64,000 bases of DNA, taken from NCBI RefSeq assembly GCF_000304355.2, contig NC_018227.2, positions 1,860,001 to 1,924,000 on the forward strand, in the 5' to 3' direction. The stretch comes from Methanoculleus bourgensis MS2. GTDB lineage: Archaea; Halobacteriota; Methanomicrobia; Methanomicrobiales; Methanoculleaceae. The notes below the pieces were generated by a model. The model had not been told where the DNA came from. It saw nothing but the letters and a program-made list of their open reading frames with translations, and made no database searches. The position numbers were made by a program, and so were the translations under genes. This document shows positions 1 to 64,000 of this stretch, one piece after another (position 1 is the first letter of the stretch; every line of letters begins with the position of its first letter).

Positions 1-94
1 CGATGAGAACCTTCTGCATCGGGGAAAGCCGGCCGACGCGTTGCTCGATCTCGTGGACTTTCTCGCTGATCTTCTCTGCAGTCAGGGGTTCCAT
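1..94 (-). CDS. N-terminal fragment of a putative DUF98/chorismate lyase-like protein (runs off the window)
   Basis: Only the first 31 codons are present, starting at an ATG at 94 and reading off the left edge. The visible peptide begins MEPLTAEKISEKV and continues with the segment LSPMQKVLI. That helix-rich start resembles archaeal DUF98 proteins, some of which are assigned as chorismate lyase in methanogens, but 31 residues are too few for a firm call. It lies 72 bases downstream of phosphoglycerate mutase on the same strand and may share its transcript. It could be an unrelated small helical protein. Confidence 0.4.
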   Translation of the reverse strand, partial: MEPLTAEKISEKVHEIEQRVGRLSPMQKVLI

Positions 95-166
95 ACCTGA
101 ATAGAGTAAGTGTACGCGGAGACTACAAAAAGGTGGTGCAGGGGGGTATTCTGCCCACCGGTTCGC

Positions 167-1318
167 TTATGAGAAGAGGAGCGAGAGGAAGTCAGGAGCC
201 TGGACGAGCCCGAACGATCCCTTCGCCGCCTCGCACTCGGAGAATGCCTGTACATCATCTCTCCCCTTCCCGAGCAGGGCAAACGGCACCGGGTTCATGG
301 TGTGGGTCTTATACCGTATCGGCGTCGGGTGGTCGGGGAGGACCGCGACGGTGGTGTCCGGCCGGTCCAGGACGATCCCGATAGCCTCGTCGAGCCGCTC
401 GATTGCCCGCACCTTCTCTTCCACGCTTCCCATGTGCCCGGCCTCGTCGGGGGCCTCGACATGGACGTAGACGAAGTCGAGCCGGTCGAGGGCGTTGACC
501 GCGTACCGGGCCTTCGCTTCGTAGTCGGTGTCCAGGAACCCGGTGGCACCCGGGACGTGGATCACTTCCATCCCGGCGAGGCAGGCGATGCCGCGCAGCA
601 GGTCAACTGCAGAGATCATCCCGCCGGAAAGACCATACTTCTCCTGGAAGGGTGCAAGCGACGGCTTCTTCCCGCCGCTCCATGGCCAGATGCCGGTTGC
701 GGGGGTTTTTCCCTCCTGCAGGCGACGCCGGTTGACCGGGTGGTCGGCAAAGACCTCCTCCGACCGCTCGATACAGTTGAGGAGGATCTCGGCATCGCCG
801 CCGCGTGGGAGGTAGTCTTCGATGGGCTGGCCGACGATGTCGTGGGGCGCGGTGGTCTCAGCCCCAAGCGCCCGGGAAACGACCATCAGGTTCCGGTAGC
901 CGACCCCCGGGTAGACCCTGACGTCCCCGAGCGCGGCGTCCAGGTCGCGGAGGAGTTCGGCGCCCTCGGTGCTGGATATGTGCCCGGCGTTGAAGTCCTC
1001 CATCATCCCGTCCCGGACCGTGACCAGGTTGCACCGGTAGGCGATCTCCCCGTCCTGGAGGCTGACCCCCATGCTGGCAGCCTCCAGGGGGCCCCTCCCG
1101 GTATAGGTGGTGCGGGGGTCATATCCCAGGATGGAGAGGTTTGCGATATCGCTCCCGGGCTCGAACTCGTCCGGAACGGTCCGGAGCATTCCGCACCGCC
1201 CCTCCCGGGCGATCCTGTCCATGTTTGGTATCTCTGCGTACTCGAGGGGTGTTCTACCCCCCAGTTCGGCAAGCGGCTCATCAGCCATGCCGTCTCCGAG
1301 GATGATGACGTATTTCAT
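167..1318 (-). CDS. apgM: 2,3-bisphosphoglycerate-independent phosphoglycerate mutase, archaeal type
   Basis: Interconverts 3- and 2-phosphoglycerate in glycolysis/gluconeogenesis in the cytoplasm; it belongs to the alkaline-phosphatase superfamily. The 383-residue product starts MKYVIILGDGMADEP, a metal-binding beginning typical of archaeal ApgM. It carries GSDIANLSILGYDP around residues 55-68, where the serine of NLS (about Ser62) is the expected phosphoserine nucleophile. C-terminal metal ligands are visible in HVEAPDEAGH and in LPDHPTPI. The open frame extends 25 codons upstream, but that extension is unlike the family, so I use the ATG at 1318. It lies 123 bases downstream of the epimerase gene on the same strand. 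Confidence 0.93.
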   Translation of the reverse strand: MKYVIILGDGMADEPLAELGGRTPLEYAEIPNMDRIAREGRCGMLRTVPDEFEPGSDIANLSILGYDPRTTYTGRGPLEAASMGVSLQDGEIAYRCNLVTVRDGMMEDFNAGHISSTEGAELLRDLDAALGDVRVYPGVGYRNLMVVSRALGAETTAPHDIVGQPIEDYLPRGGDAEILLNCIERSEEVFADHPVNRRRLQEGKTPATGIWPWSGGKKPSLAPFQEKYGLSGGMISAVDLLRGIACLAGMEVIHVPGATGFLDTDYEAKARYAVNALDRLDFVYVHVEAPDEAGHMGSVEEKVRAIERLDEAIGIVLDRPDTTVAVLPDHPTPIRYKTHTMNPVPFALLGKGRDDVQAFSECEAAKGSFGLVQAPDFLSLLFS

Positions 1319-1441
1319 GTGAATCTCTGAGTAGTCTGACTGTCTGGTATCTCTGGTCAGGTTTACCGGGCTCCGGTGCCGGCGGGGTGACATACGCCGG
1401 CCCGCCGGGCCGGAATCTTCCGGTACGACTCGATAGTACCT

Positions 1442-2374
1442 CTACTCGAGCATGGCGCGGACCGCCGTGCGCACGCTCGCCTGGGAGGTGGTCCCGCACC
1501 GCCAGCCGAGACTCTTGAGTTTCTCGACCGAGAGCTGCATCTTCGGGACGTCGCCGACCCAGCCGCGTGCGCCGCCGGTGAACCGGTAGCGGACGCCGGA
1601 GAGGTCCATCTCCTCTGCGACGATATCGGCGATCGTGACAACGTCGATCCAGTCCTCGGACCCGATATTGAAGGTGTTCACCGGGTCGCGCGAGTGGTCG
1701 ATCCCGAACTGCACGGCACGGACGCACTCCCCTACCTCAAGATATGATTTTGTCTGTCTGCCATCGCCGAGGATCTCGAGTTCCCGCGGGTTCTCGCGGA
1801 GTTTCCTGATGAAATCCCAGATGACGCCGTGGTTGCTCCGTTCGCCGATGATGTTTGCGAACCGGTAGACCCATGCCCGCATATCGAACGAGTGACAGTA
1901 GGACGATATGAGCGCCTCACAGGCAAGTTTCGTCGCGCCGTAGACCGATATCGGCTCAAGCGGCGTGTAGGTCTCCGGTGTCGGGATGACCGAGGCCTCG
2001 CCGTAGACGGTCGAGGTCGAGGTGAAGACCAGTTCCGGCACGTCATGCGCCCGCATCGCCTCAAGCACCCGGTACGTGGCGATGACATTGTTCCTCACCT
2101 GAGAGTCCGGGGTCATGGCGCTCTGCCTGACGTCAGGGTCTGCAGCGATGTGGTAGACCCGGTCTCCGCCCTCCAGGTGCTCCTGCCAGCCGTCGTCGAG
2201 CAGGTTCTGTCTGATGAAGGTGACCTGCCCGCTCGCCAGATGCTGTGCGAGGTTCTCCGGGGTGCCCGCGCTGCAGTCATCGATGACCAGCACGTCGTTT
2301 CCCGCTGCAACCAGAGCATCGACGACGTGCGAACCGATGAAGCCAGCACCGCCTGTTACGATACAGAACATCAT
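1442..2374 (-). CDS. NAD-dependent epimerase/dehydratase, UDP-glucose 4-epimerase-like
   Basis: An extended short-chain dehydrogenase/reductase that probably epimerises or dehydrates a nucleotide sugar for surface glycans or N-glycosylation. The N-terminal Rossmann motif is GGAGFIGSH. The catalytic set follows as a Thr/Ser run (FTSTSTVYGE) and the YxxxK signature in SVYGATKLACE. The product is about 310 residues, normal for GalE-like enzymes. Two adjacent ATGs at 2374 and 2371 follow GGGAGGGAC, which decides against the longer frame starting at 2464. Substrate specificity cannot be read from the sequence. Upstream DNA from 2375 to 3084 has no gene and contains repeat copies. Confidence 0.88.
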   Translation of the reverse strand: MMFCIVTGGAGFIGSHVVDALVAAGNDVLVIDDCSAGTPENLAQHLASGQVTFIRQNLLDDGWQEHLEGGDRVYHIAADPDVRQSAMTPDSQVRNNVIATYRVLEAMRAHDVPELVFTSTSTVYGEASVIPTPETYTPLEPISVYGATKLACEALISSYCHSFDMRAWVYRFANIIGERSNHGVIWDFIRKLRENPRELEILGDGRQTKSYLEVGECVRAVQFGIDHSRDPVNTFNIGSEDWIDVVTIADIVAEEMDLSGVRYRFTGGARGWVGDVPKMQLSVEKLKSLGWRCGTTSQASVRTAVRAMLE

Positions 2375-2615
2375 AGGATAATGTCCCTCCCATGCTATAG
2401 GATTTACGAAGAAAGCCAATCCTGGAGATATACTTTGCCTGAGGTAGCGGCGGCACATGGGCATAGCTGGATGAAACGCCTATAAGGGGCTGCACCAGGC
2501 TGAACAATGGACCGGATCTGGTCCTTCCTCCGGCTTCCCGGTGCAGAGTGGAGCGGGGAGGGGGGCCGGCCCCACATTCCGCAGTAAGATGAACACGTCT
2601 TGAAATAATGAGCGA

Positions 2616-2886
2616 GCGGGGCATTTCACCTTATCATGTGGGTCCTGGTGCAGATCGCCACCTCACGCGAAGGAGGGGCGTAACAATCCCGCGGGCATCA
2701 AGGCTTCGCGCTCTTCGCGTGAGTTGATGGGATGCCACGTGAAATATTAGATGAAATGCTCCACGAGTGGGCCAGTTCACCGTATTTTGCGGGTGCGTGG
2801 GAGTGATCGCCAGCCGCACGCGAAGGCGCGAAGAGCGCGAAGGGTGACGGGGGGAGGAACTACGCATCCTTCGCGTGAGACCTTGT
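2616..2886. repeat. Two adjoining copies of the CTAG-family palindromic element (second truncated)
   Basis: The first copy (about 2616-2770) begins with GCATTTCACCTTAT and ends with ATTAGATGAAATGCTCCAC. The second (about 2766-2886) begins GAGTGGGCCAGTTCACCGTA and stops after the inner arm TCCTTCGCGTGAGA without its far end. Inside each are facing arms of the type CACGCGAAGG and CTTCGCGTGAG. These are degenerate members of the family seen intact at 31805-31983. The rest of the 2375-3084 gap shows no gene; a small inverted repeat GGACC/GGTCC lies near 2509-2524. Confidence 0.7.
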
Positions 2887-3084
2887 TAGTTTGCTCTGGT
2901 AATCTGATTTAACGAGGGGAATGTGAGAAAAATGCCGGGCCAGAACTCTTACTACGGAAAGTCAGCTCCCTGCGGAAAGTCGGTTATAGAAAAAGCGGAT
3001 ACAATTTTTGAATCCCGGAGCATCCGGTCAGCCCGGATGTTGCCGGGGCCGGCAGCGGTGTATGCCGGCCTCTCTCCGGCTGGT

Positions 3085-3816
3085 TCACATCGTGGTCTCG
3101 GTTGTCATCACTTCAGTTGTCTCGTTTGCCATCACTCCGGTCTGGTTTTCCGCCACGGTCAGGTTCATACCCGGGGGCACCAGCACCTTGTCAATAATGT
3201 GGATCACGCCATTCGTCGCGTTGATGTCCTTCATGGTGACATTGGCGTTCTCGACCATGATCTTGCCGTCGCTGACGGTGACGTTGAGGCTCTCACCAGA
3301 GAGCGTCTTCAGCGTTGTCATGTTCCCGGTCTGGTTTCCGGTCTGGTTTCCGCCACCGAGGAGCCCGCCGATGATACCGAGGATATTCTCTCCGGTCTGG
3401 TTCCCGGTCTGGTTCCCGGTCTGGTTTTCAGCCATAGCTGTGAGGTTTGCTGAGGTATACTTCCCCTCAACAACGTGATACTGGAGAACCGTGGTCAGGT
3501 TCGCGGTCTCGTTGAAGAGCTGGTTCACGGTCTCGTTGCCAAGCGCATTGAATGCATCGTCGCTCGGCGCAAAGACCGTATACGGCCCTCCGGTATTCAG
3601 GGCATCGTAGAGCCCTGTCACGTTGAGCGCTTCAGCCAGCCTCGTCAGGTTCTCGTCCTGTGCGATGTAGCCGGCGATTGTCATGTTATCCATCTGCCCC
3701 GTCTCGTTATCGGGCGTCGCCGTTACATTCTCATCTCCTACCAGTGCCGCTGTCACAGCCAACGGCATCGCCAGAAGAGCAAGAATGCAGATGCATAGAA
3801 CTGTCCATCGTCTCAT
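3085..3816 (-). CDS. Secreted/surface fasciclin (FAS1) domain protein with NQTG repeats
   Basis: FAS1 domains mediate adhesion and carbohydrate or protein contacts outside the cell. The 243-residue product has a signal peptide (residues 1-23, MRRWTVLCICILALLAMPLA) and a single FAS1 domain of about 140 residues with the hallmarks YTVFAPSDDAFN and LQYHVVEGKY and a late VIHIIDKVL strand. It is interrupted near residues 155-190 by tandem NQTG units on both sides of a glycine-rich GIIGGLLGGG stretch. NxT/S sequons occur throughout, so heavy N-glycosylation is likely. There is no obvious C-terminal anchor. The ATG at 3816 follows a GGGGGAA element. Confidence 0.88.
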   Translation of the reverse strand: MRRWTVLCICILALLAMPLAVTAALVGDENVTATPDNETGQMDNMTIAGYIAQDENLTRLAEALNVTGLYDALNTGGPYTVFAPSDDAFNALGNETVNQLFNETANLTTVLQYHVVEGKYTSANLTAMAENQTGNQTGNQTGENILGIIGGLLGGGNQTGNQTGNMTTLKTLSGESLNVTVSDGKIMVENANVTMKDINATNGVIHIIDKVLVPPGMNLTVAENQTGVMANETTEVMTTETTM

Positions 3817-3850
3817 ACTACCATTCCCCCTTGGGAGGTGCGAATGATAT

Positions 3851-3867
3851 CCAGTTTATTATATAAA
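3851..3867 (-). promoter_or_regulatory. TATA box for the fasciclin gene
   Basis: Read on the minus strand this is TTTATATAATAAACTGG, a good archaeal TATA element whose centre lies about 40-45 bases before the ATG at 3816. That leaves a leader of roughly 15 bases that contains the ribosome-binding GGGGG. Confidence 0.55.
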
Positions 3868-4148
3868 TGTTGCCATAGTTTGTAACGGACCCCCAATGGC
3901 GAAAAAATACATGAAACTGGTGTGACCACCCGTCCCCATTTGACATGATTGCCCGGCGGCGCATGCCGGAAAGCCCTGCCGCCCGGATTCTGCCTTGCTT
4001 GCTCCAGGGCAGCTAACATCTCCACCTCCCCGGGCGGCGAACCGTGACGGCTCTTCGCCACGGGAGGTGAGGGCTGGCTCTCCTTCTCCCCCACACAAGG
4101 GCGGCGTTTCAGGCGAGGATATCAATGGAATATTTTTAGGTGCATGGT
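3868..4148. other. Intergenic region without a recognisable gene
   Basis: GC-rich DNA between the fasciclin promoter and the 3' end of the aldehyde dehydrogenase gene. Open frames here are short and lack family features. No tRNA, CRISPR or clear terminator is visible. Confidence 0.5.
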
Positions 4149-5582
4149 CTATTGCAGCCGTATCAGGACGGTCTTCTCCTCAGTGTACTCATCAAGCGCC
4201 CGGCGGCCGTTCTCTCTCCCGATACCGCTCTCCTTCGTCCCCCCAAACGGCACCTCAGGCGGAGTGCGCAGGTGCTGGTTGACCCAGACGATCCCGGCCT
4301 CGAGTTCCCTCGTCACGCGGGCGATAACGTCTGTGCTCCGGGTCCATACCGATGCCCCGAGACCGTAGCGGCTGTCGTTCGCCCGCTCGAGCGCCTCATC
4401 GAGGTCTGTGACAGTGGCGATGGGGAGCACCGGCCCAAAGACCTCCTCCGAAAAGAGAACAGAGTCTTGCGGAACCCTAGTAATAAGCGTCGGCAGGAAG
4501 AAGAACCCGCGCCCGTAGTTCTTTCCTTCAGGAGCTCTCCCACCAGTGATGATCTCCCCCTCATCCCGCTCCCGGGCGGCATCCACCTGGCGCACCAACC
4601 GATCAAGGCCCGGCCGGTTGTTCAGTGGGCCCATGCTGACGCCACGCTCCATGCCGTTCCCGACCACGATCTCCTCGACCCTCGCTCTCAGGTGCCTGAT
4701 AAACTCGTCAGCGATCGACTCATAGACATAGAGCCGCTTCACCGCCGTACAGGTCTGGCCGCAGTTGTAGAACCGTCCCCTGATAACCCCCTCGACCGCC
4801 ATCCGGATATCGGCATCATCGCAGACGATCATGGGGTCGCTCCCCCCGAGTTCCAGCGTGAGTTGCTTCAGTGCGGGCGCGGCGTCCAGGGCGACCTGCC
4901 TGCCGGTCCCCCCCTCACCGGTGAACGAGACCTTCCTGATCGCAGGGTTGCGGGCAATCTCCCGGCCGACCGTCTCCCCCGGCCCGGTGACGACGTTCAG
5001 GACGCCCGGCGGGAGACCGGCACCCGCGAGGATCTCCGCAAGTTTACCACAGGTCAGCGGGGCGGTCCGGGCAGGTTTTAAGACCATGGTGTTCCCCGCC
5101 ACCAGGGCCGGCCCGATCTTCCAGCCCATGATGATCGCCGGCATGTTCCAGGGAATGATCGCACCGCAGATACCGAGCGGGCGTCTCTCGACGAGGGTGT
5201 GGCCATACCCCCGGAGGTTCTGGTATTCCCCCCGCTCCCCGGCGGAGAGGGCATAGTAGTACTCGAGGATGTTTGCAAACCCGTTGATCTCATCAACCGC
5301 TTCCCGGATAGGCTTCCCCTGCTCGGCGGTCAGGAGCGACCCGAGTTCTCTGTTCCTGCGCCGCACCTCCTCCGCAGCGAAGAAGAGGATCTTCCCCCTG
5401 TCCCTCGGGTTTTTGGCCGACCAGTCCGCGAACGCCTCCCCCGCCGCCTCCACGGCGCTTCGGAGATCATCTTCACCGCAGAGAGGAGCCTCCCCGACGA
5501 CGTCCCCTGTGGCGGGATTATGCACCGCAAACATCTTCCCTGAGAGAGAATCGCGCCACTCGCCGTTGATCAAGACCTTCAT
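4149..5582 (-). CDS. NAD(P)-dependent aldehyde dehydrogenase
   Basis: Oxidises an aldehyde to the acid; the substrate is not determinable from sequence. The 477-residue length is standard for the superfamily. The oxyanion Asn lies in IIPWNMPA (about N146), the general-base Glu in LELGGSDP (about E244), and the nucleophile in CGQTCTA (about C278). The cofactor loop FTGEGGTG and the C-terminal EEVFGPV are also present. Archaeal relatives include lactaldehyde and glyceraldehyde-type dehydrogenases. The gene lies 41 bases after the MFS gene and is probably the last gene of the psmB-fttA-MFS run. Confidence 0.92.
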   Translation of the reverse strand: MKVLINGEWRDSLSGKMFAVHNPATGDVVGEAPLCGEDDLRSAVEAAGEAFADWSAKNPRDRGKILFFAAEEVRRRNRELGSLLTAEQGKPIREAVDEINGFANILEYYYALSAGERGEYQNLRGYGHTLVERRPLGICGAIIPWNMPAIIMGWKIGPALVAGNTMVLKPARTAPLTCGKLAEILAGAGLPPGVLNVVTGPGETVGREIARNPAIRKVSFTGEGGTGRQVALDAAPALKQLTLELGGSDPMIVCDDADIRMAVEGVIRGRFYNCGQTCTAVKRLYVYESIADEFIRHLRARVEEIVVGNGMERGVSMGPLNNRPGLDRLVRQVDAARERDEGEIITGGRAPEGKNYGRGFFFLPTLITRVPQDSVLFSEEVFGPVLPIATVTDLDEALERANDSRYGLGASVWTRSTDVIARVTRELEAGIVWVNQHLRTPPEVPFGGTKESGIGRENGRRALDEYTEEKTVLIRLQ

Positions 5583-5623
5583 GCGGTGATCCTATAGGCG
5601 GGAGTGGTAATATGCGCTCCGGG

Positions 5624-6691
5624 TCACCCGCGATACTCGCACCGGCACCCGCTGATGGTAAACGCCATCACCGCCGCCATCCCGGCAAGCAGGAGAAATG
5701 CGGTTAGGAAACTGAACTCCCCCGCGACCAGCCCGGCGAAGGCGGCAAGGAAGGTGAACCCCGCGTAGGTCGCGGTGTTGAAGAGCCCGGCCATCGCGCC
5801 CTGCTGGATCTTCGTCTCTGCGAGGAACGCAAGTATCGCGACGATGATCACGCCGGCAAGGCCGCCGATGAGAGGGAGGGCGTAGGGTGTAACGTAACCC
5901 GCCAGAACTGCCCCGGCCATGAGAATCGAGGAGATCTGGATGGTCGGGACCGGCCGGAGGGCGATGCGGGGCGCGATGAGCACGGCAACGATGGTCGCGA
6001 TGTTGATCGTCGCAAGCTGGAGGGCAAGCAGTGACGGACCGCTTCCCGTATACTCCGGGTAGATGGCCGCTACCGCCCCGGTCATGCCCACGAGGACGGC
6101 TGCCGCAGCAAAGAGCCAGAAGTAGTTCCTGACGATTGCCGGGAGGTCGGCTCTCGCAAACCCGCCGTGTCCGCTCTCCCTGATAGTGACGCTCATCGCG
6201 AGTGCGGGAACCGTGAGCGCCGTAAAGGCGGCGACCCCCGCGAGATGACTCTCAAAGGCCGCATCCAGCCACCCGGCGGCGAGAAGCCCCACGACCAGAC
6301 CGAGGTTCTGGGCCGCCATGACATACCCGCTGATCTGCCCTGAGGAGGGGTGCGAGTTTGCCCACGCGAGCGCCGCCGATACAAAGAGCCCGGCCCCGAG
6401 CCCCTCAATCCCCCGGAACAGGAGGAGCGGCAGGCCAGATGGATAGAGCAGGATGAGGATCCCGCTTGCGAGGGTCAGGAGAAGCCCGGCACGGATGAGC
6501 GGCACGCGGCCGATCCGGTCGCTTGCCATCCCTGCCGGGAGCACCGTGACAAACGCACCAAAAAAGTATGCGGCGTAGACCGCCCCCTGCATTGCTGCCC
6601 CTCCGGCAAAATCAGGGAGCACCGGGACGACGGCGTTTGAGAGCGCCATCACCACGAATACCCCGAGGAGAATGGGCAGGTTCCGCGACAT
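5624..6691 (-). CDS. Major facilitator superfamily transporter
   Basis: A polytopic membrane protein of 355 residues with about 11-12 hydrophobic segments, slightly short for a 12-helix MFS carrier. After the first helices comes the MFS signature loop GMASDRIGRVPLI (around residues 54-66). The second half has long alanine/leucine-rich helices and a short polar C-terminus. The substrate is unknown; drug, sugar or metabolite efflux are all possible. The start at 6691 lies 3 bases after the fttA stop, so translation is probably coupled to fttA. Confidence 0.88.
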   Translation of the reverse strand: MSRNLPILLGVFVVMALSNAVVPVLPDFAGGAAMQGAVYAAYFFGAFVTVLPAGMASDRIGRVPLIRAGLLLTLASGILILLYPSGLPLLLFRGIEGLGAGLFVSAALAWANSHPSSGQISGYVMAAQNLGLVVGLLAAGWLDAAFESHLAGVAAFTALTVPALAMSVTIRESGHGGFARADLPAIVRNYFWLFAAAAVLVGMTGAVAAIYPEYTGSGPSLLALQLATINIATIVAVLIAPRIALRPVPTIQISSILMAGAVLAGYVTPYALPLIGGLAGVIIVAILAFLAETKIQQGAMAGLFNTATYAGFTFLAAFAGLVAGEFSFLTAFLLLAGMAAVMAFTISGCRCEYRG

Positions 6692-6693
6692 CC

Positions 6694-8586
6694 CTAGATC
6701 ATGCGGTAGGTTTCAAGGTTCATGGGGGAGTGCGTCTCGATACGGTAGCGCTTGTAGATGGAACTTGCAAGGTCGATGGTCTTGTTCTCATCGCCGTGGA
6801 TGGTGAAGATCTTCTCCGGCCGCGGCTGAAGATGTGCGACATAGTTCATCAGCTGCTTCCGGTCAGAGTGGCCGGAGAACCCATCGGTGGTAGCTATCTC
6901 GAGGTTGATGACGATCGTCTCGCGCCACCCGAGCGGGATCTCGCGCCAACCTTTCTGGATGCGCCGCCCGAGTGTTCCATCCGCCTGGTAACCGACGAAG
7001 ATGAGCATGTTGCGCTCATCAGGGCCGAGGGCCTTGAGGTACTCCATCACCGGCCCGCCGCTCAGCATACCGCTCGTGGTTATGATGACACAAGGTTCGC
7101 CGGAGATGACCTGCTCACGGAGGTCCGGCGAATCCACCTGGACAAAGGCATCGGCAAGGAAGGGGTTTAATCCCTCGCGGAAGATCTGGTTCCGCAGGTC
7201 GTTGTTCAGGTACTCCGGATAGGTGGTGTGGATCGCCGTTGCCTCCCGGATCATCCCGTCGAGGTAGATCTTCACCGGCGGTATCTTCTTCTTCCGGATG
7301 CCTTCCTCGAGGGCCAGCATGACCTCCTGTGACCGCCCGACGGCGAATGCGGGGATGATTACCTTGCCCCCGCGCTTGAGCGTCGTCGAGACTGCCTCGT
7401 AGAGTCTCTCCTCTGCATCTCTCCGCTGCGGCTGGATATCGTTCGACCCGCCGTAGGTGCTCTCCATGAAGAGCGCCTCCAGGCGCGGGAACGACGATAC
7501 CGCGGGGGAGAAGAGCCTGGTCTTCTGGTAGTTGAAGTCACCGGTGAACGCGATGTTATAGAGCCCCTCCCCGATATGGAAATGCGCGATGGCCGACCCG
7601 AGGATGTGCCCCGCATTATGGAACGTGAGTTTGATATCGGGGGCGATATCGGTCACGCTGCCGTAGTTGAGGGTTATGGAGTGCTTAATGTAGGTCTTCA
7701 CCTCGTTTGAGGTGTAGGGGATCTTATCGGTCTCCTTCCTGACGACGTCCAGGTAGTCGAGCTGGAGCATCGCCGAGAGGTCCCTTGTCGGCGGGGTCGA
7801 GTAGACCGGCCCCTCGTAGCCGTACTTGAAGAGGAGGGGAACAAGGGCACAGTGGTCAAGGTGTGCGTGGGTGAGCACCACCGCGTCAAGGGAGTCGAGC
7901 GGGTAGATCTCGGGCACGTAGATGTAGGGCGTCCCGTTCGCGGTGTTGCCTGGTTTCTCGCCACAGTCTACCAGTACCTTGCTCTCCGGCGTCGATATCA
8001 GGAACGCCGCCCGGCCGACCTCCCGGCAGCACCCGAGCGTGGTGACACGCAGCCACTGGTCCTTGCTCGTGGTCTCGCGGTGGATACGGTGACCAATCTT
8101 TCGTAGGAACGCTTTCCGCTCGTCCTTCACTGAACGCAGGAACGTCCGGATCTGCTTCACCGTGGAACTCTCGATGGGCGGTGTCCGGACCACCTTCGGC
8201 GTCCAGCCTATCTGTTTTGTGATCTCCCGGAGTGTTACACCGTTCTTGCCGATGACCACACCGGGTTTCTCCGCTTCAATCAGGACCTCCCCGGTCTCCG
8301 GGTCGAAGAAGAGGTCGGAGATCCCTGCGTTCTCCGGCACAACGGTCCTGATCTCCTGGGCTGCCCGTTCCGGGTCCTCGAGGATATTCGGACGCACGAC
8401 GATACGCTTGCGCAGGTCACGTGCAAGTACTTTTATCAGGTCTGCCTGGTCGGCGAACTGTTTCGGGTCATCGGTGTAGATGACCAGTTCAGGCCCTTCG
8501 AACTCGACATCCGAGATCGTAATCCCGCTGGGAACAATCTTGTTGATCTGCTCTTTCAGTTCCTGAAGCTTATCTTCAATCACCAT
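6694..8586 (-). CDS. fttA: Archaeal beta-CASP ribonuclease/transcription termination factor FttA (aCPSF1)
   Basis: The aCPSF1 family cleaves nascent RNA after U-rich tracts and terminates transcription in archaea. The 630-residue protein has an N-terminal KH region with VIGKNG near residues 110-116. A metallo-beta-lactamase core follows with the zinc motif HAHLDH at about 240-245, then a beta-CASP insert with a later HILGSAIAHFHI segment and GFSGHSDRKQ near the C-terminus. These are the diagnostic zinc ligands of the CPSF73-like family. It begins 20 bases after the proteasome beta gene, forming a protein/RNA turnover operon. Confidence 0.96.
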   Translation of the reverse strand: MVIEDKLQELKEQINKIVPSGITISDVEFEGPELVIYTDDPKQFADQADLIKVLARDLRKRIVVRPNILEDPERAAQEIRTVVPENAGISDLFFDPETGEVLIEAEKPGVVIGKNGVTLREITKQIGWTPKVVRTPPIESSTVKQIRTFLRSVKDERKAFLRKIGHRIHRETTSKDQWLRVTTLGCCREVGRAAFLISTPESKVLVDCGEKPGNTANGTPYIYVPEIYPLDSLDAVVLTHAHLDHCALVPLLFKYGYEGPVYSTPPTRDLSAMLQLDYLDVVRKETDKIPYTSNEVKTYIKHSITLNYGSVTDIAPDIKLTFHNAGHILGSAIAHFHIGEGLYNIAFTGDFNYQKTRLFSPAVSSFPRLEALFMESTYGGSNDIQPQRRDAEERLYEAVSTTLKRGGKVIIPAFAVGRSQEVMLALEEGIRKKKIPPVKIYLDGMIREATAIHTTYPEYLNNDLRNQIFREGLNPFLADAFVQVDSPDLREQVISGEPCVIITTSGMLSGGPVMEYLKALGPDERNMLIFVGYQADGTLGRRIQKGWREIPLGWRETIVINLEIATTDGFSGHSDRKQLMNYVAHLQPRPEKIFTIHGDENKTIDLASSIYKRYRIETHSPMNLETYRMI

Positions 8587-8606
8587 TAAAATCGTCCTAA
8601 AAAATG

Positions 8607-9251
8607 TTAGGTTGTCTGGCGGGCCGCGGACTGCGCCTGCAACCCACTCACTATAGACTCTTCATATTTATCTTTCATGATCACGACCACCATGATATTC
8701 TCTCCGGATCCGGCGTCACGGCGCATCGCCGACCGAACCGCTCGGATGGCGAGGTCCTTTGCCTCTTCCTCGGTCATGTCAGGGCGGTACTGGTCCTCAA
8801 GCACACCGTAGGCGAAGGGAGAACCTGAGCCGGTGGCGACGATCTCCTCTTCCCTGGTTGCCCCGCCCATGGCATCGACAGAGTAGACGCTCGGCCCGCC
8901 TTCGTCGAACCCGCCCATCAGGAGCTGGACGTAGTAGGGATAGTAGCGGTTCTGGTTTAAGTAATTGGAGAGCAGGGTCGATGCCGCGCCGACAGACATA
9001 GTCCTTCCACGCCGCATCTCGTAGAGGCTGCACTCGACCTGAATAATCCGGACCAGCTGCTGTGCGTCGCCGACGCCCCCGGCAGTGGTCATACCGATCC
9101 TTGGAGTAATTTTGTAGATCTTTTTGGCACGTTTGCTCGCAATGAGGTTGCCCATCGTCGCCCGCATCTCTGTGGCAAGGACGACGCCGTCTTTGAAGAT
9201 CAGTCCGACAGTTGTTGTGCCTTTCATAATCTGCTCTGAAACATCAAGCAT
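8607..9251 (-). CDS. psmB: 20S proteasome beta subunit
   Basis: The catalytic subunit of the archaeal 20S proteasome. From the ATG at 9251 the peptide starts [11 protein letters not shown] and then TTTVG. The short propeptide would be autocleaved between Gly11 and Thr12, exposing the Thr nucleophile. Conserved GTTTVGL, a Lys in ASKRAKKI and [12 protein letters not shown] are visible. A longer frame opens from a TTG at 9293, but AGGGGTGTT six bases before the ATG favours the shorter start. psmB is first in a run with fttA, which follows after 20 bases. The alpha subunit is not in the window. Confidence 0.95.
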
Positions 9252-9398
9252 TGAAACACCCCTAAAACCATTAAAACGCCTAAACTCGCTCAAAAGCGCT
9301 TAAGCGTATACAACGATATCATAAAACATAAATTTTATCGTCGTACTGCTTTCCAGCACGATACGATAAGTATCACTGTACTATATGAATATTGCCTC

Positions 9399-10259
9399 TT
9401 AACTCTTTCGTAAGCCCTGCCGCTCAGGCAGCAGGACTTTGATCAACTCCCGGTCGAAGAGCATGGCAATGAGCCGCTTGTTCCCGTTGACGACCGGGAG
9501 CTGGTCTATCCGGGCACGCTTCATCTTCAATGCACACTCACTGATCTCGGCGTTGAGGGGAACGGCGAGGACGTTTCTGATCATCGCATTCTTGACCGGG
9601 ATCGGGAGAAGCTGGATCTTTGAGATCCCGTAACTGATGGTGTGCATGTCCCGGATGCTCTCCCAGGTCCACTCATCGTCGTCGGTGCCGTTCGAGAAGT
9701 CACTGACCTCAATACCGTCCTCGATGCGGGTATGCCTGATGAGGTCCCGCTCCGATATGATGCCGGTAAGCGTCCCATCCTCCATCAGGATGGGAATGGC
9801 ATCGTAGCCCGAGATCTCGAGGATCCTCCCGACAAGCGAGAGGGGTGTATCTTCCCAGAGGGCGTAGGTCTTGCTGACGTAGCTGTCCTTGATAGGTTCT
9901 TCCAGGCGCATCTGGGCTATGGCGGCGACGAGGTCGGCCACGCTGATGATCCCGATCATGGTCCCGTTCTCCACGACCGGAAGTCTCCTGATGTTATGAC
10001 GTACCATTAACTGCGCTGCTTCGGATATGGGTGCGTCCGGCCGGATGACGACCGGGTCGGGTGTCATCAGGAGCCCGAGCTGGGTCTCGTCCGCTTTCCG
10101 GAGGAGGTCCTTTCGGGTGATGATGCCGACGAGTTCGCCATCTTTCAGGACCGGCACGCCGCTTATGCCCGTACGCTTCAGGATGCGCAGGACGTCGTCT
10201 CTGTTTCCGGGAATCTCTACACAGACCACGTCGGTCACCATGTAGTCACGGACGAGCAT
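9399..10259 (-). CDS. Four-CBS-domain protein
   Basis: CBS pairs (Bateman modules) bind adenosyl ligands and sense energy state. The 286-residue product is nearly all CBS: repeats start near residues 5 (YMVTDVVCVE), 65 (MTPDPVVIRP), 130 (YALWEDTPLS) and 222 (AMIRNVLAVP), with the G-I-I or equivalent turn after each. Between CBS3 and CBS4 lies an acidic linker with NGTDDDEWTWE. No enzyme domain is fused, so it probably regulates a partner. It follows the universal stress gene by 11 bases, and joint stress or energy sensing is a reasonable inference. Confidence 0.9.
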   Translation of the reverse strand: MLVRDYMVTDVVCVEIPGNRDDVLRILKRTGISGVPVLKDGELVGIITRKDLLRKADETQLGLLMTPDPVVIRPDAPISEAAQLMVRHNIRRLPVVENGTMIGIISVADLVAAIAQMRLEEPIKDSYVSKTYALWEDTPLSLVGRILEISGYDAIPILMEDGTLTGIISERDLIRHTRIEDGIEVSDFSNGTDDDEWTWESIRDMHTISYGISKIQLLPIPVKNAMIRNVLAVPLNAEISECALKMKRARIDQLPVVNGNKRLIAMLFDRELIKVLLPERQGLRKS

Positions 10260-10270
10260 CTGTTGAGGGT

Positions 10271-10699
10271 TTATGATCTCACCACCGTTGTTGTAATGGG
10301 ACTATTTCGCACGACATAGTCGGTCACGCTGCCGAGGAGAAGGCGGTCGACACCGCTCTTACCGTGGGACCCGAGGAGAATGAGGTCGGCCCCCAGTTCT
10401 TCGGCGAGGGAGACGATCTGAGATCCCGCGTGCCCCTGCCGGAGATGTGCGGTAAGCGGAACGTCCACCGCATCTGCCTTCATTCGAGCCGATTCAAGAA
10501 TTTCCTCGCCTTCCTTCTGCAGAACACTGTAGATGACCTCGAGTGTGTTGTCCATGGGAAGGGATGAAAAAAGCCCGGATTCAACCACATAAATGACATG
10601 AACTTCGGCGTTCCATACCCCTGCCTCCTCTATGGCTGCTTCCAGGGCACGATTGGCCGGTTCGGAACCGTCTATTGCAACAAGTATCTTACGGAACAT
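10271..10699 (-). CDS. Universal stress protein, UspA family
   Basis: A small alpha/beta nucleotide-binding protein of 142 residues. It opens with MFRKILVAIDGSEPANRAL and ends with the ATP-binding consensus GSHGKSGVDRLLLGSVTDYV, which has the G-x2-G-x9-G-S/T layout of ATP-binding UspA members. A GTG three codons upstream (10708) is possible, but GGTGTGT just before the ATG at 10699 supports that start. It is followed by the CBS gene and preceded by the amidohydrolase gene, all on the minus strand with short spacers. Confidence 0.9.
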   Translation of the reverse strand: MFRKILVAIDGSEPANRALEAAIEEAGVWNAEVHVIYVVESGLFSSLPMDNTLEVIYSVLQKEGEEILESARMKADAVDVPLTAHLRQGHAGSQIVSLAEELGADLILLGSHGKSGVDRLLLGSVTDYVVRNSPITTTVVRS

Positions 10700-10735
10700 A
10701 CACACCACGCAGAACAGATACTTCTTATTTAATCT

Positions 10736-11779
10736 CTATCGTATGTTTAAAACATTTTGTTCAATGGAGGAGGAATCCAGCCGTTTTACAATGGTTGCCC
10801 GGATATCCCTGGTGAAAGAAAGATTGTGTCTCTTCGGATCTATCATGAGAATAGAGGCTTCCTGCCCTTCTTCAAGGAATCCGCTCCTTCCAGTCAGCGC
10901 CGCGCCCGCGATCGCGGCACGCAGGATCTCGACGGGTGGCGCGCGGTAGACGGTTGCGGCAAAAGCCATCTCCTGGAGCATATTCGGCTGAACGAACATC
11001 ACGTTATCGGTTCCGAGGAAGAACCGGCCCCCGAGTTCGAGGATGCGCGCGATCGGCGGATGGGCCGGCGATGCCGTAACACCGAGCAACCAGTTTGATC
11101 TCGGGCAGACGACGATGGGGATATCCATATCGGCGATCTGCCGGAGGTGCGCATCTGTTGCGTGGGTACAGTGGACGAGCAGGTCGGGCTCAAACGCAAG
11201 CGCTTCATCAATATCGTCCGGGTTCTTCTCCCCGGCGTGGAAGGCAACGAGCCCGCCTGCCGCCCTCGCCTCCCTGACAACCTCTTCGGCGTTCGCCACG
11301 TCATGGACGCTGCTGATGCCGGCCCCGTCGCTCACCTGCTCCCCACCTTCCCGGCCGAGGATGACGGGCCTGCAGTCGAGCCCGGCCGCCGCCTCGCGGA
11401 GCGCCGCCACGCCGGCGGCTCCTCCTTCCCTGAAGTCGGCAAACCCGGCTGTCCCGGTCGCTATCATAGTCATAATGCTTGAGCGCATCCCCCGAACCAG
11501 CTCGGCATCTGGTGTTGCCGCAAGGATCCTGTGTTTCAGGCCGCCTGGGGGTTTGATGAGTTCCGCGAGACTGCCCCGGGCGGGGAGGTCCATCGCGACG
11601 GTATCACCGAGATGGGTGTGGGCGTTGAAGAAAGCGGGCACAATCCACCGGTCCGGTGTTCCTGAGCAGGGTTCTATCGATCTGATGATGCCACCGGTGA
11701 TGGTGATACAGACATCTTCCTCTGTTAGTTCCTTGCCGAGGAGTGCCCGGCCGGTGACGACATACTCTGCGGGTTGCAT
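10736..11779 (-). CDS. Amidohydrolase superfamily metal-dependent hydrolase (deaminase-like)
   Basis: A 347-residue TIM-barrel hydrolase. Metal ligands are visible in FFNAHTHLGD (the HxH strand), AFHAGEKN, HCTHATD and the C-terminal LGTDNVMF, the usual order of the amidohydrolase/5'-deoxyadenosine or cytosine deaminase-like group. Substrate is uncertain. The longer frame to 11905 overlaps secG on the other strand, so the ATG at 11779 is preferred, although its ribosome-binding site is weak. It is divergent from secG across a 42-base gap that holds the secG TATA box. Confidence 0.86.
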   Translation of the reverse strand: MQPAEYVVTGRALLGKELTEEDVCITITGGIIRSIEPCSGTPDRWIVPAFFNAHTHLGDTVAMDLPARGSLAELIKPPGGLKHRILAATPDAELVRGMRSSIMTMIATGTAGFADFREGGAAGVAALREAAAGLDCRPVILGREGGEQVSDGAGISSVHDVANAEEVVREARAAGGLVAFHAGEKNPDDIDEALAFEPDLLVHCTHATDAHLRQIADMDIPIVVCPRSNWLLGVTASPAHPPIARILELGGRFFLGTDNVMFVQPNMLQEMAFAATVYRAPPVEILRAAIAGAALTGRSGFLEEGQEASILMIDPKRHNLSFTRDIRATIVKRLDSSSIEQNVLNIR

Positions 11780-11791
11780 CTCTACGTCCAG

Positions 11792-11799
11792 TTTATATG
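11792..11799 (+). promoter_or_regulatory. TATA box of secG
   Basis: TTTATATG lies 30 bases before the secG ATG, which would place transcription start only about 4 bases upstream of the start codon. The secG message is therefore predicted to be nearly leaderless. Confidence 0.6.
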
Positions 11800-11821
11800 T
11801 GGGAAGAGAGAATATTCCTGC

Positions 11822-11980
11822 ATGGCGAAAAAATCTGGCGGAAGACTGGTATCCTCTGCCGGCCTGGTCAACTACTATGACAGCGAAGATCACCGGGCCA
11901 TCCATATCAGCCCGACAACCGTGATCATCGCAACCATAGCGACCGGAGTGGCAGTCTTTATTCTCAATGCCCTCTTCTAA
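11822..11980 (+). CDS. secG: Preprotein translocase subunit SecG/Sec61-beta
   Basis: A 52-residue tail-anchored subunit of the SecYEbeta channel. The soluble N-terminus MAKKSGGRLVSSAGLVNYYD followed by the HISPTTVI turn and one C-terminal membrane helix (VIIATIATGVAVFILNALF) is the typical archaeal Sec61-beta pattern. The frame opens further upstream, but the ATG at 11822 fits both the family and the TATA spacing. Its 3' end overlaps the convergent cofE stop by 4 bases. Confidence 0.95.
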   Translation: MAKKSGGRLVSSAGLVNYYDSEDHRAIHISPTTVIIATIATGVAVFILNALF

Positions 11981-12726
11981 TCCTTTTTGCTCTTCTTCAG
12001 GGCGGCCCTGACGATGTCCTCCTCGGGTGTGAAGTAGACTGCATCATGCCCGTTCCAGACCCTGCAGTTACGGAAGACCACGGCGGGAACGCCCTGGTGA
12101 CTTTCGCCCATGAGAAAGTTCGCGAAGGCTGCAATCTCGTCGACCACTGCTTCTTCGGTGATCTCGAGGACGTGGCCGAAGAGGTCGGTGTCGCCCCGGT
12201 AGTCGTTGATCGCTGTCATTCCCGCCCATCCTATGGCGATACCGGTCTGGCCGCGCCTAAACGACCGCCCACAGGTATCGGTGATGATAACCCTGACATC
12301 CTTTTTTGTGATGCGCTGGATTGCGTCCCGGATCTCGGCGGCGGCCCCCATGGGGTCGGGCGGGAGGATGATGATCCGGCCGTCTTCGATGTTGCTGTGG
12401 TCGACGCCCGCGCGCACACCGATGTGGCCGGAAGGCACCTCTGAGAGGATGAACGGGTGTTCGAGCAGGATGTCGCTTGACGAGTCCAGGACCGCCTGCA
12501 CGAATCGGGGGTCCTCCTTTGTCTTTGCGGCAATCCGCACGGCGTCGGCGCTCGGGGTGATAGTGGCAAGGTCGCGGGTGAAACCCTTTGCCTTTGAGTA
12601 GACGGACGAGGCGATGGTGAGGATATCTCCATCTTCAAACGTGACCCGATCGCAGATCAGGGCCGGAAGGTCGTCACCTTTTCGGATCAGGGGGAGGCCC
12701 TGAACACCGATTACCTGGATCTCCAT
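11977..12726 (-). CDS. cofE: Coenzyme F420-0:L-glutamate ligase
   Basis: Adds glutamates through gamma-linkages to F420-0 using GTP, completing coenzyme F420. The 249-residue length matches archaeal CofE. Characteristic segments are GLPLIRKGDDL at the N-terminus, the ASSVYSKAKG strand, a metal/phosphate region HSNIEDGRIIILPPDPM, and TDTCGRSFRRGQTGIAIG. A GTG three codons upstream is the only alternative start; neither has a strong ribosome-binding site. The gene is single and convergent with secG. Its presence supports a methanogen or other F420-using archaeon. Confidence 0.95.
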   Translation of the reverse strand: MEIQVIGVQGLPLIRKGDDLPALICDRVTFEDGDILTIASSVYSKAKGFTRDLATITPSADAVRIAAKTKEDPRFVQAVLDSSSDILLEHPFILSEVPSGHIGVRAGVDHSNIEDGRIIILPPDPMGAAAEIRDAIQRITKKDVRVIITDTCGRSFRRGQTGIAIGWAGMTAINDYRGDTDLFGHVLEITEEAVVDEIAAFANFLMGESHQGVPAVVFRNCRVWNGHDAVYFTPEEDIVRAALKKSKKD

Positions 12727-12944
12727 GGAGTTCACAGATAATTGGTCGTCTCCGATTGCAGAAAAATGCTCGTGTTTTCTGCGGGATGATACCTGCAGGT
12801 TCCGGTGATAATGCCCCTGCCCTGATCAGCGGCGCGTGATCGGTTCCCTCTCCTCCTCTCCGCCGCCAGGAGGGCTACGGCATCCGCATTCCCTCTCTGC
12901 ACTCAGTCCGGCCCGGTAGGGCGCTCTTCCAGGCACCCAGGGCT

Positions 12945-13073
12945 CCCTCACGCGGAAGTTTGCGAAGCACACGTGAGGATGTGCACTTCCTCTTCCACCG
13001 CCACTCTTCGCGGCAACGTGTGCGGCTGGCGTTCCAGATCAGGATCCGCAAAGATTGGGTGAAATGCTGCACT
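12945..13073. repeat. Decayed CTAG-family palindromic element
   Basis: Within the gene-free gap 12727-13130 the right part reads GATCAGGATCCGCAAAGATT followed by GGTGAAATGCTGCACTAC. This is a mutated form of the element end CGCAAAATAAGGTGAAATG...CCACTAG at 16492-16514. Weak facing arms (CACGCGGAAG, GCGAAGCACACGTGAGG) precede it. No gene is seen in this gap. Confidence 0.45.
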
Positions 13074-13130
13074 ACGCCCTTAACACCGGTTCGATGCCCC
13101 CGGGCCGGGATCATGGAGTGCCGGCCCACC

Positions 13131-13898
13131 TCAGCGTGCCGCTACGGGCGTTTCCTCCCTGATGGTGAAGAGGTCGCGGAGGGAGTCCTTGATGCAGGCC
13201 TCAAAGATGTCCCGCGCATGGGTATGAGCGATCTCCAGCCAGTCGGCCACCCCATCCAGGGGAACCCCACGCTCCTCTGCCAGGAAGTAGTCGATATTTA
13301 AGAGGTACGCGTTATGCTCGAGCGATTCGGGAACGGCGTCGGTGAGTTCCACCCGGCAGTTGTCGCGGTTGTCGTGGAACGAGAACTCGCACCCGGTGAT
13401 GAACCCTGCCGGCACCCTTGGGAGTTCCGGCGGGAGGACCGGGTAGAAGGCAAAGTAGTCAGAGAGCGTCACCTCGGGCTCCGGGATCTCGATGAGGTTG
13501 ACGTAGCGCAGGTTCATGGTGTTGACGGCGTCGGCGCTGATGACCTCCCGGAACCGGTCAAACGCCCCGGTGATGCGCGTCGAGAAGGCCTCCCAGTGTA
13601 CATACGGTTTCTGACAGCTCACCGAGAGCAGGCGGGGCCCGACCTGGACCGCGCAGCCCCCGTCCTCGGCAATAAAGATGGACCGTTCGCCGACCAGGAG
13701 TTCTTCACGGAGCCCCTCCGGCCCGAGGAGCATGACCACCTCGCGCACGTAGCGCTGGTCGCGCTTTGGATAGACGTCCTTTAAGTGATTGTAGAGTATG
13801 CCGGGGTAGGTCATGTCCCAGGGGGTATCCTCGGGGAACCGGAACTCGCATATCACTTCAGCGGCAGGCGGGTTTACGTATTTTCGTACCGTCGTCAT
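13131..13898 (-). CDS. TIGR04255-like family protein of unknown function
   Basis: A 255-residue soluble protein. The start YVNPPAAEVICEFRF and the later segments LSVSCQKPYVHWEAFSTRI and NLRYVNLIEIP are typical of the sporadically distributed TIGR04255 family, whose role is not established. No catalytic motif, membrane segment or cysteine pattern stands out. The ATG at 13898 follows GAGGGAGAAGAAC, deciding against the GTG at 13913. It is divergent from the polyprenol kinase-like gene and stands alone. Members of this family often lie near defence or stress genes in other genomes, but nothing nearby here supports that. Confidence 0.75.
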   Translation of the reverse strand: MTTVRKYVNPPAAEVICEFRFPEDTPWDMTYPGILYNHLKDVYPKRDQRYVREVVMLLGPEGLREELLVGERSIFIAEDGGCAVQVGPRLLSVSCQKPYVHWEAFSTRITGAFDRFREVISADAVNTMNLRYVNLIEIPEPEVTLSDYFAFYPVLPPELPRVPAGFITGCEFSFHDNRDNCRVELTDAVPESLEHNAYLLNIDYFLAEERGVPLDGVADWLEIAHTHARDIFEACIKDSLRDLFTIREETPVAAR

Positions 13899-14008
13899 GT
13901 TCTTCTCCCTCACCGGGGTGTGGATAGAGGGAGACTACATTAAGGTGACTCCTCCCCGGCTGGGGATCACCACCATGCTTTATCTGTCGGAGCTGCCACT
14001 CCGGTGCG

Positions 14009-14575
14009 ATGGGCGAGACGTTCCGCCAGGTGGTCCACCTGCTCATGGGGCTCCTCGGCGCCGCGGTCATTCTCCGCCTGGACGATCAGGAGGCTCTCGT
14101 ATTCGTGAGCGCGGTGCTCGTCGTGCTCTTCCTCCTCTGCGACGCCTTCACTCGCGGCTACGATCTCCCGGTCCTCTCCGGGGTGATGGACGAGGCCGAG
14201 CGACGGGGCAAGGTGCCGCTCAAAGGCGGTATCGCCTACGCTATCGGCGCTCTCTTCTGCCTGGCGGTCTTTGGGAGGGAGTACACCGCGGTCGGCCTCG
14301 TCACACTCGGTCTGCTCGACAGTGTCTCGACCATCGCCGGACTGCGGTTTGGGAGGCACACCATCCGGGGTAGTAAGTCGCTTGAGGGGACCCTCACCGG
14401 GGCGGTCGCGGCCGCCCTGGCGCTGATCTTTCTGGTGCCATGGTGGGCGGCCGTGGTTGTGGCGGGCGTCGCGGGCGTCGTCGAGGCCTACTCCCCGCTC
14501 GACGACAACGTGGCTATCCAGGTTGCTGTCTGCCTGACTCTTGCTCTTATGGGAGTTGTCGTGACGGTATTCTGA
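14009..14575 (+). CDS. Membrane CTP-dependent polyprenol/dolichol kinase-like protein (SEC59/DGK1/VTE5 family)
   Basis: An integral membrane protein of 188 residues with about 6 hydrophobic helices. The family phosphorylates lipid alcohols such as dolichol, phytol or diacylglycerol with CTP. The nucleotide-binding signature is GLRFGRHTIRGSKSLEGTLTG at roughly residues 110-130, matching the G-R...KSLEGT motif. In archaea this activity would feed lipid-linked glycosylation or isoprenoid salvage, an inference. It sits between two minus-strand genes, with a TATA-like CTTTATCTG about 30 bases upstream. Confidence 0.82.
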   Translation: MGETFRQVVHLLMGLLGAAVILRLDDQEALVFVSAVLVVLFLLCDAFTRGYDLPVLSGVMDEAERRGKVPLKGGIAYAIGALFCLAVFGREYTAVGLVTLGLLDSVSTIAGLRFGRHTIRGSKSLEGTLTGAVAAALALIFLVPWWAAVVVAGVAGVVEAYSPLDDNVAIQVAVCLTLALMGVVVTVF

Positions 14576-14584
14576 CGGGAGGGG

Positions 14585-14959
14585 TCAGTGGTGGACGCCC
14601 CGCCGCTTGAGTTCTTCCGACTTCTTCTTCGAGCACGCTTCGCAACGGAATTCGGGCGCAGGGTCGTTGGTCCTGTCGTAGTCCTTCGTCATGACGAGGC
14701 GGTAGCCCCGGGCAATCGCGCTGCAGTCCGCGCACCTGACCTCTTCCCTGACCTCCCATCTGGCGGGGGTGGCGAGCGTCCGGGAGGTGAAGATGAACCG
14801 GTCGACCCAGAAGAAGATGAGACCGCCAATGAGGTTTGCGATGACTGTGGCGGTGAGCGCTCCGAGGCCCGCGAGCAGGTAGAGCACGGCGGCGAGGATC
14901 GGCGTCGAGAGCTGCCACCGGATGAGGTAAAGGCCGTAGCGCTTAATATTTGCATCCAC
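14585..14959 (-). CDS. GtrA-like membrane protein with a C-terminal zinc ribbon
   Basis: The N-terminal half has three to four hydrophobic helices ending in ANLIGGLIFFWVDRFIF, which resembles the last helices of GtrA-type flippase partners. The C-terminal half is soluble with two CxxC knuckles (CADCSAI and CEACSKK about 35 residues apart), a zinc ribbon. The GTG at 14959 is preferred: TTTTATGG lies about 30 bases before it, and the frame upstream is not family-like. Total length would be 124 residues. Convergent with the kinase-like gene, 9 bases apart. Function unknown. Confidence 0.65.
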   Translation of the reverse strand: MDANIKRYGLYLIRWQLSTPILAAVLYLLAGLGALTATVIANLIGGLIFFWVDRFIFTSRTLATPARWEVREEVRCADCSAIARGYRLVMTKDYDRTNDPAPEFRCEACSKKKSEELKRRGVHH

Positions 14960-15076
14960 GAATAAAATTCGTTGATACCTGCCATAAAACTGGTGCCGGC
15001 ACCAGGCAGACCCCACCCTCCCGGGCACCCGGGGAAGTGGGATCGGCTGAGCCGGGAGCCGTTATCCCGGAAATTG

Positions 15077-16036
15077 TCAGGAGAGCACCAGGATCCGGCG
15101 GGTCAGGCTCTTGTGCACCCGCTGCTCGTGCGCCTGCAGGACGGTGAAGTGGCGGGCGGCGATATCGGTGATGTCGCGGTGCGTGACGATGACCGCGCGC
15201 CTCCCGGGCCTGAGGATACGACGGATCTCGGCGAGCGAGCCTTCGTAGAGATCGTCCATGCTCTCCGCGCGGATCCGGACCGACTGACCGTAGGGGAGGT
15301 CGGTCACGACCGCATCGAGGGTGTGGTCGCAGATCGGGACCGCTGTGGCGTCGGCGATCATCACGTCCGACCCCGGGAGGTTCTGCCGGTAGCCGGCGAC
15401 CATCGCGGGGTCAAAGTCGCTCCCGAGAATCCGGATGCCAATCTCCCGGGCCTCAAGGAGGATCCCGCCGGTGCCGCAGAAGGGGTCAAAGACCCGTTCC
15501 CCGGGCTGGATCAGGGAGAGGTTCACGAGCGCCCGGGCCATCCGGGGCATCATCACGCCGGGGTGGAAGAACGGCCGGCGCATGGGGTTTCGGAAATCAA
15601 ACCCTCCCCGGTCGATCCGAAAGAGAACGCGGCCGAAGTAGCAGCGGTCCTCCGACGCGACCGCACGGTACTCTTCCACGGGCCTCCGGAGCGAGACCGG
15701 GCCGGTGATCAGGCTCCCGATCAGCCGTTCCAGGTCGAGTTGCGGGGCCTCCATCCGGCTCCCCTGGACCTTCTTTACCCTTCCGGCGAACGGTTTTGTG
15801 GTTGTGATGGCGAGGTCGGCGAGGAGGGCCGCGAACGCCTCCATCGAGGGCTCGCACTCCCCGAGATACTCCATCACCACATGCGTCAGGGCAAGGCGCC
15901 CGGCGATCTGGGGATCCGGGCACTCGGCAACCGCTACCTGGGCACGGGTATCGAGAACCCTCCCTACACACTCCAGTTCCGCGACCGGGAGGTCGGGGTG
16001 CTCGCCGGAGAGTTCGAAGAGCAGTTTCATCCCCAT
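15077..16036 (-). CDS. tRNA (guanine(10)-N2)-dimethyltransferase-like THUMP methylase
   Basis: Methylates N2 of G10 in tRNA in archaea. The 319-residue protein has an N-terminal THUMP-like half and a C-terminal Rossmann methyltransferase. SAM motif I is VFDPFCGTGGILLEA, and the amine-methylation motif IV is TDLPYGQS, the Asp-Leu-Pro-Tyr variant typical of Trm11/TrmG10. HPGVMMPRMARALVNL marks the junction between halves. Starts at 16036 or 16030 (MKLLFEL) are both possible. The gap upstream (16037-16736) holds no gene but a full repeat element and the next operon's promoter. Confidence 0.9.
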   Translation of the reverse strand: MGMKLLFELSGEHPDLPVAELECVGRVLDTRAQVAVAECPDPQIAGRLALTHVVMEYLGECEPSMEAFAALLADLAITTTKPFAGRVKKVQGSRMEAPQLDLERLIGSLITGPVSLRRPVEEYRAVASEDRCYFGRVLFRIDRGGFDFRNPMRRPFFHPGVMMPRMARALVNLSLIQPGERVFDPFCGTGGILLEAREIGIRILGSDFDPAMVAGYRQNLPGSDVMIADATAVPICDHTLDAVVTDLPYGQSVRIRAESMDDLYEGSLAEIRRILRPGRRAVIVTHRDITDIAARHFTVLQAHEQRVHKSLTRRILVLS

Positions 16037-16290
16037 GGTATTGGCCCGGTATGGCGATAAAACGCGTGCTCGACCACGCCCGGGATCGGGGTCTTCTTAA
16101 GTTCCTGTCGCCCCGGGAGGTTGCAACCACACCTGGTGGTGCCCGGAGCCTGGATTACAGGGGGAGCCGGGGGGATTTCATTTTTGCAGTTCTTCGCATG
16201 GCTTCATGCGAGTTCCATGCATTATTGTGAGGCCTATTAGCGCTACCTGTAGTCTCCCTCTTGTGCGATCGCTTTTAGGATTTTATTCTA

Positions 16291-16514
16291 CTAGCGGATC
16301 ATTGCATCTAATATTTCCATGCGGACATCGCCTCGCCCTTCGCGAGAGACCGTAGCACCTCCCTATACCGAAATCCCACGCGAAGCCGCGAAGGGCGCGA
16401 AGGGCGCGAAGGGCGCGAAGGGCAAGAAACGGGAAAACTTCGCGGCTTCGCGCTCTTCGCGTGCGGTGGCGATCTGCATCAGGACCCGCAAAATAAGGTG
16501 AAATGCTCCACTAG
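16291..16514 (-). repeat. Complete CTAG-bounded palindromic element, reverse orientation
   Basis: Bounded by CTAG at 16291-16294 and 16511-16514 (224 bases). The left end CTAGCGGATCATTGCATCTA and the right end AATAAGGTGAAATGCTCCAC plus TAG are the reverse complements of the right and left ends of the copy at 31805-31983. The interior has facing CACGCGAAGCCGCGAAG and CTTCGCGCTCTTCGCGTG arms and a 9-base tandem GCGAAGGGC repeated about four times at 16388-16423. Confidence 0.8.
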
Positions 16515-16641
16515 GATCCAGAATTATGTCCGAAGGTGAATATACCTCTGTTAGGATACAGCTTCTCGGTGATAAGATCAGAAATTTGGCGGCAAATCAT
16601 GGGATTCGACGACGGTTTTGGGAGAAAGCCAATATTTAAAG

Positions 16642-16711
16642 GTTAAATAAACTTTAACATTAGTTTCACTCCATACTAATTTCAAAAGCTATTAATAGCA
16701 ATACTTATTTC
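16642..16711 (+). promoter_or_regulatory. Promoter/operator region of the PATAN-like/roadblock/MinD operon
   Basis: AT-rich DNA before the gene at 16737. It contains the inverted repeat GTTAAA-taaac-TTTAAC (16642-16658), a perfect 12-base palindrome GCTATTAATAGC (16688-16699), and directly after it ATACTTATTTCA, a plausible TATA element about 35 bases before the ATG. A palindrome abutting the TATA box is a typical place for an archaeal repressor or activator. Its protein partner is unknown. Confidence 0.5.
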
Positions 16712-16736
16712 ATACCAGTGAGCTAAGATTGTCAAT

Positions 16737-17360
16737 ATGCAGCTGCCACGAGGTCAGTTCCATCGTCTCATCAAGTCCACGACATCCCGTGCCCTGATAG
16801 AAGAGATGGGCTCAAAACGGTTTACCGGGATCTGCACGATCCTCCTTGGCAACAAGAGTGCTGTCCTGGTACTCAACGAAGGTCAGGTGGTGCTTGCCGA
16901 ATATGGGGGGATTAAGGGGCAGCAAGCACTTGAAAAGATCCATGACGGCGAAGAGGGCGAAGCAGCGGCAGAATTGAATCTCCTGACACCCGATCAGATA
17001 CAGCTCGCCCTGGAATTTAACCAGTCGTTCGCGATCGGAAACCAAACGGACTCCTCGCCGCGTAAGGCAGCCTCTGGAGGTGCGAAGCCGTCCGCCGGCC
17101 CGGGGAAGACCGGTGGGACGTCCGTCCCGAAACGTCGGCCGGAACCTCCCGCTGAGAGGCACCGGATCCCCATGCCCGGGGTGAAACCCGTGCGGGAGAC
17201 GACTGCAGCGCCTCCATCAGGAGATGACGAGATTAACACGCTCATCCGGAACATGGAGGAGATGGATGTTGAGGAACTCGTCAGTAGTTTCAGGGTGAAC
17301 TGCAAGGACATGCTCAAAAAGATCCACCTTGATCACCTCATCCAGGAGAAAGATACATAG
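16737..17360 (+). CDS. PATAN/DUF4388-like N-terminal domain protein, first gene of the MinD operon
   Basis: 207 residues, not recognised as a named family. The first ~95 residues have a pattern of strands with RFTGICTILLGNKSAVLVLNE and then GQVVLAEYGGIKG, reminiscent of PATAN/DUF4388 domains, which serve as protein-interaction adaptors in bacterial signalling. A proline/glycine/lysine-rich disordered linker (about 105-160) follows. It ends in a short helical region (INTLIRNMEEMDVEELVSSF). The same kind of N-terminal pattern recurs in the product of 22446-23126 beside the hydrogenase genes. It begins a three-gene operon with a roadblock-like protein and MinD. Soluble, and likely regulatory. 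Confidence 0.7.
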   Translation: MQLPRGQFHRLIKSTTSRALIEEMGSKRFTGICTILLGNKSAVLVLNEGQVVLAEYGGIKGQQALEKIHDGEEGEAAAELNLLTPDQIQLALEFNQSFAIGNQTDSSPRKAASGGAKPSAGPGKTGGTSVPKRRPEPPAERHRIPMPGVKPVRETTAAPPSGDDEINTLIRNMEEMDVEELVSSFRVNCKDMLKKIHLDHLIQEKDT

Positions 17361-17380
17361 ATACGGGAGCTGATAACGGA

Positions 17381-17896
17381 ATGGATTCAATAGGTATCAT
17401 CCAGATTTTCCTCTTGATCATCACAATAACAGTGGTGGCCGGGTTTGCCAGCGTTGTATACTTCCTTGGGGAGATCTATCGGGCTCTCACCAGGCCGGAG
17501 CCCGAAGCCTCCCCCGGCGTTACGAACGACCATGGAGCACCGGACCTCGCCGGGTCCGCGCCCCTCCCTAAAGGGATCGATCCCCGGAACGCCGGGAGTC
17601 TGGAGGAGTGTCTGGGCACGATCACTGAGAAGTACAACCTTGCGTCCTTCACACTGGCGACCGCAGACGGTCTCTTGATCGGCTCGACGAAAAGAGGTGC
17701 AGAGGACGAGGCAGCCAGGTACAGCTACCTCTACACACAGGGAACGTTGCAGGACGAGACCGGGGCGGAGCTCCTCGGTATCCCCCACCATGGGGAGACG
17801 GTAATCGGTATCGCCCGCCCTTCGGAGCCTCTCTCTCCCGAACTGGCGAGCGCACTCGAGCAGGACACCCGGGATGTCCTGCAACACTGGGTGTAA
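17381..17896 (+). CDS. Membrane-anchored roadblock/LC7-like protein
   Basis: 171 residues. An N-terminal transmembrane helix (IIQIFLLIITITVVAGFASV, residues about 6-30) is followed by a short polar, Pro-rich linker. A ~100-residue C-terminal domain begins at LEECLGTITEKYNLASFTLA and includes TADGLLIGS, the 'dGl.i.s' strand typical of roadblock/LC7 (MglB-like) domains. Such domains dimerise and regulate P-loop NTPases. The next gene, which overlaps this one's end as an open frame, encodes a MinD-type ATPase. I infer that this protein places that regulation at the membrane. Confidence 0.7.
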   Translation: MDSIGIIQIFLLIITITVVAGFASVVYFLGEIYRALTRPEPEASPGVTNDHGAPDLAGSAPLPKGIDPRNAGSLEECLGTITEKYNLASFTLATADGLLIGSTKRGAEDEAARYSYLYTQGTLQDETGAELLGIPHHGETVIGIARPSEPLSPELASALEQDTRDVLQHWV

Positions 17897-17933
17897 GACC
17901 GGTGAGATCAGGATACCAGCGGTGAGTGGTTAC

Positions 17934-18722
17934 ATGGTAAAAGTATACACAATTGCATCCGGTAAAGGCGGTACCGGCAAAACGACGGTCACAGCAAACC
18001 TGGGACCAATGCTGGCACAGTACGGGAAGAAGACATGCATCCTGGATGCCGACGTCGGGATGGCGAATCTCGGTCTCATCCTGGGACTTGAGAACCTGCC
18101 GGTGACCCTGCACGAGGTGCTGGCGGGCAAAGCGCGCGTCAGGGACGCCATCTACGATGGGCCGTTCGGTGTGAAGGTGGTGCCGTGCGGGCTTTCTCTG
18201 CAGGGTTTTCAGCAGTCAAGCCCGGATCGGCTGAAAGACGTTATGACCGACCTCGTGAGCGAGTTTGACATCCTGATCATGGACGCCCCTGCCGGGATAA
18301 GCAGGGACGGCGTTATCCCGCTGACAATCGCTGACGGGGTAATACTTGTCGTAAACCCTGAGATCTCCTCGATTGTTGATTCCCTAAAGACAAAGATCCT
18401 GACCGAGACGGTCGGTGGGCACGTTGAGGGCGCGATCATCAACCGGGTTGCCAGTAGCGGGGACGAGTTCAACCGCGCACAGATGGAGAAGCTCCTCGGG
18501 GTCAGGGTGCTCGGTGTCGTTCCGGAAGACCCGAACGTGCGGCGTGCGTCGGCCGGTCGGTCGCCGATCGTGGTGAAGTACCCGACATCCAGCGCATCGA
18601 GGGCCTTTAAGCGTATCTCAGCCGATGTAGCCGGTATCGAGTATGTTGAGGAGGAGGTGCCGGAGCCGCGGGAAGGTTTCGTCGATCGGCTGGCCCGGGC
18701 TCTCTTCCGGGTGAAGGCGTGA
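17934..18722 (+). CDS. minD: MinD/ParA-type P-loop ATPase
   Basis: A 262-residue SIMIBI-class ATPase. The deviant Walker A GKGGTGKTT is at residues 10-18, motif A' is DADVGMANLGL, and the Walker B/switch region is LIMDAPAGISRDG, all as in archaeal MinD. The C-terminus ends in a possibly amphipathic FVDRLARALFRVKA, like a membrane-targeting MinD helix. The ATG at 17934 is chosen because GGTGAG lies 7 bases upstream. MinD homologues position partners at membranes or poles. Here the adjacent roadblock-like membrane protein and the following hydrogenase operon make a dedicated role likely, an inference. Confidence 0.9.
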   Translation: MVKVYTIASGKGGTGKTTVTANLGPMLAQYGKKTCILDADVGMANLGLILGLENLPVTLHEVLAGKARVRDAIYDGPFGVKVVPCGLSLQGFQQSSPDRLKDVMTDLVSEFDILIMDAPAGISRDGVIPLTIADGVILVVNPEISSIVDSLKTKILTETVGGHVEGAIINRVASSGDEFNRAQMEKLLGVRVLGVVPEDPNVRRASAGRSPIVVKYPTSSASRAFKRISADVAGIEYVEEEVPEPREGFVDRLARALFRVKA

Positions 18723-18900
18723 GATACCTGAAGTTGACCGTTCAATCACCCTCGCTACCGCCATTATGAAGAAAACAGGCAGATGGCACCCTCACCTCCC
18801 TCTTTTATGTCATCAACCTGAAGGAGAGTTCAGATACTTCAAAAGAGTTATGAGGCCCCAAATTTGCCTGGTGACGCGAATAAATGATAAAATCGTTAAA

Positions 18901-18960
18901 TCAGGTTCCTGAAACCCGCTCACTGTAGCGAATGAACTATATATAATTATATTTTAATAG
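18901..18960 (+). promoter_or_regulatory. Promoter/operator of the hydrogenase operon
   Basis: The region holds the inverted repeat TCAGG-tt-CCTGA (18901-18912) and a perfect 12-base palindrome ATATAATTATAT (18941-18952) within a TATA-rich stretch, about 43-54 bases before the ferredoxin ATG at 18995. This is the only strong promoter-like sequence in the 272-base gap after minD, so the hydrogenase genes are probably a separate transcript with its own control. Confidence 0.5.
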
Positions 18961-18994
18961 CAGGAAGTGGTAATCACACATTCAGAGGCTCATA

Positions 18995-19237
18995 ATGGAT
19001 ATACGTGTGGATAGGGACGCATGTGTCGGGTGCGGTCTCTGCGTCAAAGACTGTCCGATGCATGTGTACGAACTCCAGGACAATGTGAGTGTCCCGGTCA
19101 GCCCCAATAACTGTATGGGGTGTCTCTCCTGCCACGAGATCTGCCCGGCCCAGGCACTCGAGCACCGTGGCATCTATCCCGCCCGGCGGCACTATATCGA
19201 CATCAAGGTCTGTGAGATGCTCCGGAAGGTGGTCTGA
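18995..19237 (+). CDS. 2[4Fe-4S] ferredoxin, hydrogenase-operon electron carrier
   Basis: 80 residues with two cluster motifs: C10-x2-C13-x2-C16-x3-C20 and C40-x2-C43-x2-C46-x3-C50. It probably passes electrons between the hydrogenase small subunit and a soluble partner. It is the first gene of the operon. Its TGA overlaps the next ATG (TGATG), so translation is coupled. No flavin or F420-binding subunit is encoded beside it, so the final electron acceptor is open. Confidence 0.88.
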   Translation: MDIRVDRDACVGCGLCVKDCPMHVYELQDNVSVPVSPNNCMGCLSCHEICPAQALEHRGIYPARRHYIDIKVCEMLRKVV

Positions 19238-19800
19238 TGAGTGCTGGTTACATCGATGAAATGCATGAAGCCTTCCGTTCCGAGCTTGTCTACCGTGCTG
19301 AGGAGATCCCCCTCGAGTGCACACCAGGCCCCAAAGAGATGGAACAGACGCTCCATGGCGTGATGAAACTCAACGGCCTGGTCATCAGGTCGCTTGAAGA
19401 GATCGCAGGCAGAGGAGCAAACGCGGTCACGTACCGGGCCGGGAAGAAGTTCGGTCACGAGATCGCCAAGTACTTCCAGAAACGTGAAGACGTGGAAGGG
19501 GCGCTTCACGAGCTCTCCGACCTCCTGCGCGGCCAGTACTCCTTTGAAGTCTGGAAACCCGAGGATAAGGAGACGTTCATCATCGAAGAGAACGGTGAGA
19601 CCTTCATCTACCTCGTCTTCCATGACTGCATTGTCCGCCAGACGCTCAGGCGTAATGGTCTTGACCAGGGCGGCCCGCTCTGCCAGACTCTTTTTGGCTA
19701 TGTCGTGGGCGCGATCGAAGAGATCACCGGCCGGAAAGCCAAACTGGAGATCGTCCATACCGGCCCGAACGCCTGCCTGAAGAAACTGATCCTGAAATGA
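19237..19800 (+). CDS. V4R-like (hydrocarbon-binding-like) protein in the hydrogenase operon
   Basis: 187 residues, soluble. From about residue 45 it shows the V4R layout: NGLVIRSLEEIAGRGANAVTYRAGKKFG, then a strand-rich middle, and a C-terminal GGPLCQTLFGYVVGAIEEIT followed by HTGPNACLKKLIL, in which the two cysteines take the place of the conserved V4R cysteines. V4R domains bind small hydrophobic ligands or intermediates and are often sensory or assembly adaptors. Position between ferredoxin and the small subunit suggests a dedicated role in this hydrogenase. The function is not known, and the domain call is by pattern only. Confidence 0.6.
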   Translation: MSAGYIDEMHEAFRSELVYRAEEIPLECTPGPKEMEQTLHGVMKLNGLVIRSLEEIAGRGANAVTYRAGKKFGHEIAKYFQKREDVEGALHELSDLLRGQYSFEVWKPEDKETFIIEENGETFIYLVFHDCIVRQTLRRNGLDQGGPLCQTLFGYVVGAIEEITGRKAKLEIVHTGPNACLKKLILK

Positions 19801-19806
19801 GGCGGA

Positions 19807-20727
19807 ATGATGAAGATTGCTATTGAGGAACTGGCCGGGTGTTCAGGGTGCACGATCGCGGTGCTCGATCTCCACGAGATGCTCCTTGATGTCATCGAGG
19901 AGGCTGAGATCGTCTACTCTCCGGTGATCATGGACACGAAGGAGCCCCCTGAGGGCATCGACATAGCATTCGTGACCGGTGCCGTCCGGAACGAGGAGAA
20001 CCACGAACGCCTCATCAGGCTCCGGAAACGGGCAAAGACGCTTGTTGCGCTTGGGACCTGTGCCTGTTACGGCGGCATATCGGGTCTTTCGATGCTGAGT
20101 TCAAACGAAGACCTCTTCCAGTGCGTCTACCGGGAGGTGGAGACGGCTAAGCCCGACGGGGTTATCCCGACCGATGTGCCGCCGTTCCTCTACCGGGCGT
20201 TCGCGGTGGGCGATCTTGCAAAGATCGACTATTACATCACGGGCTGCCCGCCGAAGGAGGCGTTCTTAAAGAAGATCATCCCGGCGATGATCGCGGGGGA
20301 TACTCTTGAACTCTCGCGTAAATCGGTCTGTGCAGAGTGCGACAGGATCATGGGGCCGGTCGAGAACTGGTCCCTCTCGCGGCGGCACGAGGGTGTGCCC
20401 GACCGTGAGCACTGCCTGCTCGGGCAGGGTTATCTCTGCCTTGGGAGCGTCACTTTCGGCAGGTGCGGGGCGGCCTGCCCGAAGAACAACATCCCGTGCC
20501 ACGGGTGCAACGGCCCGTCGCTCGACATCCTCCGTGAGCCCTGCCGGGACATCTACAACATGATGGTGCGGAGGATTTCGGATCTCACCGATAAGCCGGA
20601 GAAGGAGGTGGAGAAGGAACTCTACGACGTCGCTCACACGATGTACGCCTTCACCATCGGGAGCCTGATCATGGAGGATAAGGAGACGTCAAAGATTCGC
20701 GATCTGGTAAAGGAGAGGGGAAGATGA
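19807..20727 (+). CDS. [NiFe] hydrogenase small subunit, group 3 (MvhG/FrhG-like)
   Basis: 306 residues. The proximal cluster ligands lie in ELAGCSGCTIAVLD (C12, C15), LGTCACYGG and TGCPPKE. The C-terminal half has CAECDRIMG, CLLGQGYLCLG, GRCGAACPKNNIPCHGCNGPS, consistent with further [4Fe-4S] clusters as in F420-reducing and Mvh hydrogenases. There is no Tat signal, so it is cytoplasmic. ATGs at 19807 and 19810 are both usable after GAGGCGGA. The stop overlaps the large-subunit ATG (ATGA). Group 3c versus 3a cannot be settled without comparison. Confidence 0.92.
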   Translation: MMKIAIEELAGCSGCTIAVLDLHEMLLDVIEEAEIVYSPVIMDTKEPPEGIDIAFVTGAVRNEENHERLIRLRKRAKTLVALGTCACYGGISGLSMLSSNEDLFQCVYREVETAKPDGVIPTDVPPFLYRAFAVGDLAKIDYYITGCPPKEAFLKKIIPAMIAGDTLELSRKSVCAECDRIMGPVENWSLSRRHEGVPDREHCLLGQGYLCLGSVTFGRCGAACPKNNIPCHGCNGPSLDILREPCRDIYNMMVRRISDLTDKPEKEVEKELYDVAHTMYAFTIGSLIMEDKETSKIRDLVKERGR

Positions 20728-22088
20728 AAGAGATCACGATAAGCCCGGTGACCCGGGTCGAGGGTCACGCCGGTATAAAGATCTTCCTCAACGAGCAGGG
20801 GGAGGTCGACTCGGCTCACTTCCAGGTTGTGGAACTCAGGGGGTTTGAGAAGTTCCTCGTCGGGGCGGCGATCGAGGAGGCTCCCCGGATAACGCCACGG
20901 ATCTGTGGCATATGCCCTTCGGCACACCACCTGGCGGCGGCGAAGGCGACCGACCAGATCTTCGGCGTCGAGCCGCCCGCGACCGGTAAGAAACTCAGGG
21001 AACTCCTCAATATCGGGCAGTTCATCCATTCCCACGCTCTCCACTTCTTCATGCTTGCGGCGCCTGATTTCATCCTGGGCTACGACGCGCCGGCAGAGGA
21101 GCGCAACGTCATCGGGCTTGCCCGCCATTCGCCCGAGATCGCGAAGAAGGCTATAGCGGTCCGGAAGTTCGGCCAGCGCCTGACTGAGGCGGTCGGCGGC
21201 AAACCCATCCATCCGGCAAACGCGCTCTCCGGGGGGATGTCGGCGCCGCTCACTGAGGGGAAGAGGGCCGAGCTGGTCACCATGGCCGATGAGGCGCTCA
21301 CAATCGCCCGTGAGGGGTGGGACCTCGCACGCGGTCTCCTCGACGGTGTCGATACCGGTGTCGGCGCTGTGGAGACCGGGTTCCTGGGTATGACCAGGCA
21401 CGGTCTCCACACGACCTATGAGGGGCCTGTTGCGGTGCTTGGGCCCGACGGGGGCAGGATCGGTTCGTTCTCGGGGGAGGAGTATACGAACTTCATCGAG
21501 GAGTACTCGGAGGACTGGTCGTACCTGAAATTCGCCCGGCTCAAGGGCGGGGATTACTACCGGGTCGGGCCGCTTGCCCGGCTTAATATCGTGGAGAAGA
21601 TGGGGACGGAGCATGCTGACGCCGCTCTCGCCGAATACCGCGAGCGGTTCGGTACCGTTACGCAGGCCACGCTTGCCTACCACCTGGCACGCTACATCGA
21701 GTTCCTCACCTCGTGTGAGCGGGCGGTGGAGTTGCTCTCCGATCCGGGCATCACCGGTTCTGATGTCAGGATCCCGGTGGAGAAGGTCGTGAACCGGCGT
21801 GGTATCGGGATCATCGAGGCTCCCCGGGGAACCCTGATCCATGACTACACCGTCAGCGAATCGGGCATCATTGAGCGGTGCAACCTCATCGTTGCGACCT
21901 GCCAGAACAACTACGCGATCGACCGGGGTGTGGAGGATATGGCACGCCGGGTGGTGGAGAACGGAACGTTGACCGAAGGGGCGGCAAACCGTATCGAGAT
22001 GATCATCAGGGCGTATGACCCCTGTATCTCGTGCGCGACGCACGCGATCGGACGGATGCCCCTCCGGATTGAGTTAGTCAGAAGATGA
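20724..22088 (+). CDS. [NiFe] hydrogenase large (catalytic) subunit, group 3 type
   Basis: 454 residues carrying the Ni-Fe site. The N-terminal L1 motif RICGICPSAHH gives C61 and C64, and the C-terminal L2 motif DPCISCATH gives C434, C437 and H440. The 14 residues after His440 (AIGRMPLRIELVRR) are the expected tail removed by a maturation protease. The start MKEITISPVTRVEGHAGI is the usual N-terminal hydrogenase signature. Neither the protease nor Hyp factors are in the window. It is longer than typical FrhA and close to MvhA. Neighbours include no FrhB or MvhD, so this is not a standard Frh or Mvh operon. Confidence 0.94.
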   Translation: MKEITISPVTRVEGHAGIKIFLNEQGEVDSAHFQVVELRGFEKFLVGAAIEEAPRITPRICGICPSAHHLAAAKATDQIFGVEPPATGKKLRELLNIGQFIHSHALHFFMLAAPDFILGYDAPAEERNVIGLARHSPEIAKKAIAVRKFGQRLTEAVGGKPIHPANALSGGMSAPLTEGKRAELVTMADEALTIAREGWDLARGLLDGVDTGVGAVETGFLGMTRHGLHTTYEGPVAVLGPDGGRIGSFSGEEYTNFIEEYSEDWSYLKFARLKGGDYYRVGPLARLNIVEKMGTEHADAALAEYRERFGTVTQATLAYHLARYIEFLTSCERAVELLSDPGITGSDVRIPVEKVVNRRGIGIIEAPRGTLIHDYTVSESGIIERCNLIVATCQNNYAIDRGVEDMARRVVENGTLTEGAANRIEMIIRAYDPCISCATHAIGRMPLRIELVRR

Positions 22089-22101
22089 TGAGGCGATAGA
22101 G

Positions 22102-22449
22102 ATGTTGAAACAGATCCTGGGAGAATTCCTGAAACTTGACGGGGTTACCGCCGCGGTTGTGGCGGGACGGGACGGCTTTGTGATCGAGAGTGTTGTTGCC
22201 GGCGACGTGGATGTCGAAGCCCTGGGCGCCATGGCGTCGACGGGCATGGGTACGTCTGAAGCGATGAGCAACGAGCTTGGGAAGGGGGAGATGCACCAGA
22301 TGATCGTCGAACTGGAGAACGGGCCCATCCTGCTCTCCCCGCTCTCTGAGGACGAGCTGATTGCCATTGTGGCGGACGCAAACGTCAATGTCGGGCGGAT
22401 CCGTTACGAACTGAAGAAGAACAAGGATCGAATAATCGCTGCTCTGTGA
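22102..22449 (+). CDS. Roadblock/LC7 (MglB-like) domain protein
   Basis: 115 residues, a single roadblock domain. It opens with LKQILGEFLKLDGVTAAVVAGRDGFVIES, the standard helix followed by two strands with a DGF/DGL turn. The middle helix (GTSEAMSNELGKGEMHQMIV) and the late PILLSPLSEDELIAIVADANVNVG strand pair complete the fold. Such proteins form homodimers that act as GAPs or scaffolds for NTPases. It starts 13 bases after the hydrogenase large-subunit stop and overlaps the next gene, so it belongs to the operon. Confidence 0.88.
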   Translation: MLKQILGEFLKLDGVTAAVVAGRDGFVIESVVAGDVDVEALGAMASTGMGTSEAMSNELGKGEMHQMIVELENGPILLSPLSEDELIAIVADANVNVGRIRYELKKNKDRIIAAL

Positions 22450-23126
22450 GACTGATGCTACCGGATGGCGTCTCACTCGGACGATTACAGGGGCCCCTTG
22501 CGGCCCTTGCTACCATCAGCCCTCGCTTTACGGGGGCGGTGCGCATCGACGGGTCCGGAGGGACCGGTTTTGTTCTGGTCCAGGGAGGGAACCCGTATGC
22601 GGCCGTTTATCAGGCAACCGGTGAGAACCTGGTCCTCAATGGGGACGAGGCCTACCGATACCTGCTCGACCGGCCGTCGCTCGATTACGAACTTATTGCG
22701 TATACTTCTGAGGAGACCGGGGCGGCCCGGGCGGTCTCCGAGGAGATCGGGTGCCTGATGAGCGGTGACGGCGCAGGGCCGGCCGCTTCTGCCGGGTCGT
22801 TGAGTGCGGGGTGCCTTGAGCATATAGCGCGGCAGCCGGGCGTCATTGCCGTCTCGGTCTTCCACGAGGGGTTTGCCCTCCAGTCACTGGGTTCCGCGGA
22901 CTTTGAGCAGGTGGCTGCGGTCGCCGAGGATCTGCTCCGCGCCGGCACCCGTATCACAGGGGATATGGATATGGGTGACCTCTCCCAGGTGATCCTCGAG
23001 ACGCCGGTGGGGAAACTTATTATCGCACCCTACAGGGATCTCTCGGTCTGCGTACTCGCAAAGCCTGGTGCCAACCTTGGCCTGATAAGACTCTCGATAC
23101 GGGGTATGCAAGACCAGGCGCCCTGA
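22446..23126 (+). CDS. PATAN-like/roadblock two-domain fusion
   Basis: 226 residues with two parts. Residues ~1-95 (RFTGAVRIDGSGGTGFVLV, then GGNPYAAVYQATGENL) repeat the strand pattern of the 16737 product's N-terminus. Residues ~115-220 look like a roadblock domain (LEHIARQPGVIAVSVFHEGF, GKLIIAPYRDLSVCVLAK, ANLGLIRLSI). A GTG at 22446 overlaps the previous TGA; an ATG at 22455 is the alternative. As the last operon gene, it joins in one protein the two domain types that are separate genes in the MinD operon. The domain assignment is by pattern, not profile search. Confidence 0.72.
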   Translation: MRLMLPDGVSLGRLQGPLAALATISPRFTGAVRIDGSGGTGFVLVQGGNPYAAVYQATGENLVLNGDEAYRYLLDRPSLDYELIAYTSEETGAARAVSEEIGCLMSGDGAGPAASAGSLSAGCLEHIARQPGVIAVSVFHEGFALQSLGSADFEQVAAVAEDLLRAGTRITGDMDMGDLSQVILETPVGKLIIAPYRDLSVCVLAKPGANLGLIRLSIRGMQDQAP

Positions 23127-23284
23127 GGAAGGAGTTCTCAAACACCTGCCGCGATAGCACGCGGCAGGAGATTCCGGCCCGGTGCGGAGAGGTGACCTCC
23201 CGTGCCCTTGAAGGCGGGATCTCCGGGGCGTTACCTGATTTGGGCGCGGCCTCCTCTGAGGGGGGACGGACCATTCGCGGCCAC

Positions 23285-23516
23285 AGTACTTCGCTAAAAC
23301 GGTTGAGGTAATCTTCAAGAGGTCAATCCATCGACTTCCCTTCGCGTTCTCCCGCGTGGCTTTCCGCGTGAGTTAATGGGCGAAGATAGCAATATGGCCT
23401 CTCGCGCTCTCACGCGTTGCCCGCGAAGTCTGGTGCCCGGGTGCTGCTGATCCCGTTTTAGGTTGCTATGCGAGGCTGCATTGGTCGATTTCAGATGCCG
23501 AAATGAGCGAAGTACT
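23285..23516. repeat. Palindromic element with AGTACTTCGCT inverted ends (copy 1)
   Basis: Bounded by a perfect 11-base inverted repeat: AGTACTTCGCT at 23285-23295 and AGCGAAGTACT at 23506-23516. The interior shares CGACTTCCCTTC, a CGCGTGAG segment and GCCGAAATGAGCG with the copy at 45392-45667. The gap 23127-23658 that contains it has no gene. Confidence 0.7.
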
Positions 23517-23658
23517 CGGCCAGGGGAGTATAACGTCGCCCGCCCCGGAGCCGCTCTCCTGACATCCCATATCTCCGCACCCTAATACTGAAATACCAGG
23601 GGCACATTATATTGGAATGTAAACCATCCCAAAACTACGATTATCGGGAGGTTGTGAT

Positions 23659-24060
23659 ATGAAGAAAGGTTTTGTTGCAAACATCGAGAAGGATACAGTA
23701 GAGAACACCGATTTCCGCAGGGTCCTCTATACGGGGAAGTTCAGCCAGCTTGTGCTGATGTGCCTGAAGCCCGGTGAGGAGATCGGCGAGGAAGTTCATG
23801 ACGACGTCGACCAGTTCTTCCGGTTCGAGGAAGGCGAAGGGGCAGTCGTGATCGACGGCGTGAAGCACGTCGTCAAGGACGGTAGCGCCGTGGTTGTGCC
23901 GAGCGGCGCAAATCACAACGTCCTGAATACCTCAAAGACGGCAAACCTCAAACTCTACACGATCTACTCGCCGCCTGAGCACCGGGACAAGGTCGTGCGG
24001 AAGACCCGCGAAGAGGCCATGGCCCAGGAAGAGCATTTCGACGGAAAGACGACAGAGTAA
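23659..24060 (+). CDS. Cupin-domain protein
   Basis: 133 residues, one beta-barrel cupin. Cupin motif 1 is EEVHDDVDQFFRFEEGEG, with a His and a Glu in the metal-ligand positions, and motif 2 is VVPSGANHNVLN with a His. The metal set suggests a dioxygenase-like, isomerase or sensing role; the reaction cannot be told. It stands alone, preceded by GGGAGGTTGTGAT as ribosome-binding sequence and followed after 47 bases by the convergent IS110 transposase. Confidence 0.88.
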   Translation: MKKGFVANIEKDTVENTDFRRVLYTGKFSQLVLMCLKPGEEIGEEVHDDVDQFFRFEEGEGAVVIDGVKHVVKDGSAVVVPSGANHNVLNTSKTANLKLYTIYSPPEHRDKVVRKTREEAMAQEEHFDGKTTE

Positions 24061-24093
24061 TCTCTCCCTGAATTGCTCCAGAACCAGTCCCTA

Positions 24094-25446
24094 TTCGTAT
24101 GAAAATGTTAAAGGGGATGGGTGGCCCTCTTTGCCCCCACCCCCTTGCCGGCCGACTTCTGGCTCTCGGGCGAGTAAATTCGGTACCCCGCGTTCAACAG
24201 GATCTCGGTCGCATCATCGATCGAGATCTTCGACAAGGTGGCGCGTGCCGGGAGTTTCCGCACTCTCTGGACACCCGGTTCGACGTAGAGTTCTCGGTTC
24301 ACCAGGAGATGCCAGAGGATAGTGAGGATCTTCCGGGCAAGAGCGACAATTGCCTTATTCCGCCCCCTTCGGAAGGCGATACGCCGGAAGAAGCGGGAGA
24401 AGACGGTATCCGTAGTCCGACTTGCCGCCTGGGCCACCTGCACCAGGATCCAGCGGAGACTCTTTGACCCCTGTTTTGTGATCTTGCCACACACCAGGGT
24501 ATCGGCAGATTGATAGACTGATGGTGCCAGTCCCGCCCAGGAAACCAGACGATCCGCAGATGAGAAGTCCCGGACATCACCCAGTTCTGCGAGAATAGTT
24601 GTCGCCGCAGTGATGCTGATCCCCGGCACCGAGGTACAAATCGGGAGTGCCTCCATCTGGGAATCCTCGAGTGAGGCAAGGATCAGCTCATCCAGATGAG
24701 CGATCTTCTCCTCAATCTCCTCAAGCAGGTGCAACTGGGTCGTGAGGAGATGCAGCTGGGTAGGAGAGAGAGGGCTATCCTGGAGGATCTCTCGGAGTTG
24801 ATCAGCACGGCGGAGAATCAGGGGTGAGGGGATAGTCGCGAGGGTGGCCTCCAGATCCTTCTGCTCAGCGATGCCGGCGAGCAAGTGACGACCCGATTTC
24901 CCGAAGATGTCTTTCAGCGCTACGTTCAGGCGGATACCGGCACTATCCAGGATCTTATGAATCCGGTTCTTGATGGTTGTCCGGGTTCTCACCAGTGTTT
25001 CCCGGTTGCGGGTCAGATCCCGGAACTCACGATCGCGCCGGGGAAAGATCCGGGAAGGCCGGATCAACCCGTGGAGAGCGAGCTCGGCAATCCATCGGGC
25101 ATCATTCATGTCCGTCTTGCGCCCCGGGATACTCTTGATCTGGCGCGCGTTGGCAACGATCGTCCGGATATCTGACTCGAGTTCCAGAAAGAGGCGATAC
25201 CAGTAGATCCCGGTCGATTCCATGGCAACGACCTCACACCCTTCAGCAAGCACAAGGTCTTTTAGTGCGAGAATCCCATGAGGAGTGTTGTGGAAACGGT
25301 GCTGGGAGTATTCTCCAGATCGCGAGAGAATGCAAACCTGGAGAAACATCTTATGGACATCGATTCCACACACCTTGGTTAGTTCCTTCATAACACCTCA
25401 GTGACTGGTGGGGTAGATCCAAAATGCTTCAGGAGCCTTTTCGTAT
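24094..25446 (-). mobile_element. IS110-family insertion sequence (approximate limits)
   Basis: The transposase gene is flanked by the 7-base direct repeat TTCGTAT at 24094-24100 and 25440-25446, which may mark the recombination core or be chance. Terminal inverted repeats are not evident, as is usual for this family. If a bridge RNA is encoded upstream of the gene, the right limit could be as far as about 25650. Confidence 0.6.
24108..25391 (-). CDS. IS110-family transposase (DEDD recombinase)
   Basis: 427 residues, apparently intact. The RuvC-like N-terminal half has the acidic residues in CGIDVHKMFLQV, AMESTGIYWYRLF and GRKTDMNDARWIAE. The C-terminal Transposase_20 half has SVPGISITAATTILAELGD and RLVSWAGLAPS, where the catalytic serine lies. 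These enzymes move the element by RNA-guided recombination using a bridge RNA encoded in the element. The stop lies 47 bases from the convergent cupin gene. No frameshift is seen, so the copy may be active. Confidence 0.95.
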   Translation of the reverse strand: MKELTKVCGIDVHKMFLQVCILSRSGEYSQHRFHNTPHGILALKDLVLAEGCEVVAMESTGIYWYRLFLELESDIRTIVANARQIKSIPGRKTDMNDARWIAELALHGLIRPSRIFPRRDREFRDLTRNRETLVRTRTTIKNRIHKILDSAGIRLNVALKDIFGKSGRHLLAGIAEQKDLEATLATIPSPLILRRADQLREILQDSPLSPTQLHLLTTQLHLLEEIEEKIAHLDELILASLEDSQMEALPICTSVPGISITAATTILAELGDVRDFSSADRLVSWAGLAPSVYQSADTLVCGKITKQGSKSLRWILVQVAQAASRTTDTVFSRFFRRIAFRRGRNKAIVALARKILTILWHLLVNRELYVEPGVQRVRKLPARATLSKISIDDATEILLNAGYRIYSPESQKSAGKGVGAKRATHPL

Positions 25447-25650
25447 ACGCATTCGATGATGCAGGTATGCTTCCGAAACGATGGCTTGGTTAGTTTTTTT
25501 CACGGGATCAGGTCCCAAAAAGGGGTCAGCCTTCACTACCCCATGAGAAATGGCCACCCAACTATTTTAATCCGGTATGCCTGTGGCCCCACGGGCATCA
25601 TGTGGTTTTTTTCGGTTCCCTGTGCGCATGAGTCCGGGGGCCGGACTCAT
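25400..25650 (-). ncRNA. Candidate IS110 bridge RNA region (hairpin-rich, gene-free)
   Basis: Upstream of the transposase on its coding strand. It contains a perfect 10-base stem with a 3-base loop, ATGAGTCCGG-ggg-CCGGACTCAT (25628-25650), an imperfect hairpin ATGCCTGTGG/CCACGGGCAT (25578-25599) and weaker stems GGGA/TCCC (25504-25516) and GGGGT/ACCCC (25522-25542). IS110 elements usually encode the bridge RNA in this position. The identification is by location and structure only. A T7 run at 25606-25612 could instead mark a plus-strand terminator. Confidence 0.35.
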
Positions 25651-25679
25651 ATGGCTGGCAAAAATCTCTGCTGCCCGGG

Positions 25680-25943
25680 TCAGTCCCGCACGATCTCGCC
25701 GCCCGCCTCCCTGATTGTCTTCTCGATGTGCTGGAGCAGGTCGGCGTCGTGGGTGGCAAAGTCCAGCATAGGAAAACCCGCCACGAGAGGGATGGGTTTG
25801 AAGACCGCAAGTGGTGGTTTCCCGTCCCGTACCGGGTTCTCCCCCGGGGCGATGACGGCGGTCGTTCCGTCCTCCCAGACGGCGAGGTTCCCGTAGCCCT
25901 GTGCGTCCCAGATCTTATGGATGATCTCGCGTGTGTGCAACAT
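25680..25943 (-). CDS. Small hypothetical protein
   Basis: 87 residues, soluble, family not recognised. It begins MLHTREIIHKIWDAQGYGNLAVWEDGT and ends LLQHIEKTIREAGGEIVRD: a helix, several strands and a C-terminal helix. Codon and amino-acid use look like the neighbours. The ATG at 25943 has only a weak GGGAAC upstream. It stands alone between the IS110 region and a repeat block. Confidence 0.6.
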   Translation of the reverse strand: MLHTREIIHKIWDAQGYGNLAVWEDGTTAVIAPGENPVRDGKPPLAVFKPIPLVAGFPMLDFATHDADLLQHIEKTIREAGGEIVRD

Positions 25944-25995
25944 TCTCTGTTCCCAGAAGAGGACTTACTCAGGGAGATATTAACCTTCCGGCATA

Positions 25996-26820
25996 GTAGT
26001 GGACTGTTTCACTTTATTTTGTTGTTGAGCACATCCCAAAAGTACCCTGCGACCGGATATCCACATGGCTCAGAGCATGCTGATGCACGTTCGCAAAGAA
26101 TTGAGCAAGAGCCAGCGTCAAAAGTGCTGACACGGCTTTCCACCGGATATCGCCTCGCGGGGGAGGGGCCTGGAGGGGGTGTCCCCCCATTGGCGCGAAC
26201 GCAACCATGGGTGCACTGCGTTCCGGGTTGGCTATCGGCGAGGTTCAAGTTCTGTTGAACCCCCATGTCGGTTCTGGTGATCGTCCCCACCCACCTCAGC
26301 ATGGGTGGTGAACGCGGAGTATCCCCCGGCTCACCCGGGCAGGGGACCGTGGTGGGAATCGCCTCGGGGGAGGAGACCGGGGAGGGGGCTCGCCCCCTCC
26401 CCGCAGGCGGCGGAACTCGCAGAACCCTCCTCGTAGCCCCCACCCCGCCCGGCTCGCCGGCGCTCCTCCCCCGCCCCAGGGGGGTGGGGGCAGTGTATGG
26501 CGATACCCGGGAAAAACCCTGCCCGGGCATGATAACCTCCCGGAGCGAACAGGTCAGGCTCTCATCTCGTACTCCCCGACAGGGATCAGGACCGTTCTCC
26601 GAGGAGGATTGGCCGCAGACCAACAATGCCCATAATCGGCGCTTGTCTCCTGAATTGAGCGGTATCCTCGTGAATCTCCATACCGAACGTTGGCGCCTAT
26701 GGGGGCTCGCCCCCTCCCCGCACAACCCGAACCCGGGCACGATGGAACTGAGCAGGGGAGCCTCCCCGTCGCCAAACTGGGGGTGTCTTCGTGGAACATT
26801 TAGGTGAAATGCTCCAGTAG
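25996..26820. repeat. Repeat-bounded block (CTAG-family ends about 820 bases apart)
   Basis: The left end AGTGGACTGTTTCACTTTA (25997 onward) and the right end TTTAGGTGAAATGCTCCAG (26801 onward) match the two ends of the CTAG family in facing orientation, with AGTAG in place of CTAG. The interior is GC-rich with a third repeat type (near 26386-26535) and no convincing gene. From 26818 a further truncated copy begins (GTGGACTATCTCACCGTATC). The whole gap 25944-27013 holds no recognisable gene. Confidence 0.5.
26386..26535. repeat. GC-rich repeat family, copy 1
   Basis: Contains the core GGGGGCAGTGTATGGCGATA followed by a CCCGGG-rich hairpin. The same core recurs near 29613, 31684 and, inverted, 61262. 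Confidence 0.5.
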
Positions 26821-27013
26821 TGGACTATCTCACCGTATCTTGCGGGTTCTGAGGGTGAGGACGGCCGGTCCTGCCAGCCAGAACATCGCCTTTCCGCCTC
26901 CTGACGGATGCGCCTGCTCTCCTGTAGTGAGGTAGTTAACGCCGGATGACGCCAGCTAAAAACGGGGCGAAGGGTCAATATTAAGACTCTTTGGGCATGA
27001 GTTGTAGTAACAG

Positions 27014-28504
27014 ATGGCGATCGCCCTTGAAATTATATTCCTCGGTATATCACTGCTTTTTCTAGTCAGTATCATCGCGAATAAGTTTTCTGAGAGACTC
27101 GGCGTCCCGGCGCTCCTCATCTTCCTCATCGTCGGGATGCTCGCAGGTTCCGAAGGCCCGGGCGGGATTCCGTTCGATGAACCAGCAGTCGCCCAGATAA
27201 TCGGGATCATTGCACTTGCCTACATCCTCTTCGCCGGCGGTTTCGATACCAGATGGGATGAGGTCCGGCCCATCTTCTGGCCGGGTGTCGCCCTCTCGAC
27301 CGTAGGGGTCGTCCTGACTGCGGTCTGTCTCGGTGCGTTTGCCAGCCTGGTCCTCGGTCTCTCCCCGCTCACCGGTTTTCTCCTCGGGGCGGTCGTCTCA
27401 TCCACCGATGCGGCGGCGGTCTTCTCGGTCCTCCGGATGGCACGAGCACGCCTGAAAGGAAACCTGCGGCCGTTCCTCGAGTTCGAGTCGGGGAGCAACG
27501 ACCCCATGGCGGTCTTCCTCACCACCGGCGTCATCGCCCTGATCCTCACCCCCGGTGCATCGGTGCTCACGCTCGTCCCGATGTTCGTGCAGCAGATGGT
27601 CGTCGGAGGGCTCCTCGGTTACGGGATGGGGAAGGCCATCGTCTTCCTCATCAACCGCCTCAAACTTGAGTCAGAGGGGCTCTATCCGGTGCTCACCCTT
27701 GCCATGGTGCTGATGACCTACGGGCTGACCGCTACCCTGGGAGGCAACGGATTCATCGCCGTCTACGTCAGCGGGCTTGTTATAGGCAACAGTATCGTCG
27801 TCTATAAAAAGAGCCTGATCCGGTTCCACGACGGGATCGCGTGGTTGATGCAGATCGTGATGTTCCTCGCACTCGGCCTGCTCGTCTTCCCCTCAGACCT
27901 CGTACCGGTGATCATCCCCGGGCTTCTCATCGCCTTCTTCCTGCTGCTGGTCGCCCGGCCGATTGCCGTCTTCATCACGCTTCTGCCCTGGAAGATGCCG
28001 CTGAATGAGAAGGCCCTGGTCTCCTGGGTGGGGCTCCGGGGTGCCGTCCCGATCATCCTCGCGACCTACCCGCTTGTTGCCGGGGTGCCGGACGCGGAGA
28101 TGATCTTCAATGTCGTCTTCTTCATCGTCCTCGTCTCGGCGCTTGTCCATGGGACATCCATCCCCACGGTCGCCCGGTGGCTCGGCCTTGCCGCGCCTCT
28201 CCAGGAGAAGCGCAAGTTGTCCCGGGAGTTTGAGGTGGACCCCAATACCCCAAGTGAGCTCATCGAACTGACCATACCCCCCGACGCCTCGGCGGTCGGG
28301 CAGCAGGTCGTGGACCTCGGGTTGCCGGAAGGGGCGCTTATTATCCTCATGCAGAAGGAGAGCGAACGGTTTGTCCCGTCCGGCAGCACCGTCATCGAGG
28401 CCGGCGATACGCTCCTCCTCCTGACGACCGATGACCTGGTAGAGAGTGTCAGGGCCCGGTTCCTCGAGACCGGTGAAGGGAAGGATGCGGCTCACGCACC
28501 GTAG
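27014..28504 (+). CDS. CPA1-type cation/proton antiporter, NhaP2-like with C-terminal TrkA-C domain
   Basis: 496 residues. About 12-13 membrane helices (1-400) with the ion-binding signatures VVSSTDAAAVFSVL and FESGSNDPMAVFL as in K+/H+ or Na+/H+ antiporters of the NhaP2/CvrA group. A cytosolic TrkA-C-like domain follows (about 415-485), with ELTIPPDASAVGQQVVDLGLP and GDTLLLLTTDDL, which in this family senses nucleotides. Exchanges cytoplasmic K+ or Na+ for protons across the membrane. Monocistronic by position. The ion preferred is not readable. Confidence 0.92.
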   Translation: MAIALEIIFLGISLLFLVSIIANKFSERLGVPALLIFLIVGMLAGSEGPGGIPFDEPAVAQIIGIIALAYILFAGGFDTRWDEVRPIFWPGVALSTVGVVLTAVCLGAFASLVLGLSPLTGFLLGAVVSSTDAAAVFSVLRMARARLKGNLRPFLEFESGSNDPMAVFLTTGVIALILTPGASVLTLVPMFVQQMVVGGLLGYGMGKAIVFLINRLKLESEGLYPVLTLAMVLMTYGLTATLGGNGFIAVYVSGLVIGNSIVVYKKSLIRFHDGIAWLMQIVMFLALGLLVFPSDLVPVIIPGLLIAFFLLLVARPIAVFITLLPWKMPLNEKALVSWVGLRGAVPIILATYPLVAGVPDAEMIFNVVFFIVLVSALVHGTSIPTVARWLGLAAPLQEKRKLSREFEVDPNTPSELIELTIPPDASAVGQQVVDLGLPEGALIILMQKESERFVPSGSTVIEAGDTLLLLTTDDLVESVRARFLETGEGKDAAHAP

Positions 28505-28646
28505 TGGGGGCAGGCAGGTTCTGCCGGAACCCTATCCGGGAGGAGAGTGGGCTCTCATCTCCGATAGGTCTCCGCTCGGGGAACGGGACGGAGACCTTGA
28601 GACCCTGCCCCTTTCCCGGAAAGACCGGCCGGCCAGGCTCTCGATC

Positions 28647-29417
28647 TCACGGGGTATTGAGCGTGTTGCTCCGGTCAATCTTCTTCATCACCTTCTCCCA
28701 GGTGCCCGTCGTGAGGAAACTCTCTTCCATGAAGCCGATAACCCTCTCAAACTTCTTCATGGGGAAGGCCATCGTCAGGACGTCTGAGGGGACGCAGGGC
28801 CGTGCCGAGGGGTCGAACATCCCGAGCACCGCCTTTGGGTCCTCCTTCTGCTGCTCAAGCCAGGGATAGTAGAAGATCGAACTGCACCCGGCGCCGAACG
28901 GAGAGATGACCCCGTTCGGGTCGGCCTGGTCGAAGTTTGCGAGCGTAAAGAGCCCGGAGAGCACTTCCGGCCGTGCGAAGAAGACCACGGCGTCCGGGTT
29001 GTCTGCGGCCGCGAGACGGTCCCAGCGCTTGAAGACGATGCTCTTGCCTTTCGTGGGTATCCGGACGGTCCCGCGGTCGAGTTCGTCCACGATCTCGGGC
29101 GTCTGTTTGTAGCGCTCTCCTTCGATAACGCCGGGCTTCCCGGTGGAGAGGAAGTAGCGGAAGTCAGGGAACCGTTCGGCATCATAGCCGAGGTAGAATC
29201 TCCCCCCGCGGCACCCGATCGAGGCTTCGTCGAAGGCGAGGCTCGCCCCTCTTAGCACCTTCGCAAGGTCGCAGACAAAACACCTCCAGCCCCTTGGGGC
29301 TGGGGCTCTCTCCGCCCCAACGGTCTCGCCCCCGACCTCGAAGGCGATCGGGAGTTCCGTCCCCGGGAAGTACCTCTCATGGAGCCTGGTGTAGGCGTCA
29401 CGCAGTGCCATGTCCAT
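28647..29417 (-). CDS. DUF169 family protein
   Basis: 256 residues. DUF169 proteins are widespread in methanogens and anaerobes; the function is not known. Typical segments are ELPIAFEV near the N-terminus, FVCDLAKVLRGASLAFDEASIGCRGGRFYLG, DAVVFFARPEVLSGLF and GAGCSSIFYYPWLE with conserved cysteines that might bind a cofactor. ATGs at 29417 and 29411 are both possible. It contains an internal DNA hairpin (CAGCCCC/GGGGCTG near 29286-29306). It is single, and convergent with the antiporter gene. Confidence 0.85.
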   Translation of the reverse strand: MDMALRDAYTRLHERYFPGTELPIAFEVGGETVGAERAPAPRGWRCFVCDLAKVLRGASLAFDEASIGCRGGRFYLGYDAERFPDFRYFLSTGKPGVIEGERYKQTPEIVDELDRGTVRIPTKGKSIVFKRWDRLAAADNPDAVVFFARPEVLSGLFTLANFDQADPNGVISPFGAGCSSIFYYPWLEQQKEDPKAVLGMFDPSARPCVPSDVLTMAFPMKKFERVIGFMEESFLTTGTWEKVMKKIDRSNTLNTP

Positions 29418-29570
29418 ATGGTTCCATGCTAAAGAAACAGCAAATAAGGTTCCGGTTTCCCTGGAGGGACACGGCCGGGCGGTGGATGTTTGGGATGATG
29501 CCGGCGTCTCGCTGGATTGAAAGCCCGGTAACGAGCCCCTCCATGTTGCATGGACGAAGGCGACATTTGG

Positions 29571-29690
29571 GATAGACCCGACCTCTCTCCGCCCCCCGCC
29601 CGCCCCCGGGGCGGGGGCAGTGTGTGGCCGATATCCACCGGAAAGGCGTGTCCCGGGAGGTGAGCCCGGGCACCATTTTCCCCTGGTATC
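29571..29690. repeat. GC-rich repeat family, copy 2
   Basis: GGGGGCAGTGTGTGGCCGAT at about 29613, followed by CACCGGAAAGGCGTGTCCCG and a CCCGGG-type inverted repeat. It lies in the gene-free gap 29418-29778 upstream of the HTH gene. Confidence 0.5.
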
Positions 29691-29778
29691 TTCCCATGCT
29701 GTGGACCGTGGTGGATATCGTCATGGGGGGAGGGGAGAGATCGTAAGGTATATATCGTCAACTTCCGATTGTTGACAC

Positions 29779-30225
29779 ATGCCTCTCCCCCTGAACGACA
29801 GGCAGTTTGTATTCTGGAGACTCCGTCGCAGCGGTCTCCCGAACATCCACATTGCGGAGCGTTTCAGCATATCCCGCCAGGCGGTCTCAAAGGCGCTCAT
29901 CACCATGGACCGGAAGGTCGAGGAGACGCTCCTCGATATGGCGAACGCAAACCAGATCGAGGTCGAGCGCCTGAACGCGGAGAAGGGGATCCTCTTCGGG
30001 CGCTCCGTCCCGTTCGATGCCGGCGCAATCGTCTTTGTCTCGGCAAATCACGGGGTGCAGGTCTGGTATGAGCATGAGGGTGACTGCGGTGCATGCCCCC
30101 GGTATGCCCGGTGCATCGAGCTCCTCTGGGACTACGCGGACGAACTGGGTATCGCGCTCACAAAGACCGATGACCCGACAAGGATGGCCGACGAACTCTT
30201 TGCGAAACTCCGGGAGCTCGTATGA
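29779..30225 (+). CDS. HTH transcriptional regulator with a C-terminal cysteine cluster
   Basis: 148 residues. The N-terminal HTH (about 5-50), LNDRQFVFWRLRRSGLPNIH then IAERFSISRQAVSKALITMD, resembles Tfx-like/sigma-4-like helix-turn-helix proteins. A longer helix and the central FGRSVPFDAGAIVFVSANHGV follow. A cysteine cluster, C-x2-C-x5-C in EGDCGACPRYARCIELL (about residues 110-125), could bind zinc or a cluster. TATA AGGTATATATCG lies about 26-37 bases upstream. It overlaps the first DUF1673 gene by 4 bases and probably regulates this operon. The DNA target is unknown. Confidence 0.8.
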   Translation: MPLPLNDRQFVFWRLRRSGLPNIHIAERFSISRQAVSKALITMDRKVEETLLDMANANQIEVERLNAEKGILFGRSVPFDAGAIVFVSANHGVQVWYEHEGDCGACPRYARCIELLWDYADELGIALTKTDDPTRMADELFAKLRELV

Positions 30226-30827
30226 TGTCTCTTGTGGAGACAATACGGGCTTACCTGGGCTGGTGCCCGATGAAGGGGTCGATGAGGGTGGATCGTGCGG
30301 TGCAGCTGGAGGTGGCTGCGGCACCGGGCGGGCGGGATGGGGCCCTCCGGACCGAGCCCGGGTGGTGGAATCGCTACCACAACCAGCTGTTGGTCACGGC
30401 GCTAGCCTTCTCAGCGGCGGCAGCGGCGACTTTCATCCTAGTCGAGGATACGCTGGGGTATCCGGCTGTGTGGACGGGCCTTGCTATCGGGGTGGGAGGG
30501 GCCCTTGGCTTCCTGCTCGGTTACCGGAAGCAGTACGCAAGGATTGCCGCCGGCGAGTTCATCAGGGCCAACATGAGCCGGAGACTGCGCATAGCAAGGG
30601 ACCTGAGCTGGCCGGTGGCCCTCATTCTTCTTGCCGTCTGTATGGCGTATTTCGTTCGGAGCGGCATGTTCGGCCAGATTCTCGGGTTCATGCTGGCCTT
30701 GAGCGTCATCGGCTGGATTTCGTACGCCGTTACGACCCTCTGGGAGCGGCGGCACCGCACAACCCTGATCGCGGAGAGGGGTTCGATGTATACCCTGGAT
30801 ACGGCAACGGAGGGTGAACGCGTATGA
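30222..30827 (+). CDS. DUF1673 membrane protein
   Basis: 201 residues. The N-terminal motif ETIRAYLGWCPM matches the DUF1673 hallmark (xLGWCPN-type) known from methanogens. Four hydrophobic helices follow in two hairpins (about 55-75/85-102 and 128-146/152-172). Cytosolic segments are basic. The function is unknown. Paired with a second DUF1673 gene through an overlap (start at 30824), and with an HTH regulator upstream, it looks like a regulated membrane response module. Confidence 0.78.
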   Translation: MMSLVETIRAYLGWCPMKGSMRVDRAVQLEVAAAPGGRDGALRTEPGWWNRYHNQLLVTALAFSAAAAATFILVEDTLGYPAVWTGLAIGVGGALGFLLGYRKQYARIAAGEFIRANMSRRLRIARDLSWPVALILLAVCMAYFVRSGMFGQILGFMLALSVIGWISYAVTTLWERRHRTTLIAERGSMYTLDTATEGERV

Positions 30828-31546
30828 TCCTGAAAGTCTCCGGGGCGATACGAAGGCTGATGGGCTGGTGTCCGAACGCGGCAATGGCCGGTGCCGGCCG
30901 GCGGTATGCCGTGCCGGATAGTGATATTAGGGTCAAGACCGCGGCGAAGGGCGGCGACCGGCAGGTGATCGCCGGGGTACTTGTGGATTATGTCAGTCCC
31001 AGGTTCGTACTGCTGGCACTGCTCGCCATCGCCGGGTTCTTCACACTCTTCGTGACATGCTTCCTGCTACCCTCCTTACGCCCCGGGTGCTATACCCTCG
31101 TGAGCCTCTCGTTCATCACGTATGCCGCGATACATCTCTATCTTGATAGGAAACGCGCTGTAATAGAGCGCGTTGGGGATTCCATCATCATCTACAGGCC
31201 GCATTTTCGGCCGCTCGTCCTGGAAGAGGATTCGTTCAGGTCGATCAAGGTGAAGAAGACGTATCTTCCCGTGCCCCGCTGGGCGTTCGCGCTGCTTACG
31301 CTTCTCATGATTGCGGCGATATTCTTTGGCATGGTGCAGGGCGGCCGCGCCGTCGACCCTGATTTTGCCTTTCAGGTTCTCTTTGCGGTCGGCCTTGTGG
31401 TGTTCCTGTTTGCGAGATTCTATCGCGCTTTTGTCAGTCTGCAGTATCCCCGCTACCTCAGGATAGCGCTGGAGTCCGGCGGGTACCTCCACCTCTATTC
31501 GGGCGACCCGGACAGTCTTGCCGTGCTGCTCGGGGCTCCACGATGA
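30824..31546 (+). CDS. DUF1673 membrane protein (second copy)
   Basis: 240 residues. The N-terminus SGAIRRLMGWCPNAAM is a near-perfect DUF1673 motif. Two helical hairpins (about 66-88/91-105 and 150-167/177-196) flank a soluble part with a DSIIIYRPHFRPLVLEED strand region resembling a PH-like bacterial fold. ATGA overlap with the previous gene gives translational coupling. The function is unknown. Sequence identity between the two copies appears low outside the LGWCPN/MGWCPN motif, so they are old paralogues and not a recent duplication. Confidence 0.85.
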   Translation: MILKVSGAIRRLMGWCPNAAMAGAGRRYAVPDSDIRVKTAAKGGDRQVIAGVLVDYVSPRFVLLALLAIAGFFTLFVTCFLLPSLRPGCYTLVSLSFITYAAIHLYLDRKRAVIERVGDSIIIYRPHFRPLVLEEDSFRSIKVKKTYLPVPRWAFALLTLLMIAAIFFGMVQGGRAVDPDFAFQVLFAVGLVVFLFARFYRAFVSLQYPRYLRIALESGGYLHLYSGDPDSLAVLLGAPR

Positions 31547-31611
31547 GATCATACCTTTTGAACTAGTGCAATGATTCCAAATTAACAGACTATATCGGGC
31601 CTTCGTCCCAT

Positions 31612-31745
31612 CCCCCACGGAGCGCTCCCCTTCGTCCCCCACCCCGCCCGCGCTTCGCGCTCCTCCCCCGCCCCCGGGAGGGGCGGGGGCAGTGCGTGGC
31701 GATATCCGGTGGAACGCCGTTCCCGGGATGCAAACCCCCGGAAGG
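31612..31745. repeat. GC-rich repeat family, copy 3
   Basis: GGGGGCAGTGCGTGGCGATA at about 31684-31703, followed by TCCGGTGGAACGCCGTTCCC. It shares the core with the copies near 26486 and 29613, within the gene-free gap 31547-32067. Confidence 0.5.
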
Positions 31746-31804
31746 CGTGAAACGAGATCGATACTCCCCTCCGTTGAACGTGCCGGTAATTGAGAATCGA
31801 TGTA

Positions 31805-31983
31805 CTAGTGGACCGTTTCACCTTATGGTGCGGGTCCTGATGCGGGGTGAGCGATCGCCACCTCACGCGAAGCCGCGAAGAACGCGAAGGGGACTATGCC
31901 GTCCAGCAACCGAACTTCGCGGCTTCGCGCCCTTCGCGTGAGATGATATTGCATGGGCAATATTAGATGAAATGATACACTAG
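31805..31983 (+). repeat. Complete CTAG-bounded palindromic element (type copy)
   Basis: 179 bases from CTAG (31805-31808) to CTAG (31980-31983). Ends: CTAGTGGACCGTTTCACCTT on the left and AGATGAAATGATACACTAG on the right, imperfectly inverted (CTAGTG.....TTTCA). Inner arms: CTCACGCGAAGCCGCGAAG against CTTCGCGCCCTTCGCGTGAG. Almost identical copies occur at 42688-42808 and 42805-42983, and an inverted one at 16291-16514. Confidence 0.85.
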
Positions 31984-32067
31984 CGATCTAATGTACATCG
32001 TGGCGAATTCAATGAACTTCTATACCGGATACATTCTCGTGAATGCCATCCGACGGAGCAACCGGAA

Positions 32068-32883
32068 ATGACAGATACTAACGCCGATACTCAAAAGTCC
32101 CCCCCGCCCCTGCTTGAGTTCCAGAACGTCAGCGTCGTCAGGGACGGGAGAACGCTTCTTGACGCCGTATCGCTCACCGTCCGCGAGGGGGAGCATATCG
32201 CCATCCTCGGGCCGAACGGTGCAGGGAAGTCGTCGCTCGTCAGGACGATCACCCGGGAGTACTACCCCTCCTCTCCGGGCCCGGACGTCGTCTTCAGATT
32301 CCGAGGCCTGGAGACCTGGGACGCCTTCGACCTCCGCTCCCACCTCGGCGTCGTCTCCGGCGACCTCCAGCATACCTTCACCCGCGGGATATCGGGCCGT
32401 GAGGTCGTGCTCTCAGGATTCTTCTCAAGCATCGGGCTCTTCACCCATGAAGTGACCCCGGAGATGGAAGAGAAGACCGACGAGATCCTTGAGTTCCTCG
32501 AGGTCGCTCATCTCGCGGACCGCCCGATGACCGGGATCTCCTCGGGCGAGGCACAGAGGCTCCTGATCGGGAGGGCGCTGGTCCACGACCCGGGCACCCT
32601 CCTCCTTGACGAACCGACAACCAGCCTTGACCTGCACGCGCTCCACACCTTCCGAACGACTCTCAGGAAGATTGCACGCTCAGGCACCGGTGTCATCCTC
32701 GTGACCCATAACCTCCACGACATCATCCCTGAGATCTCCCGGGTCATCCTGATGAGAGACGGCACCATCTGGCGGGACGGCCCGAAGGCGGAGGTGCTGA
32801 CCAATGATGCCATCGGGAGACTCTTCGTGGTCCCGGTGCACGTGATGGAGGAAGGCGGCTACTACTACGCGATGGGTTACTGA
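32068..32883 (+). CDS. Orphan ABC transporter ATP-binding protein
   Basis: 271 residues. Walker A ILGPNGAGKSSLVRTI (about 47-62), Q-loop region VVSGDLQHTF, signature ISSGEAQRLLIGRAL, Walker B LLLDEPTTSLDLH and H-loop VTHNLHDI are all intact. The fold and the VVSGDLQ segment resemble ModF/iron-type ATPases (COG1119). No permease or binding protein is adjacent, so the transported substrate is unknown; a soluble regulatory ATPase is also possible. Confidence 0.88.
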   Translation: MTDTNADTQKSPPPLLEFQNVSVVRDGRTLLDAVSLTVREGEHIAILGPNGAGKSSLVRTITREYYPSSPGPDVVFRFRGLETWDAFDLRSHLGVVSGDLQHTFTRGISGREVVLSGFFSSIGLFTHEVTPEMEEKTDEILEFLEVAHLADRPMTGISSGEAQRLLIGRALVHDPGTLLLDEPTTSLDLHALHTFRTTLRKIARSGTGVILVTHNLHDIIPEISRVILMRDGTIWRDGPKAEVLTNDAIGRLFVVPVHVMEEGGYYYAMGY

Positions 32884-33060
32884 GCGGAGGATGGTTTTGT
32901 TGGGCCGATGCCCGCCCTCCAGGTTCAGGCCCGGCAGGGAAAAGCACCTTCCGGTGCGATTCTGCCCATATTCCTGCTTTTTATCGAGTTTTTCAAACCA
33001 ATCCCAATGGGATACCCTTATGGTGTCACACCCCAACCAGGCCTATTGTGGTGAAAGGCC

Positions 33061-33189
33061 ATGCCGAAATGCTACAGTTGCGGTGCGGAGATCAACCCGA
33101 AAAAGACGCGATGCCCCAAATGCGGGGCGAAAGTTGAAGCGGGAAGTGGAAAACCGCCGGAAGCCGGAGTTCCCAGGGGGCGACGGTAA
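33061..33189 (+). CDS. 42-residue double-CxxC zinc ribbon protein
   Basis: A very short gene reading MPKCYSCGAEINPKKTRCPK then CGAKVEAGSG. It has CxxC (C4, C7) and CxxC (C18, C21), the zinc-ribbon spacing common in small archaeal proteins, and a basic C-terminus ending GVPRGRR. GGTGA lies 9 bases before the ATG. It is convergent with the membrane HTH gene. Such ribbons often serve as adaptors. Length and lack of context keep confidence moderate. Confidence 0.6.
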   Translation: MPKCYSCGAEINPKKTRCPKCGAKVEAGSGKPPEAGVPRGRR

Positions 33190-33220
33190 AGACCCCAAAC
33201 GCCCCCTCATCCAGCTTCTT

Positions 33221-33838
33221 CTATTCCTCCTGCTCTTTTTCTGCCCGGTATCCCGGAGATGTCCGCCACCAGTAGTAGACCTCGTAGGCCAGCAGCGCGA
33301 GCAGCACCGCGCAGGCTCCGAAGAAGAAACTCATCACCAGGTCATGGACCGGCGGCGCACCCGCGGCACTATCCAGGGGCGCCCTGAATGCGGAGATCTC
33401 CTCTCCCCCGGCAAGCTTCGGTTCCGGCGGCATGCCGCCGAGGGCCGGCAGCAGCGCCGGGAGGAGACCCCAGAGCCCGAGGCTCGCGAGAACGACGATG
33501 CCAAAGAGCATCGCATACTTCTTCAGCACCGACCCGAGATCGCTCACCGGCGGCGCGATGATGAGGACCTGGTTCGTAAGGCCGTAGACCTTCACCTCAC
33601 GCCCCTTCTCGCTCCAGCGGGTCTCCATGACCTCAAGAAGCCCCGCATCAAGGAGGTTCTCGATATGGTAGGTTGCGGTGGTGATCGGGATCCCCATCGC
33701 CCGGGCAACCTCCGACGACGTCAGCGGCCCGTCACCGAAGGTCTGGATGACCGCGTTCGCCGTCTGGCTCGCCATCGCCCGGGCGATCTTCTGTGCCCGC
33801 TCATCGCCCGGCTGGATAACTACAACATTCTCAACCAT
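33221..33838 (-). CDS. Winged-HTH regulator with two C-terminal membrane helices
   Basis: 205 residues from the ATG at 33838. An ArsR-like winged helix (about 22-95): SQTANAVIQTFGDGPLTSSE, the recognition helix ARAMGIPITTATYHIENLL, and a wing EVKVYGLTNQVLIIAPP. Two membrane segments follow (about 104-125 and 165-188) with a Pro/Gly-rich loop on the far side and a charged tail. The start overlaps the last 8 bases of alaS, so it is cotranscribed. It may report a membrane or extracellular cue to transcription; targets unknown. The upstream-extended frame is only alaS in another frame. Confidence 0.8.
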   Translation of the reverse strand: MVENVVVIQPGDERAQKIARAMASQTANAVIQTFGDGPLTSSEVARAMGIPITTATYHIENLLDAGLLEVMETRWSEKGREVKVYGLTNQVLIIAPPVSDLGSVLKKYAMLFGIVVLASLGLWGLLPALLPALGGMPPEPKLAGGEEISAFRAPLDSAAGAPPVHDLVMSFFFGACAVLLALLAYEVYYWWRTSPGYRAEKEQEE

Positions 33839-36575
33839 GGAGTGCTTCAAGGATCTGGTTACGCCCATGCTCGAGCGCCTGCTCGAGCCGGGAGACGTCT
33901 GGCCCCGCGCCCTGAGCAAGGTTCGGCTTACCGCCGCCCCTCCCGCCAAGGATACTGCAGACCTCCCTCACGATGTCGGCGGCGTTCACCGCCGGTGCGC
34001 CCGACGTCGCCACCACCTTCACGTTCCCGTTGACCGATGCGAAGAGCGCCACACCGCCTTCATCGGCGACAGTGGTGGCGAGCGCGACGAGTTCCTTCTG
34101 GGTCGCGTCCACCTGCCTGACGACGACCCTGACCCCGTCCACCGTCTCGCCCCCGAGGTGCTGCATCTGGAGGTCCACCACTTTCTTCCGGAGACGCTCG
34201 ATATCCTTCTTCTGCTCCTTCCATTCCGAGAAGAAGCGTGTTACCGTCGCTGGCAGGTTCTCTGGCTGGACGCTCACCACGCCGGCGGCCGCCTGGAGGA
34301 GGTCGTCCATATGCTGCATGGAGTACACGGCAGCGATTCCGGCCGCAAAGATGAGCCGTTCCACGCCGTCCTGGATATGTTCAACACCAATAACCCTGAT
34401 AAGCCCGATCTCGCCGGTTGTCCGGACGTGCGTCCCGGCACACGCCTGCACGTCGCCGCCGACCTGCACCGTCCTGATCTCCCGGCCCGGGGGGACGCCG
34501 CCCTGGTAGAGGCCGAACCCGTACTTCTGCTCCGCCTTCGTCCGCTCCTCGATGTTGATGTAGACCGGCATGTCGGCCATGACCATCCGGTTTGCCTCGA
34601 TCTCGATCCTCCGGAGTTCCTCGGGCGTAATATGCTTGTAATGCCTGATATCCAGGCGGGAAGCCTCGCTTCCCTTCTGGGCGCCGGCCTGGTGCACGTG
34701 GGCGCCGAGCACCTTTGTCGCGGCATGCAGGAGGACATGGGTTGCCGTGTGGTGGCGCATCAGCGACAGGCGGCGCTCCTCATCCACCATGCCCTTCACA
34801 CGGTCGCCGCGTTTCAGGGCGCCTCCCGTGACCCGGTGGAGGATCACCTCCCCGAGTTTCGTGACCTCCTCCACCCGGACCATGCTCTCCGAGGTCACCA
34901 GGGTGCCGGTATCGGACGGCTGACCGCCTCCCTCGGGGTAGAAGAGCGTCTGGTCAAGCACCGCAAGCCCGTCGAAGTAGTCCAGCACTATCGCCTCGAA
35001 CTCGACCTCGCCCGGCAGTTCGTAGTAGAGTTTCTTTGTCGGGGGCAGGGCCTCTGCCCGCTCGCGGTAGGCGGCAAGCGGGTCCTCTGCCGCTGCCTCC
35101 TTCTGCGCCTCCGAGTGGCTGTCGGCGATCAGCGAGTAGAAGTTATCCGGGATCTCCACAACAGCCCCTTCGCCGGCCGCAACCTCCTTCACCATCTCGG
35201 GCGGGATGCCGTGCGAGTCGTAGAGGGTGATCACCTCCGGGAGAGGAACCCGTGCGCTCTTTGCTTTGTAGTTCCGGGCGATCTTCTGGACGATCCTGGT
35301 CCCGCGCTCAAGGGTGCTTGCGTACCTGGTCACCTCGTTCTCCACGATCTCCCTGACCACGTCGACGTCCTGCTCGAAGTTCTCGGTCCCCACGACCTGC
35401 ATCTGGGCCTCGATCAGGTCGGCCAGGTCCTCATCCATCTCGAGGTCGTTCATCATCCGGAGCGTCCGGCGGAGGACGAGCCGGGTAAGGTAGCCCTCAC
35501 GGACGTTCGAGGGGACGATACAGTCGCCGAGCATGTAGGCGAGGCAGCGGGTGTGGTCGGCGATCGAGTAGACCTTCTCGATCGGGACGACGATCCGCTC
35601 CAGTTTCTCCAGCGGCACGTCGATCGCCTCAGCGACCTTCCTCCTGAGGTTGTAGAGGTTTGTCCCGGAGATATCCATGACGCCGGCGAACCGGGCGCTG
35701 AGCCCCATGATCTTCGTAAACTCAGGGTTGTTGAGGAGGTCCTCAAGGTGCGCTGAGCACATCAGGCGGCTCACCATCTCCGGGAAGACCGCGTCGTATA
35801 TCGTCGGCGATCCCTTCGAGGCCCAGACGAACCTCTCAAGGCCGTAGCCGGTATCAACGATCTTCAGCCGCATCGGGTAGTAGAGGTCCCCGTTGACCTC
35901 GACGGGCGGCTGATCGGTCTTCTGCCGCCCGAGGTTCATGAAGACCAGTGTCGCGACCTCAAGGCCCCCGATGAGCACCTCGACGGACGCTCCTGCATTC
36001 CCGCCGCCGTACCAGGGGTGCTCCTTATAACTGACCCGGTCAAGATCGCCCCCGATGGACGCGATGAACTCATCGCAGAGGGCCACCGTCTCGTCCTTCC
36101 AGTAGATCTGCTCCTCGGGAGTGTTGAAGGCATGGTGCGCCATCATCTCAAAGAGCGTCAGGTGGCGGCCCGACCTCCCGACCGAGTCGAGGTCGTTTAG
36201 GCGGATGCAGGGCTGGGAGATGGTGAGCGGGTTTGCCGGCGGCGGAACGACCCCGCTCGTGACGAACGGTTGGAAGTCGGCGATGGACGCGATGGTAAGG
36301 TAGATGTCGTCCCTCCACCGGGCGGCTACGGGATATCGTTCGAGGCGTGTATGGCCGTGCCGCTCAAAGAACGAGAGGAACGCCTCCCTCATCTCATCAA
36401 CGGTATGGGGTTTAAAGACCGGATTGCCGATGAAGTTATACGTCACACACGGGGCATCACCGCAGAACTCCTGTTCGGGGTCCCGGGTCCAGAAGGCCGC
36501 CCCGCAGCTCTTGCAGACCTTCCGCTCAAATCCTTGAGATCGGAAATAATCGAGCGTATATTCTTCCTCGAGCAT
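33831..36575 (-). CDS. alaS: Alanyl-tRNA synthetase, archaeal type
   Basis: Charges tRNA-Ala. The 914 residues have the archaeal N-terminal extension with a zinc-like CKSCG...CGDAPC motif (about 21-44). The class II core follows (SFFERHGHTRLERYPV, with RLNDLDSVGRSGRHLTLFEM). The editing domain carries HHTATHVLLHA and a second site in CAGTHVRTTGEIG. The C-Ala domain ends with GGRGGGKPNLAQGAG. All required parts are present. The ATG at 36575 is downstream of a TATA box at about 36612. It overlaps a membrane HTH gene at its 3' end. Confidence 0.97.
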   Translation of the reverse strand: MLEEEYTLDYFRSQGFERKVCKSCGAAFWTRDPEQEFCGDAPCVTYNFIGNPVFKPHTVDEMREAFLSFFERHGHTRLERYPVAARWRDDIYLTIASIADFQPFVTSGVVPPPANPLTISQPCIRLNDLDSVGRSGRHLTLFEMMAHHAFNTPEEQIYWKDETVALCDEFIASIGGDLDRVSYKEHPWYGGGNAGASVEVLIGGLEVATLVFMNLGRQKTDQPPVEVNGDLYYPMRLKIVDTGYGLERFVWASKGSPTIYDAVFPEMVSRLMCSAHLEDLLNNPEFTKIMGLSARFAGVMDISGTNLYNLRRKVAEAIDVPLEKLERIVVPIEKVYSIADHTRCLAYMLGDCIVPSNVREGYLTRLVLRRTLRMMNDLEMDEDLADLIEAQMQVVGTENFEQDVDVVREIVENEVTRYASTLERGTRIVQKIARNYKAKSARVPLPEVITLYDSHGIPPEMVKEVAAGEGAVVEIPDNFYSLIADSHSEAQKEAAAEDPLAAYRERAEALPPTKKLYYELPGEVEFEAIVLDYFDGLAVLDQTLFYPEGGGQPSDTGTLVTSESMVRVEEVTKLGEVILHRVTGGALKRGDRVKGMVDEERRLSLMRHHTATHVLLHAATKVLGAHVHQAGAQKGSEASRLDIRHYKHITPEELRRIEIEANRMVMADMPVYINIEERTKAEQKYGFGLYQGGVPPGREIRTVQVGGDVQACAGTHVRTTGEIGLIRVIGVEHIQDGVERLIFAAGIAAVYSMQHMDDLLQAAAGVVSVQPENLPATVTRFFSEWKEQKKDIERLRKKVVDLQMQHLGGETVDGVRVVVRQVDATQKELVALATTVADEGGVALFASVNGNVKVVATSGAPAVNAADIVREVCSILGGRGGGKPNLAQGAGPDVSRLEQALEHGRNQILEALHG

Positions 36576-36607
36576 TGAAAATCACGCAGTATAATTTGGT
36601 ATGACTG

Positions 36608-36623
36608 GAATTAATATAGTTGT
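36608..36623 (-). promoter_or_regulatory. TATA box for alaS
   Basis: On the minus strand ACTATATTAATTCC lies about 38-48 bases before the alaS ATG. It gives a short leader and separates alaS from the upstream SWIM-protein gene. Confidence 0.5.
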
Positions 36624-36636
36624 TTGTACAGAACGT

Positions 36637-36954
36637 TTAAAGTTTCCATACATCCTGGTACCAGAGATCATAGGATTCGTATAATCCTGTCCGTTCAGCA
36701 ATGCGTACCGCGAGAATGTGCCAGCATTCGCGTCCCCGGAAGAGGAAGTCGCTGCAGGTGCAGAAATCTTCTTCCACGATATACTCGTTGCTGTGCCCCA
36801 CCACGACGTAGAAGTCCAGGTAACGCTTCACCCGCCGTTCATCAACGGCGGTAAGCGCTTTTCTTCCCCGGTCTTTGTAGACGCGCTCGATGCAGGCACG
36901 AAACTCTTCTGTCAGCGCCCCATCCTGTTCGATCTTCTCCCAGATACCTCTCAT
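36637..36954 (-). CDS. SWIM zinc-finger protein
   Basis: 105 residues. The SWIM motif CxCx(n)CxH is visible in EDFCTCSDFLFRGRECWHIL (about residues 63-82). An N-terminal helical part contains KALTAVDERRVKRYLDFYVV. Small archaeal SWIM proteins of this type are conserved hypotheticals, sometimes partners of recombination factors in other lineages. The start overlaps the Nif3-like stop by 4 bases, so the two are cotranscribed. It precedes alaS by about 60 bases with a separate promoter between them. Confidence 0.82.
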   Translation of the reverse strand: MRGIWEKIEQDGALTEEFRACIERVYKDRGRKALTAVDERRVKRYLDFYVVVGHSNEYIVEEDFCTCSDFLFRGRECWHILAVRIAERTGLYESYDLWYQDVWKL

Positions 36955-37673
36955 GAAACTACCACTACGTGTGGCGGATCAGGGATATAATGCCACCCCA
37001 TGCGGGATGCAAGAGCCTCCATGGCCGGGGCCTCGAGCGCGTAGTGGGTGGCTTCCAGGCAGGGGATGGGTGATGCACGAGCCACGCTGTGCTTCAGTTC
37101 CGCTGAGAGGAAGGCGTCTGCCCCGAGGTCGAGGGCCTCCTGGATCAGGTCGGGGTCAAACCCGCTTCCTCCCACGACCGCCAGCCGCCTGATCGTGCTC
37201 ACCCCGCCGTAGACCCGTATCGCCCCGCCGGGGAGACGGCGGGCGATCTCTTCGGCATTGAGCGTGCAGTCGCCGACGAGGCCGGCGGTCATCCGATCTG
37301 TCCGCTGGAGGCCGAGTCGGGCCGCGAGGACGTCGTTGACGCCGCCTTCGGCGTGGTCGAAGTTCGTGTGCATGACGTAGAGGTTCATGCCGCTGGAGAG
37401 CAGGCTCCGGAGCAGGCGCGCCGTTGGCCCCCTGACTGCCGTGACCGGGTTCCAGAGGGGCGTGTGGTGGACGACCAGCATGTCAGCGCCGGCAGCGACT
37501 GCGGCCTTCACCACTCTCTGCGTTGCGTCGAGCGCGCAGCAGACGGTCCCGACGTCGTCCCTGCCCTCGACGATGAGGCCGATCCTCCCGGCGTCATACT
37601 CTTCGGCAAGTTCAGGGGGAGCAACCTGTTCCATTGCGGTGATGAACTCGTGGACATCCATATAGTACCTCAT
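36951..37673 (-). CDS. Nif3-like dinuclear metal centre protein (YbgI/NIF3 family)
   Basis: About 240 residues. Conserved metal-ligand segments are DMLVVHHTPLWNP, MHTNFDHAEGGVND near the middle, and AELKHSVARASPIPCLEATHYALE near the C-terminus, as in hexameric NIF3/YbgI proteins, which may act as GTP cyclohydrolase-like or metal-storage factors. The family role is unsettled. Starts at 37673 (MRYYMDV, GGGAGG 5 bases upstream) and 37661 (MDVHEF, GAGGT upstream) are both credible; I use the first. It heads a two-gene operon with the SWIM protein. Confidence 0.88.
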   Translation of the reverse strand: MRYYMDVHEFITAMEQVAPPELAEEYDAGRIGLIVEGRDDVGTVCCALDATQRVVKAAVAAGADMLVVHHTPLWNPVTAVRGPTARLLRSLLSSGMNLYVMHTNFDHAEGGVNDVLAARLGLQRTDRMTAGLVGDCTLNAEEIARRLPGGAIRVYGGVSTIRRLAVVGGSGFDPDLIQEALDLGADAFLSAELKHSVARASPIPCLEATHYALEAPAMEALASRMGWHYIPDPPHVVVVS

Positions 37674-37881
37674 GGGGGCCTCCCGGATAAAAAGGATGGA
37701 CGAGACCGGCTGCGGAGCGTCTCCGGCGATCACGCCTCCGGGCGAGAGCGGGCCGGATTTGCTCAATCCCGGGTTTTAGGGGCCGGTATCGTCGAAAAGC
37801 CGAAAGGATCGGGTGGATAAAATAGAAAGGATTATCCCTCAAACAACCGACACCCGCGTATCATCTATTGGAGATGGGAAT

Positions 37882-39177
37882 ATGCAAAAAATGTTTACTG
37901 TTGGGATAATGGTTCTTATCCTCTGCGCCGGCATTCCTGCCGTATCAGCGATCGGGGGAGACCAGGGCTGGTACCGCGTCCACTGCAACATCGACGGTGC
38001 AGATGTGTATTTCGACGGACAGTACAAGGGTACCACGTACGGGGGAACGCTTGATGTCCCGGTCTATTCCACTGCGACGCCCTTCAAGGCCGTCCGGGTC
38101 GAGAAGAGCGGTTACCAGGCGTACTCCAGCACCCTGCCTTCGCAACCCGGGGCGGGCGAGACCCGGGACGTCTACGTGACGCTGCAGCCGGTCGAGACCG
38201 CTGGTTCGATCTACGTCACGTCAAGCCCCTCGGGTGCGGCGATCTACCTGAACGGGAACTACCGGGGCGTGGCGCCGCTCACGATCAAGAACCTCGCCCC
38301 CGGCACCTACTCCCTTGAGGCCGACTACTCCGGCTACCAGTCAGATCTGGCTACCGTCACGGTCAGGGCCGGGCAGCAGTCCGACGTCCGGTTCACCCTG
38401 AAGCCCATCCAGCAGTACGGGTCGGTCAAGATCAGTTCCAATCCCTCAGGCGCATACGTCTACATGGACGGGGCCTATAAGGGCCGGACGCCCTTGACGC
38501 TCAACAGCGTCTCGGCAAAGAACCACATCATCGAGCTCGACCTCGCTGGCTACTACGACTGGAAGACGACTATATCTGTGGCCTCTGGCGTGACGCGGTA
38601 CGTCAACGCTCAGATGGCACCCCTCCCCTCCGAGACCACCGGGGCTATCGACGTGGTCTCCTACCCGGCCGGCGCGGACGTCTTCCTTGACGACAAGTAC
38701 CAGGGTAAGACCCCCTCGGCGGGAGTGCTCACGATCTCGAACGTCAGGATCGGTTCCCACACCGTCAGGGTCGCTCTCTCCGGCTACCAGGACTACACGA
38801 CATCGGTCGGCGTCAGCGGGGCAACCACGAGCCATGTCACCGCGGCGCTCCAGCCCGGCCAGCCGACCTCGACGGGTTCGATTGCGGTCACCTCCTCTCC
38901 GTCGGGGGCCGAGATCTACATCGACAACGCCTATAAGGGCATCACCCCGCTGACCATCGACGGTGTTGCCGCCGGCACCTATGCGATCAGGGTGGCGCTC
39001 GCCGGCTACAACGACTGGTCGACCAGTGTCCATGTTGGGTCCGGAAGCACCGCCTCGGCCTCGGCCTCGCTCACTCCCGTGTCGACCCCGACGGCGAAGG
39101 CGGGCATGGCGCCCTTTGCCGTGGTGGGGGCGCTCGGTCTCCTCGGGCTCCTCGTCGCCCTGCACCGGCGGGACTGA
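37882..39177 (+). CDS. Surface-exposed PEGA-repeat protein with C-terminal anchor
   Basis: 431 residues. Signal peptide MQKMFTVGIMVLILCAGIPAVSA, then about five PEGA-type repeats of roughly 70 residues. Each starts with a GSI/GAI strand and a V-x-S-x-P-x-GA core (SSPSGAAIYLNG, SNPSGAYVYMDG, SYPAGADVFLDD, SSPSGAEIYIDN) and ends in a Y-x2-W/Y turn. A Ser/Thr/Pro linker leads to a membrane helix (APFAVVGALGLLGLLVALHR) with an RRD tail, like archaeal C-terminal sorting/anchor segments. It probably contributes to the cell envelope. The ATG at 37882 has GGAG upstream; the frame from 37813 is too long for a signal peptide. Confidence 0.88.
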   Translation: MQKMFTVGIMVLILCAGIPAVSAIGGDQGWYRVHCNIDGADVYFDGQYKGTTYGGTLDVPVYSTATPFKAVRVEKSGYQAYSSTLPSQPGAGETRDVYVTLQPVETAGSIYVTSSPSGAAIYLNGNYRGVAPLTIKNLAPGTYSLEADYSGYQSDLATVTVRAGQQSDVRFTLKPIQQYGSVKISSNPSGAYVYMDGAYKGRTPLTLNSVSAKNHIIELDLAGYYDWKTTISVASGVTRYVNAQMAPLPSETTGAIDVVSYPAGADVFLDDKYQGKTPSAGVLTISNVRIGSHTVRVALSGYQDYTTSVGVSGATTSHVTAALQPGQPTSTGSIAVTSSPSGAEIYIDNAYKGITPLTIDGVAAGTYAIRVALAGYNDWSTSVHVGSGSTASASASLTPVSTPTAKAGMAPFAVVGALGLLGLLVALHRRD

Positions 39178-39310
39178 ACGTAGATACATCCCTTTTTTTT
39201 GGCCCGATGCGGGAGAGGCGCGAGGTACGCACCTCCCCGGGGTTATACAGAACGACCGCGTCTGCACGGACTCCCCGCCGGTATCATATTACCTAAAGTA
39301 ATAATCAACA

Positions 39311-39320
39311 CCTATAAATA
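39311..39320 (+). promoter_or_regulatory. TATA box for the homocysteine operon
   Basis: CCTATAAATATTC about 22-33 bases before the ATG at 39342 implies a very short leader for the first gene. Confidence 0.55.
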
Positions 39321-39341
39321 TTCAAGAATGGATACTCGTTC

Positions 39342-40850
39342 ATGGAAAAGTCCCTCGACCTCATCAATGCCCGGATACGCGACGGTAACGCACGAGTCGT
39401 TACCGCCGACGAGATGCCGGCAATTGTCGACGAACTCGGAGAGGAAGGAGCACTGGAGGAGGTCGATGTCGTCACGACCGGGACGTTCGGGGCAATGTGC
39501 TCCTCCGGTGCATTCTTCAACTTCGGGCACGCCGACCCCCCTATCAGGATGGAACGTGTCTGGCTCAATGATGTGGAGGCATACGCAGGGCTAGCGGCGG
39601 TCGACGCATACCTCGGTGCAACCCAGGAGGCTGATTCCCCGGACCGGGTCTACGGCGGCGCCCACGTCCTCGAAGAGCTCGTCGGAGGAGGCACCGTCGA
39701 ACTCCGGGCGACCTCCCACGGGACCGACTGCTACCCGCGCAGGAGCATCACCACAGAACTGCTGCTTGAGGATATGAACCAGGCGGTCATGGTGAACCCG
39801 AGAAACTCCTACCAGTGCTACGACGCGGCGACGAACACCACCGACCGGACGCTCTACACCTACATGGGCAGCCTCCTCCCGCGGTGCGGCAACGTCTCTT
39901 ACTCCGGAGCAGGGACCCTCTCGCCGCTCGCAAACGACCCCGGATTCCGGGTCATCGGGAGCGGCGTCCCGATCTTCCTTGCTGGTGGGGAGGGTATGGT
40001 GGTCGGCGAAGGGACCCAGCACTCGGCAGGCGGCGGGTTCGGGACGTTGATGGTGACCGGGGACATGAAACAGATGCGGCAGGAGTTCCTGCGCGCGGCA
40101 GTGATGAACGGCTATGGCGTGACGCTGTATGTCGGCGTCGGCGTCCCGATACCGGTGCTTGATACCGGCATTGTCCGGAGCACCGCGGTGCGGGATGAGG
40201 ATCTCCTGACCGAGGTCATCGATTACGGCACCCCCCGCCGGGACCGGCCGTCGCTTGCAACGGTCAGTTACGCCGACTTAAAGAGCGGGGCCATCGAGCT
40301 TGGGGGGGAGACCGTCCGGACATCATCGCTCTCCAGTTACCGGCGGGCACGGGCGGTGGCGCAGGAATTGAAAGGCTGGATAGAGGAGGGGAAGATGGAA
40401 CTTGCGCTCCCCACCCGGCGGATCGACCCGACAAAGCGTGTAAAGCCCATGCGGGAGACGGCGATCACCCCCCGCGTCCGCGATATCATGAACCGGCAGG
40501 TGATCAGCATCACCGAGGACGAGGAGATCCGGGTGGCGGCAAAACGGCTCCTCAAGGATGAGACGAACCACCTCCCGGTCCTGGACGGCAACGGTACGCT
40601 GGTCGGGATCATCACCACCTACGACGTCTCGAAGGCCGTGGTGACCGACGGGAGGTTGCGGCAGGTGAAAGATATCATGACCCGGAAGGTGATCAAGACG
40701 ACTCCCGACGAACCGGTGGACATCGCCGCCCAGAAACTGGAGCGCAACAACATCAGCGCGCTCCCGGTGGTGGATACGACCAACCGGGTGGTCGGGATCC
40801 TCTCGGCGATCGATCTCGGGAAGCTCTTCGGCGGGAGGCGGCGGCGATGA
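39342..40850 (+). CDS. Homocysteine biosynthesis protein, DUF39 plus CBS pair (MA1821-like)
   Basis: 502 residues. The N-terminal ~370 residues are DUF39 (COG1900), with TTGTFGAMCSSGAFFNFGHA, the SYQCYDAATNTTDRTLYTYM cysteine region and GAGGTGTH-like GEGTQHSAGGGFGTL. Two CBS domains complete it (DIMNRQVISITEDEEI and DIMTRKVIKTTPDEPV). In Methanosarcina acetivorans the DUF39-CBS protein and its ferredoxin partner make homocysteine from aspartate semialdehyde and sulfide. The next two genes complete the same set here, overlapping by 4 bases each. Confidence 0.93.
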   Translation: MEKSLDLINARIRDGNARVVTADEMPAIVDELGEEGALEEVDVVTTGTFGAMCSSGAFFNFGHADPPIRMERVWLNDVEAYAGLAAVDAYLGATQEADSPDRVYGGAHVLEELVGGGTVELRATSHGTDCYPRRSITTELLLEDMNQAVMVNPRNSYQCYDAATNTTDRTLYTYMGSLLPRCGNVSYSGAGTLSPLANDPGFRVIGSGVPIFLAGGEGMVVGEGTQHSAGGGFGTLMVTGDMKQMRQEFLRAAVMNGYGVTLYVGVGVPIPVLDTGIVRSTAVRDEDLLTEVIDYGTPRRDRPSLATVSYADLKSGAIELGGETVRTSSLSSYRRARAVAQELKGWIEEGKMELALPTRRIDPTKRVKPMRETAITPRVRDIMNRQVISITEDEEIRVAAKRLLKDETNHLPVLDGNGTLVGIITTYDVSKAVVTDGRLRQVKDIMTRKVIKTTPDEPVDIAAQKLERNNISALPVVDTTNRVVGILSAIDLGKLFGGRRRR

Positions 40851-41245
40851 AACTTCTGCTGACGTTCTCCCGGAGAGGACAGCACGACTCCGGAAGGGAA
40901 CCGGTGATCGCCCGGGTGGTGAAGGAGACCGGTGTCCTGATCAATGTGGAGAAGGCGAACATCGACTCCATGGCCGGTGAAGTGCTGATCGACGTCCCCG
41001 ATAGCGACGCGGACCTGGTCAGGCAGCGCCTTGCGGAGATGGGTGTCGCGGTCCGCGTCATGGAGAACGCTATCGCTCTCGACGAGGCTGAGTGTGTCGA
41101 TTGCGGGGCCTGCATCAGCGTCTGCCCCCAGGAGGTCTTCTCGTTCGATGAGGAATGGCGCCTCCAGGTGAGCGGGGAGCGGTGCGTCCTCTGCGGCAAG
41201 TGCATCCTGGCCTGCCCCCACTCTGCCCTCTCGCAACAGGGATGA
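40847..41245 (+). CDS. NIL-domain 2[4Fe-4S] ferredoxin of homocysteine synthesis (MA1822-like)
   Basis: 132 residues. The N-terminal NIL domain (about 1-75) is followed by two 4Fe-4S motifs, CVDCGACISVCPQ and CVLCGKCILACPH. It supplies electrons or sulfur handling for the DUF39 protein. Start and stop overlap its neighbours (ATGA), a tightly coupled three-gene operon. Confidence 0.93.
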   Translation: MKLLLTFSRRGQHDSGREPVIARVVKETGVLINVEKANIDSMAGEVLIDVPDSDADLVRQRLAEMGVAVRVMENAIALDEAECVDCGACISVCPQEVFSFDEEWRLQVSGERCVLCGKCILACPHSALSQQG

Positions 41246-41958
41246 TCAGGGAGCACTTCGAGTTCCGGCAGACGATCGCGACCATCCTTGCCGACGAGCC
41301 AGGGCACGTTGAGGCGGCGAAATCCGGTATGATGGCCGCCCGGCAGGAGGTCGAGCGACAGATCGCCACGGATCCCTATTTTTCAGCGACGCTTGAGCCG
41401 TATACTCCAGAGGCCCCGGGCCGGACGGTCGGCCGCATGGCCCGGGCAGCCGAGGAGGCCGGGGTCGGGCCCATGGCGGCGGTGGCCGGCGCCATCGCCT
41501 GGGCAGGGGTGGAGGCGATGGTCGATGCCGGGGCATCGTTTGGTCTCGTCGACAACGGGGGGGATATTGCTCTTGTGAGCGATCGTGAGGTGAAAATTGG
41601 TGTCTTCGCGGGGGCATCGCCCTTAAGCGGGCGCATCGCGTTCCTGCTCCCGCCGCAGGAGGGGATCCTCGGCATCTGCACCTCCTCGGCGACGGTGGGG
41701 CCGTCCATCAGTTTCGGCATCGCCGACGCCGTGACGGTCTTCTCCCCCGACGTCGCCTGTGCGGATGCCTGGGCGACGGCGATCTGCAACCAGATCACCA
41801 GAGACGACACTTCTATCCTCGACGCCCTCCCGGGAACGGAGATCCGGGGAGTGCTCGCCGTCATCGGCGACGTGGTGATCCGCTGGGGAGATCTTCCCCC
41901 GGTTGTGCGGGCAAGGGTGGACGAGCGGCTGATCACCGCGGGGAGACCGCCTGTCTAG
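41242..41958 (+). CDS. UPF0280/COG2122 protein, ApbE-like (MA1715-like)
   Basis: 238 residues. Conserved GGDIAL in FGLVDNGGDIALVS, the SGRIAFLLPP strand and GICTSSATVGPSISFGIAD, similar to ApbE-like flavin-transfer folds. The COG2122 protein of Methanosarcina has been linked to cysteine/homocysteine synthesis as a third component, and its position after DUF39 and NIL-ferredoxin genes supports that. The TAG stop (41956-41958) is formed by the CTAG at the boundary of the downstream repeat array. Length is normal, so truncation is slight if any. Confidence 0.9.
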   Translation: MIREHFEFRQTIATILADEPGHVEAAKSGMMAARQEVERQIATDPYFSATLEPYTPEAPGRTVGRMARAAEEAGVGPMAAVAGAIAWAGVEAMVDAGASFGLVDNGGDIALVSDREVKIGVFAGASPLSGRIAFLLPPQEGILGICTSSATVGPSISFGIADAVTVFSPDVACADAWATAICNQITRDDTSILDALPGTEIRGVLAVIGDVVIRWGDLPPVVRARVDERLITAGRPPV

Positions 41959-42362
41959 TGCCAAGTCAACGACAAATTGTCGCAATAGTGCATCGTGTCA
42001 CCTTATTTTAGAGATTTTTGGAACGTGCCGGGATGGGCACTCCGGTCTCACGCGGGAGAGCGCGAAGTTCAGTAATGGGTGTAGGCAGTTCCCTTCGCGG
42101 CCTTCGCGTCTTCGCGTGAGGCTGTATCCCCTGTGCTGAAAGCTCACGCGAAGGCGCGAAGAGCGCGAAGGTCGGTATAATCCCCTGCAACGCCCCGTCA
42201 AGGCCTTCGCGCCTTCGCGTGAGGCAGTGCGGTCATAGAGAGTACCAACGTCTCACGCGGAAGCACGCGAAGGTCGGTTGCCGGGCGGTATAGTCCCCCT
42301 TCGCGAACTTCCGCGCGAGAGGCAGTATTTCATGGGCAATATTAGTTGAGATGCCCCACTAG
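41955..42362 (+). repeat. CTAG-family array unit 1, with outer fragment
   Basis: Starts with CTAGTGCCAAGTCAACGAC, a 36-base fragment that matches the reverse complement of 61129-61164. The inner end TAGTGCATCGTGTCACCTTA follows at 41986. Between them and CTAG at 42359-42362 lie three successive palindromic arm pairs (CACGCGAAGG.../...CTTCGCGTGAG). The closing end reads ATTAGTTGAGATGCCCCACT. Confidence 0.75.
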
Positions 42363-42518
42363 TGCCCTTTGCCATCTTAAACCCTAAAATCCAATGTCAC
42401 CTTCGCGACCTTCGCGGCTTCGCGTGAGGTTGTAGTGGACTCCCCGTCTCCATATGTGGCAATTGGCATTCCACCTTGTGCATCGAAATCTTCAAAAATA
42501 AAGTGACAAGATGCACTA
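42359..42518 (+). repeat. CTAG-family array unit 2
   Basis: From CTAGTGCCCTTTGCCATC to CAAGATGCACTAG. Left 60 bases align with 60905-60960 and the right end ATCGAAATCTTCAAAAATAA aligns with 61099 onward. It shares CTAG with units 1 and 3. Confidence 0.75.
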
Positions 42519-42690
42519 GTGGAGCATTTCACCTTACCTTGAGGGTGTGTGGGAGTGATCGCCGGTCTCACGCGAAGGCGCGAAGAGCGCGAAGGGGACC
42601 ATATCGTCCAGAAACCGAACTTCGCGTCCTTCGCGCACTTCTGCGTGACGCAACAATCACATGGAAATATTAGGTGCAATAGTCCAGTAG
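42515..42690 (+). repeat. CTAG-family array unit 3
   Basis: From CTAGTGGAGCATTTCACCTT to GGTGCAATAGTCCAGTAG. Inner arms CTCACGCGAAGGCGCGAAG and CTTCGCGTCCTTCGCG. The right junction is CAGTAG, not CTAG. Confidence 0.75.
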
Positions 42691-42808
42691 TGGACCGTTT
42701 CACCTTATGGTGCGGGTCCTGATGCGGGGTGAGCGATCGCCACCTCACGCGGAAAGCCACGCGTGAGAGGGTATTGCATGGACAATATTAGATGAAATGA
42801 TACACTAG
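42688..42808 (+). repeat. CTAG-family array unit 4 (internally deleted)
   Basis: Left end TAGTGGACCGTTTCACCTTA and right end AGATGAAATGATACACTAG are identical to the copy at 31805-31983, but only a short CACGCGGAAAGCCACGCGTG remains between, giving 121 bases. Confidence 0.8.
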
Positions 42809-42983
42809 TGGACCGTTTCACCTTATGTTGCGGGTCCTGATGCGGGGCGAGCGATCGCCACCTCACGCGAAGACGCGAAGGACGCGAAGGGGACTCTGCC
42901 GCCCAGCAACCGAACTTCGCGGCTTCGCGCCCTTCGCGTGAGATGGTATTGCATGGACAATATTAGATGAAATGATACACTAG
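42805..42983 (+). repeat. CTAG-family array unit 5
   Basis: 179 bases, almost identical to 31805-31983, with a few substitutions. Its closing CTAG (42980-42983) provides the TAG stop of the minus-strand gene at 42980-43372. Confidence 0.85.
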
Positions 42984-43372
42984 AACCACTCGTCCAGGTA
43001 CCTGACCATCTCCCGGTATGCTCCTGGCCCGCGGAACGCAGCCTGCACCTTCTCCCCGTCGGTGAGCAGGAGAACGGGGTCTCCGTCTTCCCGGTGGAAG
43101 ATAACCTCGTAGATATCGATCTCGCCGACGATGATCCCGCGGGCGAGGTCCGATGCCGCGTGGAGTTGCAGCCTCTCTTTCGTCAGCTCGTCCGGGGTCT
43201 CCCGGAAGTGATAGTAGAAGACCTGGTAGGCGTTGAGGAAGTCGGAGGCGAGGAGCGCGCCCCGGGTCTCCCCGTCAAGTGTGTCCAGCACATCTGCCAG
43301 CCGTTCATCGTCATCACCGCTTGCCTCAAAGAGCCTGTCGGCAAGGTCTGCCAGTTCTCTATAGTCAACCAT
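42980..43372 (-). CDS. Hypothetical protein, ends in the repeat array
   Basis: 130 residues, soluble and acidic; not recognised. It begins MVDYRELADLADRLFEASGD and includes NAYQVFYYHFRETPDELTKE and FHREDGDPVLLLTDGE. Predicted helices occupy the first half and strands the second. The final codons read ...DEWF and the stop TAG is within the CTAG border of the repeat unit, so the original C-terminus may have been altered by insertion. Divergent from the HTH gene at 43512. Confidence 0.7.
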   Translation of the reverse strand: MVDYRELADLADRLFEASGDDDERLADVLDTLDGETRGALLASDFLNAYQVFYYHFRETPDELTKERLQLHAASDLARGIIVGEIDIYEVIFHREDGDPVLLLTDGEKVQAAFRGPGAYREMVRYLDEWF

Positions 43373-43511
43373 TACCCGGATCCCACCATATCTTCCCGTC
43401 TCCCCGCACCCCCGTCCCGGCGGCGAGGGGCCCCAGGAAGGCCCGTATAGTCAGAACGGTGCGACGGGCGCATGAATAACTATATCGGTTTTCCCGGAAA
43501 AAAGAATAGGT

Positions 43512-43790
43512 GTGCGTGAGGAAGATCTGGACTGGGCCGTATACCACCAAATTCCCGAAAACGGCGGTGTTACGACCGGAGACCTGGTAGCAGCCACCGG
43601 TTTTGAACCTTCTGCGGTCACTGCATCGCTTGAGCGCCTTGAGCGTTACCTTCTGATCCGGCGGTCCGGGGAGACGGTCCGGCTCCTGTCCGTCCAGGAG
43701 TCTCTGGTCGAGTGCCGGTGCCGGTATACTGTGGATCTGCCGTTTGTCATCGAGAACGGTGTCATAAAGGCGAAAAGGAGAGATGAGTGA
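43512..43790 (+). CDS. Small winged-helix DNA-binding protein
   Basis: 92 residues with a GTG start at 43512. The helix-turn-helix pattern [34 protein letters not shown] spans residues ~18-50 and is followed by a two-strand wing ([15 protein letters not shown]). It resembles MarR/IclR-like small archaeal regulators. The stop overlaps the aTrm56 start, so it is cotranscribed with it. A TATA-like CTATATCGG lies about 30-40 bases upstream. Confidence 0.75.
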
Positions 43791-44319
43791 AGAGATGCCT
43801 GCCGTAGCAGTGCTCCGGATAGGCCACCGGCCGGAACGTGATCAAAGGGTGACGACCCATGTCGGGCTTGCGGCGCGGGCTCTCGGGGCCCGGGGCATGT
43901 ACCTCGCCGCAGACGACCCCGGCGTGATCAAGAGCATCGAGGATGTGGCCTCCCGGTGGGGAGGAGACTTTTTTGCGGAGAATAACGTGAAGTGGCGGCG
44001 GTGTATCGAGGACTGGAAGGCCGGCGGCGGCAAGGTCGTCCACCTTACGATGTACGGGCTCCGGATGACCGACGTCATCGACGATATCAGGGACCAGGAG
44101 CGGGTGCTTGTGGTGGTTGGGGCCGAGAAGGTGCCGGGCGATATCTACGGCCTTGCCGACTACAACGTCTCGGTAACCACCCAACCCCACTCCGAGATCT
44201 CAAGCCTCGCCCTCTTCCTCGACCACCTCTTCGAGGGGAAGGAACTGAACAGGGAGTACCCGGATGCGAAGATCCGGATCGAGCCGTCAGGCGCAGGCAA
44301 GAAGACGGTGGAGCAGTGA
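43783..44319 (+). CDS. tRNA (cytidine(56)-2'-O)-methyltransferase
   Basis: aTrm56 methylates C56 of archaeal tRNAs; a SPOUT-class enzyme. The 178 residues open with [20 protein letters not shown], the family signature, and include [16 protein letters not shown] and [20 protein letters not shown], the knotted SAM site. Starts at 43783 and 43795 (MPAVAV) are possible; the second gives the usual family N-terminus. It overlaps the ATP-grasp gene by 4 bases downstream. Confidence 0.93.
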
Positions 44320-45392
44320 GAGGCCGGGTGCTGGTTGCCGGGTTCGCCACGCGGCATGTGGCGCAGTCGGCCCACCGGGCCGGCTATACGGTCTATGCTG
44401 TCGACCACTTCTGTGACCAGGACCTTGCCTGGTGCACGGAGGACTGTGCCACGTTCGACGAGGTTGCCGAACTCCCGGAGAAGATCGCCGAACTCGCCGC
44501 CTGCCACCCGGTGGATGCGCTGGTCGTCACCTCGGGTGCCGAGGACATCGGGACGGCAATCCCGCTCTATGGCACCCCGCCCCGGAAGGTGGAGCGGTTC
44601 CTCGACAAACTGGAGATCCAGCGGTTCTTCGAGGGGCTGGATGTGCCGGTCCCGCCGCTCGCCGGCGCCGGCCGCTACCCGGTGATGATCAAACCGCGCC
44701 GGGGAGCAGGAGGGTGGCGGAATACGATCGCAAGGACTGAGGAGGAACTCCGCCGGTGGGAGGAGACCTGGCCGGACGTGCCCTATGTTGCGCAAGCTCT
44801 CGTCGATGGCATCCCTTCAAGCGTCTCCTGCGTTGCGGACGGCCGGCGTGCGCGGGCTATCGCGGTCAACCGGCAGATCCTCAGGGGGAATGGCGAGAGG
44901 GCGCACGGGTTTGCGGGGTCAGTCACCCCGTTTGCCCACCCGCTTGCCGGGGCGATGATCGCGTGCGCTGAGCGGATCTGCGCTGCGAGCGGCTGCGTGG
45001 GCTCGGTCGGGGTCGATTTCATGGCGGGGGAAAAGCCCTGGGCGATCGAGATCAACCCCAGGTTCCAGGCCACCCTGGATACGGTGGAGATGGCGATCGG
45101 GGAGAGCGTCTTTGCCATGCACATGGACGCCTGCCGCGGCGTTCTCCCGGCGGCGAGGCCTGCGGCACGAAGGGTCGCGGTCAGGCGGATCCTCTTTGCG
45201 GAGCGGGATATGCGGCTTTCTGTGGACCTTGCCCCGCTTGCGCCCCGGATTGCCGATATCCCCTGGCCTGGCACCGAGTTTGAGGAGGGGAACGCTCTCG
45301 TGAGCGTCTACGGGTGTGGGGAGACAGAGACGGCGGCGTGTGCGGACCTGGAGCGGAACATCGGGGCCGTCCGGAAGGCTATCGGTGTCTGA
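44316..45392 (+). CDS. ATP-grasp superfamily protein (COG2232-like)
   Basis: 358 residues with a GTG start in the GTGA overlap with aTrm56. It is a probable carboxylate-amine ligase. An N-terminal Rossmann-like part begins [20 protein letters not shown]; the ATP-grasp core has [15 protein letters not shown] (phosphate-binding loop) and [20 protein letters not shown] (metal-binding end). Substrates are not deducible. The TGA stop lies exactly at the left border of the ACTTCGCT repeat element. Confidence 0.86.
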
Positions 45393-45667
45393 GCACTTCG
45401 CTAAAAATTTTTGAGGAAACCAGCCGGAGGTCAAACACCACCGACTTCCCTTCACGTCTTTCGCGTGAGACTCTATCATTATCTCACACCGGAAACTCAC
45501 GCGAAGCCGCGAAGCGCGCGAAGTTTGGTCATGAGTGTCGGCAGTTCCCTTCGCGTCTTCGCGTCTTTCGCGTGAGGCCTTGTTTGTTACCCTTGTACAT
45601 TACCTCGTGCGAAAGCATGCGGGAGAACGCGAAGTCCGGGTCCGGGTGCCAAAATGAGCGAAGTTCC
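45392..45667. repeat. Palindromic element with ACTTCGCT ends (copy 2)
   Basis: Left end AGCACTTCGCTAAAA (45392 onward), right end AAAATGAGCGAAGTTCC (to 45667). It shares GACTTCCCTTC and GTCAAACACCACCG with the copy at 23285-23516. It contains two arm pairs of CTCACGCGAAG/CTTCGCGTGAG type. The rest of the gap to 45842 has the tfe promoter and no gene. Confidence 0.7.
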
Positions 45668-45790
45668 GGGTCTGAGCCCCGGCGGTGTTCTCTTCGTTAC
45701 CACCATTCTTTACCCCGAAGCCTTTTGCTCCCGGAGGTTCTCTCTATGGGAAAGGGAAGGGAATTAAGGATTGAGAGCACAGTATGTTGG

Positions 45791-45820
45791 GTATCGATAC
45801 TGGACAATCTATTATACAAT
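45791..45820 (+). promoter_or_regulatory. tfe promoter
   Basis: A perfect palindrome GTATCGATAC (45791-45800) lies about 10 bases before the TATA element ATTATACAAT (45811-45820). GGGGGAG then serves as ribosome-binding site before the ATG at 45843. The palindrome sits where an upstream activator or BRE-overlapping repressor might bind. Confidence 0.5.
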
Positions 45821-45842
45821 ATCATGGGGGAGAACTTGAGCA

Positions 45843-46364
45843 ATGGTATCTGTCACTGAACTGTTAAACGACCAGGCGATCAACGCCTACCTGCTACGCA
45901 TGATCGGGGAGGAAGGAATCGAGCTTCTCAAGCGGTTCCCGGAAGGGGAGGAGCACAGCGACGAGGAGCTTGCCGAGATGACCGAGATCAACTTAAACAC
46001 CGTCCGCCACACGCTGTATACGCTCTACGAGAAGCGGCTCGCTGAGTACCGGCGGCTGAAGAACACTGAGACCGGCTGGCTCACCTACCTCTGGCACCTC
46101 CGGCTGGACCGCCTCCAGGACGTGATCGAGGAGGAGATCAGGGATGTGCTCGAGCATCTCGACGCCCGGCTCACCTACGAGGAGAAGAACGACTTTTATA
46201 TCTGCAAGAACTGCGGCGTTATCTATACGTTCACTGATGCGGCGGAGTGGAACTTCGAGTGCCCGAACTGTGAGGAGATGCTTGAGCACTTTGATAACGA
46301 ACTTATCGCCACCGCACTCCGGAGAAGGGTTGAGAAGATCAAGGAGAGCCTCGGGAGTGCGTGA
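45843..46364 (+). CDS. tfe: Transcription initiation factor TFE (alpha subunit)
   Basis: 173 residues. The N-terminal extended winged helix (about 5-90) and the C-terminal zinc ribbon with C121-x2-C124 (CKNCG) and C140-x2-C143 (CPNCE) are complete. TFE stabilises the open complex of archaeal RNA polymerase. The following HD gene overlaps by 8 bases. Confidence 0.95.
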
Positions 46365-46842
46365 GCAGGACTGTATCGCTCTCCTCAGGCATGCCGGATG
46401 CTCTGAGGGGGTTATCGCTCACTGCAGGGCTGTGCGCGATCTCGCGCTCACCTATGCCTCAGACCCGATCGTCGACCGCGACCTGGTGGCGACCGGCGCT
46501 CTTCTCCACGATATCGGCCGGGGGGTGACGCACGACCTCCACCACGCTGAAGCGGGCGGCGCGATATGCCGCTCGCTCGGCCTTGATGATGCGGTTGCCG
46601 TAATCGTCGAGCGGCATATCGGGGCCGGGTTGACGGCCGAAGAGTGTTCGGTCCTCAACCTGACGCCGCGCGACTGCACGCCCCGAACGCTTGAGGAGAA
46701 GATCGTCGCCCATGCCGATAACCTGGTGAAGGGGACCCGTATCATCACCCTGGAAGAACGGCTGGCCCGCGCAATCGCCCTCCCGCGAAGACAGAGGGAG
46801 CGGATCTACCGGCTCGCGCTCGAAGTCGAACTCCTCAGATAA
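46357..46842 (+). CDS. HD-domain protein, TIGR00295-like
   Basis: 161 residues with a GTG start overlapping the tfe stop. The HD phosphohydrolase motif set is H ([11 protein letters not shown]), HD ([10 protein letters not shown]), H (IVERHIGAG) and D ([11 protein letters not shown]). This archaeal subfamily probably hydrolyses a phosphate ester, possibly a nucleotide; the substrate is unknown. Convergent overlap of 8 bases with the ACT-domain gene. Confidence 0.88.
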
Positions 46843-47338
46843 TCAACTGTTTTACCTGGGGGAGGGCACGCAGGTCCTCGTAGACCGACGCCGGGACCTT
46901 TTCTTCGTCGACGATCATCACCAGTTTGGGCTCCTCTGCGAGGTAGGGATCGGTGACGAAGATCTGGCGGATGGAGAGGTCGTGATCGACGAGGACCTTG
47001 ACCGCGGCGCCGACGATTCCTTTCTCCTGGGCGTCCTTTGGGAGCAGCGTGATGACCGAGAGGCCGAGGGCCTCGGCGACCCGGGAGAGGTCGGGGGCGG
47101 CGCGCATCCGGGTGAAGATCTCCCGCAACCCGGGGTTTTTGAGGATACGGCGGGCCGTGGCGTCCACGACCCTGCGGTCGGTCTCGATCGCCCTGCCGAT
47201 GTGCGTGGCTGGGATCTCGATGCCGTTGCAGACGATACGGGCCTCATCGTTGATGCCGAACCCGTTCTCCAGCAGAAAGCGCATTACCCGTGCCTGGGAG
47301 GGTGAATCAGCGAACTCACGTGAGATGTCGGCCCACAT
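46835..47338 (-). CDS. ACT-domain regulator of amino-acid metabolism (COG2150-like)
   Basis: 167 residues. N-terminal helical/HTH-like part (SPSQARVMRFLLENGFGIND, HIGRAIETDRRVVDATARRI) and a C-terminal ACT domain (about 90-165) with LSVITLLPKDAQEKGIVGAAVKVLVD and PKLVMIVDEEKV. Predicted to sense an amino acid and control genes or enzymes. The ATG at 47338 is chosen because the frame beyond it reads into the tRNA promoter. Its start is about 190 bases from tRNA-Leu. Confidence 0.88.
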   Translation of the reverse strand: MWADISREFADSPSQARVMRFLLENGFGINDEARIVCNGIEIPATHIGRAIETDRRVVDATARRILKNPGLREIFTRMRAAPDLSRVAEALGLSVITLLPKDAQEKGIVGAAVKVLVDHDLSIRQIFVTDPYLAEEPKLVMIVDEEKVPASVYEDLRALPQVKQLII

Positions 47339-47528
47339 GCGGGAATATTGGAGTTGGGCGCATAAATATACAGCGAAGGTGGTACGGGTGCAGTGGAGTG
47401 CAAACGTGTGGCTCCTCTCGAAGGCCAGGCGGGCGGCGTATGCCCGGTCCTCATGAAGCGTCCGGTCCCGGGCCGTCTGCCAGAGAGTAAGGTATTTTAT
47501 GTCGCAGCGCGTTGTATATAGACGCAGG

Positions 47529-47613
47529 GCGAGGGTTGCCAAGCCAGGTCAAAGGCGCAAGGTTGAGGGCCTTGTCTCGCAGGAGTTCGAGCGTTCAAAT
47601 CGCTCCCCTCGCA
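47529..47613 (+). tRNA. tRNA-Leu, anticodon GAG
   Basis: 85 bases. Acceptor stem GCGAGGG/CCCTCGC, D-arm region TTGCCAAGCCAGGTCAAAGG, anticodon stem CAAGG-TTGAGGG-CCTTG giving anticodon GAG, a long variable arm as in class II tRNAs, and T-arm GAGCG-TTCAAAT-CGCTC. Discriminator A at 47613; no encoded CCA. A TATA-like TATTTTATG lies about 35 bases upstream. Confidence 0.95.
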
Positions 47614-47706
47614 TTTGGATTCTTTTTTGTGGTATCTGGGTTCTTCCCCATACAGTACTGTTGCCGAAATTGCATGGAGCTTGCGGCCCATATCGGCAAA
47701 AAGCAA

Positions 47707-47753
47707 CCTATTTATGAGCATCGGGCTCGAACGTTTAACCAAGGAGCCCGATG
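47707..47753 (+). promoter_or_regulatory. Promoter with hairpin/operator at the restriction-modification gene
   Basis: TATA element CCTATTTATG (about 47708-47717) is followed by an 11-base perfect inverted repeat: GCATCGGGCTC (47718-47728) and GAGCCCGATGC (47744-47754). It would span the transcription start, and its right arm contains an ATG at 47751 that opens a 7-codon reading frame (MPECPIR) overlapping the true start at 47759. It could be an operator or a leader hairpin limiting expression. Confidence 0.5.
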
Positions 47754-47758
47754 CCTGA

Positions 47759-50700
47759 ATGCCCGATCAGATAGCATGCCCCGACGCCATCAGGTCGCTT
47801 GTCGAACGCTTTGATTATCACCGCCCCGCATACCGCCGGGGGCAGTACAACGAGACGCAGCTGCGCCGGGAGTTCATCGACCACTTCTTCAGGGCGCTGG
47901 GGTGGGACGTTGATAACCAGAAAGGGCGTTCTGAGGCGTATAAGGAGGTCGCCCACGAGGACCCGATCAGGATACGCGGGCAGACGAACTTCCTTGACTA
48001 CTCGTTCCGGATAGGCGGGGTCAGGAAGTTTATCGTCGAGGCGAAGAAGCCGTCCGTGAATATCAAGGACGATACGGAGTCGGCGCTCCAGCTGCGCAGG
48101 TATGCCTGGAACGCCGGGCTGAAACTGAGTATCCTCACAAACTTTGAGGAGTTTGCTGTCTATGACTGCACAAAACCTATCCGGAAGGGGGATACCGCGG
48201 GGACGGCCCGGGTAGGCTACATCACCTACCGGGAGTACCCGGAGCAGTGGGAATGGATCGCGAAGATCTTCTCCCAAGAGTGTATCCTCAAGGGTGCGTT
48301 CGACAAATTTGCCGATTCTGAGACCGATAAGAAGGGGACCATGGGTGTCGACGAGGCGTTTCTCGCCGATATCGAGGCCTGGCGAGACATTCTCGCCCGA
48401 AATATCGCGCTTCGCAACCCCGAAATCACTGTGGACGAATTGAATATCGCTGTCCAGCGGACGATCGACCGGATCATCTTTCTGCGGATCAGCGAGGATC
48501 GCGGGATCGAGCCGTATGGGACGTTGCAGGAGCTGCTTTCCGGCGACCGGGTTTATCGGCGTCTCTGTGATCTCTTCCGCCATGCCGACGACCGGTATAA
48601 CTCGGGGTTGTTCTACTTTGAGGAGGAGCCGGGGCGGAGTGAGCCGCCTGATACGCTGACGCTCCTGCTTGCCATCGATGATGACGTACTAAAGACGATC
48701 ATCCGCCGCCTCTACTATCCCGAGAGCCCATATGAGTTCTCGGCGATCCCGGCTGATATCCTGGGGCAGATCTACGAGCAGTTCCTCGGCAAGGTCATCC
48801 GCCTGACAGAGGGGCATCGTGCGAAGGTAGAGGAGAAACCGGAGGTGCGCAAAGCCGGCGGCGTCTTCTACACGCCGACGTATATCGTCGATTACATCGT
48901 GAGGTGGACCGTGGGCGAGGTGGTGCGCGGGAAGACGCCGAAGGAGGTTTCAGATATCACGATACTGGATCCTGCCTGCGGCTCCGGTTCTTTCCTGCTT
49001 GGCGCATACCAGTTCTTGCTGAACTGGCACAGGGACTGGTATATCGAGCACCTGGTCCCGGTGATCAAGGAGAAGGGGGCGACCTCGTCCGAGGTCAGGG
49101 CGCTTCTTCCGCCTGCACGGGAGGGGGCGCAGCGGCACGGGCGGCGACGGCGCCGGGACGCATCCGGGCAGCTCCCGATCTATAAGGCGGCGAACGGGAC
49201 TGATTCACGGGTGAGGAGCGACTGGAGACTGACCACGGCCGAGCGGAAACGGATCCTCCTCAATAACATCTATGGTGTGGATATCGACCGGCAGGCGGTC
49301 GAGGTGACGAAACTCTCCCTTCTCCTGAAGGTCCTTGAGGACGAGAGCGAGGAGACCGTATCAAAGCAGCTGACCCTGTTTGCCGAGCGTGCGCTCCCGA
49401 GCCTGCATGACAACATCAAGTGCGGGAACTCGCTCGTTGGTTCTGATATCTACGACGGTCTCGCGGTCCTGCCCGGGATCGAGGAGCGCAAGCGGATCAA
49501 TGCGTTTGACTGGGAGAGGGAGTTTGCCGGGATCATGCAGCGCGGCGGGTTTGATGCTGTGATCGGAAACCCGCCTTACGTCAGGCAGGAGACGCTCGGG
49601 CATGAGTTCAAGGAGTACGCGAAGCAGCGGTACGCGGTCTACCACGGGGTCGCCGACCTCTACACCTACTTCATCGAGAAGGGTGTCTCCCTGCTTGGCC
49701 CCGGCGGGCAGTTCGGCTACATCGTCGCGAACAAATGGTTGCGGGCGAACTATGGGAAACCTCTCCGCCGGTGGCTGAAGGAGAGGAGGATCGAGGAGAT
49801 CGTGGACTTCGGGGACCTGCCGGTGTTTCAGGGGGCGACGACGTATCCCTGTATCGTCCGGGTATCGCACGGGACGCCGCGTGAGACGTTCCCGGTCACG
49901 GAGGTTGCGTCGCTGGATTTCCCTGACCTCTCGGAGTACGTCGGGGAGGCAAGTTACCTGGTCCGGCAGGACGATCTGGACGAGGACGGGTGGTCGCTTG
50001 TGGATGAGCAGACCGGCGCCCTGCTGAAGAAGGTCCGGGGCGCCGGGGTGCCGCTTGGGGAGTACGTGCAGGGGAAGATCTGCTATGGTATCAAGACCGG
50101 GCTGAATAAGGCGTTCGTCATCGATGCGGAGACCCGGGATAGGCTGATTGCAGAGGACCCGAAGAGCGCGGAGGTGATCAAGCCGTTCCTCGCCGGGAGG
50201 GATGTGAAGCGGTATGCGCCGCTGGAGGCGGATAAGTTCCTGATCCTCTTTGAGAAGGGGGTCTCTAATCAGAAGGGTGCGGGGTACCGGAGTAAATGGG
50301 CCTGGGTGGAGAATGAGTATCCCGCAGTTGCGGCGTACCTGAAGCCGTTTCAGAAGGATGCAGAGAAGAGGTATGATAAAGGCGATTACTGGTGGGAACT
50401 GCGGGCTTGTGATTATTATGAAGGTTTCGAAGGGCCCAAGATTATTTTCCCTGACATTGCCGAGCGCCCCCAGTTCACCATCGATGCAGAGGGTGGGTTC
50501 TACAACGCCAATACCTGCTATAATGTATTCATCAATGACACGTTCCTGCTTGGCATCCTCAATTCAAGTTTGATCAACTTCTACTATCGGAATGTGGCGG
50601 CGGTGTATCGAGGTGGGTATCTCCGCTTTTTCTCGCAGTACGTGGAAATGCTGCCCATCCGCCCCCTCGACCCCTCCGACCCAGCCGACGTCGCCCGCCG

Positions 50701-50896
50701 CGACCGCATGGTCACCCTCGTTGAGACGATGCTCGACCTGAACCGGAAACTTGCCGGGGCGAGAACGGGGCAGGATAAAATCTTCATCAGCCGTGAGATC
50801 GAGGCAACCGATGCGAGGATCGACGCGCTGGTCTACGAGCTCTATGGGCTTTCCGGGGAAGAGATCGCGCTGATTGAGCGGGCTGTGCAGTCTTAA
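47759..50896 (+). CDS. Type IIG restriction-modification enzyme (Eco57I/BREX-like single polypeptide)
   Basis: 1045 residues combining nuclease, methylase and specificity. A PD-(D/E)xK nuclease at the N-terminus (D80...E94-A-K96 in FLDYSFRIGGVRKFIVEAKK). A helical linker. The adenine-N6 methylase has motif I DPACGSGSF (404-412) and motif IV GNPPYV (603-608). Beyond ~650 is a TaqI-type target-recognition region (GKICYGIKTGLNKAFVID, FLAGRDVKRYAPLEADKFLI, FYNANTCYNVFIND). No separate methylase or specificity gene is nearby. It starts 145 bases after tRNA-Leu and appears intact. Its recognition sequence is unknown. Confidence 0.92.
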   Translation: MPDQIACPDAIRSLVERFDYHRPAYRRGQYNETQLRREFIDHFFRALGWDVDNQKGRSEAYKEVAHEDPIRIRGQTNFLDYSFRIGGVRKFIVEAKKPSVNIKDDTESALQLRRYAWNAGLKLSILTNFEEFAVYDCTKPIRKGDTAGTARVGYITYREYPEQWEWIAKIFSQECILKGAFDKFADSETDKKGTMGVDEAFLADIEAWRDILARNIALRNPEITVDELNIAVQRTIDRIIFLRISEDRGIEPYGTLQELLSGDRVYRRLCDLFRHADDRYNSGLFYFEEEPGRSEPPDTLTLLLAIDDDVLKTIIRRLYYPESPYEFSAIPADILGQIYEQFLGKVIRLTEGHRAKVEEKPEVRKAGGVFYTPTYIVDYIVRWTVGEVVRGKTPKEVSDITILDPACGSGSFLLGAYQFLLNWHRDWYIEHLVPVIKEKGATSSEVRALLPPAREGAQRHGRRRRRDASGQLPIYKAANGTDSRVRSDWRLTTAERKRILLNNIYGVDIDRQAVEVTKLSLLLKVLEDESEETVSKQLTLFAERALPSLHDNIKCGNSLVGSDIYDGLAVLPGIEERKRINAFDWEREFAGIMQRGGFDAVIGNPPYVRQETLGHEFKEYAKQRYAVYHGVADLYTYFIEKGVSLLGPGGQFGYIVANKWLRANYGKPLRRWLKERRIEEIVDFGDLPVFQGATTYPCIVRVSHGTPRETFPVTEVASLDFPDLSEYVGEASYLVRQDDLDEDGWSLVDEQTGALLKKVRGAGVPLGEYVQGKICYGIKTGLNKAFVIDAETRDRLIAEDPKSAEVIKPFLAGRDVKRYAPLEADKFLILFEKGVSNQKGAGYRSKWAWVENEYPAVAAYLKPFQKDAEKRYDKGDYWWELRACDYYEGFEGPKIIFPDIAERPQFTIDAEGGFYNANTCYNVFINDTFLLGILNSSLINFYYRNVAAVYRGGYLRFFSQYVEMLPIRPLDPSDPADVARRDRMVTLVETMLDLNRKLAGARTGQDKIFISREIEATDARIDALVYELYGLSGEEIALIERAVQS

Positions 50897-51087
50897 AGTG
50901 GGTATATCAGGGTGTTCCCGCGTTGCGGTGAACACCGGCGCATTGGATGAAGGGGAGGGCGGCGATATGCAGTACCGGGTAGTTTCTCGTGGTAGGTAGG
51001 ATCTAACGGTTTTAACGATCCAGCGCCACGACATCCTTCCGCGACCATAAAATAGTACACTTCATAGTATACTACTCATGAGTGTCT

Positions 51088-54000
51088 TCATCGACCGGGA
51101 CCGCCTCCCAAAAAAGAGTTACCCCCCCGCTCCCGGATCCTCTCCACCGCCTCCACCGCGGCCCTCCGGACGTACCAGTCCTCATCGTTGAAGATCCCCT
51201 CGAGAGCCCCGACCGCCCGCACGTCCCCGATCCCGGCCAGGATGTCAGCCGCACGCTTCCTGACATCGTCGTCCTCGTCCCCCAGTGCGGCTATGACCGG
51301 GTCCATGGCCGGGGCCCCTATGGTGACGAGCGCTGCCGCGGCCTCCCGCCGTATGCTGTAGAAGTCATCGTGGAGGAGGTCGACGAGGGGACCGACCGCA
51401 CGCGGATCCTGCAGTTCACCGAGGATCGTTGCCGCCCGCCGCCGTATGCTGTCATCGCGGTCATTGAGCACCCGCACCAGCGGCCCGACCGCGATCGTGC
51501 CCCGGGTAAGCAGATCGCTCCACCGCTCCTTTGCGATCAGGTAGCAGACCGTCTCCTCCCCGGGTTCCGGGGACCAGCCCAGGCGGTCGAGGGCATCTGC
51601 AGCCCCGGCGCGGACACGGAAATCTCCGTCGGTGAGCGCACCGGGGAGCAGCCGTACTGTCGCATCTCCGATCAGCACGAGGGCGGCCACAGCACCCTTC
51701 CGGGCCGCATCATCCCCCTCCCTGATGACCCGGAGGAGCGGTTTTACCGCCGCCTCCCCCATCATACCAAGCGCCCGCACCACGACACGCCCCACACGCC
51801 AGTCCCCGTGCAGGAGCGTATCGGTGAGCGGGTCGATGGCGGCCGGGTTCCCGATCTTCCCGAGCGCCGCGGCCACACCCATCTGGATCACCTCAGGCCC
51901 GCTGCGGAGAGCCCGGATCAGCGGCTCAACCGCCGGGTCCCCGATAGCGACAAGCGCCCGCGCCGCTCCGAGGCGGATATGCCAGTCGCGGTCCTGGAGA
52001 GCGTCGATGAGCGGCACGACCGCGGGCTCCCCGATCAGCTTGAGCGCCTCGACAGCCTTTCTCTGGCCGCCATCCCGCTCATCGCGGAGGGCGTCGATCA
52101 GTTCGGCGACCGCCGGTTCCCCGATCAGGCCGAGCGCCCGCGCCGCACCCATCTGGATTGCGCTGTCAGGGTCGTCGAGCGCCCGCACCAGCGGCCCGAC
52201 CGCACCGGGACCGACTTCAGCGACAGACGCCCACTGTTCCTTCGCGATCAGGTAGTGGACCGTCTCCTCCTCAGTCTCAGGCTTCCATCCGACCCTCCCG
52301 AGGACCTCGGCCGCGCCCAGCCGGACACGGTAGTGCTCGTCCAGGAGCACCTCCACAAGAGCGGGGATGGCCGGTCTGCCGGTCCGCGTAAGGAGATCGA
52401 TCGCTTCGAGCCTGAGGGCATCGTCAGGGTGGCCGAGAGCCCCGATGAGCGGGCCGGTGGCCATATCCCCGGTGCCGATGAGCAGGTCCCCGGCCATCTG
52501 CCTGATCCGGGCGTCATCGCTCCCGAGCGCCCCGACAAGCGGCTCGATGGACGTCTCGCCCATCGCCGCCAGGATCTCCGCCGCAACCTCCCCGGTACCG
52601 GGGCGGCCGAGCACCGGGATGAGCGCAACGGCGGCAGGCCTCCCTATCCGGGCCAACACCCCGGCGGCTGCCTGAGAGAGCCCATCCTCATCCAGGGCAC
52701 GGACCAGGGGTTCGACGGCCGCCGCCCCGATCTGCACCAGCGTATCCTCCGCAGGCCCGCGGAGTTCCTCTTCACCGAGCAGGCGGACCAGTGGAGGAAC
52801 CGCAGGAGGTCCGATCCTGGCAAGCGCCGCCGCTGCTCCTGCCTGCACGCCCGCATCCTGATCGCCGAGCCGTGCCGCCAGGGGTTCGACGGCCGGCTCC
52901 CCGAGGCCCACAACATCCTGCCAGCGCTGCAGCGCGACCAGGTACCCTGCCTGTTCTTCCGCCCCCGCGGGCACCCAGCCAAGCCTCCCGAGGACGACGG
53001 CAGCCCCCATGCGGGTCCGGGCGTTCTCGTCGTCGAGCGCCTCAACGAGCGGTTCACGTGCATCGTCACCGATCCCGGTGAGCGCGGCCACCGCTCCTGC
53101 GTGCCCGTCGCCCTCCTCACCGAGGAGGGGGATGAGGGCCACTATCGCAGGGGCTCCGATGCCGATAAGCGCGTCGACGGCCTTCCGGTGAAGACGGTCG
53201 CCACTACTCCTGACAAGGTCGACGATGGCCGGGACCGCCTCATGCGCCCCAAGCCTGCCCAGCACCTCGACAGCGTTCTCCCGGGCGGCACCTTCTTCTT
53301 CGAGCAGCCCGAGGGCCGGGGCTACGGCAGCCTTCCCGATGGCAATAAGCGCATCCGCCGCCGCAGGGGCGACACCCTCGTCCGCGAGGGCGTCCACGAG
53401 CGGCCCCACAGCCGCCGGGTCACCGATCTCGCCGAGCGTCCCCGCAGCCTCGCTGCGTATGCGGTCGTCGTCGCCGTTGAGTGTCCTGATCAGCGGTCCG
53501 ACGGCCGGTGTGCCCATCAGGGAAAGTTCCATCCACTGTTCATGGGCAATCAGGTACCACGCCCGCTCAGTATCGCTCCAGGGTTCCCAGCCCATCCCCT
53601 CAAGGATAGCGGCAGCATGACCCCGGACCGCGGACCGATCTCCCGTCAGCGCCTGGATCAGGGGCGGGACCGCCGGCTCCCCGATCGCAATCAGGATCTC
53701 CCGGAGTGATTCCTGTGTATCAGCGTCTCCACGGTCCAGGGCCTGGATACACCCCTCTACCGCCGGCTCTCCTATCTTTACCAGGGCTCCCGCCGCCGTA
53801 CCGCGGAGGGGCGGATCAGAAAGCAGCCTGATGAGGGGACCAACCGCGGGCCCCCCGATCTCCGCAAGCGCCATGACCGCCAGTGAACTGACCTCGCCAT
53901 CAGCCTCGTGCAGCAGGTCGATCAGGGGTGTTACCGCCGGCTCCCCGATCTCACCGAGGGTCCGGGCAGCGCTCCACCAGGTCTCCCTGTCCGGAGATCT

Positions 54001-55356
54001 CAGAATGCGGATGAGAGGATCGATCGCGGCCGCGCCGTACTCAGCCACATCGAGCCATGCCTCGCCGGCAATGAGATACCGGATCGTGCCGCCGTCATCG
54101 GGCGGCCTCCACCCGAGATTTCCAAGAACTCCCGCGGCGGCTCTCCGAATGGTTCCGTCAGGTGCATCAAGCGCCTCGACAAGGGAGGGGACCGCCTCGT
54201 CGCCGATCTCCTGGAGCGCATAGCGGGCGCCGAATTGCACCTCGCCATCGCCGCCGGCAAGCACAGCAATGAGCGGCGGCACGGCAGGCCCACCGATACG
54301 CACGAGCGTTGCAGCCGCTCCTGCCTGTGCCGCTTCATCCCCGAGCGCGGCGATAAGCGCCGGGATCGCTTCATCCCCGAGCGCGGCGAGGGCTTCGGCA
54401 ACGCACCACCGCCTCCGGTCATCCGCAAGAGAGAGTGCCTCTATCAGGGGAGCCACGGCTCCTGATCCGCGCTTCGCGATGGCATCAACAGCACGCTCCC
54501 TGACTTCGGTATCATCACTGCCGAGGTCGTCGATGAGCACCTCCATCGGGCGGTCCTCATACGGAGGATCCTCCACCGGCTCACCGGGGTCGGGTTCATC
54601 CTCCGGCAGGCCGGCATCCTTCCCGATAATCCCGGGAGACGGTTCTTCGTCCCCGTCACCAGGCCCGAATAATATCATAAGCTCCCCGTCGGTCAGGGGC
54701 TCAGGCCGGTCATCCATAGGAGGTCCGGGGGGTTCATCCGGTTCCTCGGGTACGCCGTCATCCGGGTCGTCCGGGAGAGAATGACCTGGAGTTGTCTCTT
54801 CCGACGAGGCAGAGGCGACAGGGAGGTCTGCACTCTCTCCCTCAGGGGAGATGAGGTCATCGAATCGCCTGAGGGCCCCGGGGGTCTTCTCAATCCGCTC
54901 GATGACGTCATTCTCATCCTCGTCCCGGGTAGGCCCCCCCGGCGGCGTCTCCCCGGACTCTTCTTCCGCACCCAGGCGTGAGGCTTCCCGGTTAGGGTCC
55001 TGGGTGTCGTCCTCCTTATCGCCCTCTCTGCTGCCTCTCCTCATCCAGCGCCTGAAGAATGAAGGTCCATCGGGTCCGAAGAGCCCGGCAAGGCCCACGA
55101 TGGGGCACAGGGTTTCAGGCGCAGGAGTTGCCTGCATACCCACTGACCCCATGCAGGGTATGAGGAGAAGAAGGCATGCAACCCCGATAGCTGCACACAC
55201 CGGGGTGCATGAAGCCCCGGCAGGCGCATGATTACCTTCTGGCTCTGGCGCGTGGTTGCCCTGATGTCCCTCCCGTTTAACTGTCATGTCATCGATTCCA
55301 GCCATGGAATCAACAAAAGAACCGCTCCGGGACATTCGTGGGGCCCAAATGCACAT
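51088..55356 (-). CDS. Giant membrane-anchored HEAT/PBS-lyase repeat protein
   Basis: 1422 residues. Near the N-terminus is a membrane helix (about 52-72, VCAAIGVACLLLLIPCMG). An acidic, proline-rich disordered stretch follows (about 95-275). From ~280 to the end there are about 30 HEAT repeats of ~31 residues with the core AVxPLIxAL. Five modules interrupt them at about residues 429, 603, 807, 1040 and 1275, each reading G-W-x-P...YLI/VA...W, spaced 174, 204, 233 and 236 residues. HEAT solenoids of this type act as scaffolds. The ATG at 55356 lies about 29 bases after a TATA box (GTATTTAAT on the minus strand), so the message is nearly leaderless. No partner gene is evident. Confidence 0.9.
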   Translation of the reverse strand: MCIWAPRMSRSGSFVDSMAGIDDMTVKREGHQGNHAPEPEGNHAPAGASCTPVCAAIGVACLLLLIPCMGSVGMQATPAPETLCPIVGLAGLFGPDGPSFFRRWMRRGSREGDKEDDTQDPNREASRLGAEEESGETPPGGPTRDEDENDVIERIEKTPGALRRFDDLISPEGESADLPVASASSEETTPGHSLPDDPDDGVPEEPDEPPGPPMDDRPEPLTDGELMILFGPGDGDEEPSPGIIGKDAGLPEDEPDPGEPVEDPPYEDRPMEVLIDDLGSDDTEVRERAVDAIAKRGSGAVAPLIEALSLADDRRRWCVAEALAALGDEAIPALIAALGDEAAQAGAAATLVRIGGPAVPPLIAVLAGGDGEVQFGARYALQEIGDEAVPSLVEALDAPDGTIRRAAAGVLGNLGWRPPDDGGTIRYLIAGEAWLDVAEYGAAAIDPLIRILRSPDRETWWSAARTLGEIGEPAVTPLIDLLHEADGEVSSLAVMALAEIGGPAVGPLIRLLSDPPLRGTAAGALVKIGEPAVEGCIQALDRGDADTQESLREILIAIGEPAVPPLIQALTGDRSAVRGHAAAILEGMGWEPWSDTERAWYLIAHEQWMELSLMGTPAVGPLIRTLNGDDDRIRSEAAGTLGEIGDPAAVGPLVDALADEGVAPAAADALIAIGKAAVAPALGLLEEEGAARENAVEVLGRLGAHEAVPAIVDLVRSSGDRLHRKAVDALIGIGAPAIVALIPLLGEEGDGHAGAVAALTGIGDDAREPLVEALDDENARTRMGAAVVLGRLGWVPAGAEEQAGYLVALQRWQDVVGLGEPAVEPLAARLGDQDAGVQAGAAAALARIGPPAVPPLVRLLGEEELRGPAEDTLVQIGAAAVEPLVRALDEDGLSQAAAGVLARIGRPAAVALIPVLGRPGTGEVAAEILAAMGETSIEPLVGALGSDDARIRQMAGDLLIGTGDMATGPLIGALGHPDDALRLEAIDLLTRTGRPAIPALVEVLLDEHYRVRLGAAEVLGRVGWKPETEEETVHYLIAKEQWASVAEVGPGAVGPLVRALDDPDSAIQMGAARALGLIGEPAVAELIDALRDERDGGQRKAVEALKLIGEPAVVPLIDALQDRDWHIRLGAARALVAIGDPAVEPLIRALRSGPEVIQMGVAAALGKIGNPAAIDPLTDTLLHGDWRVGRVVVRALGMMGEAAVKPLLRVIREGDDAARKGAVAALVLIGDATVRLLPGALTDGDFRVRAGAADALDRLGWSPEPGEETVCYLIAKERWSDLLTRGTIAVGPLVRVLNDRDDSIRRRAATILGELQDPRAVGPLVDLLHDDFYSIRREAAAALVTIGAPAMDPVIAALGDEDDDVRKRAADILAGIGDVRAVGALEGIFNDEDWYVRRAAVEAVERIRERGGNSFLGGGPGR

Positions 55357-55665
55357 ACTGAAGCATACACACCTAAAAATTAAATACTTTCTTTTTACTT
55401 GCTGATCCGCAATGCAAGATTATATATGTCAGATATTTATAATAGGGCGGATCTCCACACCTCTCTGGAGCTGCTGCCCGGGAGGTCATCCCAAAACAGT
55501 GTTGAATCAGCACCCCGGCACCCGAGGGACCGGCAGAAGCGCAGGAGTCAGGACACCGGGAGGTGCGAAACGATTCTCCTCCTTGCTGTGGCATCGGTGG
55601 GTGGACCCGGGACCAGGTGCCGCCGGGAAGAGTTCTTCAAAATGATGAAAACAGAGTGAGAAAGG

Positions 55666-56391
55666 TTACTCCTCAGTCTCTTTCGGCTCTTCTTCAGCCT
55701 CAGGGATTTCCGGAGCCTCTTCCGGCTTTTCGGGGCGCGGGAACGTCTCCTTCATAACGACGTTCTCGACATCGGGGTAGTACTCGAATAGCTCACGGAC
55801 GAGTGTGCCCCGCCAGACCATCCAGCGCCGGTCGTATGTGATGGCGGGAGGAAGCGCCAGTTCGACCGTCCCGTCGGCGATGGTGATGCCGATATCGGCC
55901 CGGCCGGAGTAGAGTTTGATCAGGCCGCTGATCTGCTCGACCTGGTCCTCGACCTTCTCGAGGATCGTGTAGGAGTACTGCAGGGTCTTTCCGGCGAGCG
56001 GGTGGTTGAAGTCGACGACCGCACGCCTCCCGATGACGTCGACGACCATTCCCTCGTTGCCTTCGACCTCTACCCGCATCCCACGCCTCGGTTTCTCGCG
56101 GAACTGCGTGACCGGGACAGACCTCACGTGTTGGTCGTCGTGTGCCCCAAACGCCTTCTCGGGCGGGACGTCGACCTCTCCCTCGGTGCCGACCTCTTTT
56201 CCGATCAGCTCGTCCTCAAGACCGATGATGACGTGGTGGCTCCCCAGACGGATGGTGACCGGACCATACTCTGCCCGTGGGTTGTAGATCCCCTCTTCCT
56301 TCGCGCTCTCCTCATCTGTGGTATCGAAGATATTCCCACCGGCACTGCCGGTGTACCTGAGCCTGATAAAATCTCCTTCCTGAAGTGCCAT
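55666..56391 (-). CDS. FKBP-type peptidyl-prolyl isomerase, SlyD-like with C-terminal extension
   Basis: 241 residues. FKBP core with an inserted IF (chaperone) domain: MALQEGDFIRLRYTGSAGGNIF, GSHHVIIGLEDELIGKEVG, PPEKAFGAHDDQHVRSV in the flap, and VVDFNHPLAGKTLQYSYTI. A C-terminal ~90-residue extension follows, common in archaeal long FKBPs, ending in a Glu-rich tail (EAPEIPEAEEEPKETEE). The ATG at 56391 has GGGTGA 5 bases upstream; the longer frame to 56595 is not coding. Folds proteins in the cytoplasm. Monocistronic. Confidence 0.92.
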   Translation of the reverse strand: MALQEGDFIRLRYTGSAGGNIFDTTDEESAKEEGIYNPRAEYGPVTIRLGSHHVIIGLEDELIGKEVGTEGEVDVPPEKAFGAHDDQHVRSVPVTQFREKPRRGMRVEVEGNEGMVVDVIGRRAVVDFNHPLAGKTLQYSYTILEKVEDQVEQISGLIKLYSGRADIGITIADGTVELALPPAITYDRRWMVWRGTLVRELFEYYPDVENVVMKETFPRPEKPEEAPEIPEAEEEPKETEE

Positions 56392-56695
56392 TCCATTCAC
56401 CCTGATAGCAGGATTGCGTTTATGCGCCGCGTGCGTGGAGACGCACCTCGCAACCGCATACCTGCTCTCGTTGTTCCATCTTATTTGGATGGAATGGTAT
56501 TTATCTCTGCGGGGCCCGGCGGCGCCACGCGCGGGAAGACCTCCTGTGTGAACCGGGGCTGGGAGCGGCGCCCCTTCGTTGGGTTTGCGTATCAACTCCC
56601 CATCGTCTATCCGGTGTCGTCACTCTGGAGGGGGTCGGGTTAACCCCTGCCCAAATCTTAAATACACCCGGGCTCGATGGTGGGCGGGCAGGATC

Positions 56696-58201
56696 ATGGA
56701 TGGGGTGCAGCAGTGGGCGGAGGGCGTCTCGTATGCTCCCTGCCCCCCTGATGAGTTCTGCGGTCGGCACGAGGAGCGCGAGCAACTCCTGGCCCTTCTC
56801 TCCCGGGCAGGAGAGCACGGGCAGGCGGCGATGATCTCCGGGCCGCCCGGCATCGGGAAGAGTTCTCTCTTAAACCGGCTCGCATACGATCTGCAGGATC
56901 GCACCAATGGCCCCCGGTCTCCCGTCCTCAGGGCGGAGGTCTTCGATCTCCCCGGGATGATCTTCTCTGCGTTTCGTGAACTGCTCAAAGACCTGCAGGG
57001 ACACGCTGTATCGGGCAGGTTCCGGGATCTCCTCGAGAGCGAAGGCCTGAAGGAGGCGGTCAGGTACGCCGACGACCTGCTTGAGAAGTATGCTGCCCCG
57101 GTGGAGCCGGTCGGCCTGCTCCCGAAGGCCGGGGAGGAGATCATCGGCGTCTTCGCCCGGTCGCCTGAGGTCGGGTACGACCGGGTGCGCGAGGCGTTTG
57201 AGGAACTCCTGCAGGAACTCGGGAGACTGATGGTAGGCTCCGGCCACATCGCTGCGGTCCTGCTGGACGACGTCCACCTTGCCTCGCGCCTTGACCGCCG
57301 CCTCCTCCTGGATATCATCCACGACCTCCCGCCTGGTATCCTCCTTGCGTTCACCTGCCGCGCTGGAGACGGGGTCGGTCCCGGGTATGCAGCGATGCGG
57401 GAGGCGGTCCAGAATCGCGGTGCCCCTCTGGTGCAGCTCCCGGGGATGCGGAGCCACGAGATCCAGGAGATGGGGCAGAGACGGTTCGATCTCGCTATCA
57501 GCGACGCAACCGCTGCCCTCCTTGAGGAGACCCCGGGCGACCCGTTCAGTCTCATGGCCTGTTTCAACACCCTGCGCCACCGGGGCCTTGCGCCCTCCGC
57601 CGGGAACATAGGAGGTCTGCTCGCCGGGGGAGGGGACCCGGCAGGGCTTGCCTTTGCCGCCCTTCCTGAGTTCCGGCGGGTGTGGGCTGAGGAACTTTGT
57701 GTGTTAAACCCCCCGTTCCCGGTGCCGGTCATGGCCTGCATGCTCGACCTCCAGGGGACGGATATGACGCTGATGATGGACCGCCTGCAGGAGAGCACTA
57801 TATTCCGGAGGCTTCCCGGTGGGGAGTATGCCTTCGCCCACCCCCTCCTGCAGGAGCACTGCCGGCGCAAACTCTCCGCGGACGCAAAAATAACCCTCAA
57901 TGCCAGGGCTGCGGACTGCTTCGAGCGATCCATGCACCGCCTCTCCGGCAGGCTGCACGTCCTCCTCTCGCTTGCCTGCCACTTCTTCAACGCGCAGGAC
58001 TACGCGAAGGCCGCGGACCTGAACCTGGAGCTGGGGATCCGGTTCTACCATCGTGAGGATTACGATACGGCTCTGGTGCTGACCGAGCGGGCGATCACCT
58101 CCGCGGAGCACCTGGGGGACGACGCCCTCCTCGCCGCTGCAGAGAACCAGAGAGACCTGGTCAGGCAGAAGATGGCAGACCCGGTCGGGGCCGTGCAGTG
58201 A
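56696..58201 (+). CDS. AAA-family P-loop ATPase with helical C-terminal half (AAA_16-like)
   Basis: 501 residues. An N-terminal ATPase domain: FCGRHEEREQLLALLSRA (start of ORC/AAA_16-type modules), Walker A MISGPPGIGKSSLLN (about 46-60), Walker B AVLLDDVHLASRLD. A C-terminal half of helical pairs follows, with a TPR-like ending (KAADLNLELGIRFYHREDYD). Such STAND-like ATPases often act as signal sensors. A TATA box CTTAAATACACC lies about 35 bases upstream. The start at 56696 is chosen over the GC-rich extension. It is not obviously linked to neighbours. Confidence 0.85.
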   Translation: MDGVQQWAEGVSYAPCPPDEFCGRHEEREQLLALLSRAGEHGQAAMISGPPGIGKSSLLNRLAYDLQDRTNGPRSPVLRAEVFDLPGMIFSAFRELLKDLQGHAVSGRFRDLLESEGLKEAVRYADDLLEKYAAPVEPVGLLPKAGEEIIGVFARSPEVGYDRVREAFEELLQELGRLMVGSGHIAAVLLDDVHLASRLDRRLLLDIIHDLPPGILLAFTCRAGDGVGPGYAAMREAVQNRGAPLVQLPGMRSHEIQEMGQRRFDLAISDATAALLEETPGDPFSLMACFNTLRHRGLAPSAGNIGGLLAGGGDPAGLAFAALPEFRRVWAEELCVLNPPFPVPVMACMLDLQGTDMTLMMDRLQESTIFRRLPGGEYAFAHPLLQEHCRRKLSADAKITLNARAADCFERSMHRLSGRLHVLLSLACHFFNAQDYAKAADLNLELGIRFYHREDYDTALVLTERAITSAEHLGDDALLAAAENQRDLVRQKMADPVGAVQ

Positions 58202-58245
58202 GGGTTTAATGGTCGCTCCGGAGAGATAGATCTGACGCGATTCTC

Positions 58246-58782
58246 ATGCTCGAGGTAGAAGCAAAGTTTGCGGTCCCTGACCCGGGGGAAGTCCGGGCCC
58301 GGCTCACCCAACAGGGGGTGCGGATGGCCAGAAGACAGCAGGAGCGCGACATCTACTACAACGCCCCCCACCGTGATTTCGGGGAGACCGACGAGGCGTT
58401 GCGGGTCAGGTATGACGATACCGGGGTTACCGTGACCTACAAAGGGCCGAAGATCCGCGTCGGGAGCGCAAAGGCCCGCGAGGAGTTCAACCTCTCGGTG
58501 GCCTCGGGCGAGACCCTTGAGACGATCCTCTCCCGCACCGGTTTTTTGCGTGCCGCTATGGTCTCAAAAGTCAGGGAGTTCTACGAGATCGGGGATGTGA
58601 CGGTCACGCTCGACGATGTCGAGGGTCTCGGGACGTTTATCGAGATCGAGATCCTGACAGAAGCGGGTGGGGAGGACGCTGCCCGGCGGATAGGGGCGAT
58701 TGCAAAAGATCTGGGTGTCGAGGGTCCGCCGATCTATACCTCGTACCTTGAGATGCTGCTTGGCAGCAGCCCCAGCGACTGA
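58246..58782 (+). CDS. cyaB: CYTH-domain protein, class IV adenylate cyclase-like
   Basis: 178 residues. The N-terminal ExExK motif (E3, E5, K7 in LEVEAKF) and internal basic/acidic strands (VRYDDTGVTVTYKGPK, SKVREFYEIGDVTVTLDDVEG, GTFIEIEIL) build the triphosphate tunnel. Archaeal members are usually called CyaB-like or thiamine triphosphatase-like; the substrate in archaea is unproven. It starts 44 bases after the AAA ATPase on the same strand and may share its transcript. Confidence 0.9.
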   Translation: MLEVEAKFAVPDPGEVRARLTQQGVRMARRQQERDIYYNAPHRDFGETDEALRVRYDDTGVTVTYKGPKIRVGSAKAREEFNLSVASGETLETILSRTGFLRAAMVSKVREFYEIGDVTVTLDDVEGLGTFIEIEILTEAGGEDAARRIGAIAKDLGVEGPPIYTSYLEMLLGSSPSD

Positions 58783-58981
58783 ATGTCGCAGGCATCTCTC
58801 GGACATTCAACCACCGCATCTTCGTCCTGGTGAGGATTGAGACTCATCGGGTAGTGGCTGGAAAACACCCATGGGGCGTGGCCTCACGGGCATTTCATGA
58901 AAAAGGATGGGTCTTCGCAGGGGATTGGTAGACGGACCGTACCCCACCGCCGAGACGGCGGGGATTGGCCCTATCCTGGTC

Positions 58982-59623
58982 CTAAACCGTGATAAGTTCG
59001 ATATGAATATCTTTTGGCTCCTTTCCAAAGCGGATGAGGGCGCCGTAGCCATCTGATGCGGACCCGGGGTTGACGACGGTGACGCCGTCGACCTCGGCGA
59101 TGCCCCGCGCCTCGTGGATATGCGCACAGCAGACCAGGTCAAACTGGGTCATGTGCTTCCTGATGCTCTGGCTCCCGACATGGTTCTCGCCGACGGCATC
59201 CAGGGCTTCGTATGGCGGCGCGTGGCTGAGCAGGACATTGTGGACGTTTCTGTCCATGTGTTTGACGATCCTGGTGAGTTCTCCGTCGATCTCTTCCTCT
59301 GTCAACTCAAACGGCGTGCCGAAGGGGGTCTCGTTTGAACCGCCAAGCCCTGCGATCGTCAGGTTGCCAAGAGAGATCCATGAGTTGTGCAGACAGACCG
59401 CGTCAGAGCGTTCGAGCACGTCGATGATCTCACGGGGATCGCAGTTGCCGGGGATTGCGAAACACGGTACCTCAAAGCGGGAGAGTACTGAATCTACAGG
59501 CTCGAGTGGACCGAAGTTGGTGATGTCGCCTGCAATGATGACTGCATCGTAGTCGTAGCTGAGAAAAGCCTCAAGCTTTCCGTAGTTACCGTGCAGATCT
59601 GCTAAGAGTAGCACATCCGTCAT
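58982..59623 (-). CDS. Metallophosphoesterase (calcineurin-like)
   Basis: 213 residues. The five metal motifs are visible: LLADLHGNYG (D-x-H), IIAGDITN (GD), IPGNCD (GN), VLLSHAPP (H) and CCAHIHEARG (GHxH-like, here AHIH). The substrate may be a phosphodiester or phosphoprotein. The ATG at 59623 lies 3 bases after the upstream radical-SAM stop, so the two are an operon. Confidence 0.92.
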   Translation of the reverse strand: MTDVLLLADLHGNYGKLEAFLSYDYDAVIIAGDITNFGPLEPVDSVLSRFEVPCFAIPGNCDPREIIDVLERSDAVCLHNSWISLGNLTIAGLGGSNETPFGTPFELTEEEIDGELTRIVKHMDRNVHNVLLSHAPPYEALDAVGENHVGSQSIRKHMTQFDLVCCAHIHEARGIAEVDGVTVVNPGSASDGYGALIRFGKEPKDIHIELITV

Positions 59624-59626
59624 GCT

Positions 59627-60736
59627 CTATAGGTGAGGACTGTGTCTAAAAAACCTTATCTCATGATCCATCCACGAACCGGTTATCCTGCCGCCGAGCG
59701 CCAGTCTGCCAAGAACTTTTTCCGTCTCCGGAAGGAGACTGCGTGGCCGGCTGTTCTGGAGCGGGGTCCTGGGTAACGGCATGAAGTAGTGGATATGGGC
59801 CTTTCCCGCACGGGTGACCAGTCTCACGAGGTCGAGCGTCGCACGCTGGTCGTCGTCGCTCTCAAACGGCAGGCCGAGGATGAAATCGACGACCGGAACA
59901 AGCCCGTTCTCCCGGCAGAGGTCGACGGCGCGGACGACGTCCTCCACGGTGTGCCCCCGGTGCAGGAGGCGGAGCACCCGGTCGCTGCCTGACTGGGCCC
60001 CGAAGTGCAGCCGGGTGTTGGCGCAGTAATCGAGGATGAGGTCGATAGACTGCTGCGAGACGCACTCGGGTCGAACCTCGCCCGGGAAGGTGCCGAAGTA
60101 GATCCGGCCATTGAGGCTTCGGAGGAGCCGCTCCACGCGGTCGAGCCGGAGGTGGACCCCGTCCGAGCCGTAGGCGAACGCGTTTGGGGTGACGAACCTG
60201 ATGTCGCGGAACCGCGCGGCGTACCGGCTGATCTCATCGACCGAGCGGTGACGCATGCACCGCCCGAAGAGGCGCGGTGTCTGGCAGTAGCCGCAGCCGA
60301 ACGGGCATCCCCGGGTGATCTCGATGAACCCCTTCACCTCCGAGAAGGGGGGGTAGCCGTCGAGGAGGACGGTGTGGCGTGCAGGCGTGTAGCCTCTCGC
60401 GGTGGCGACGCCGGGAGGCGGGTCTCTCCCTTCCTCGATGGTGGCAAGGAGCGCGGGAAGCGTGTACTCCCCCTCCCCGACGACGACGTAGTCGGCATAC
60501 TGCGCCACATCGCTGTAGCGGGCGGAGGCATGGGGGCCTCCGGCAATTGTTATGCAGTCCGCCCCCGCGATCTCGTCGCGATAGCTCCGCTCGGTGATGG
60601 AGTTCAGGCTGTAGCAGGTGACGTCGGGACAGGGCTCCTTTGTCGCTTCGAGGTGGTAGCCGTGCACTTCGCACGCGGCAGCGAGCGCGGCGAAGGAGTT
60701 GCTTGCCGAAGAGATCTCTCGCCAGTGGACTTTCAT
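59627..60736 (-). CDS. B12-binding-domain radical SAM protein, TIGR04013-like
   Basis: 369 residues. The N-terminal B12-like domain (about 1-125) has IAGGPHAS and VVGEGEYTLPAL. The radical SAM CxxxCxxC is in RGCPFGCGYCQTP (C144, C148, C151). The C-terminal part has the HGHTVEDVV and PFESDDDQRATLD segments typical of the B12-binding group found in methanogens. The substrate is not known; methylation or tRNA/cofactor modification are usual for the class. First gene of the pair with the phosphoesterase. Confidence 0.9.
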   Translation of the reverse strand: MKVHWREISSASNSFAALAAACEVHGYHLEATKEPCPDVTCYSLNSITERSYRDEIAGADCITIAGGPHASARYSDVAQYADYVVVGEGEYTLPALLATIEEGRDPPPGVATARGYTPARHTVLLDGYPPFSEVKGFIEITRGCPFGCGYCQTPRLFGRCMRHRSVDEISRYAARFRDIRFVTPNAFAYGSDGVHLRLDRVERLLRSLNGRIYFGTFPGEVRPECVSQQSIDLILDYCANTRLHFGAQSGSDRVLRLLHRGHTVEDVVRAVDLCRENGLVPVVDFILGLPFESDDDQRATLDLVRLVTRAGKAHIHYFMPLPRTPLQNSRPRSLLPETEKVLGRLALGGRITGSWMDHEIRFFRHSPHL

Positions 60737-60862
60737 TCTCTAGGTTCCGGGCCGTGCAGGCGGAGAGCGCCCTGCACGGCATGTAGTGTTAACGTCTCTT
60801 GGGATCTGCGATTAAGGTGGCGATCGTCGTGGTGAGGGCCGGCCGTTGATGGGGAGGTCGTC

Positions 60863-61164
60863 CTAGTGCCGGGTCAACAATCAAACGTCGGATAGAGGCG
60901 TGCCACTGCTCTTTGCCATCCAAAACCCAAAATCCAATGTCGCCTCCGCGACCTCCCGCGTGAGTTTTCAGCACAGGGGGTGATCGAGTCTCACGCGAAG
61001 CCGCGAAGACCGCGAATGGGACTACTACCGCCCAGCAACCGAACTTCGCGCTCTCCCGCGTACTTCCGCGTGAGGTCATCGTTGTTGCATTTCACGCATC
61101 GAAATCTTCAAAATAACGTGACACGATGCACTATTCCGACAATTCATCGTTGACTTGGCACTAG
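60863..61164. repeat. Composite CTAG-bounded element with long outer inverted ends
   Basis: 302 bases. Outer ends CTAGTGCCGGGTCAACAATC and, inverted, CTAGTGCCAAGTCAACGATG frame an inner unit like array unit 2 (CTCTTTGCCATC... to ATCGAAATCTTCAAAATAAC). A further solo end, CTAGTGCCAACCGG, is at 61226. The gap 60737-61637 has no gene. Confidence 0.75.
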
Positions 61165-61249
61165 ACGTTTATGTGGCCGGGGCGGCCTCTGTAAGTCTGG
61201 CTTTTCCGGGTGGGGTGGTTGTCGCCTAGTGCCAACCGGAGAACCCCAC

Positions 61250-61440
61250 CAACTGGTTTTTACCGGGTATCACCACGCATTGCCCCCACGGGGATCAGAG
61301 AAGGCCGGGGGCCGGGTGGGGTAGGAGGCTCTGGGTGCCGCCTTGCGAGAGACAGGGGAGGGGGGCTGGCCCCTCCTCCCCGTCGGCCCCTCCCCCAGGG
61401 GCGATTCCCGGAGGAAAGCCGTGTCCGTCGTTCCGGACCG
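61250..61440 (-). repeat. GC-rich repeat family, copy 4 (inverted)
   Basis: GTATCACCACGCATTGCCCC (61264 onward) is the reverse complement of the family core, followed by GGGGGCCGGGTGGGG and other G/C runs. Confidence 0.45.
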
Positions 61441-61637
61441 CCCGGATATGGACCAACTCTCTGCGAACATGCGTAAGAGTGCTCTGTTCCCTATGGATCT
61501 TCAATCGCCGGGTACTTTTGGGATATGCTCACTCAAATTGTGTCATTATTATATTGACACAAGGATTAAATACCGTCCGGCCTGTATGACCCCCTTGCCG
61601 TGGGACAAAGTGTCCCACTGACCTGGAGATGAGACCT

Positions 61638-62024
61638 ATGAGAGGAGCTACCACGCAGGTGGAGACACGGAACTTTTTACGGGGAAAGGATATCGCGGAT
61701 TATTCGGTCAGGAACCCGCAGGGTGAAGACCTCGGAACCATCAAGGACGTCATGATCGACGTCAACGAGGGCTGCATCGCGTATGCCGCACTCTCGTTTG
61801 GGGGTTTCATGGGGCTCGGCGACAAACTCTTCGCCATCCCCTGGGCGGCGCTTCAGTATAACGCGGCTGACAACTACTTCATCCTGGACGTGCCGAAAGA
61901 GCGGCTGGAGAACGCGCCGGGCTTCGACAAGGACAACTGGCCGACGACCGCTGAGCGCGAGTGGCTCACCGGCCTCTACAGCCACTACGGCTACACGCCC
62001 TACTGGGAGCGGCACACCCGGTGA
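61638..62024 (+). CDS. PRC-barrel domain protein 1
   Basis: 129 residues. PRC-barrel core: DYSVRNPQGEDLGTIKDVMI, then AYAALSFGGFMGLGDKLFAIPW, then YFILDVPKERLENAPGF. A C-terminal TYGY-like segment with YSHYGYTPYWE. PRC barrels occur in RNA-processing and photosynthesis proteins; in archaea small ones may bind RNA or proteins. The ATG at 61638 (GGAGATGA upstream) is chosen because it aligns with the GTG start of the paralogue (MRG/VRG). Confidence 0.85.
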   Translation: MRGATTQVETRNFLRGKDIADYSVRNPQGEDLGTIKDVMIDVNEGCIAYAALSFGGFMGLGDKLFAIPWAALQYNAADNYFILDVPKERLENAPGFDKDNWPTTAEREWLTGLYSHYGYTPYWERHTR

Positions 62025-62055
62025 GCCTGCAGGCACCGGAGAAGGGGTGATAACC

Positions 62056-62448
62056 GTGAGAGGCGAGGCCGCCATGCAGGAGGAGCGGGCCGGGGTGCTC
62101 TCCGCGAGTGCCATGATGCGCAATTCGGTGAAAAACCCGCAGGGGGAGGACCTTGGGAAGATCGAGGATCTGGCAATCGACCTGGACGCAGGGCGCATCG
62201 CCTATGCGGTCATCTCCTTCGGCGGGTTCCTGGGGCTCGGGGAAAAGCACTTTGCCATCCCCTGGGAGGCCTTGAGGATCGATCCGCACGAACATGCGGT
62301 TATCCTGGACATCCCAAAGGAGCGGCTCAAGAACGCGCCCGGGTTTGAACGGGGTGCCCGGCCGGCGACCACGGATCGGGAGTGGCTCCGGTCTGTGTAC
62401 ACCTATTATGGCTACAGACCCTACTGGGAGCACCCCCCGGAGCGGTGA
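62056..62448 (+). CDS. PRC-barrel domain protein 2
   Basis: 131 residues with a GTG start (GGGGTGAT upstream); the ATG at 62074 is the alternative. It repeats the neighbour's layout: KNPQGEDLGKIEDLAIDLDA, YAVISFGGFLGLGEKHFAIP, DIPKERLKNAPGFERGA and YTYYGYRPYWEHP. Clear tandem duplication with diverged N-termini, 31 bases apart and cotranscribed. Confidence 0.85.
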   Translation: MRGEAAMQEERAGVLSASAMMRNSVKNPQGEDLGKIEDLAIDLDAGRIAYAVISFGGFLGLGEKHFAIPWEALRIDPHEHAVILDIPKERLKNAPGFERGARPATTDREWLRSVYTYYGYRPYWEHPPER

Positions 62449-62651
62449 AGCCCTCCTGAGGGGCGGGCGGCCAGGGGCTGAGCCCGGCTGCCGCCGTTTT
62501 TTCCTGGTATCAGGAATTAGAGTCGCTCCCTGAGACGGTTCTTCGGCGGCCGATCGTTCGTTGAAGACCGTCAGGCCGGGGTAGTTCCTGCCCCTATCGG
62601 AACGCCCGCCACAACCCCCAAAATAACCCGCATTTCAGCCTCAGTTCTACC

Positions 62652-62661
62652 CTTTTATTTA
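62652..62661 (+). promoter_or_regulatory. TATA box for uvrA
   Basis: CTTTTATTTAAACG, about 60-70 bases before the ATG at 62722, implies a leader of about 35-40 bases. Confidence 0.5.
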
Positions 62662-62721
62662 AACGTTTCGAGATCACACAATGGCTATGAACTAAGAAGG
62701 CCAACAGATCTGCACGCTACA

Positions 62722-64000
<1,279 letters not shown>

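Follow-up and report, generated by a model that had tools for sequence, protein, structure and literature searches.

What does a small protein do when its gene sits between those for a ferredoxin and the small subunit of a [NiFe] hydrogenase? We considered this question for a gene, which we call X, in a window of 64,000 nucleotides (the whole stretch of DNA that was analyzed). The window is part of a single-contig, 2.79-Mb genome (G000), whose closest named relatives are Methanoculleus. We confirmed the open reading frame of X, which has an ATG start. We also confirmed the gene order in a preliminary description of the locus, which had placed this frame inside a [NiFe] hydrogenase operon, between the ferredoxin and the small subunit. 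The main features, by position in the window, are:

16737..17360, + strand: DUF4388-like protein, which opens the adjacent MinD run (PF14332 below its cut-off, E = 0.018; synteny)
17381..17896, + strand: roadblock-fold protein of 171 amino acids with a long N-terminal helix (AlphaFold, pLDDT 79; Foldseek)
17874..18722, + strand: archaeal MinD-type ATPase (TIGR01969, 325.2 bits, cut-off 201.75; synteny)
18995..19237, + strand: 2[4Fe-4S] ferredoxin of 80 amino acids, which opens the gene run (Fer4 family matches; synteny)
19237..19800, + strand: X, a predicted V4R-fold protein of 187 amino acids (fold model, alignment, profile comparison, linkage)
19681..19776, + strand: proposed metal-site stretch of X, from C149 to C180, with E171 and H174 (alignments A1 and A2; by-eye likeness to DmpR)
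19807..20727, + strand: [NiFe] hydrogenase small subunit, VhuG-like, with a C-terminal REPCRD segment (Oxidored_q6; VhuG model)
20724..22088, + strand: [NiFe] hydrogenase large subunit, VhuA-like, with RICGIC, DPCISCATH, and a C-terminal tail (NiFeSe_Hases; VhuA model)
22102..22449, + strand: Roadblock/LC7 protein 1, 115 amino acids (PF03259, E = 8.2e-17; synteny)
22446..23126, + strand: Roadblock/LC7 protein 2, 226 amino acids, faster-evolving (PF03259, E = 8.1e-07; synteny)

The genes from 18995 to 23126 form a single tight run on the + strand: ferredoxin, X, small subunit, large subunit, roadblock 1, and roadblock 2. The start of X overlaps the stop of the ferredoxin gene by one base, and just 6 bases separate X from the small subunit gene, which starts at 19807. 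The small and large subunit genes overlap by 4 bases, as do the two roadblock genes. The ferredoxin beside X has two four-cysteine motifs, CxxCxxCxxxCP.

An antisense reading frame of 188 amino acids (19192-19758, - strand) covers X almost entirely; we take it to be a by-product of codon bias. Behind the operon are a cupin gene (23659-24060) and, just past it, a transposase-like frame (24108-25391, - strand), which is presumably IS110-type.

The fold and conserved residues of X

The preliminary description had likened X to V4R domains. Structure prediction agrees. An AlphaFold model of X, built from 28 sequences, has a pLDDT of 71.4 and a pTM of 0.64, with residues 133-143 below 50. Foldseek found 26 matches to this model with E ≤ 0.001, including palmitoylated TRAPPC3, the phenol-sensor domains of MopR, DmpR, and PoxR, and human TPC6. 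With VIA-align, the model aligned to a chain of the Bet3-Trs33 structure (Z = 11.4, rmsd 3.2, 130 aligned residues) and to the archaeal V4R protein MJ_1460 (2oso: Z = 9.7, rmsd 7.1, 138 aligned; 2osd: Z = 9.2, rmsd 4.0, 126 aligned). H-NOX chains appeared lower in the lists of fold matches. This led us to consider H-NOX-type heme binding, which we rejected, as we found no supporting evidence.

Profile-profile comparison gave probabilities of 96.2-96.7% for X against V4R stretches, versus 0.09-0.36% for six control alignments. The V4R set comprised 33 stretches from the same phylum that were chosen by their cysteine spacing, so the cysteine pattern is there by construction. The controls were taken from the X operon and the neighboring one; the hhalign E-values are for single pairs, not database-wide.

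In Pfam, PF02830 (cut-off 31 bits) does not match the window's X at E up to 1, and it matches just 2 of 26 X family members (best E = 1.1e-4). A search of NCBIfam with X gave no match, and sequence searches of solved structures, with X alone or as a profile, returned nothing useful. In other words, the likeness to V4R holds for the fold and for the profile comparison and not for the PF02830 score, and it is the V4R fold, rather than a different one, that the comparisons support. From the model and the profiles, we predict that X is a divergent member of the V4R/Bet3 fold superfamily, with a helix-rich N-terminus, a sheet, and a C-terminal helix with strands.

The top Pfam match of X is to a different family, L-2-amino-thiazoline-4-carboxylate (ATC) hydrolase (PF14196, E = 0.00041, 21.6 bits, residues 54-149), and 14 of the 26 family members also match it, with E no higher than 1. 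X might therefore be an enzyme of this family, but this is very improbable. The score is below the cut-off of 28.1 bits, and the profile probability is 14.5-51%, compared to 96-97% for V4R. Also, the V4R and ATC alignments match each other with 96.5% probability, so the PF14196 match adds no function. (The ATC alignment includes 15 of the 28 loci L197-L224; the other 13 were dropped because the frame was noise-like or was X itself.) We rejected ATC hydrolase as the function of X because there is just the weak PF14196 match and V4R is the closer profile. The mutual match of the PF02830 and PF14196 alignments, both from the same phylum, suggests that the two families may form one superfamily. 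A weak match of X to Rcc01698_C lies below the PF14196 match.

Across an alignment of 28 sequences (A1), C28, C131, C149, C180, H40, H74, H129, H174, D130, and R134 are invariant, and E171 is nearly so. In a second alignment of 26 sequences (A2), which reaches genomes of groups f14, f10, and f9, only R134, C149, G154, and C180 are invariant, and C131 is nearly so. H174 is kept across A2 except in three copies of a second X gene (X', see below), and E171 is replaced by isoleucine in one f9 sequence. The C-terminal pattern of two cysteines in the preliminary description probably corresponds to C149 and C180, although A1 has four invariant cysteines.

C149, E171, H174, and C180 may form a structural metal site. 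Sites of this kind have three or four cysteines (C/E/C/C or C4); X keeps C149, E171, and C180, and has H174 in place of the middle cysteine. In passages of PMC7264223, the zinc ligands of DmpR are Cys151, Glu172, Cys177, and Cys185. By eye, their order and rough spacing resemble those in X, with histidine for one cysteine; the spacing is not identical (22, 3, and 6 residues in X versus 21, 5, and 8 in DmpR). The V4R cysteines of MaMsvR (C206, C232, and C240, from parts of PMC3729527) similarly resemble C149, H174, and C180 in order and rough spacing, again by eye. In Thor-TRAPPC3, zinc is bound through four cysteines (passages of PMC10933270).

Distribution of X and the hydrogenase that it accompanies

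X is present in 77 of 199 genomes from the order Methanomicrobiales, and in four of six families among the matches listed. Its identity in 47 named relatives is 68-96%. Across 392 genomes of the phylum, 44 have matches to X with E < 1e-15, and in every one of these 44 strong matches, the next gene downstream, in the same orientation, encodes the small subunit; the gap is -1 to 36 bases. (This count omits four weak matches, namely those in G204, G223, and G381 and the second match in G025.) Two of the 47 named loci begin inside X; a ferredoxin gene is upstream of X in all 45 whose contig reaches that far, and the small subunit gene comes next in all 45 whose contig extends past X.

A wider profile adds seven weaker, standalone relatives of X from five genomes (E = 2e-13 to 1e-7). 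In the stretches fetched around these seven, some of which end at contig ends, there are no homologs of the hydrogenase, the ferredoxin, the roadblock proteins, or MinD. The H-x-GPNAC ending is missing from the six whose frame was examined. The preliminary description had asked if X always accompanies this hydrogenase or if the linkage is lost in relatives. All 44 strong matches accompany it, and loss is confined to these distant relatives.

In the three f9 loci (L091 3618-4437, L092 9090-9889, and L093 8944-9778), X is a tandem pair, and the gene order is X'-X-small subunit-ferredoxin-large subunit. The upstream copy, X', has a C[IV][IV]R motif, a cysteine at the C149 position, and no H-x-GPNAC ending. 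The pair suggests a possible heterodimer. The X-linked large subunits of these loci end exactly at DPCLSCASH or DPCLSCSTH, without a C-terminal tail. (The C-terminal tail of the large subunit is normally cleaved during maturation.)

The window's large subunit has the two CxxC motifs that are expected to bind nickel (RICGIC and DPCISCATH), and so do the X-linked relatives that we examined. Compared to solved structures, it has E = 4.4e-118 to Mvh (5odc) and 2e-129 to 7t2r. The VhuA and VhuG models score 402.6 and 233.5 bits, or about half of their cut-offs (800 and 450). The VhuA cut-off is strict: it is reached in none of 17 genomes, and the canonical Methanocella-like pairs score 496 and 507.6 bits. 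(Labels of loci and genomes as Methanocella-like were inferred, mostly from kinship.) The strongest VhuA-like match in the window's genome is in the X operon (402.7 bits), and the next scores 117.3 bits. The sole MvhD match in this genome is about 121 kb away, so the operon is not linked to MvhD/HdrABC.

X follows one group of small subunits. All 39 genomes with the closest small subunits carry X: 35 from the order, with at least 74% identity to the window's, and four Methanocella-like genomes, with 59-61%. In the X-carrying genomes of f10 (two) and f9 (three), small-subunit identity is 41-44%. Apart from f9 and f10, small subunits with 33-46% identity among the matches listed do not have X alongside. 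We built trees from 17 X-linked and 9 unlinked pairs, which are a subset of those found. (The row win_f1 is L004, a close relative, and not the window.) The small-subunit tree (26 sequences) carries long-branch warnings; in it, a branch with support of 100/98, recovered in 99% of 200 bootstrap trees, divides the 17 X-linked proteins from the 9 unlinked ones. The large-subunit tree requires two changes in the linkage to X, with the X-linked rows of f9 and f10 outside the main group, so it is not proven that the association as a whole arose once. There, the core X group is nearest (91/92) to three unlinked rows, including the canonical Methanocella-like Mvh. Among the small subunits that we examined, six X-linked ones have a C-terminal segment (REPCRD and its relatives) that is missing from five unlinked ones.

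Methanocella-like genomes carry a canonical Mvh pair as well: G206 and G215 encode, besides the X-linked enzyme, another VhuA/VhuG-like pair near MvhD. In G206, this other pair is about 6 kb from MvhD, beside HdrA/HdrB/HdrC-like frames (labeled by eye, in L226), and has no X, roadblock, or MinD; a ferredoxin query matched only iron-sulfur regions of larger frames nearby. The X-linked genes keep company other than MvhD-HdrABC, which does not disprove coupling to MvhD-HdrABC.

How well conserved is X? Mean identities to the window for X, the small subunit, and the large subunit are 93.5, 90.8, and 86.9% in Methanoculleus-like loci; 64.3, 59.2, and 53.4% in Methanocella-like loci; 35.1, 37.9, and 44.3% in f10 loci; and 32.3, 39.3, and 38.5% in f9 loci. 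For another 28 loci from Methanomicrobiales, the averages are 74.7% for X and 78.0% for the small subunit. In 3 of 5 groups, then, the small subunit is the better conserved of the two. Both X and roadblock 1 have higher identities than the large subunit in Methanomicrobiales and Methanocella-like loci.

Roadblock proteins and MinD near the operon

Of 57 loci that are long enough to judge, 52 have roadblock 1 on the strand of X, no more than 3.6 kb downstream. All five exceptions are from f9 or f10, and the three f9 loci have a relative (29-31% identity) elsewhere in the stretch. Where at least 6.5 kb of sequence flanks X on each side (39 loci), a MinD gene lies no farther than 8 kb away in 30 and was not found nearby in the other 9. 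MinD is upstream in 16 loci and downstream in 14, so the link between X and MinD survived rearrangement.

The window's genome has three matches to Robl_LC7, of which two are in the X operon. Two MinD matches in this genome exceed the cut-off, and one of these is beside the operon. The other MinD is less than 1 kb from the third roadblock match (G000:C1:166585-168434, in L225). The model of the 171-amino-acid roadblock-fold protein has four Foldseek matches, to p14/MP1 and MglA-MglB/MglB entries (E = 5e-4 to 9e-4). Its long N-terminal helix is probably a membrane anchor.

A trio of DUF4388-like, roadblock, and MinD genes that resembles 16737-18722 of the window was found again in G003 (L231 5838-8257), near RNA polymerase-like frames (also labeled by eye), which makes the trio a recurring module. 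Five loci (L034, L036, L037, L038, and L039) have a divergent pair of roadblock genes on the minus strand, upstream of the ferredoxin; the three of these with long flanks (L034, L037, and L039) have no MinD nearby.

Possible roles of X

The analysis shows the gene, its fold class (by model and profile) and conserved residues, its linkage to one group of small subunits, and its conserved roadblock and MinD neighborhood; the role of X is inferred from these. Strict linkage and a position inside a structural operon favor a stoichiometric subunit. The fold points to either a dimeric scaffold that is stabilized by metal or a sensor of ligands or redox state. Together, linkage, position, and fold suggest docking or gating of the hydrogenase by way of V4R and roadblock proteins. 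We tentatively favor the view that X is an accessory subunit with a V4R fold and a metal site, which docks or gates an Mvh-like [NiFe] hydrogenase that is soluble and comes with a ferredoxin of its own. X would probably be a dimer, with C149, E171, H174, and C180 as its structural metal site. Most likely, it would dock the small subunit and the ferredoxin onto a roadblock protein of its own operon. This docking would then position or gate the hydrogenase at some site in the cell, through the neighboring MinD ATPase and the roadblock-fold protein that has the N-terminal helix. A broader version, in which a TRAPP-like kit (V4R-fold and roadblock proteins) and MinD position or switch a ferredoxin-linked [NiFe] hydrogenase that is distinct from the bifurcating Mvh, is unlikely.

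The preliminary description had suggested a small-molecule sensor or an assembly factor. Instead of docking the hydrogenase, X might gate it allosterically, as a sensor of redox state or of a small molecule. We consider this somewhat unlikely. X shares its fold class with the phenol sensors MopR and DmpR, and MsvR of methanogens is proposed to use V4R cysteines as a redox switch; C149, H174, and C180 of X resemble those of MaMsvR, as described above. C28, H129, D130, C131, and R134, which are also invariant in A1, could serve a sensor too. But the Pfam search showed no DNA-binding or output domain in X, and X is tied to one hydrogenase (44/44). That strict linkage, along with the invariant cysteines, would also fit a dedicated factor for maturation or assembly of the hydrogenase, for instance of its small subunit or ferredoxin. 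This is improbable, because, in Methanomicrobiales and Methanocella-like loci, the conservation of X is similar to that of the catalytic subunits, and because the f9 loci have two tandem X genes while their large subunit has no C-terminal tail to remove.

Alternatively, the hydrogenase could be an Mvh that feeds a remote, bifurcating MvhD-HdrABC complex, with X and the ferredoxin as an adaptor. Passages in the literature describe related enzymes this way: Memar_1007-1008 as the F420-non-reducing hydrogenase (Mvh) of M. marisnigri (PMC2686161), MCP_2492-2493, with a remote MvhD, as Mvh (PMC3146512), and a bifurcating 3c hydrogenase as expressed by a Methanoculleus MAG (PMC11201294). We infer that these are the X-linked genes, because each is the organism's Mvh-like pair and, for M. 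paludicola, from the rough gene order. The lack of another strong VhuA-like match in the window's genome and the position of the core X group in the large-subunit tree also fit an Mvh. Yet MvhD is about 121 kb away, the scores are about half of the VhuA and VhuG cut-offs (although canonical Methanocella-like Mvh also misses the VhuA cut-off), and G206 and G215 have a second pair near MvhD as well as the X-linked enzyme. Overall, this reading is quite unlikely.

The relevant passages of those three papers do not mention X or the roadblock genes, and a term look-up in PMC2686161 found neither "roadblock" nor "V4R". Similarly, "hydrogenase" does not occur in PMC2253512 (term look-up). Passages on V4R or roadblock proteins in PMC2614490 and PMC3149612 concern Ignicoccus and have no tie to a hydrogenase operon. 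We found no publication that combines V4R, hydrogenase, and Methanomicrobiales, and among the matches listed (titles and the starts of abstracts), none connects V4R or roadblock proteins with the hydrogenase operon of a methanogen; both searches mainly covered literature outside subscription journals.

How H2 is coupled to heterodisulfide and ferredoxin in Methanomicrobiales is described as unsettled (passages of PMC5563889 and PMC3087415). The Methanoculleus enzyme that was filled in as a bifurcating 3c hydrogenase (in parts of PMC11201294) is presumably the X-linked one. So a hydrogenase whose gene company hints at something else may have been taken for an ordinary electron-bifurcating one. 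If it forms a separate complex with ferredoxin, V4R, and roadblock proteins, then models of electron flow in Methanomicrobiales need to change. The operon is also a prokaryotic case of V4R-fold and roadblock proteins together; in eukaryotes, these folds occur in the TRAPP and Ragulator complexes (passages of PMC10933270). If the positioning reading is true, this would be a spatially organized redox enzyme, with prokaryotic V4R and roadblock modules side by side.

Among known hydrogenases, the closest is the Mvh/Vhu F420-non-reducing [NiFe] hydrogenase (group 3c), which provides the nearest curated models for both subunits and whose nickel-binding motifs are intact here. Unlike Mvh, the X-linked cluster has no MvhD/HdrABC; it has its own 2[4Fe-4S] ferredoxin, X, and roadblock genes, and the C-terminus of its small subunit is different. 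The roadblock fold and archaeal MinD side by side recall Roadblock/LC7-GTPase systems (MglB-MglA) and the MinD/ParA positioning ATPases. Here, however, they are beside a hydrogenase operon, the NTPase is MinD and not MglA, and a role in positioning is putative. Finally, X shares a predicted fold and a C...E..[CH]...C pattern with V4R proteins such as MsvR and with TRAPPC3 (Bet3), including TRAPPC3 from Thorarchaeota; in passages of PMC10933270 and PMC7264223, the pattern residues are four cysteines in Thor-TRAPPC3 and C/E/C/C in DmpR. X differs from these proteins in that it is not recognized by PF02830, has histidine for one cysteine, has an N-terminal extension with C28, has no DNA-binding domain, and is encoded in a hydrogenase operon.

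Follow-up and report, generated by a model that had tools for sequence, protein, structure and literature searches.

IS630 prefers CTAG as its target (Tenzen and Ohtsubo 1991, as cited in PMC2170065 and PMC6811581), and the textbook duplication for this element is TA, which is 2 bp in length (PMC2170065). Here we describe family A, a mobile family of MITEs in the genome of Methanoculleus bourgensis MS2, whose unusual characteristic is a 4-bp duplication in place of the textbook TA. We file family A as a MITE family: its behaviour is that of an IS630 MITE, except that it breaks the 2-bp rule and that its own transposase partner is putative. It is an undescribed family: within the partial coverage of our literature search, which extended to MITEs of Methanoculleus, we found no description of it.

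Structure and copies of family A

The window, by which we mean the whole 64-kb stretch of DNA that was analysed, spans positions 1860001-1924000 of a single-contig genome of 2,789,774 bases. An earlier note, made from the letters of this stretch, had proposed a CTAG-bounded, MITE-like palindromic family with inverted ends and inner CACGCGAAG-type arms. The copy at 31805-31983 is composed of the following features, with strand given where it is assigned.

31805-31808: left CTAG, the first copy of the 4-bp target duplication (a length established family-wide)
31809-31979, + strand: family A element proper, 171 bp (TGGACC...GATACA), without an ORF
31809-31829, + strand: left terminal inverted repeat, TGGACCGTTTCACCTTATGGT
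31862-31889, + strand: left arm of the inner palindrome, CTCACGCGAAGCCGCGAAGAACGCGAAG (folding z-score -4.89)
31915-31942, + strand: right arm of the inner palindrome, CTTCGCGGCTTCGCGCCCTTCGCGTGAG (from sequence and folding)
31946-31963, + strand: small hairpin ATATTGC...GCAATAT beside the right end (from sequence and folding)
31959-31979, - strand: right terminal inverted repeat, read on this strand as TGTATCATTTCATCTAATATT
31980-31983: right CTAG, the second copy of the target duplication

Read 5' to 3', the layout is thus CTAG, TGGACCGTTTCACCTTATGG..., two CACGCGAAG-type arms, the ATATTGC/GCAATAT hairpin, ...GATGAAATGATACA and CTAG, and both the ends and the inner arms that had been claimed are present. 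A search of the whole genome (2.79 Mb) with 31805-31983 recovered 45 near-full copies, this one included, with 88-100% identity and lying on both strands as the earlier note had held, and the objection that no further copies might exist therefore fails. Copy numbers beyond these 45 are estimates: the end pattern, allowing up to three mismatches, occurs 486 times genome-wide (253+233), which is far above chance given that a reversed-pattern control yields 28 (15+13). The commonest element length, found for 31 of 115 elements, is 171 bp. This short core, its many copies, its terminal inverted repeats and its lack of coding capacity, together with the occurrence in both orientations and the target duplication and empty sites described below, make the MITE reading correct. 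The Rfam search gave no match within the window, and hence no assignment to REPs or to a known structured RNA.

Congeners contain numerous sequences of the inner palindrome type (CTCACGCGAAG...CTTCGCGTGAG, 31862-31942) that are not enclosed by these terminal repeats. The palindrome appears to be a repeat in its own right that several MITE families contain, and it is best read as cargo because it is also found in the genus without family A ends. A literature search on the CACGCGAAG arms returned nothing relevant. A second intergenic repeat family, which is very rich in G+C (GGGGGCAGTGCGTGGCGATA..., CAGTGGACCGTGGTGG...), often adjoins the CTAG elements, being located at 31590-31780, at 26140-26790 and in the flanks of many A copies. 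One A copy (L023, about 1500) lies directly 3' of a sequence (GTCATAACCAGTTAG) that has the appearance of a tRNA gene and is a candidate on that basis.

The other loci of the window are given below, where B and C denote two sister families.

2613-2767: family A copy flanked by CGAG/CGAG, a non-CTAG target duplication
following this copy, to about 2886: second, decayed A-like unit
12945-13077: decayed A copy of which the right end alone is recognisable
16291-16514: A-type element, CTAG/CTAG, with 216 bp between
25996-26820: A-type ends (GTAG flank) separated by about 820 bp of unrelated G+C-rich repeat DNA; a composite and not a single element
41955-42362: array unit 1, a chimera of a family C left end and an A-type right end, CTAG/CTAG
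42359-42519: array unit 2, family B element, CTAG/CTAG
42516-42690, + strand: array unit 3, family A subtype, CTAG/GTAG
42687-42808, + strand: array unit 4, family A with an internal deletion, GTAG/CTAG
42805-42983, + strand: array unit 5, full family A, CTAG/CTAG
60863-61164: sister family C element, CTAG/CTAG, with ends TGCCGGGTCAACAATCAAACGTCG / TGCCAAGTCAACGATGAATTGTCG

The copy list of the earlier note stands in part. The loci at 2616-2886, about 12945 (decayed), 16291-16514 and 31805-31983 are A-type as listed, but 60863-61164 belongs to the sister family C and has different ends. The supposed copy at 41955-42983 does contain A units, yet it resolves into five abutting units that include the C/A chimera and a B element, and 25996-26820 has the A-type ends that were reported but an interior unrelated to the family.

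Target-site duplication and mobility

Among 49 aligned copies the flanking 4-mer is usually CTAG, and elsewhere it is CTAC, CTCC, GTAG, ATAC or CTAT, the same on both sides. We extended this comparison to a sample of 115 non-redundant elements of the three related families, drawn from the sequence examined and enriched for arrays. In this sample CTAG stands on both sides of 57 elements, and most of the others have NTAN, with GGAG and CGAG as exceptions. Where CTAG is found on neither side (35 elements), the two 4-mers are identical in 21; 2000 shuffles gave 6.4 on average and never more than 13. This matching-flank figure is diluted by a few of the 115 rows, for which a B-like end inside family C entered the count. 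The matching non-CTAG flanks are CTAC, ATAG, GTAG, CTAT, CGAG, GGAG, GTAT and CTAA, and one base further out, at the fifth position, the two sides agree in only 20%.

CTAG is therefore a 4-bp target duplication lying outside the element, since flanks other than CTAG still match on both sides, and the element proper runs from TG to CA over about 171 bp. The same observation rules out CTAG as a part of the element. The bounds proposed in the earlier note were thus right as to the usual flank but mistook a duplicated target for an element end, as the CGAG/CGAG copy at 2613-2767 illustrates. A duplication of TA only is likewise ruled out, because such a model needs a fixed inner G and C and predicts CTAG/CTAC, whereas CTAC/CTAC, ATAG/ATAG and GGAG/GGAG are seen; moreover, the GGAG and CGAG pairs contain no TA. 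Insertions at CTAG alone would be ambiguous, and it is from the natural insertions at other sites that a duplicated length of 4 bp can be deduced. Judged by the description of IS630-family MITEs, family A does insert at TA, preferably within CTAG, but it duplicates 4 bp and not exactly the 2 bp of TA.

Evidence of movement comes from empty sites, which were sought by joining the flanks of a copy without the element and searching 34 congeners. The ATAG site of a copy at about 66.8 kb is contiguous in G027 (91% over the 597-bp place), where the target reads ATAA, and two CTAG sites at gene ends, each overlapping a TAG stop codon, are uninterrupted in G032/G024 and in G033/G022, the target in G022 reading CTAA. 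For the GGAG site of L010, the alignment with G029/G021 was too poor to count. With empty sites at three loci in congeners, the refutation that the earlier note had allowed for, an absence of such sites, does not hold. In addition, an A copy (1964574-1964752) is nested within a C element (1964391-1964871) at an internal CTAG.

Six family A copies elsewhere in the genome are mutually identical, and movement has therefore been recent. Exact family A end patterns in GTDB genome contigs are confined to records of Methanoculleus or Methanomicrobiales, none of which has an apparent ORF-bearing version, and the pattern was absent from the viral contigs searched. Most congeners have a few end-pattern matches each, and the family is strongly amplified in the M. 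bourgensis MS2 genome.

Intergenic location, CTAG scarcity and tandem arrays

None of the 30 A copies tested overlaps a predicted gene, even though about 78% of the window is coding as judged by a home-made, uncurated codon-usage gene finder. The assertion that the family resides only between genes thus holds for these 30 copies and for all seven window loci. In 10 of the 24 cases where both neighbours were called, the flanking genes converge. A few copies, as an occasional occurrence and not as a rule, have a flanking CTAG that serves as a stop codon, and where this is so the duplication preserves the stop, for example on both sides of the 41955-42983 array. There, the left CTAG (41955-41958) contains the TAG stop of a predicted gene at 41155-41958, and the right CTAG (42980-42983) contains the stop of a predicted - strand gene at 42980-43372. 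Given that both outer CTAGs of this array are stop codons, we suggest that the original target was a single CTAG shared by the stops of two converging predicted genes.

No palindromic tetramer is more strongly depleted in the window than CTAG, which is seen 20 times against 226 expected from composition and 61.6 expected from a Markov model, and by our count 11 of these 20 are element borders. Neighbouring array units have one 4-mer in common at each junction, and in the array-enriched sample of 115 elements 88 of the 230 sides are shared in this way. A scarce target that is duplicated at each insertion would offer a simple account of tandem MITE arrays: each insertion would turn one scarce CTAG into two, and the borders of earlier elements would often be the sole sites available. 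There is, in our judgement, an even chance that an IS630-type lineage and its MITEs duplicate 4 bp (CTAG or NTAN) and not TA, with the elements seeding their own future sites and forming self-propagating mixed arrays in a CTAG-scarce genome.

Arrays could instead have grown mainly by local tandem duplication, through unequal crossing-over, without repeated insertion at a shared 4-mer. In L067, a divergent unit 2 separates units 1 and 3, which are 98.9% identical to each other, and the order CTAG-A-GTAG-A-GTAG-A-CTAG in L069 is most easily obtained by duplication after one mutation. Some near-identical neighbours therefore suggest that local duplication also takes place. As the main process, however, we consider it improbable, because many arrays mix families A, B and C or divergent A subtypes, with several neighbours only 68-87% identical, because autonomous IS630 copies also stand in arrays, and because several loci have arrays bordered by CTAC, as repeated insertion would produce.

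Candidate transposases and related systems

The earlier note had found no transposase in the window, and in agreement with this, profile searches with PF01609, PF00665, PF13546 and PF13358 gave no match inside it. Across the genome, the IS630 profile DDE_3 has three matches, all in elements with CTAG on both sides and inverted ends.

1857286-1858482 (L191): IS630-family element with family B-like ends, TGCTCGTTGTCACCTAATTTTC / TGCTTGTTGCCCCTCATTTTTA, 1.5 kb upstream of the window
570341-571548 (L189): IS630-family element with family C-like ends, abutting an A-type element on a shared CTAG
L190: IS630-family element with family C-like ends, abutting an A-type element on a shared CTAG

PF13358 matches the B and C partners with E values of 8e-35 and 4e-23, and the NCBIfam model transpos_IS630 matches both types. 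In all three elements the transposase is split between two ORFs whose overlap falls on seven consecutive A, an arrangement suggestive of programmed frameshifting. The search for an autonomous element that the earlier note called for was thus successful for family B (L191) and family C (L189 and L190), and in the sequence read it yielded none with the ends of family A itself. The full reading of A-type ends covered parts of the first 1.06 Mb, where no full-length IS630 element with these ends was found, and with coverage of this extent a partner specific to family A may have been missed. Unpaired A-type ends in that region were considered as a sign of an autonomous copy, and those inspected proved to be decayed or longer MITEs. 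All autonomous IS630 copies seen have CTAG flanks, and the length of their own duplication is unreadable for that reason.

Family A ends agree with IS630 ends at 11 of 18 positions, a modest likeness (nominal P about 0.02). When the ends of families A, B and C were scored against the IS ends compared, two Methanohalobium end strings that extended by at least one padded base past the sequence read being excluded, the best matches were in each case IS630 ends (nominal P 0.001-0.026). We judge it likely that family A is mobilised by an IS630-type transposase supplied by autonomous elements of the same genome. An IS630-family (DDE_3) enzyme from elements sharing TG-beginning terminal inverted repeats would bind the A ends, excise the DNA by a presumed cut-and-paste chemistry and join it at CTAG or a similar NTAN site, and subsequent repair would duplicate 4 bp.

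A different parentage was also weighed, in which family A, with its TG...CA ends and 4-bp duplication, would be the MITE of another, lost or unrecognised transposase family (IS3-/IS481-like, or IS701/IS5-like with YTAR targeting) unrelated to the resident IS630 elements. Families of the rve type typically have TG ends and duplicate 4 bp, and no A-specific partner was found in the sequence read. MITEPsy1 of Pseudomonas duplicates CTAG or YTAA (PMC3189936). However, the genome has no rve transposase, and the rve elements of congeners lack family A ends, which speaks against an IS481/IS3 parent. Neither is a parent of the IS4, IS5 or IS701 type apparent, since none of the six DDE_Tnp_1 matches, one of which is also the sole DDE_5 match, has such ends. 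L083 (1354-2441), for example, holds a single-copy element with TAGGAGTTACGCA ends that duplicates TTCAG and encodes a 328-aa transposase recognised by both PF01609 and PF13546. Given that the resident IS630 elements have the same CTAG and TG border and abut A copies, we find an origin from another transposase family unlikely.

Far less probable still is that family A is a REP- or terminator-like regulatory palindrome that is under selection and not mobile. Its strong hairpin (z -4.89), its consistently intergenic position and the convergent neighbours in 10 of 24 cases are what such a palindrome would show, but the loss of insertions that hit genes would produce an intergenic bias without any function. 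Target duplication, nesting in a sister element, the two orientations and identical copies at unrelated loci all speak against it, and as an origin it is contradicted by the empty sites; a regulatory side effect of the family is possible.

Mobilisation by an IS630-type enzyme, which we favour, would tie methanogen MITEs to IS630-type elements, and family A adds a high-copy, recently active MITE family to a group of organisms where few have been described. IS630 of Shigella sonnei and the IS630/Tc1/mariner group (ISY100) share with our elements the CTAG preference, the terminal inverted repeats and the DDE_3 transposase of the presumed partners, but they duplicate TA where family A, which has no transposase, duplicates 4 bp (PMC2170065). 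CTAG also stands on both sides of IS630-family elements on plasmids of Polaromonas, Caballeronia, Azotobacter, Methylocystis and Methanohalobium. Those of the ISPna1 kind (Polaromonas, Methanohalobium, Azotobacter and Methylocystis plasmids) have CTAG TG... ends and transposases about 55-67% identical to the resident C-type IS630 transposase, but they are full-length and their end sequences are unlike those of family A.

MITEPsy1 of Pseudomonas syringae, which is 100 nt long, is comparable as a MITE with CTAG among its duplicated targets, but its ends are GGAAGGTCTGAAAAAGCC, it is thought to derive from ISPsy2, and the accessible part of its description notes no tandem stacking (PMC3189936). 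The short mobile repeats (SMRs) of Haloquadratum walsbyi produce no target duplication and have ends that match no known transposon, but they too are archaeal, non-autonomous repeats with inverted ends that prefer to insert into other repeats (PMC3119063). Finally, the Sailor (DD82E) elements of the IS630-Tc1-mariner group are full-length and target TATA, not CTAG, but like family A they duplicate 4 bp, mostly TATA, instead of TA (PMC8533490).
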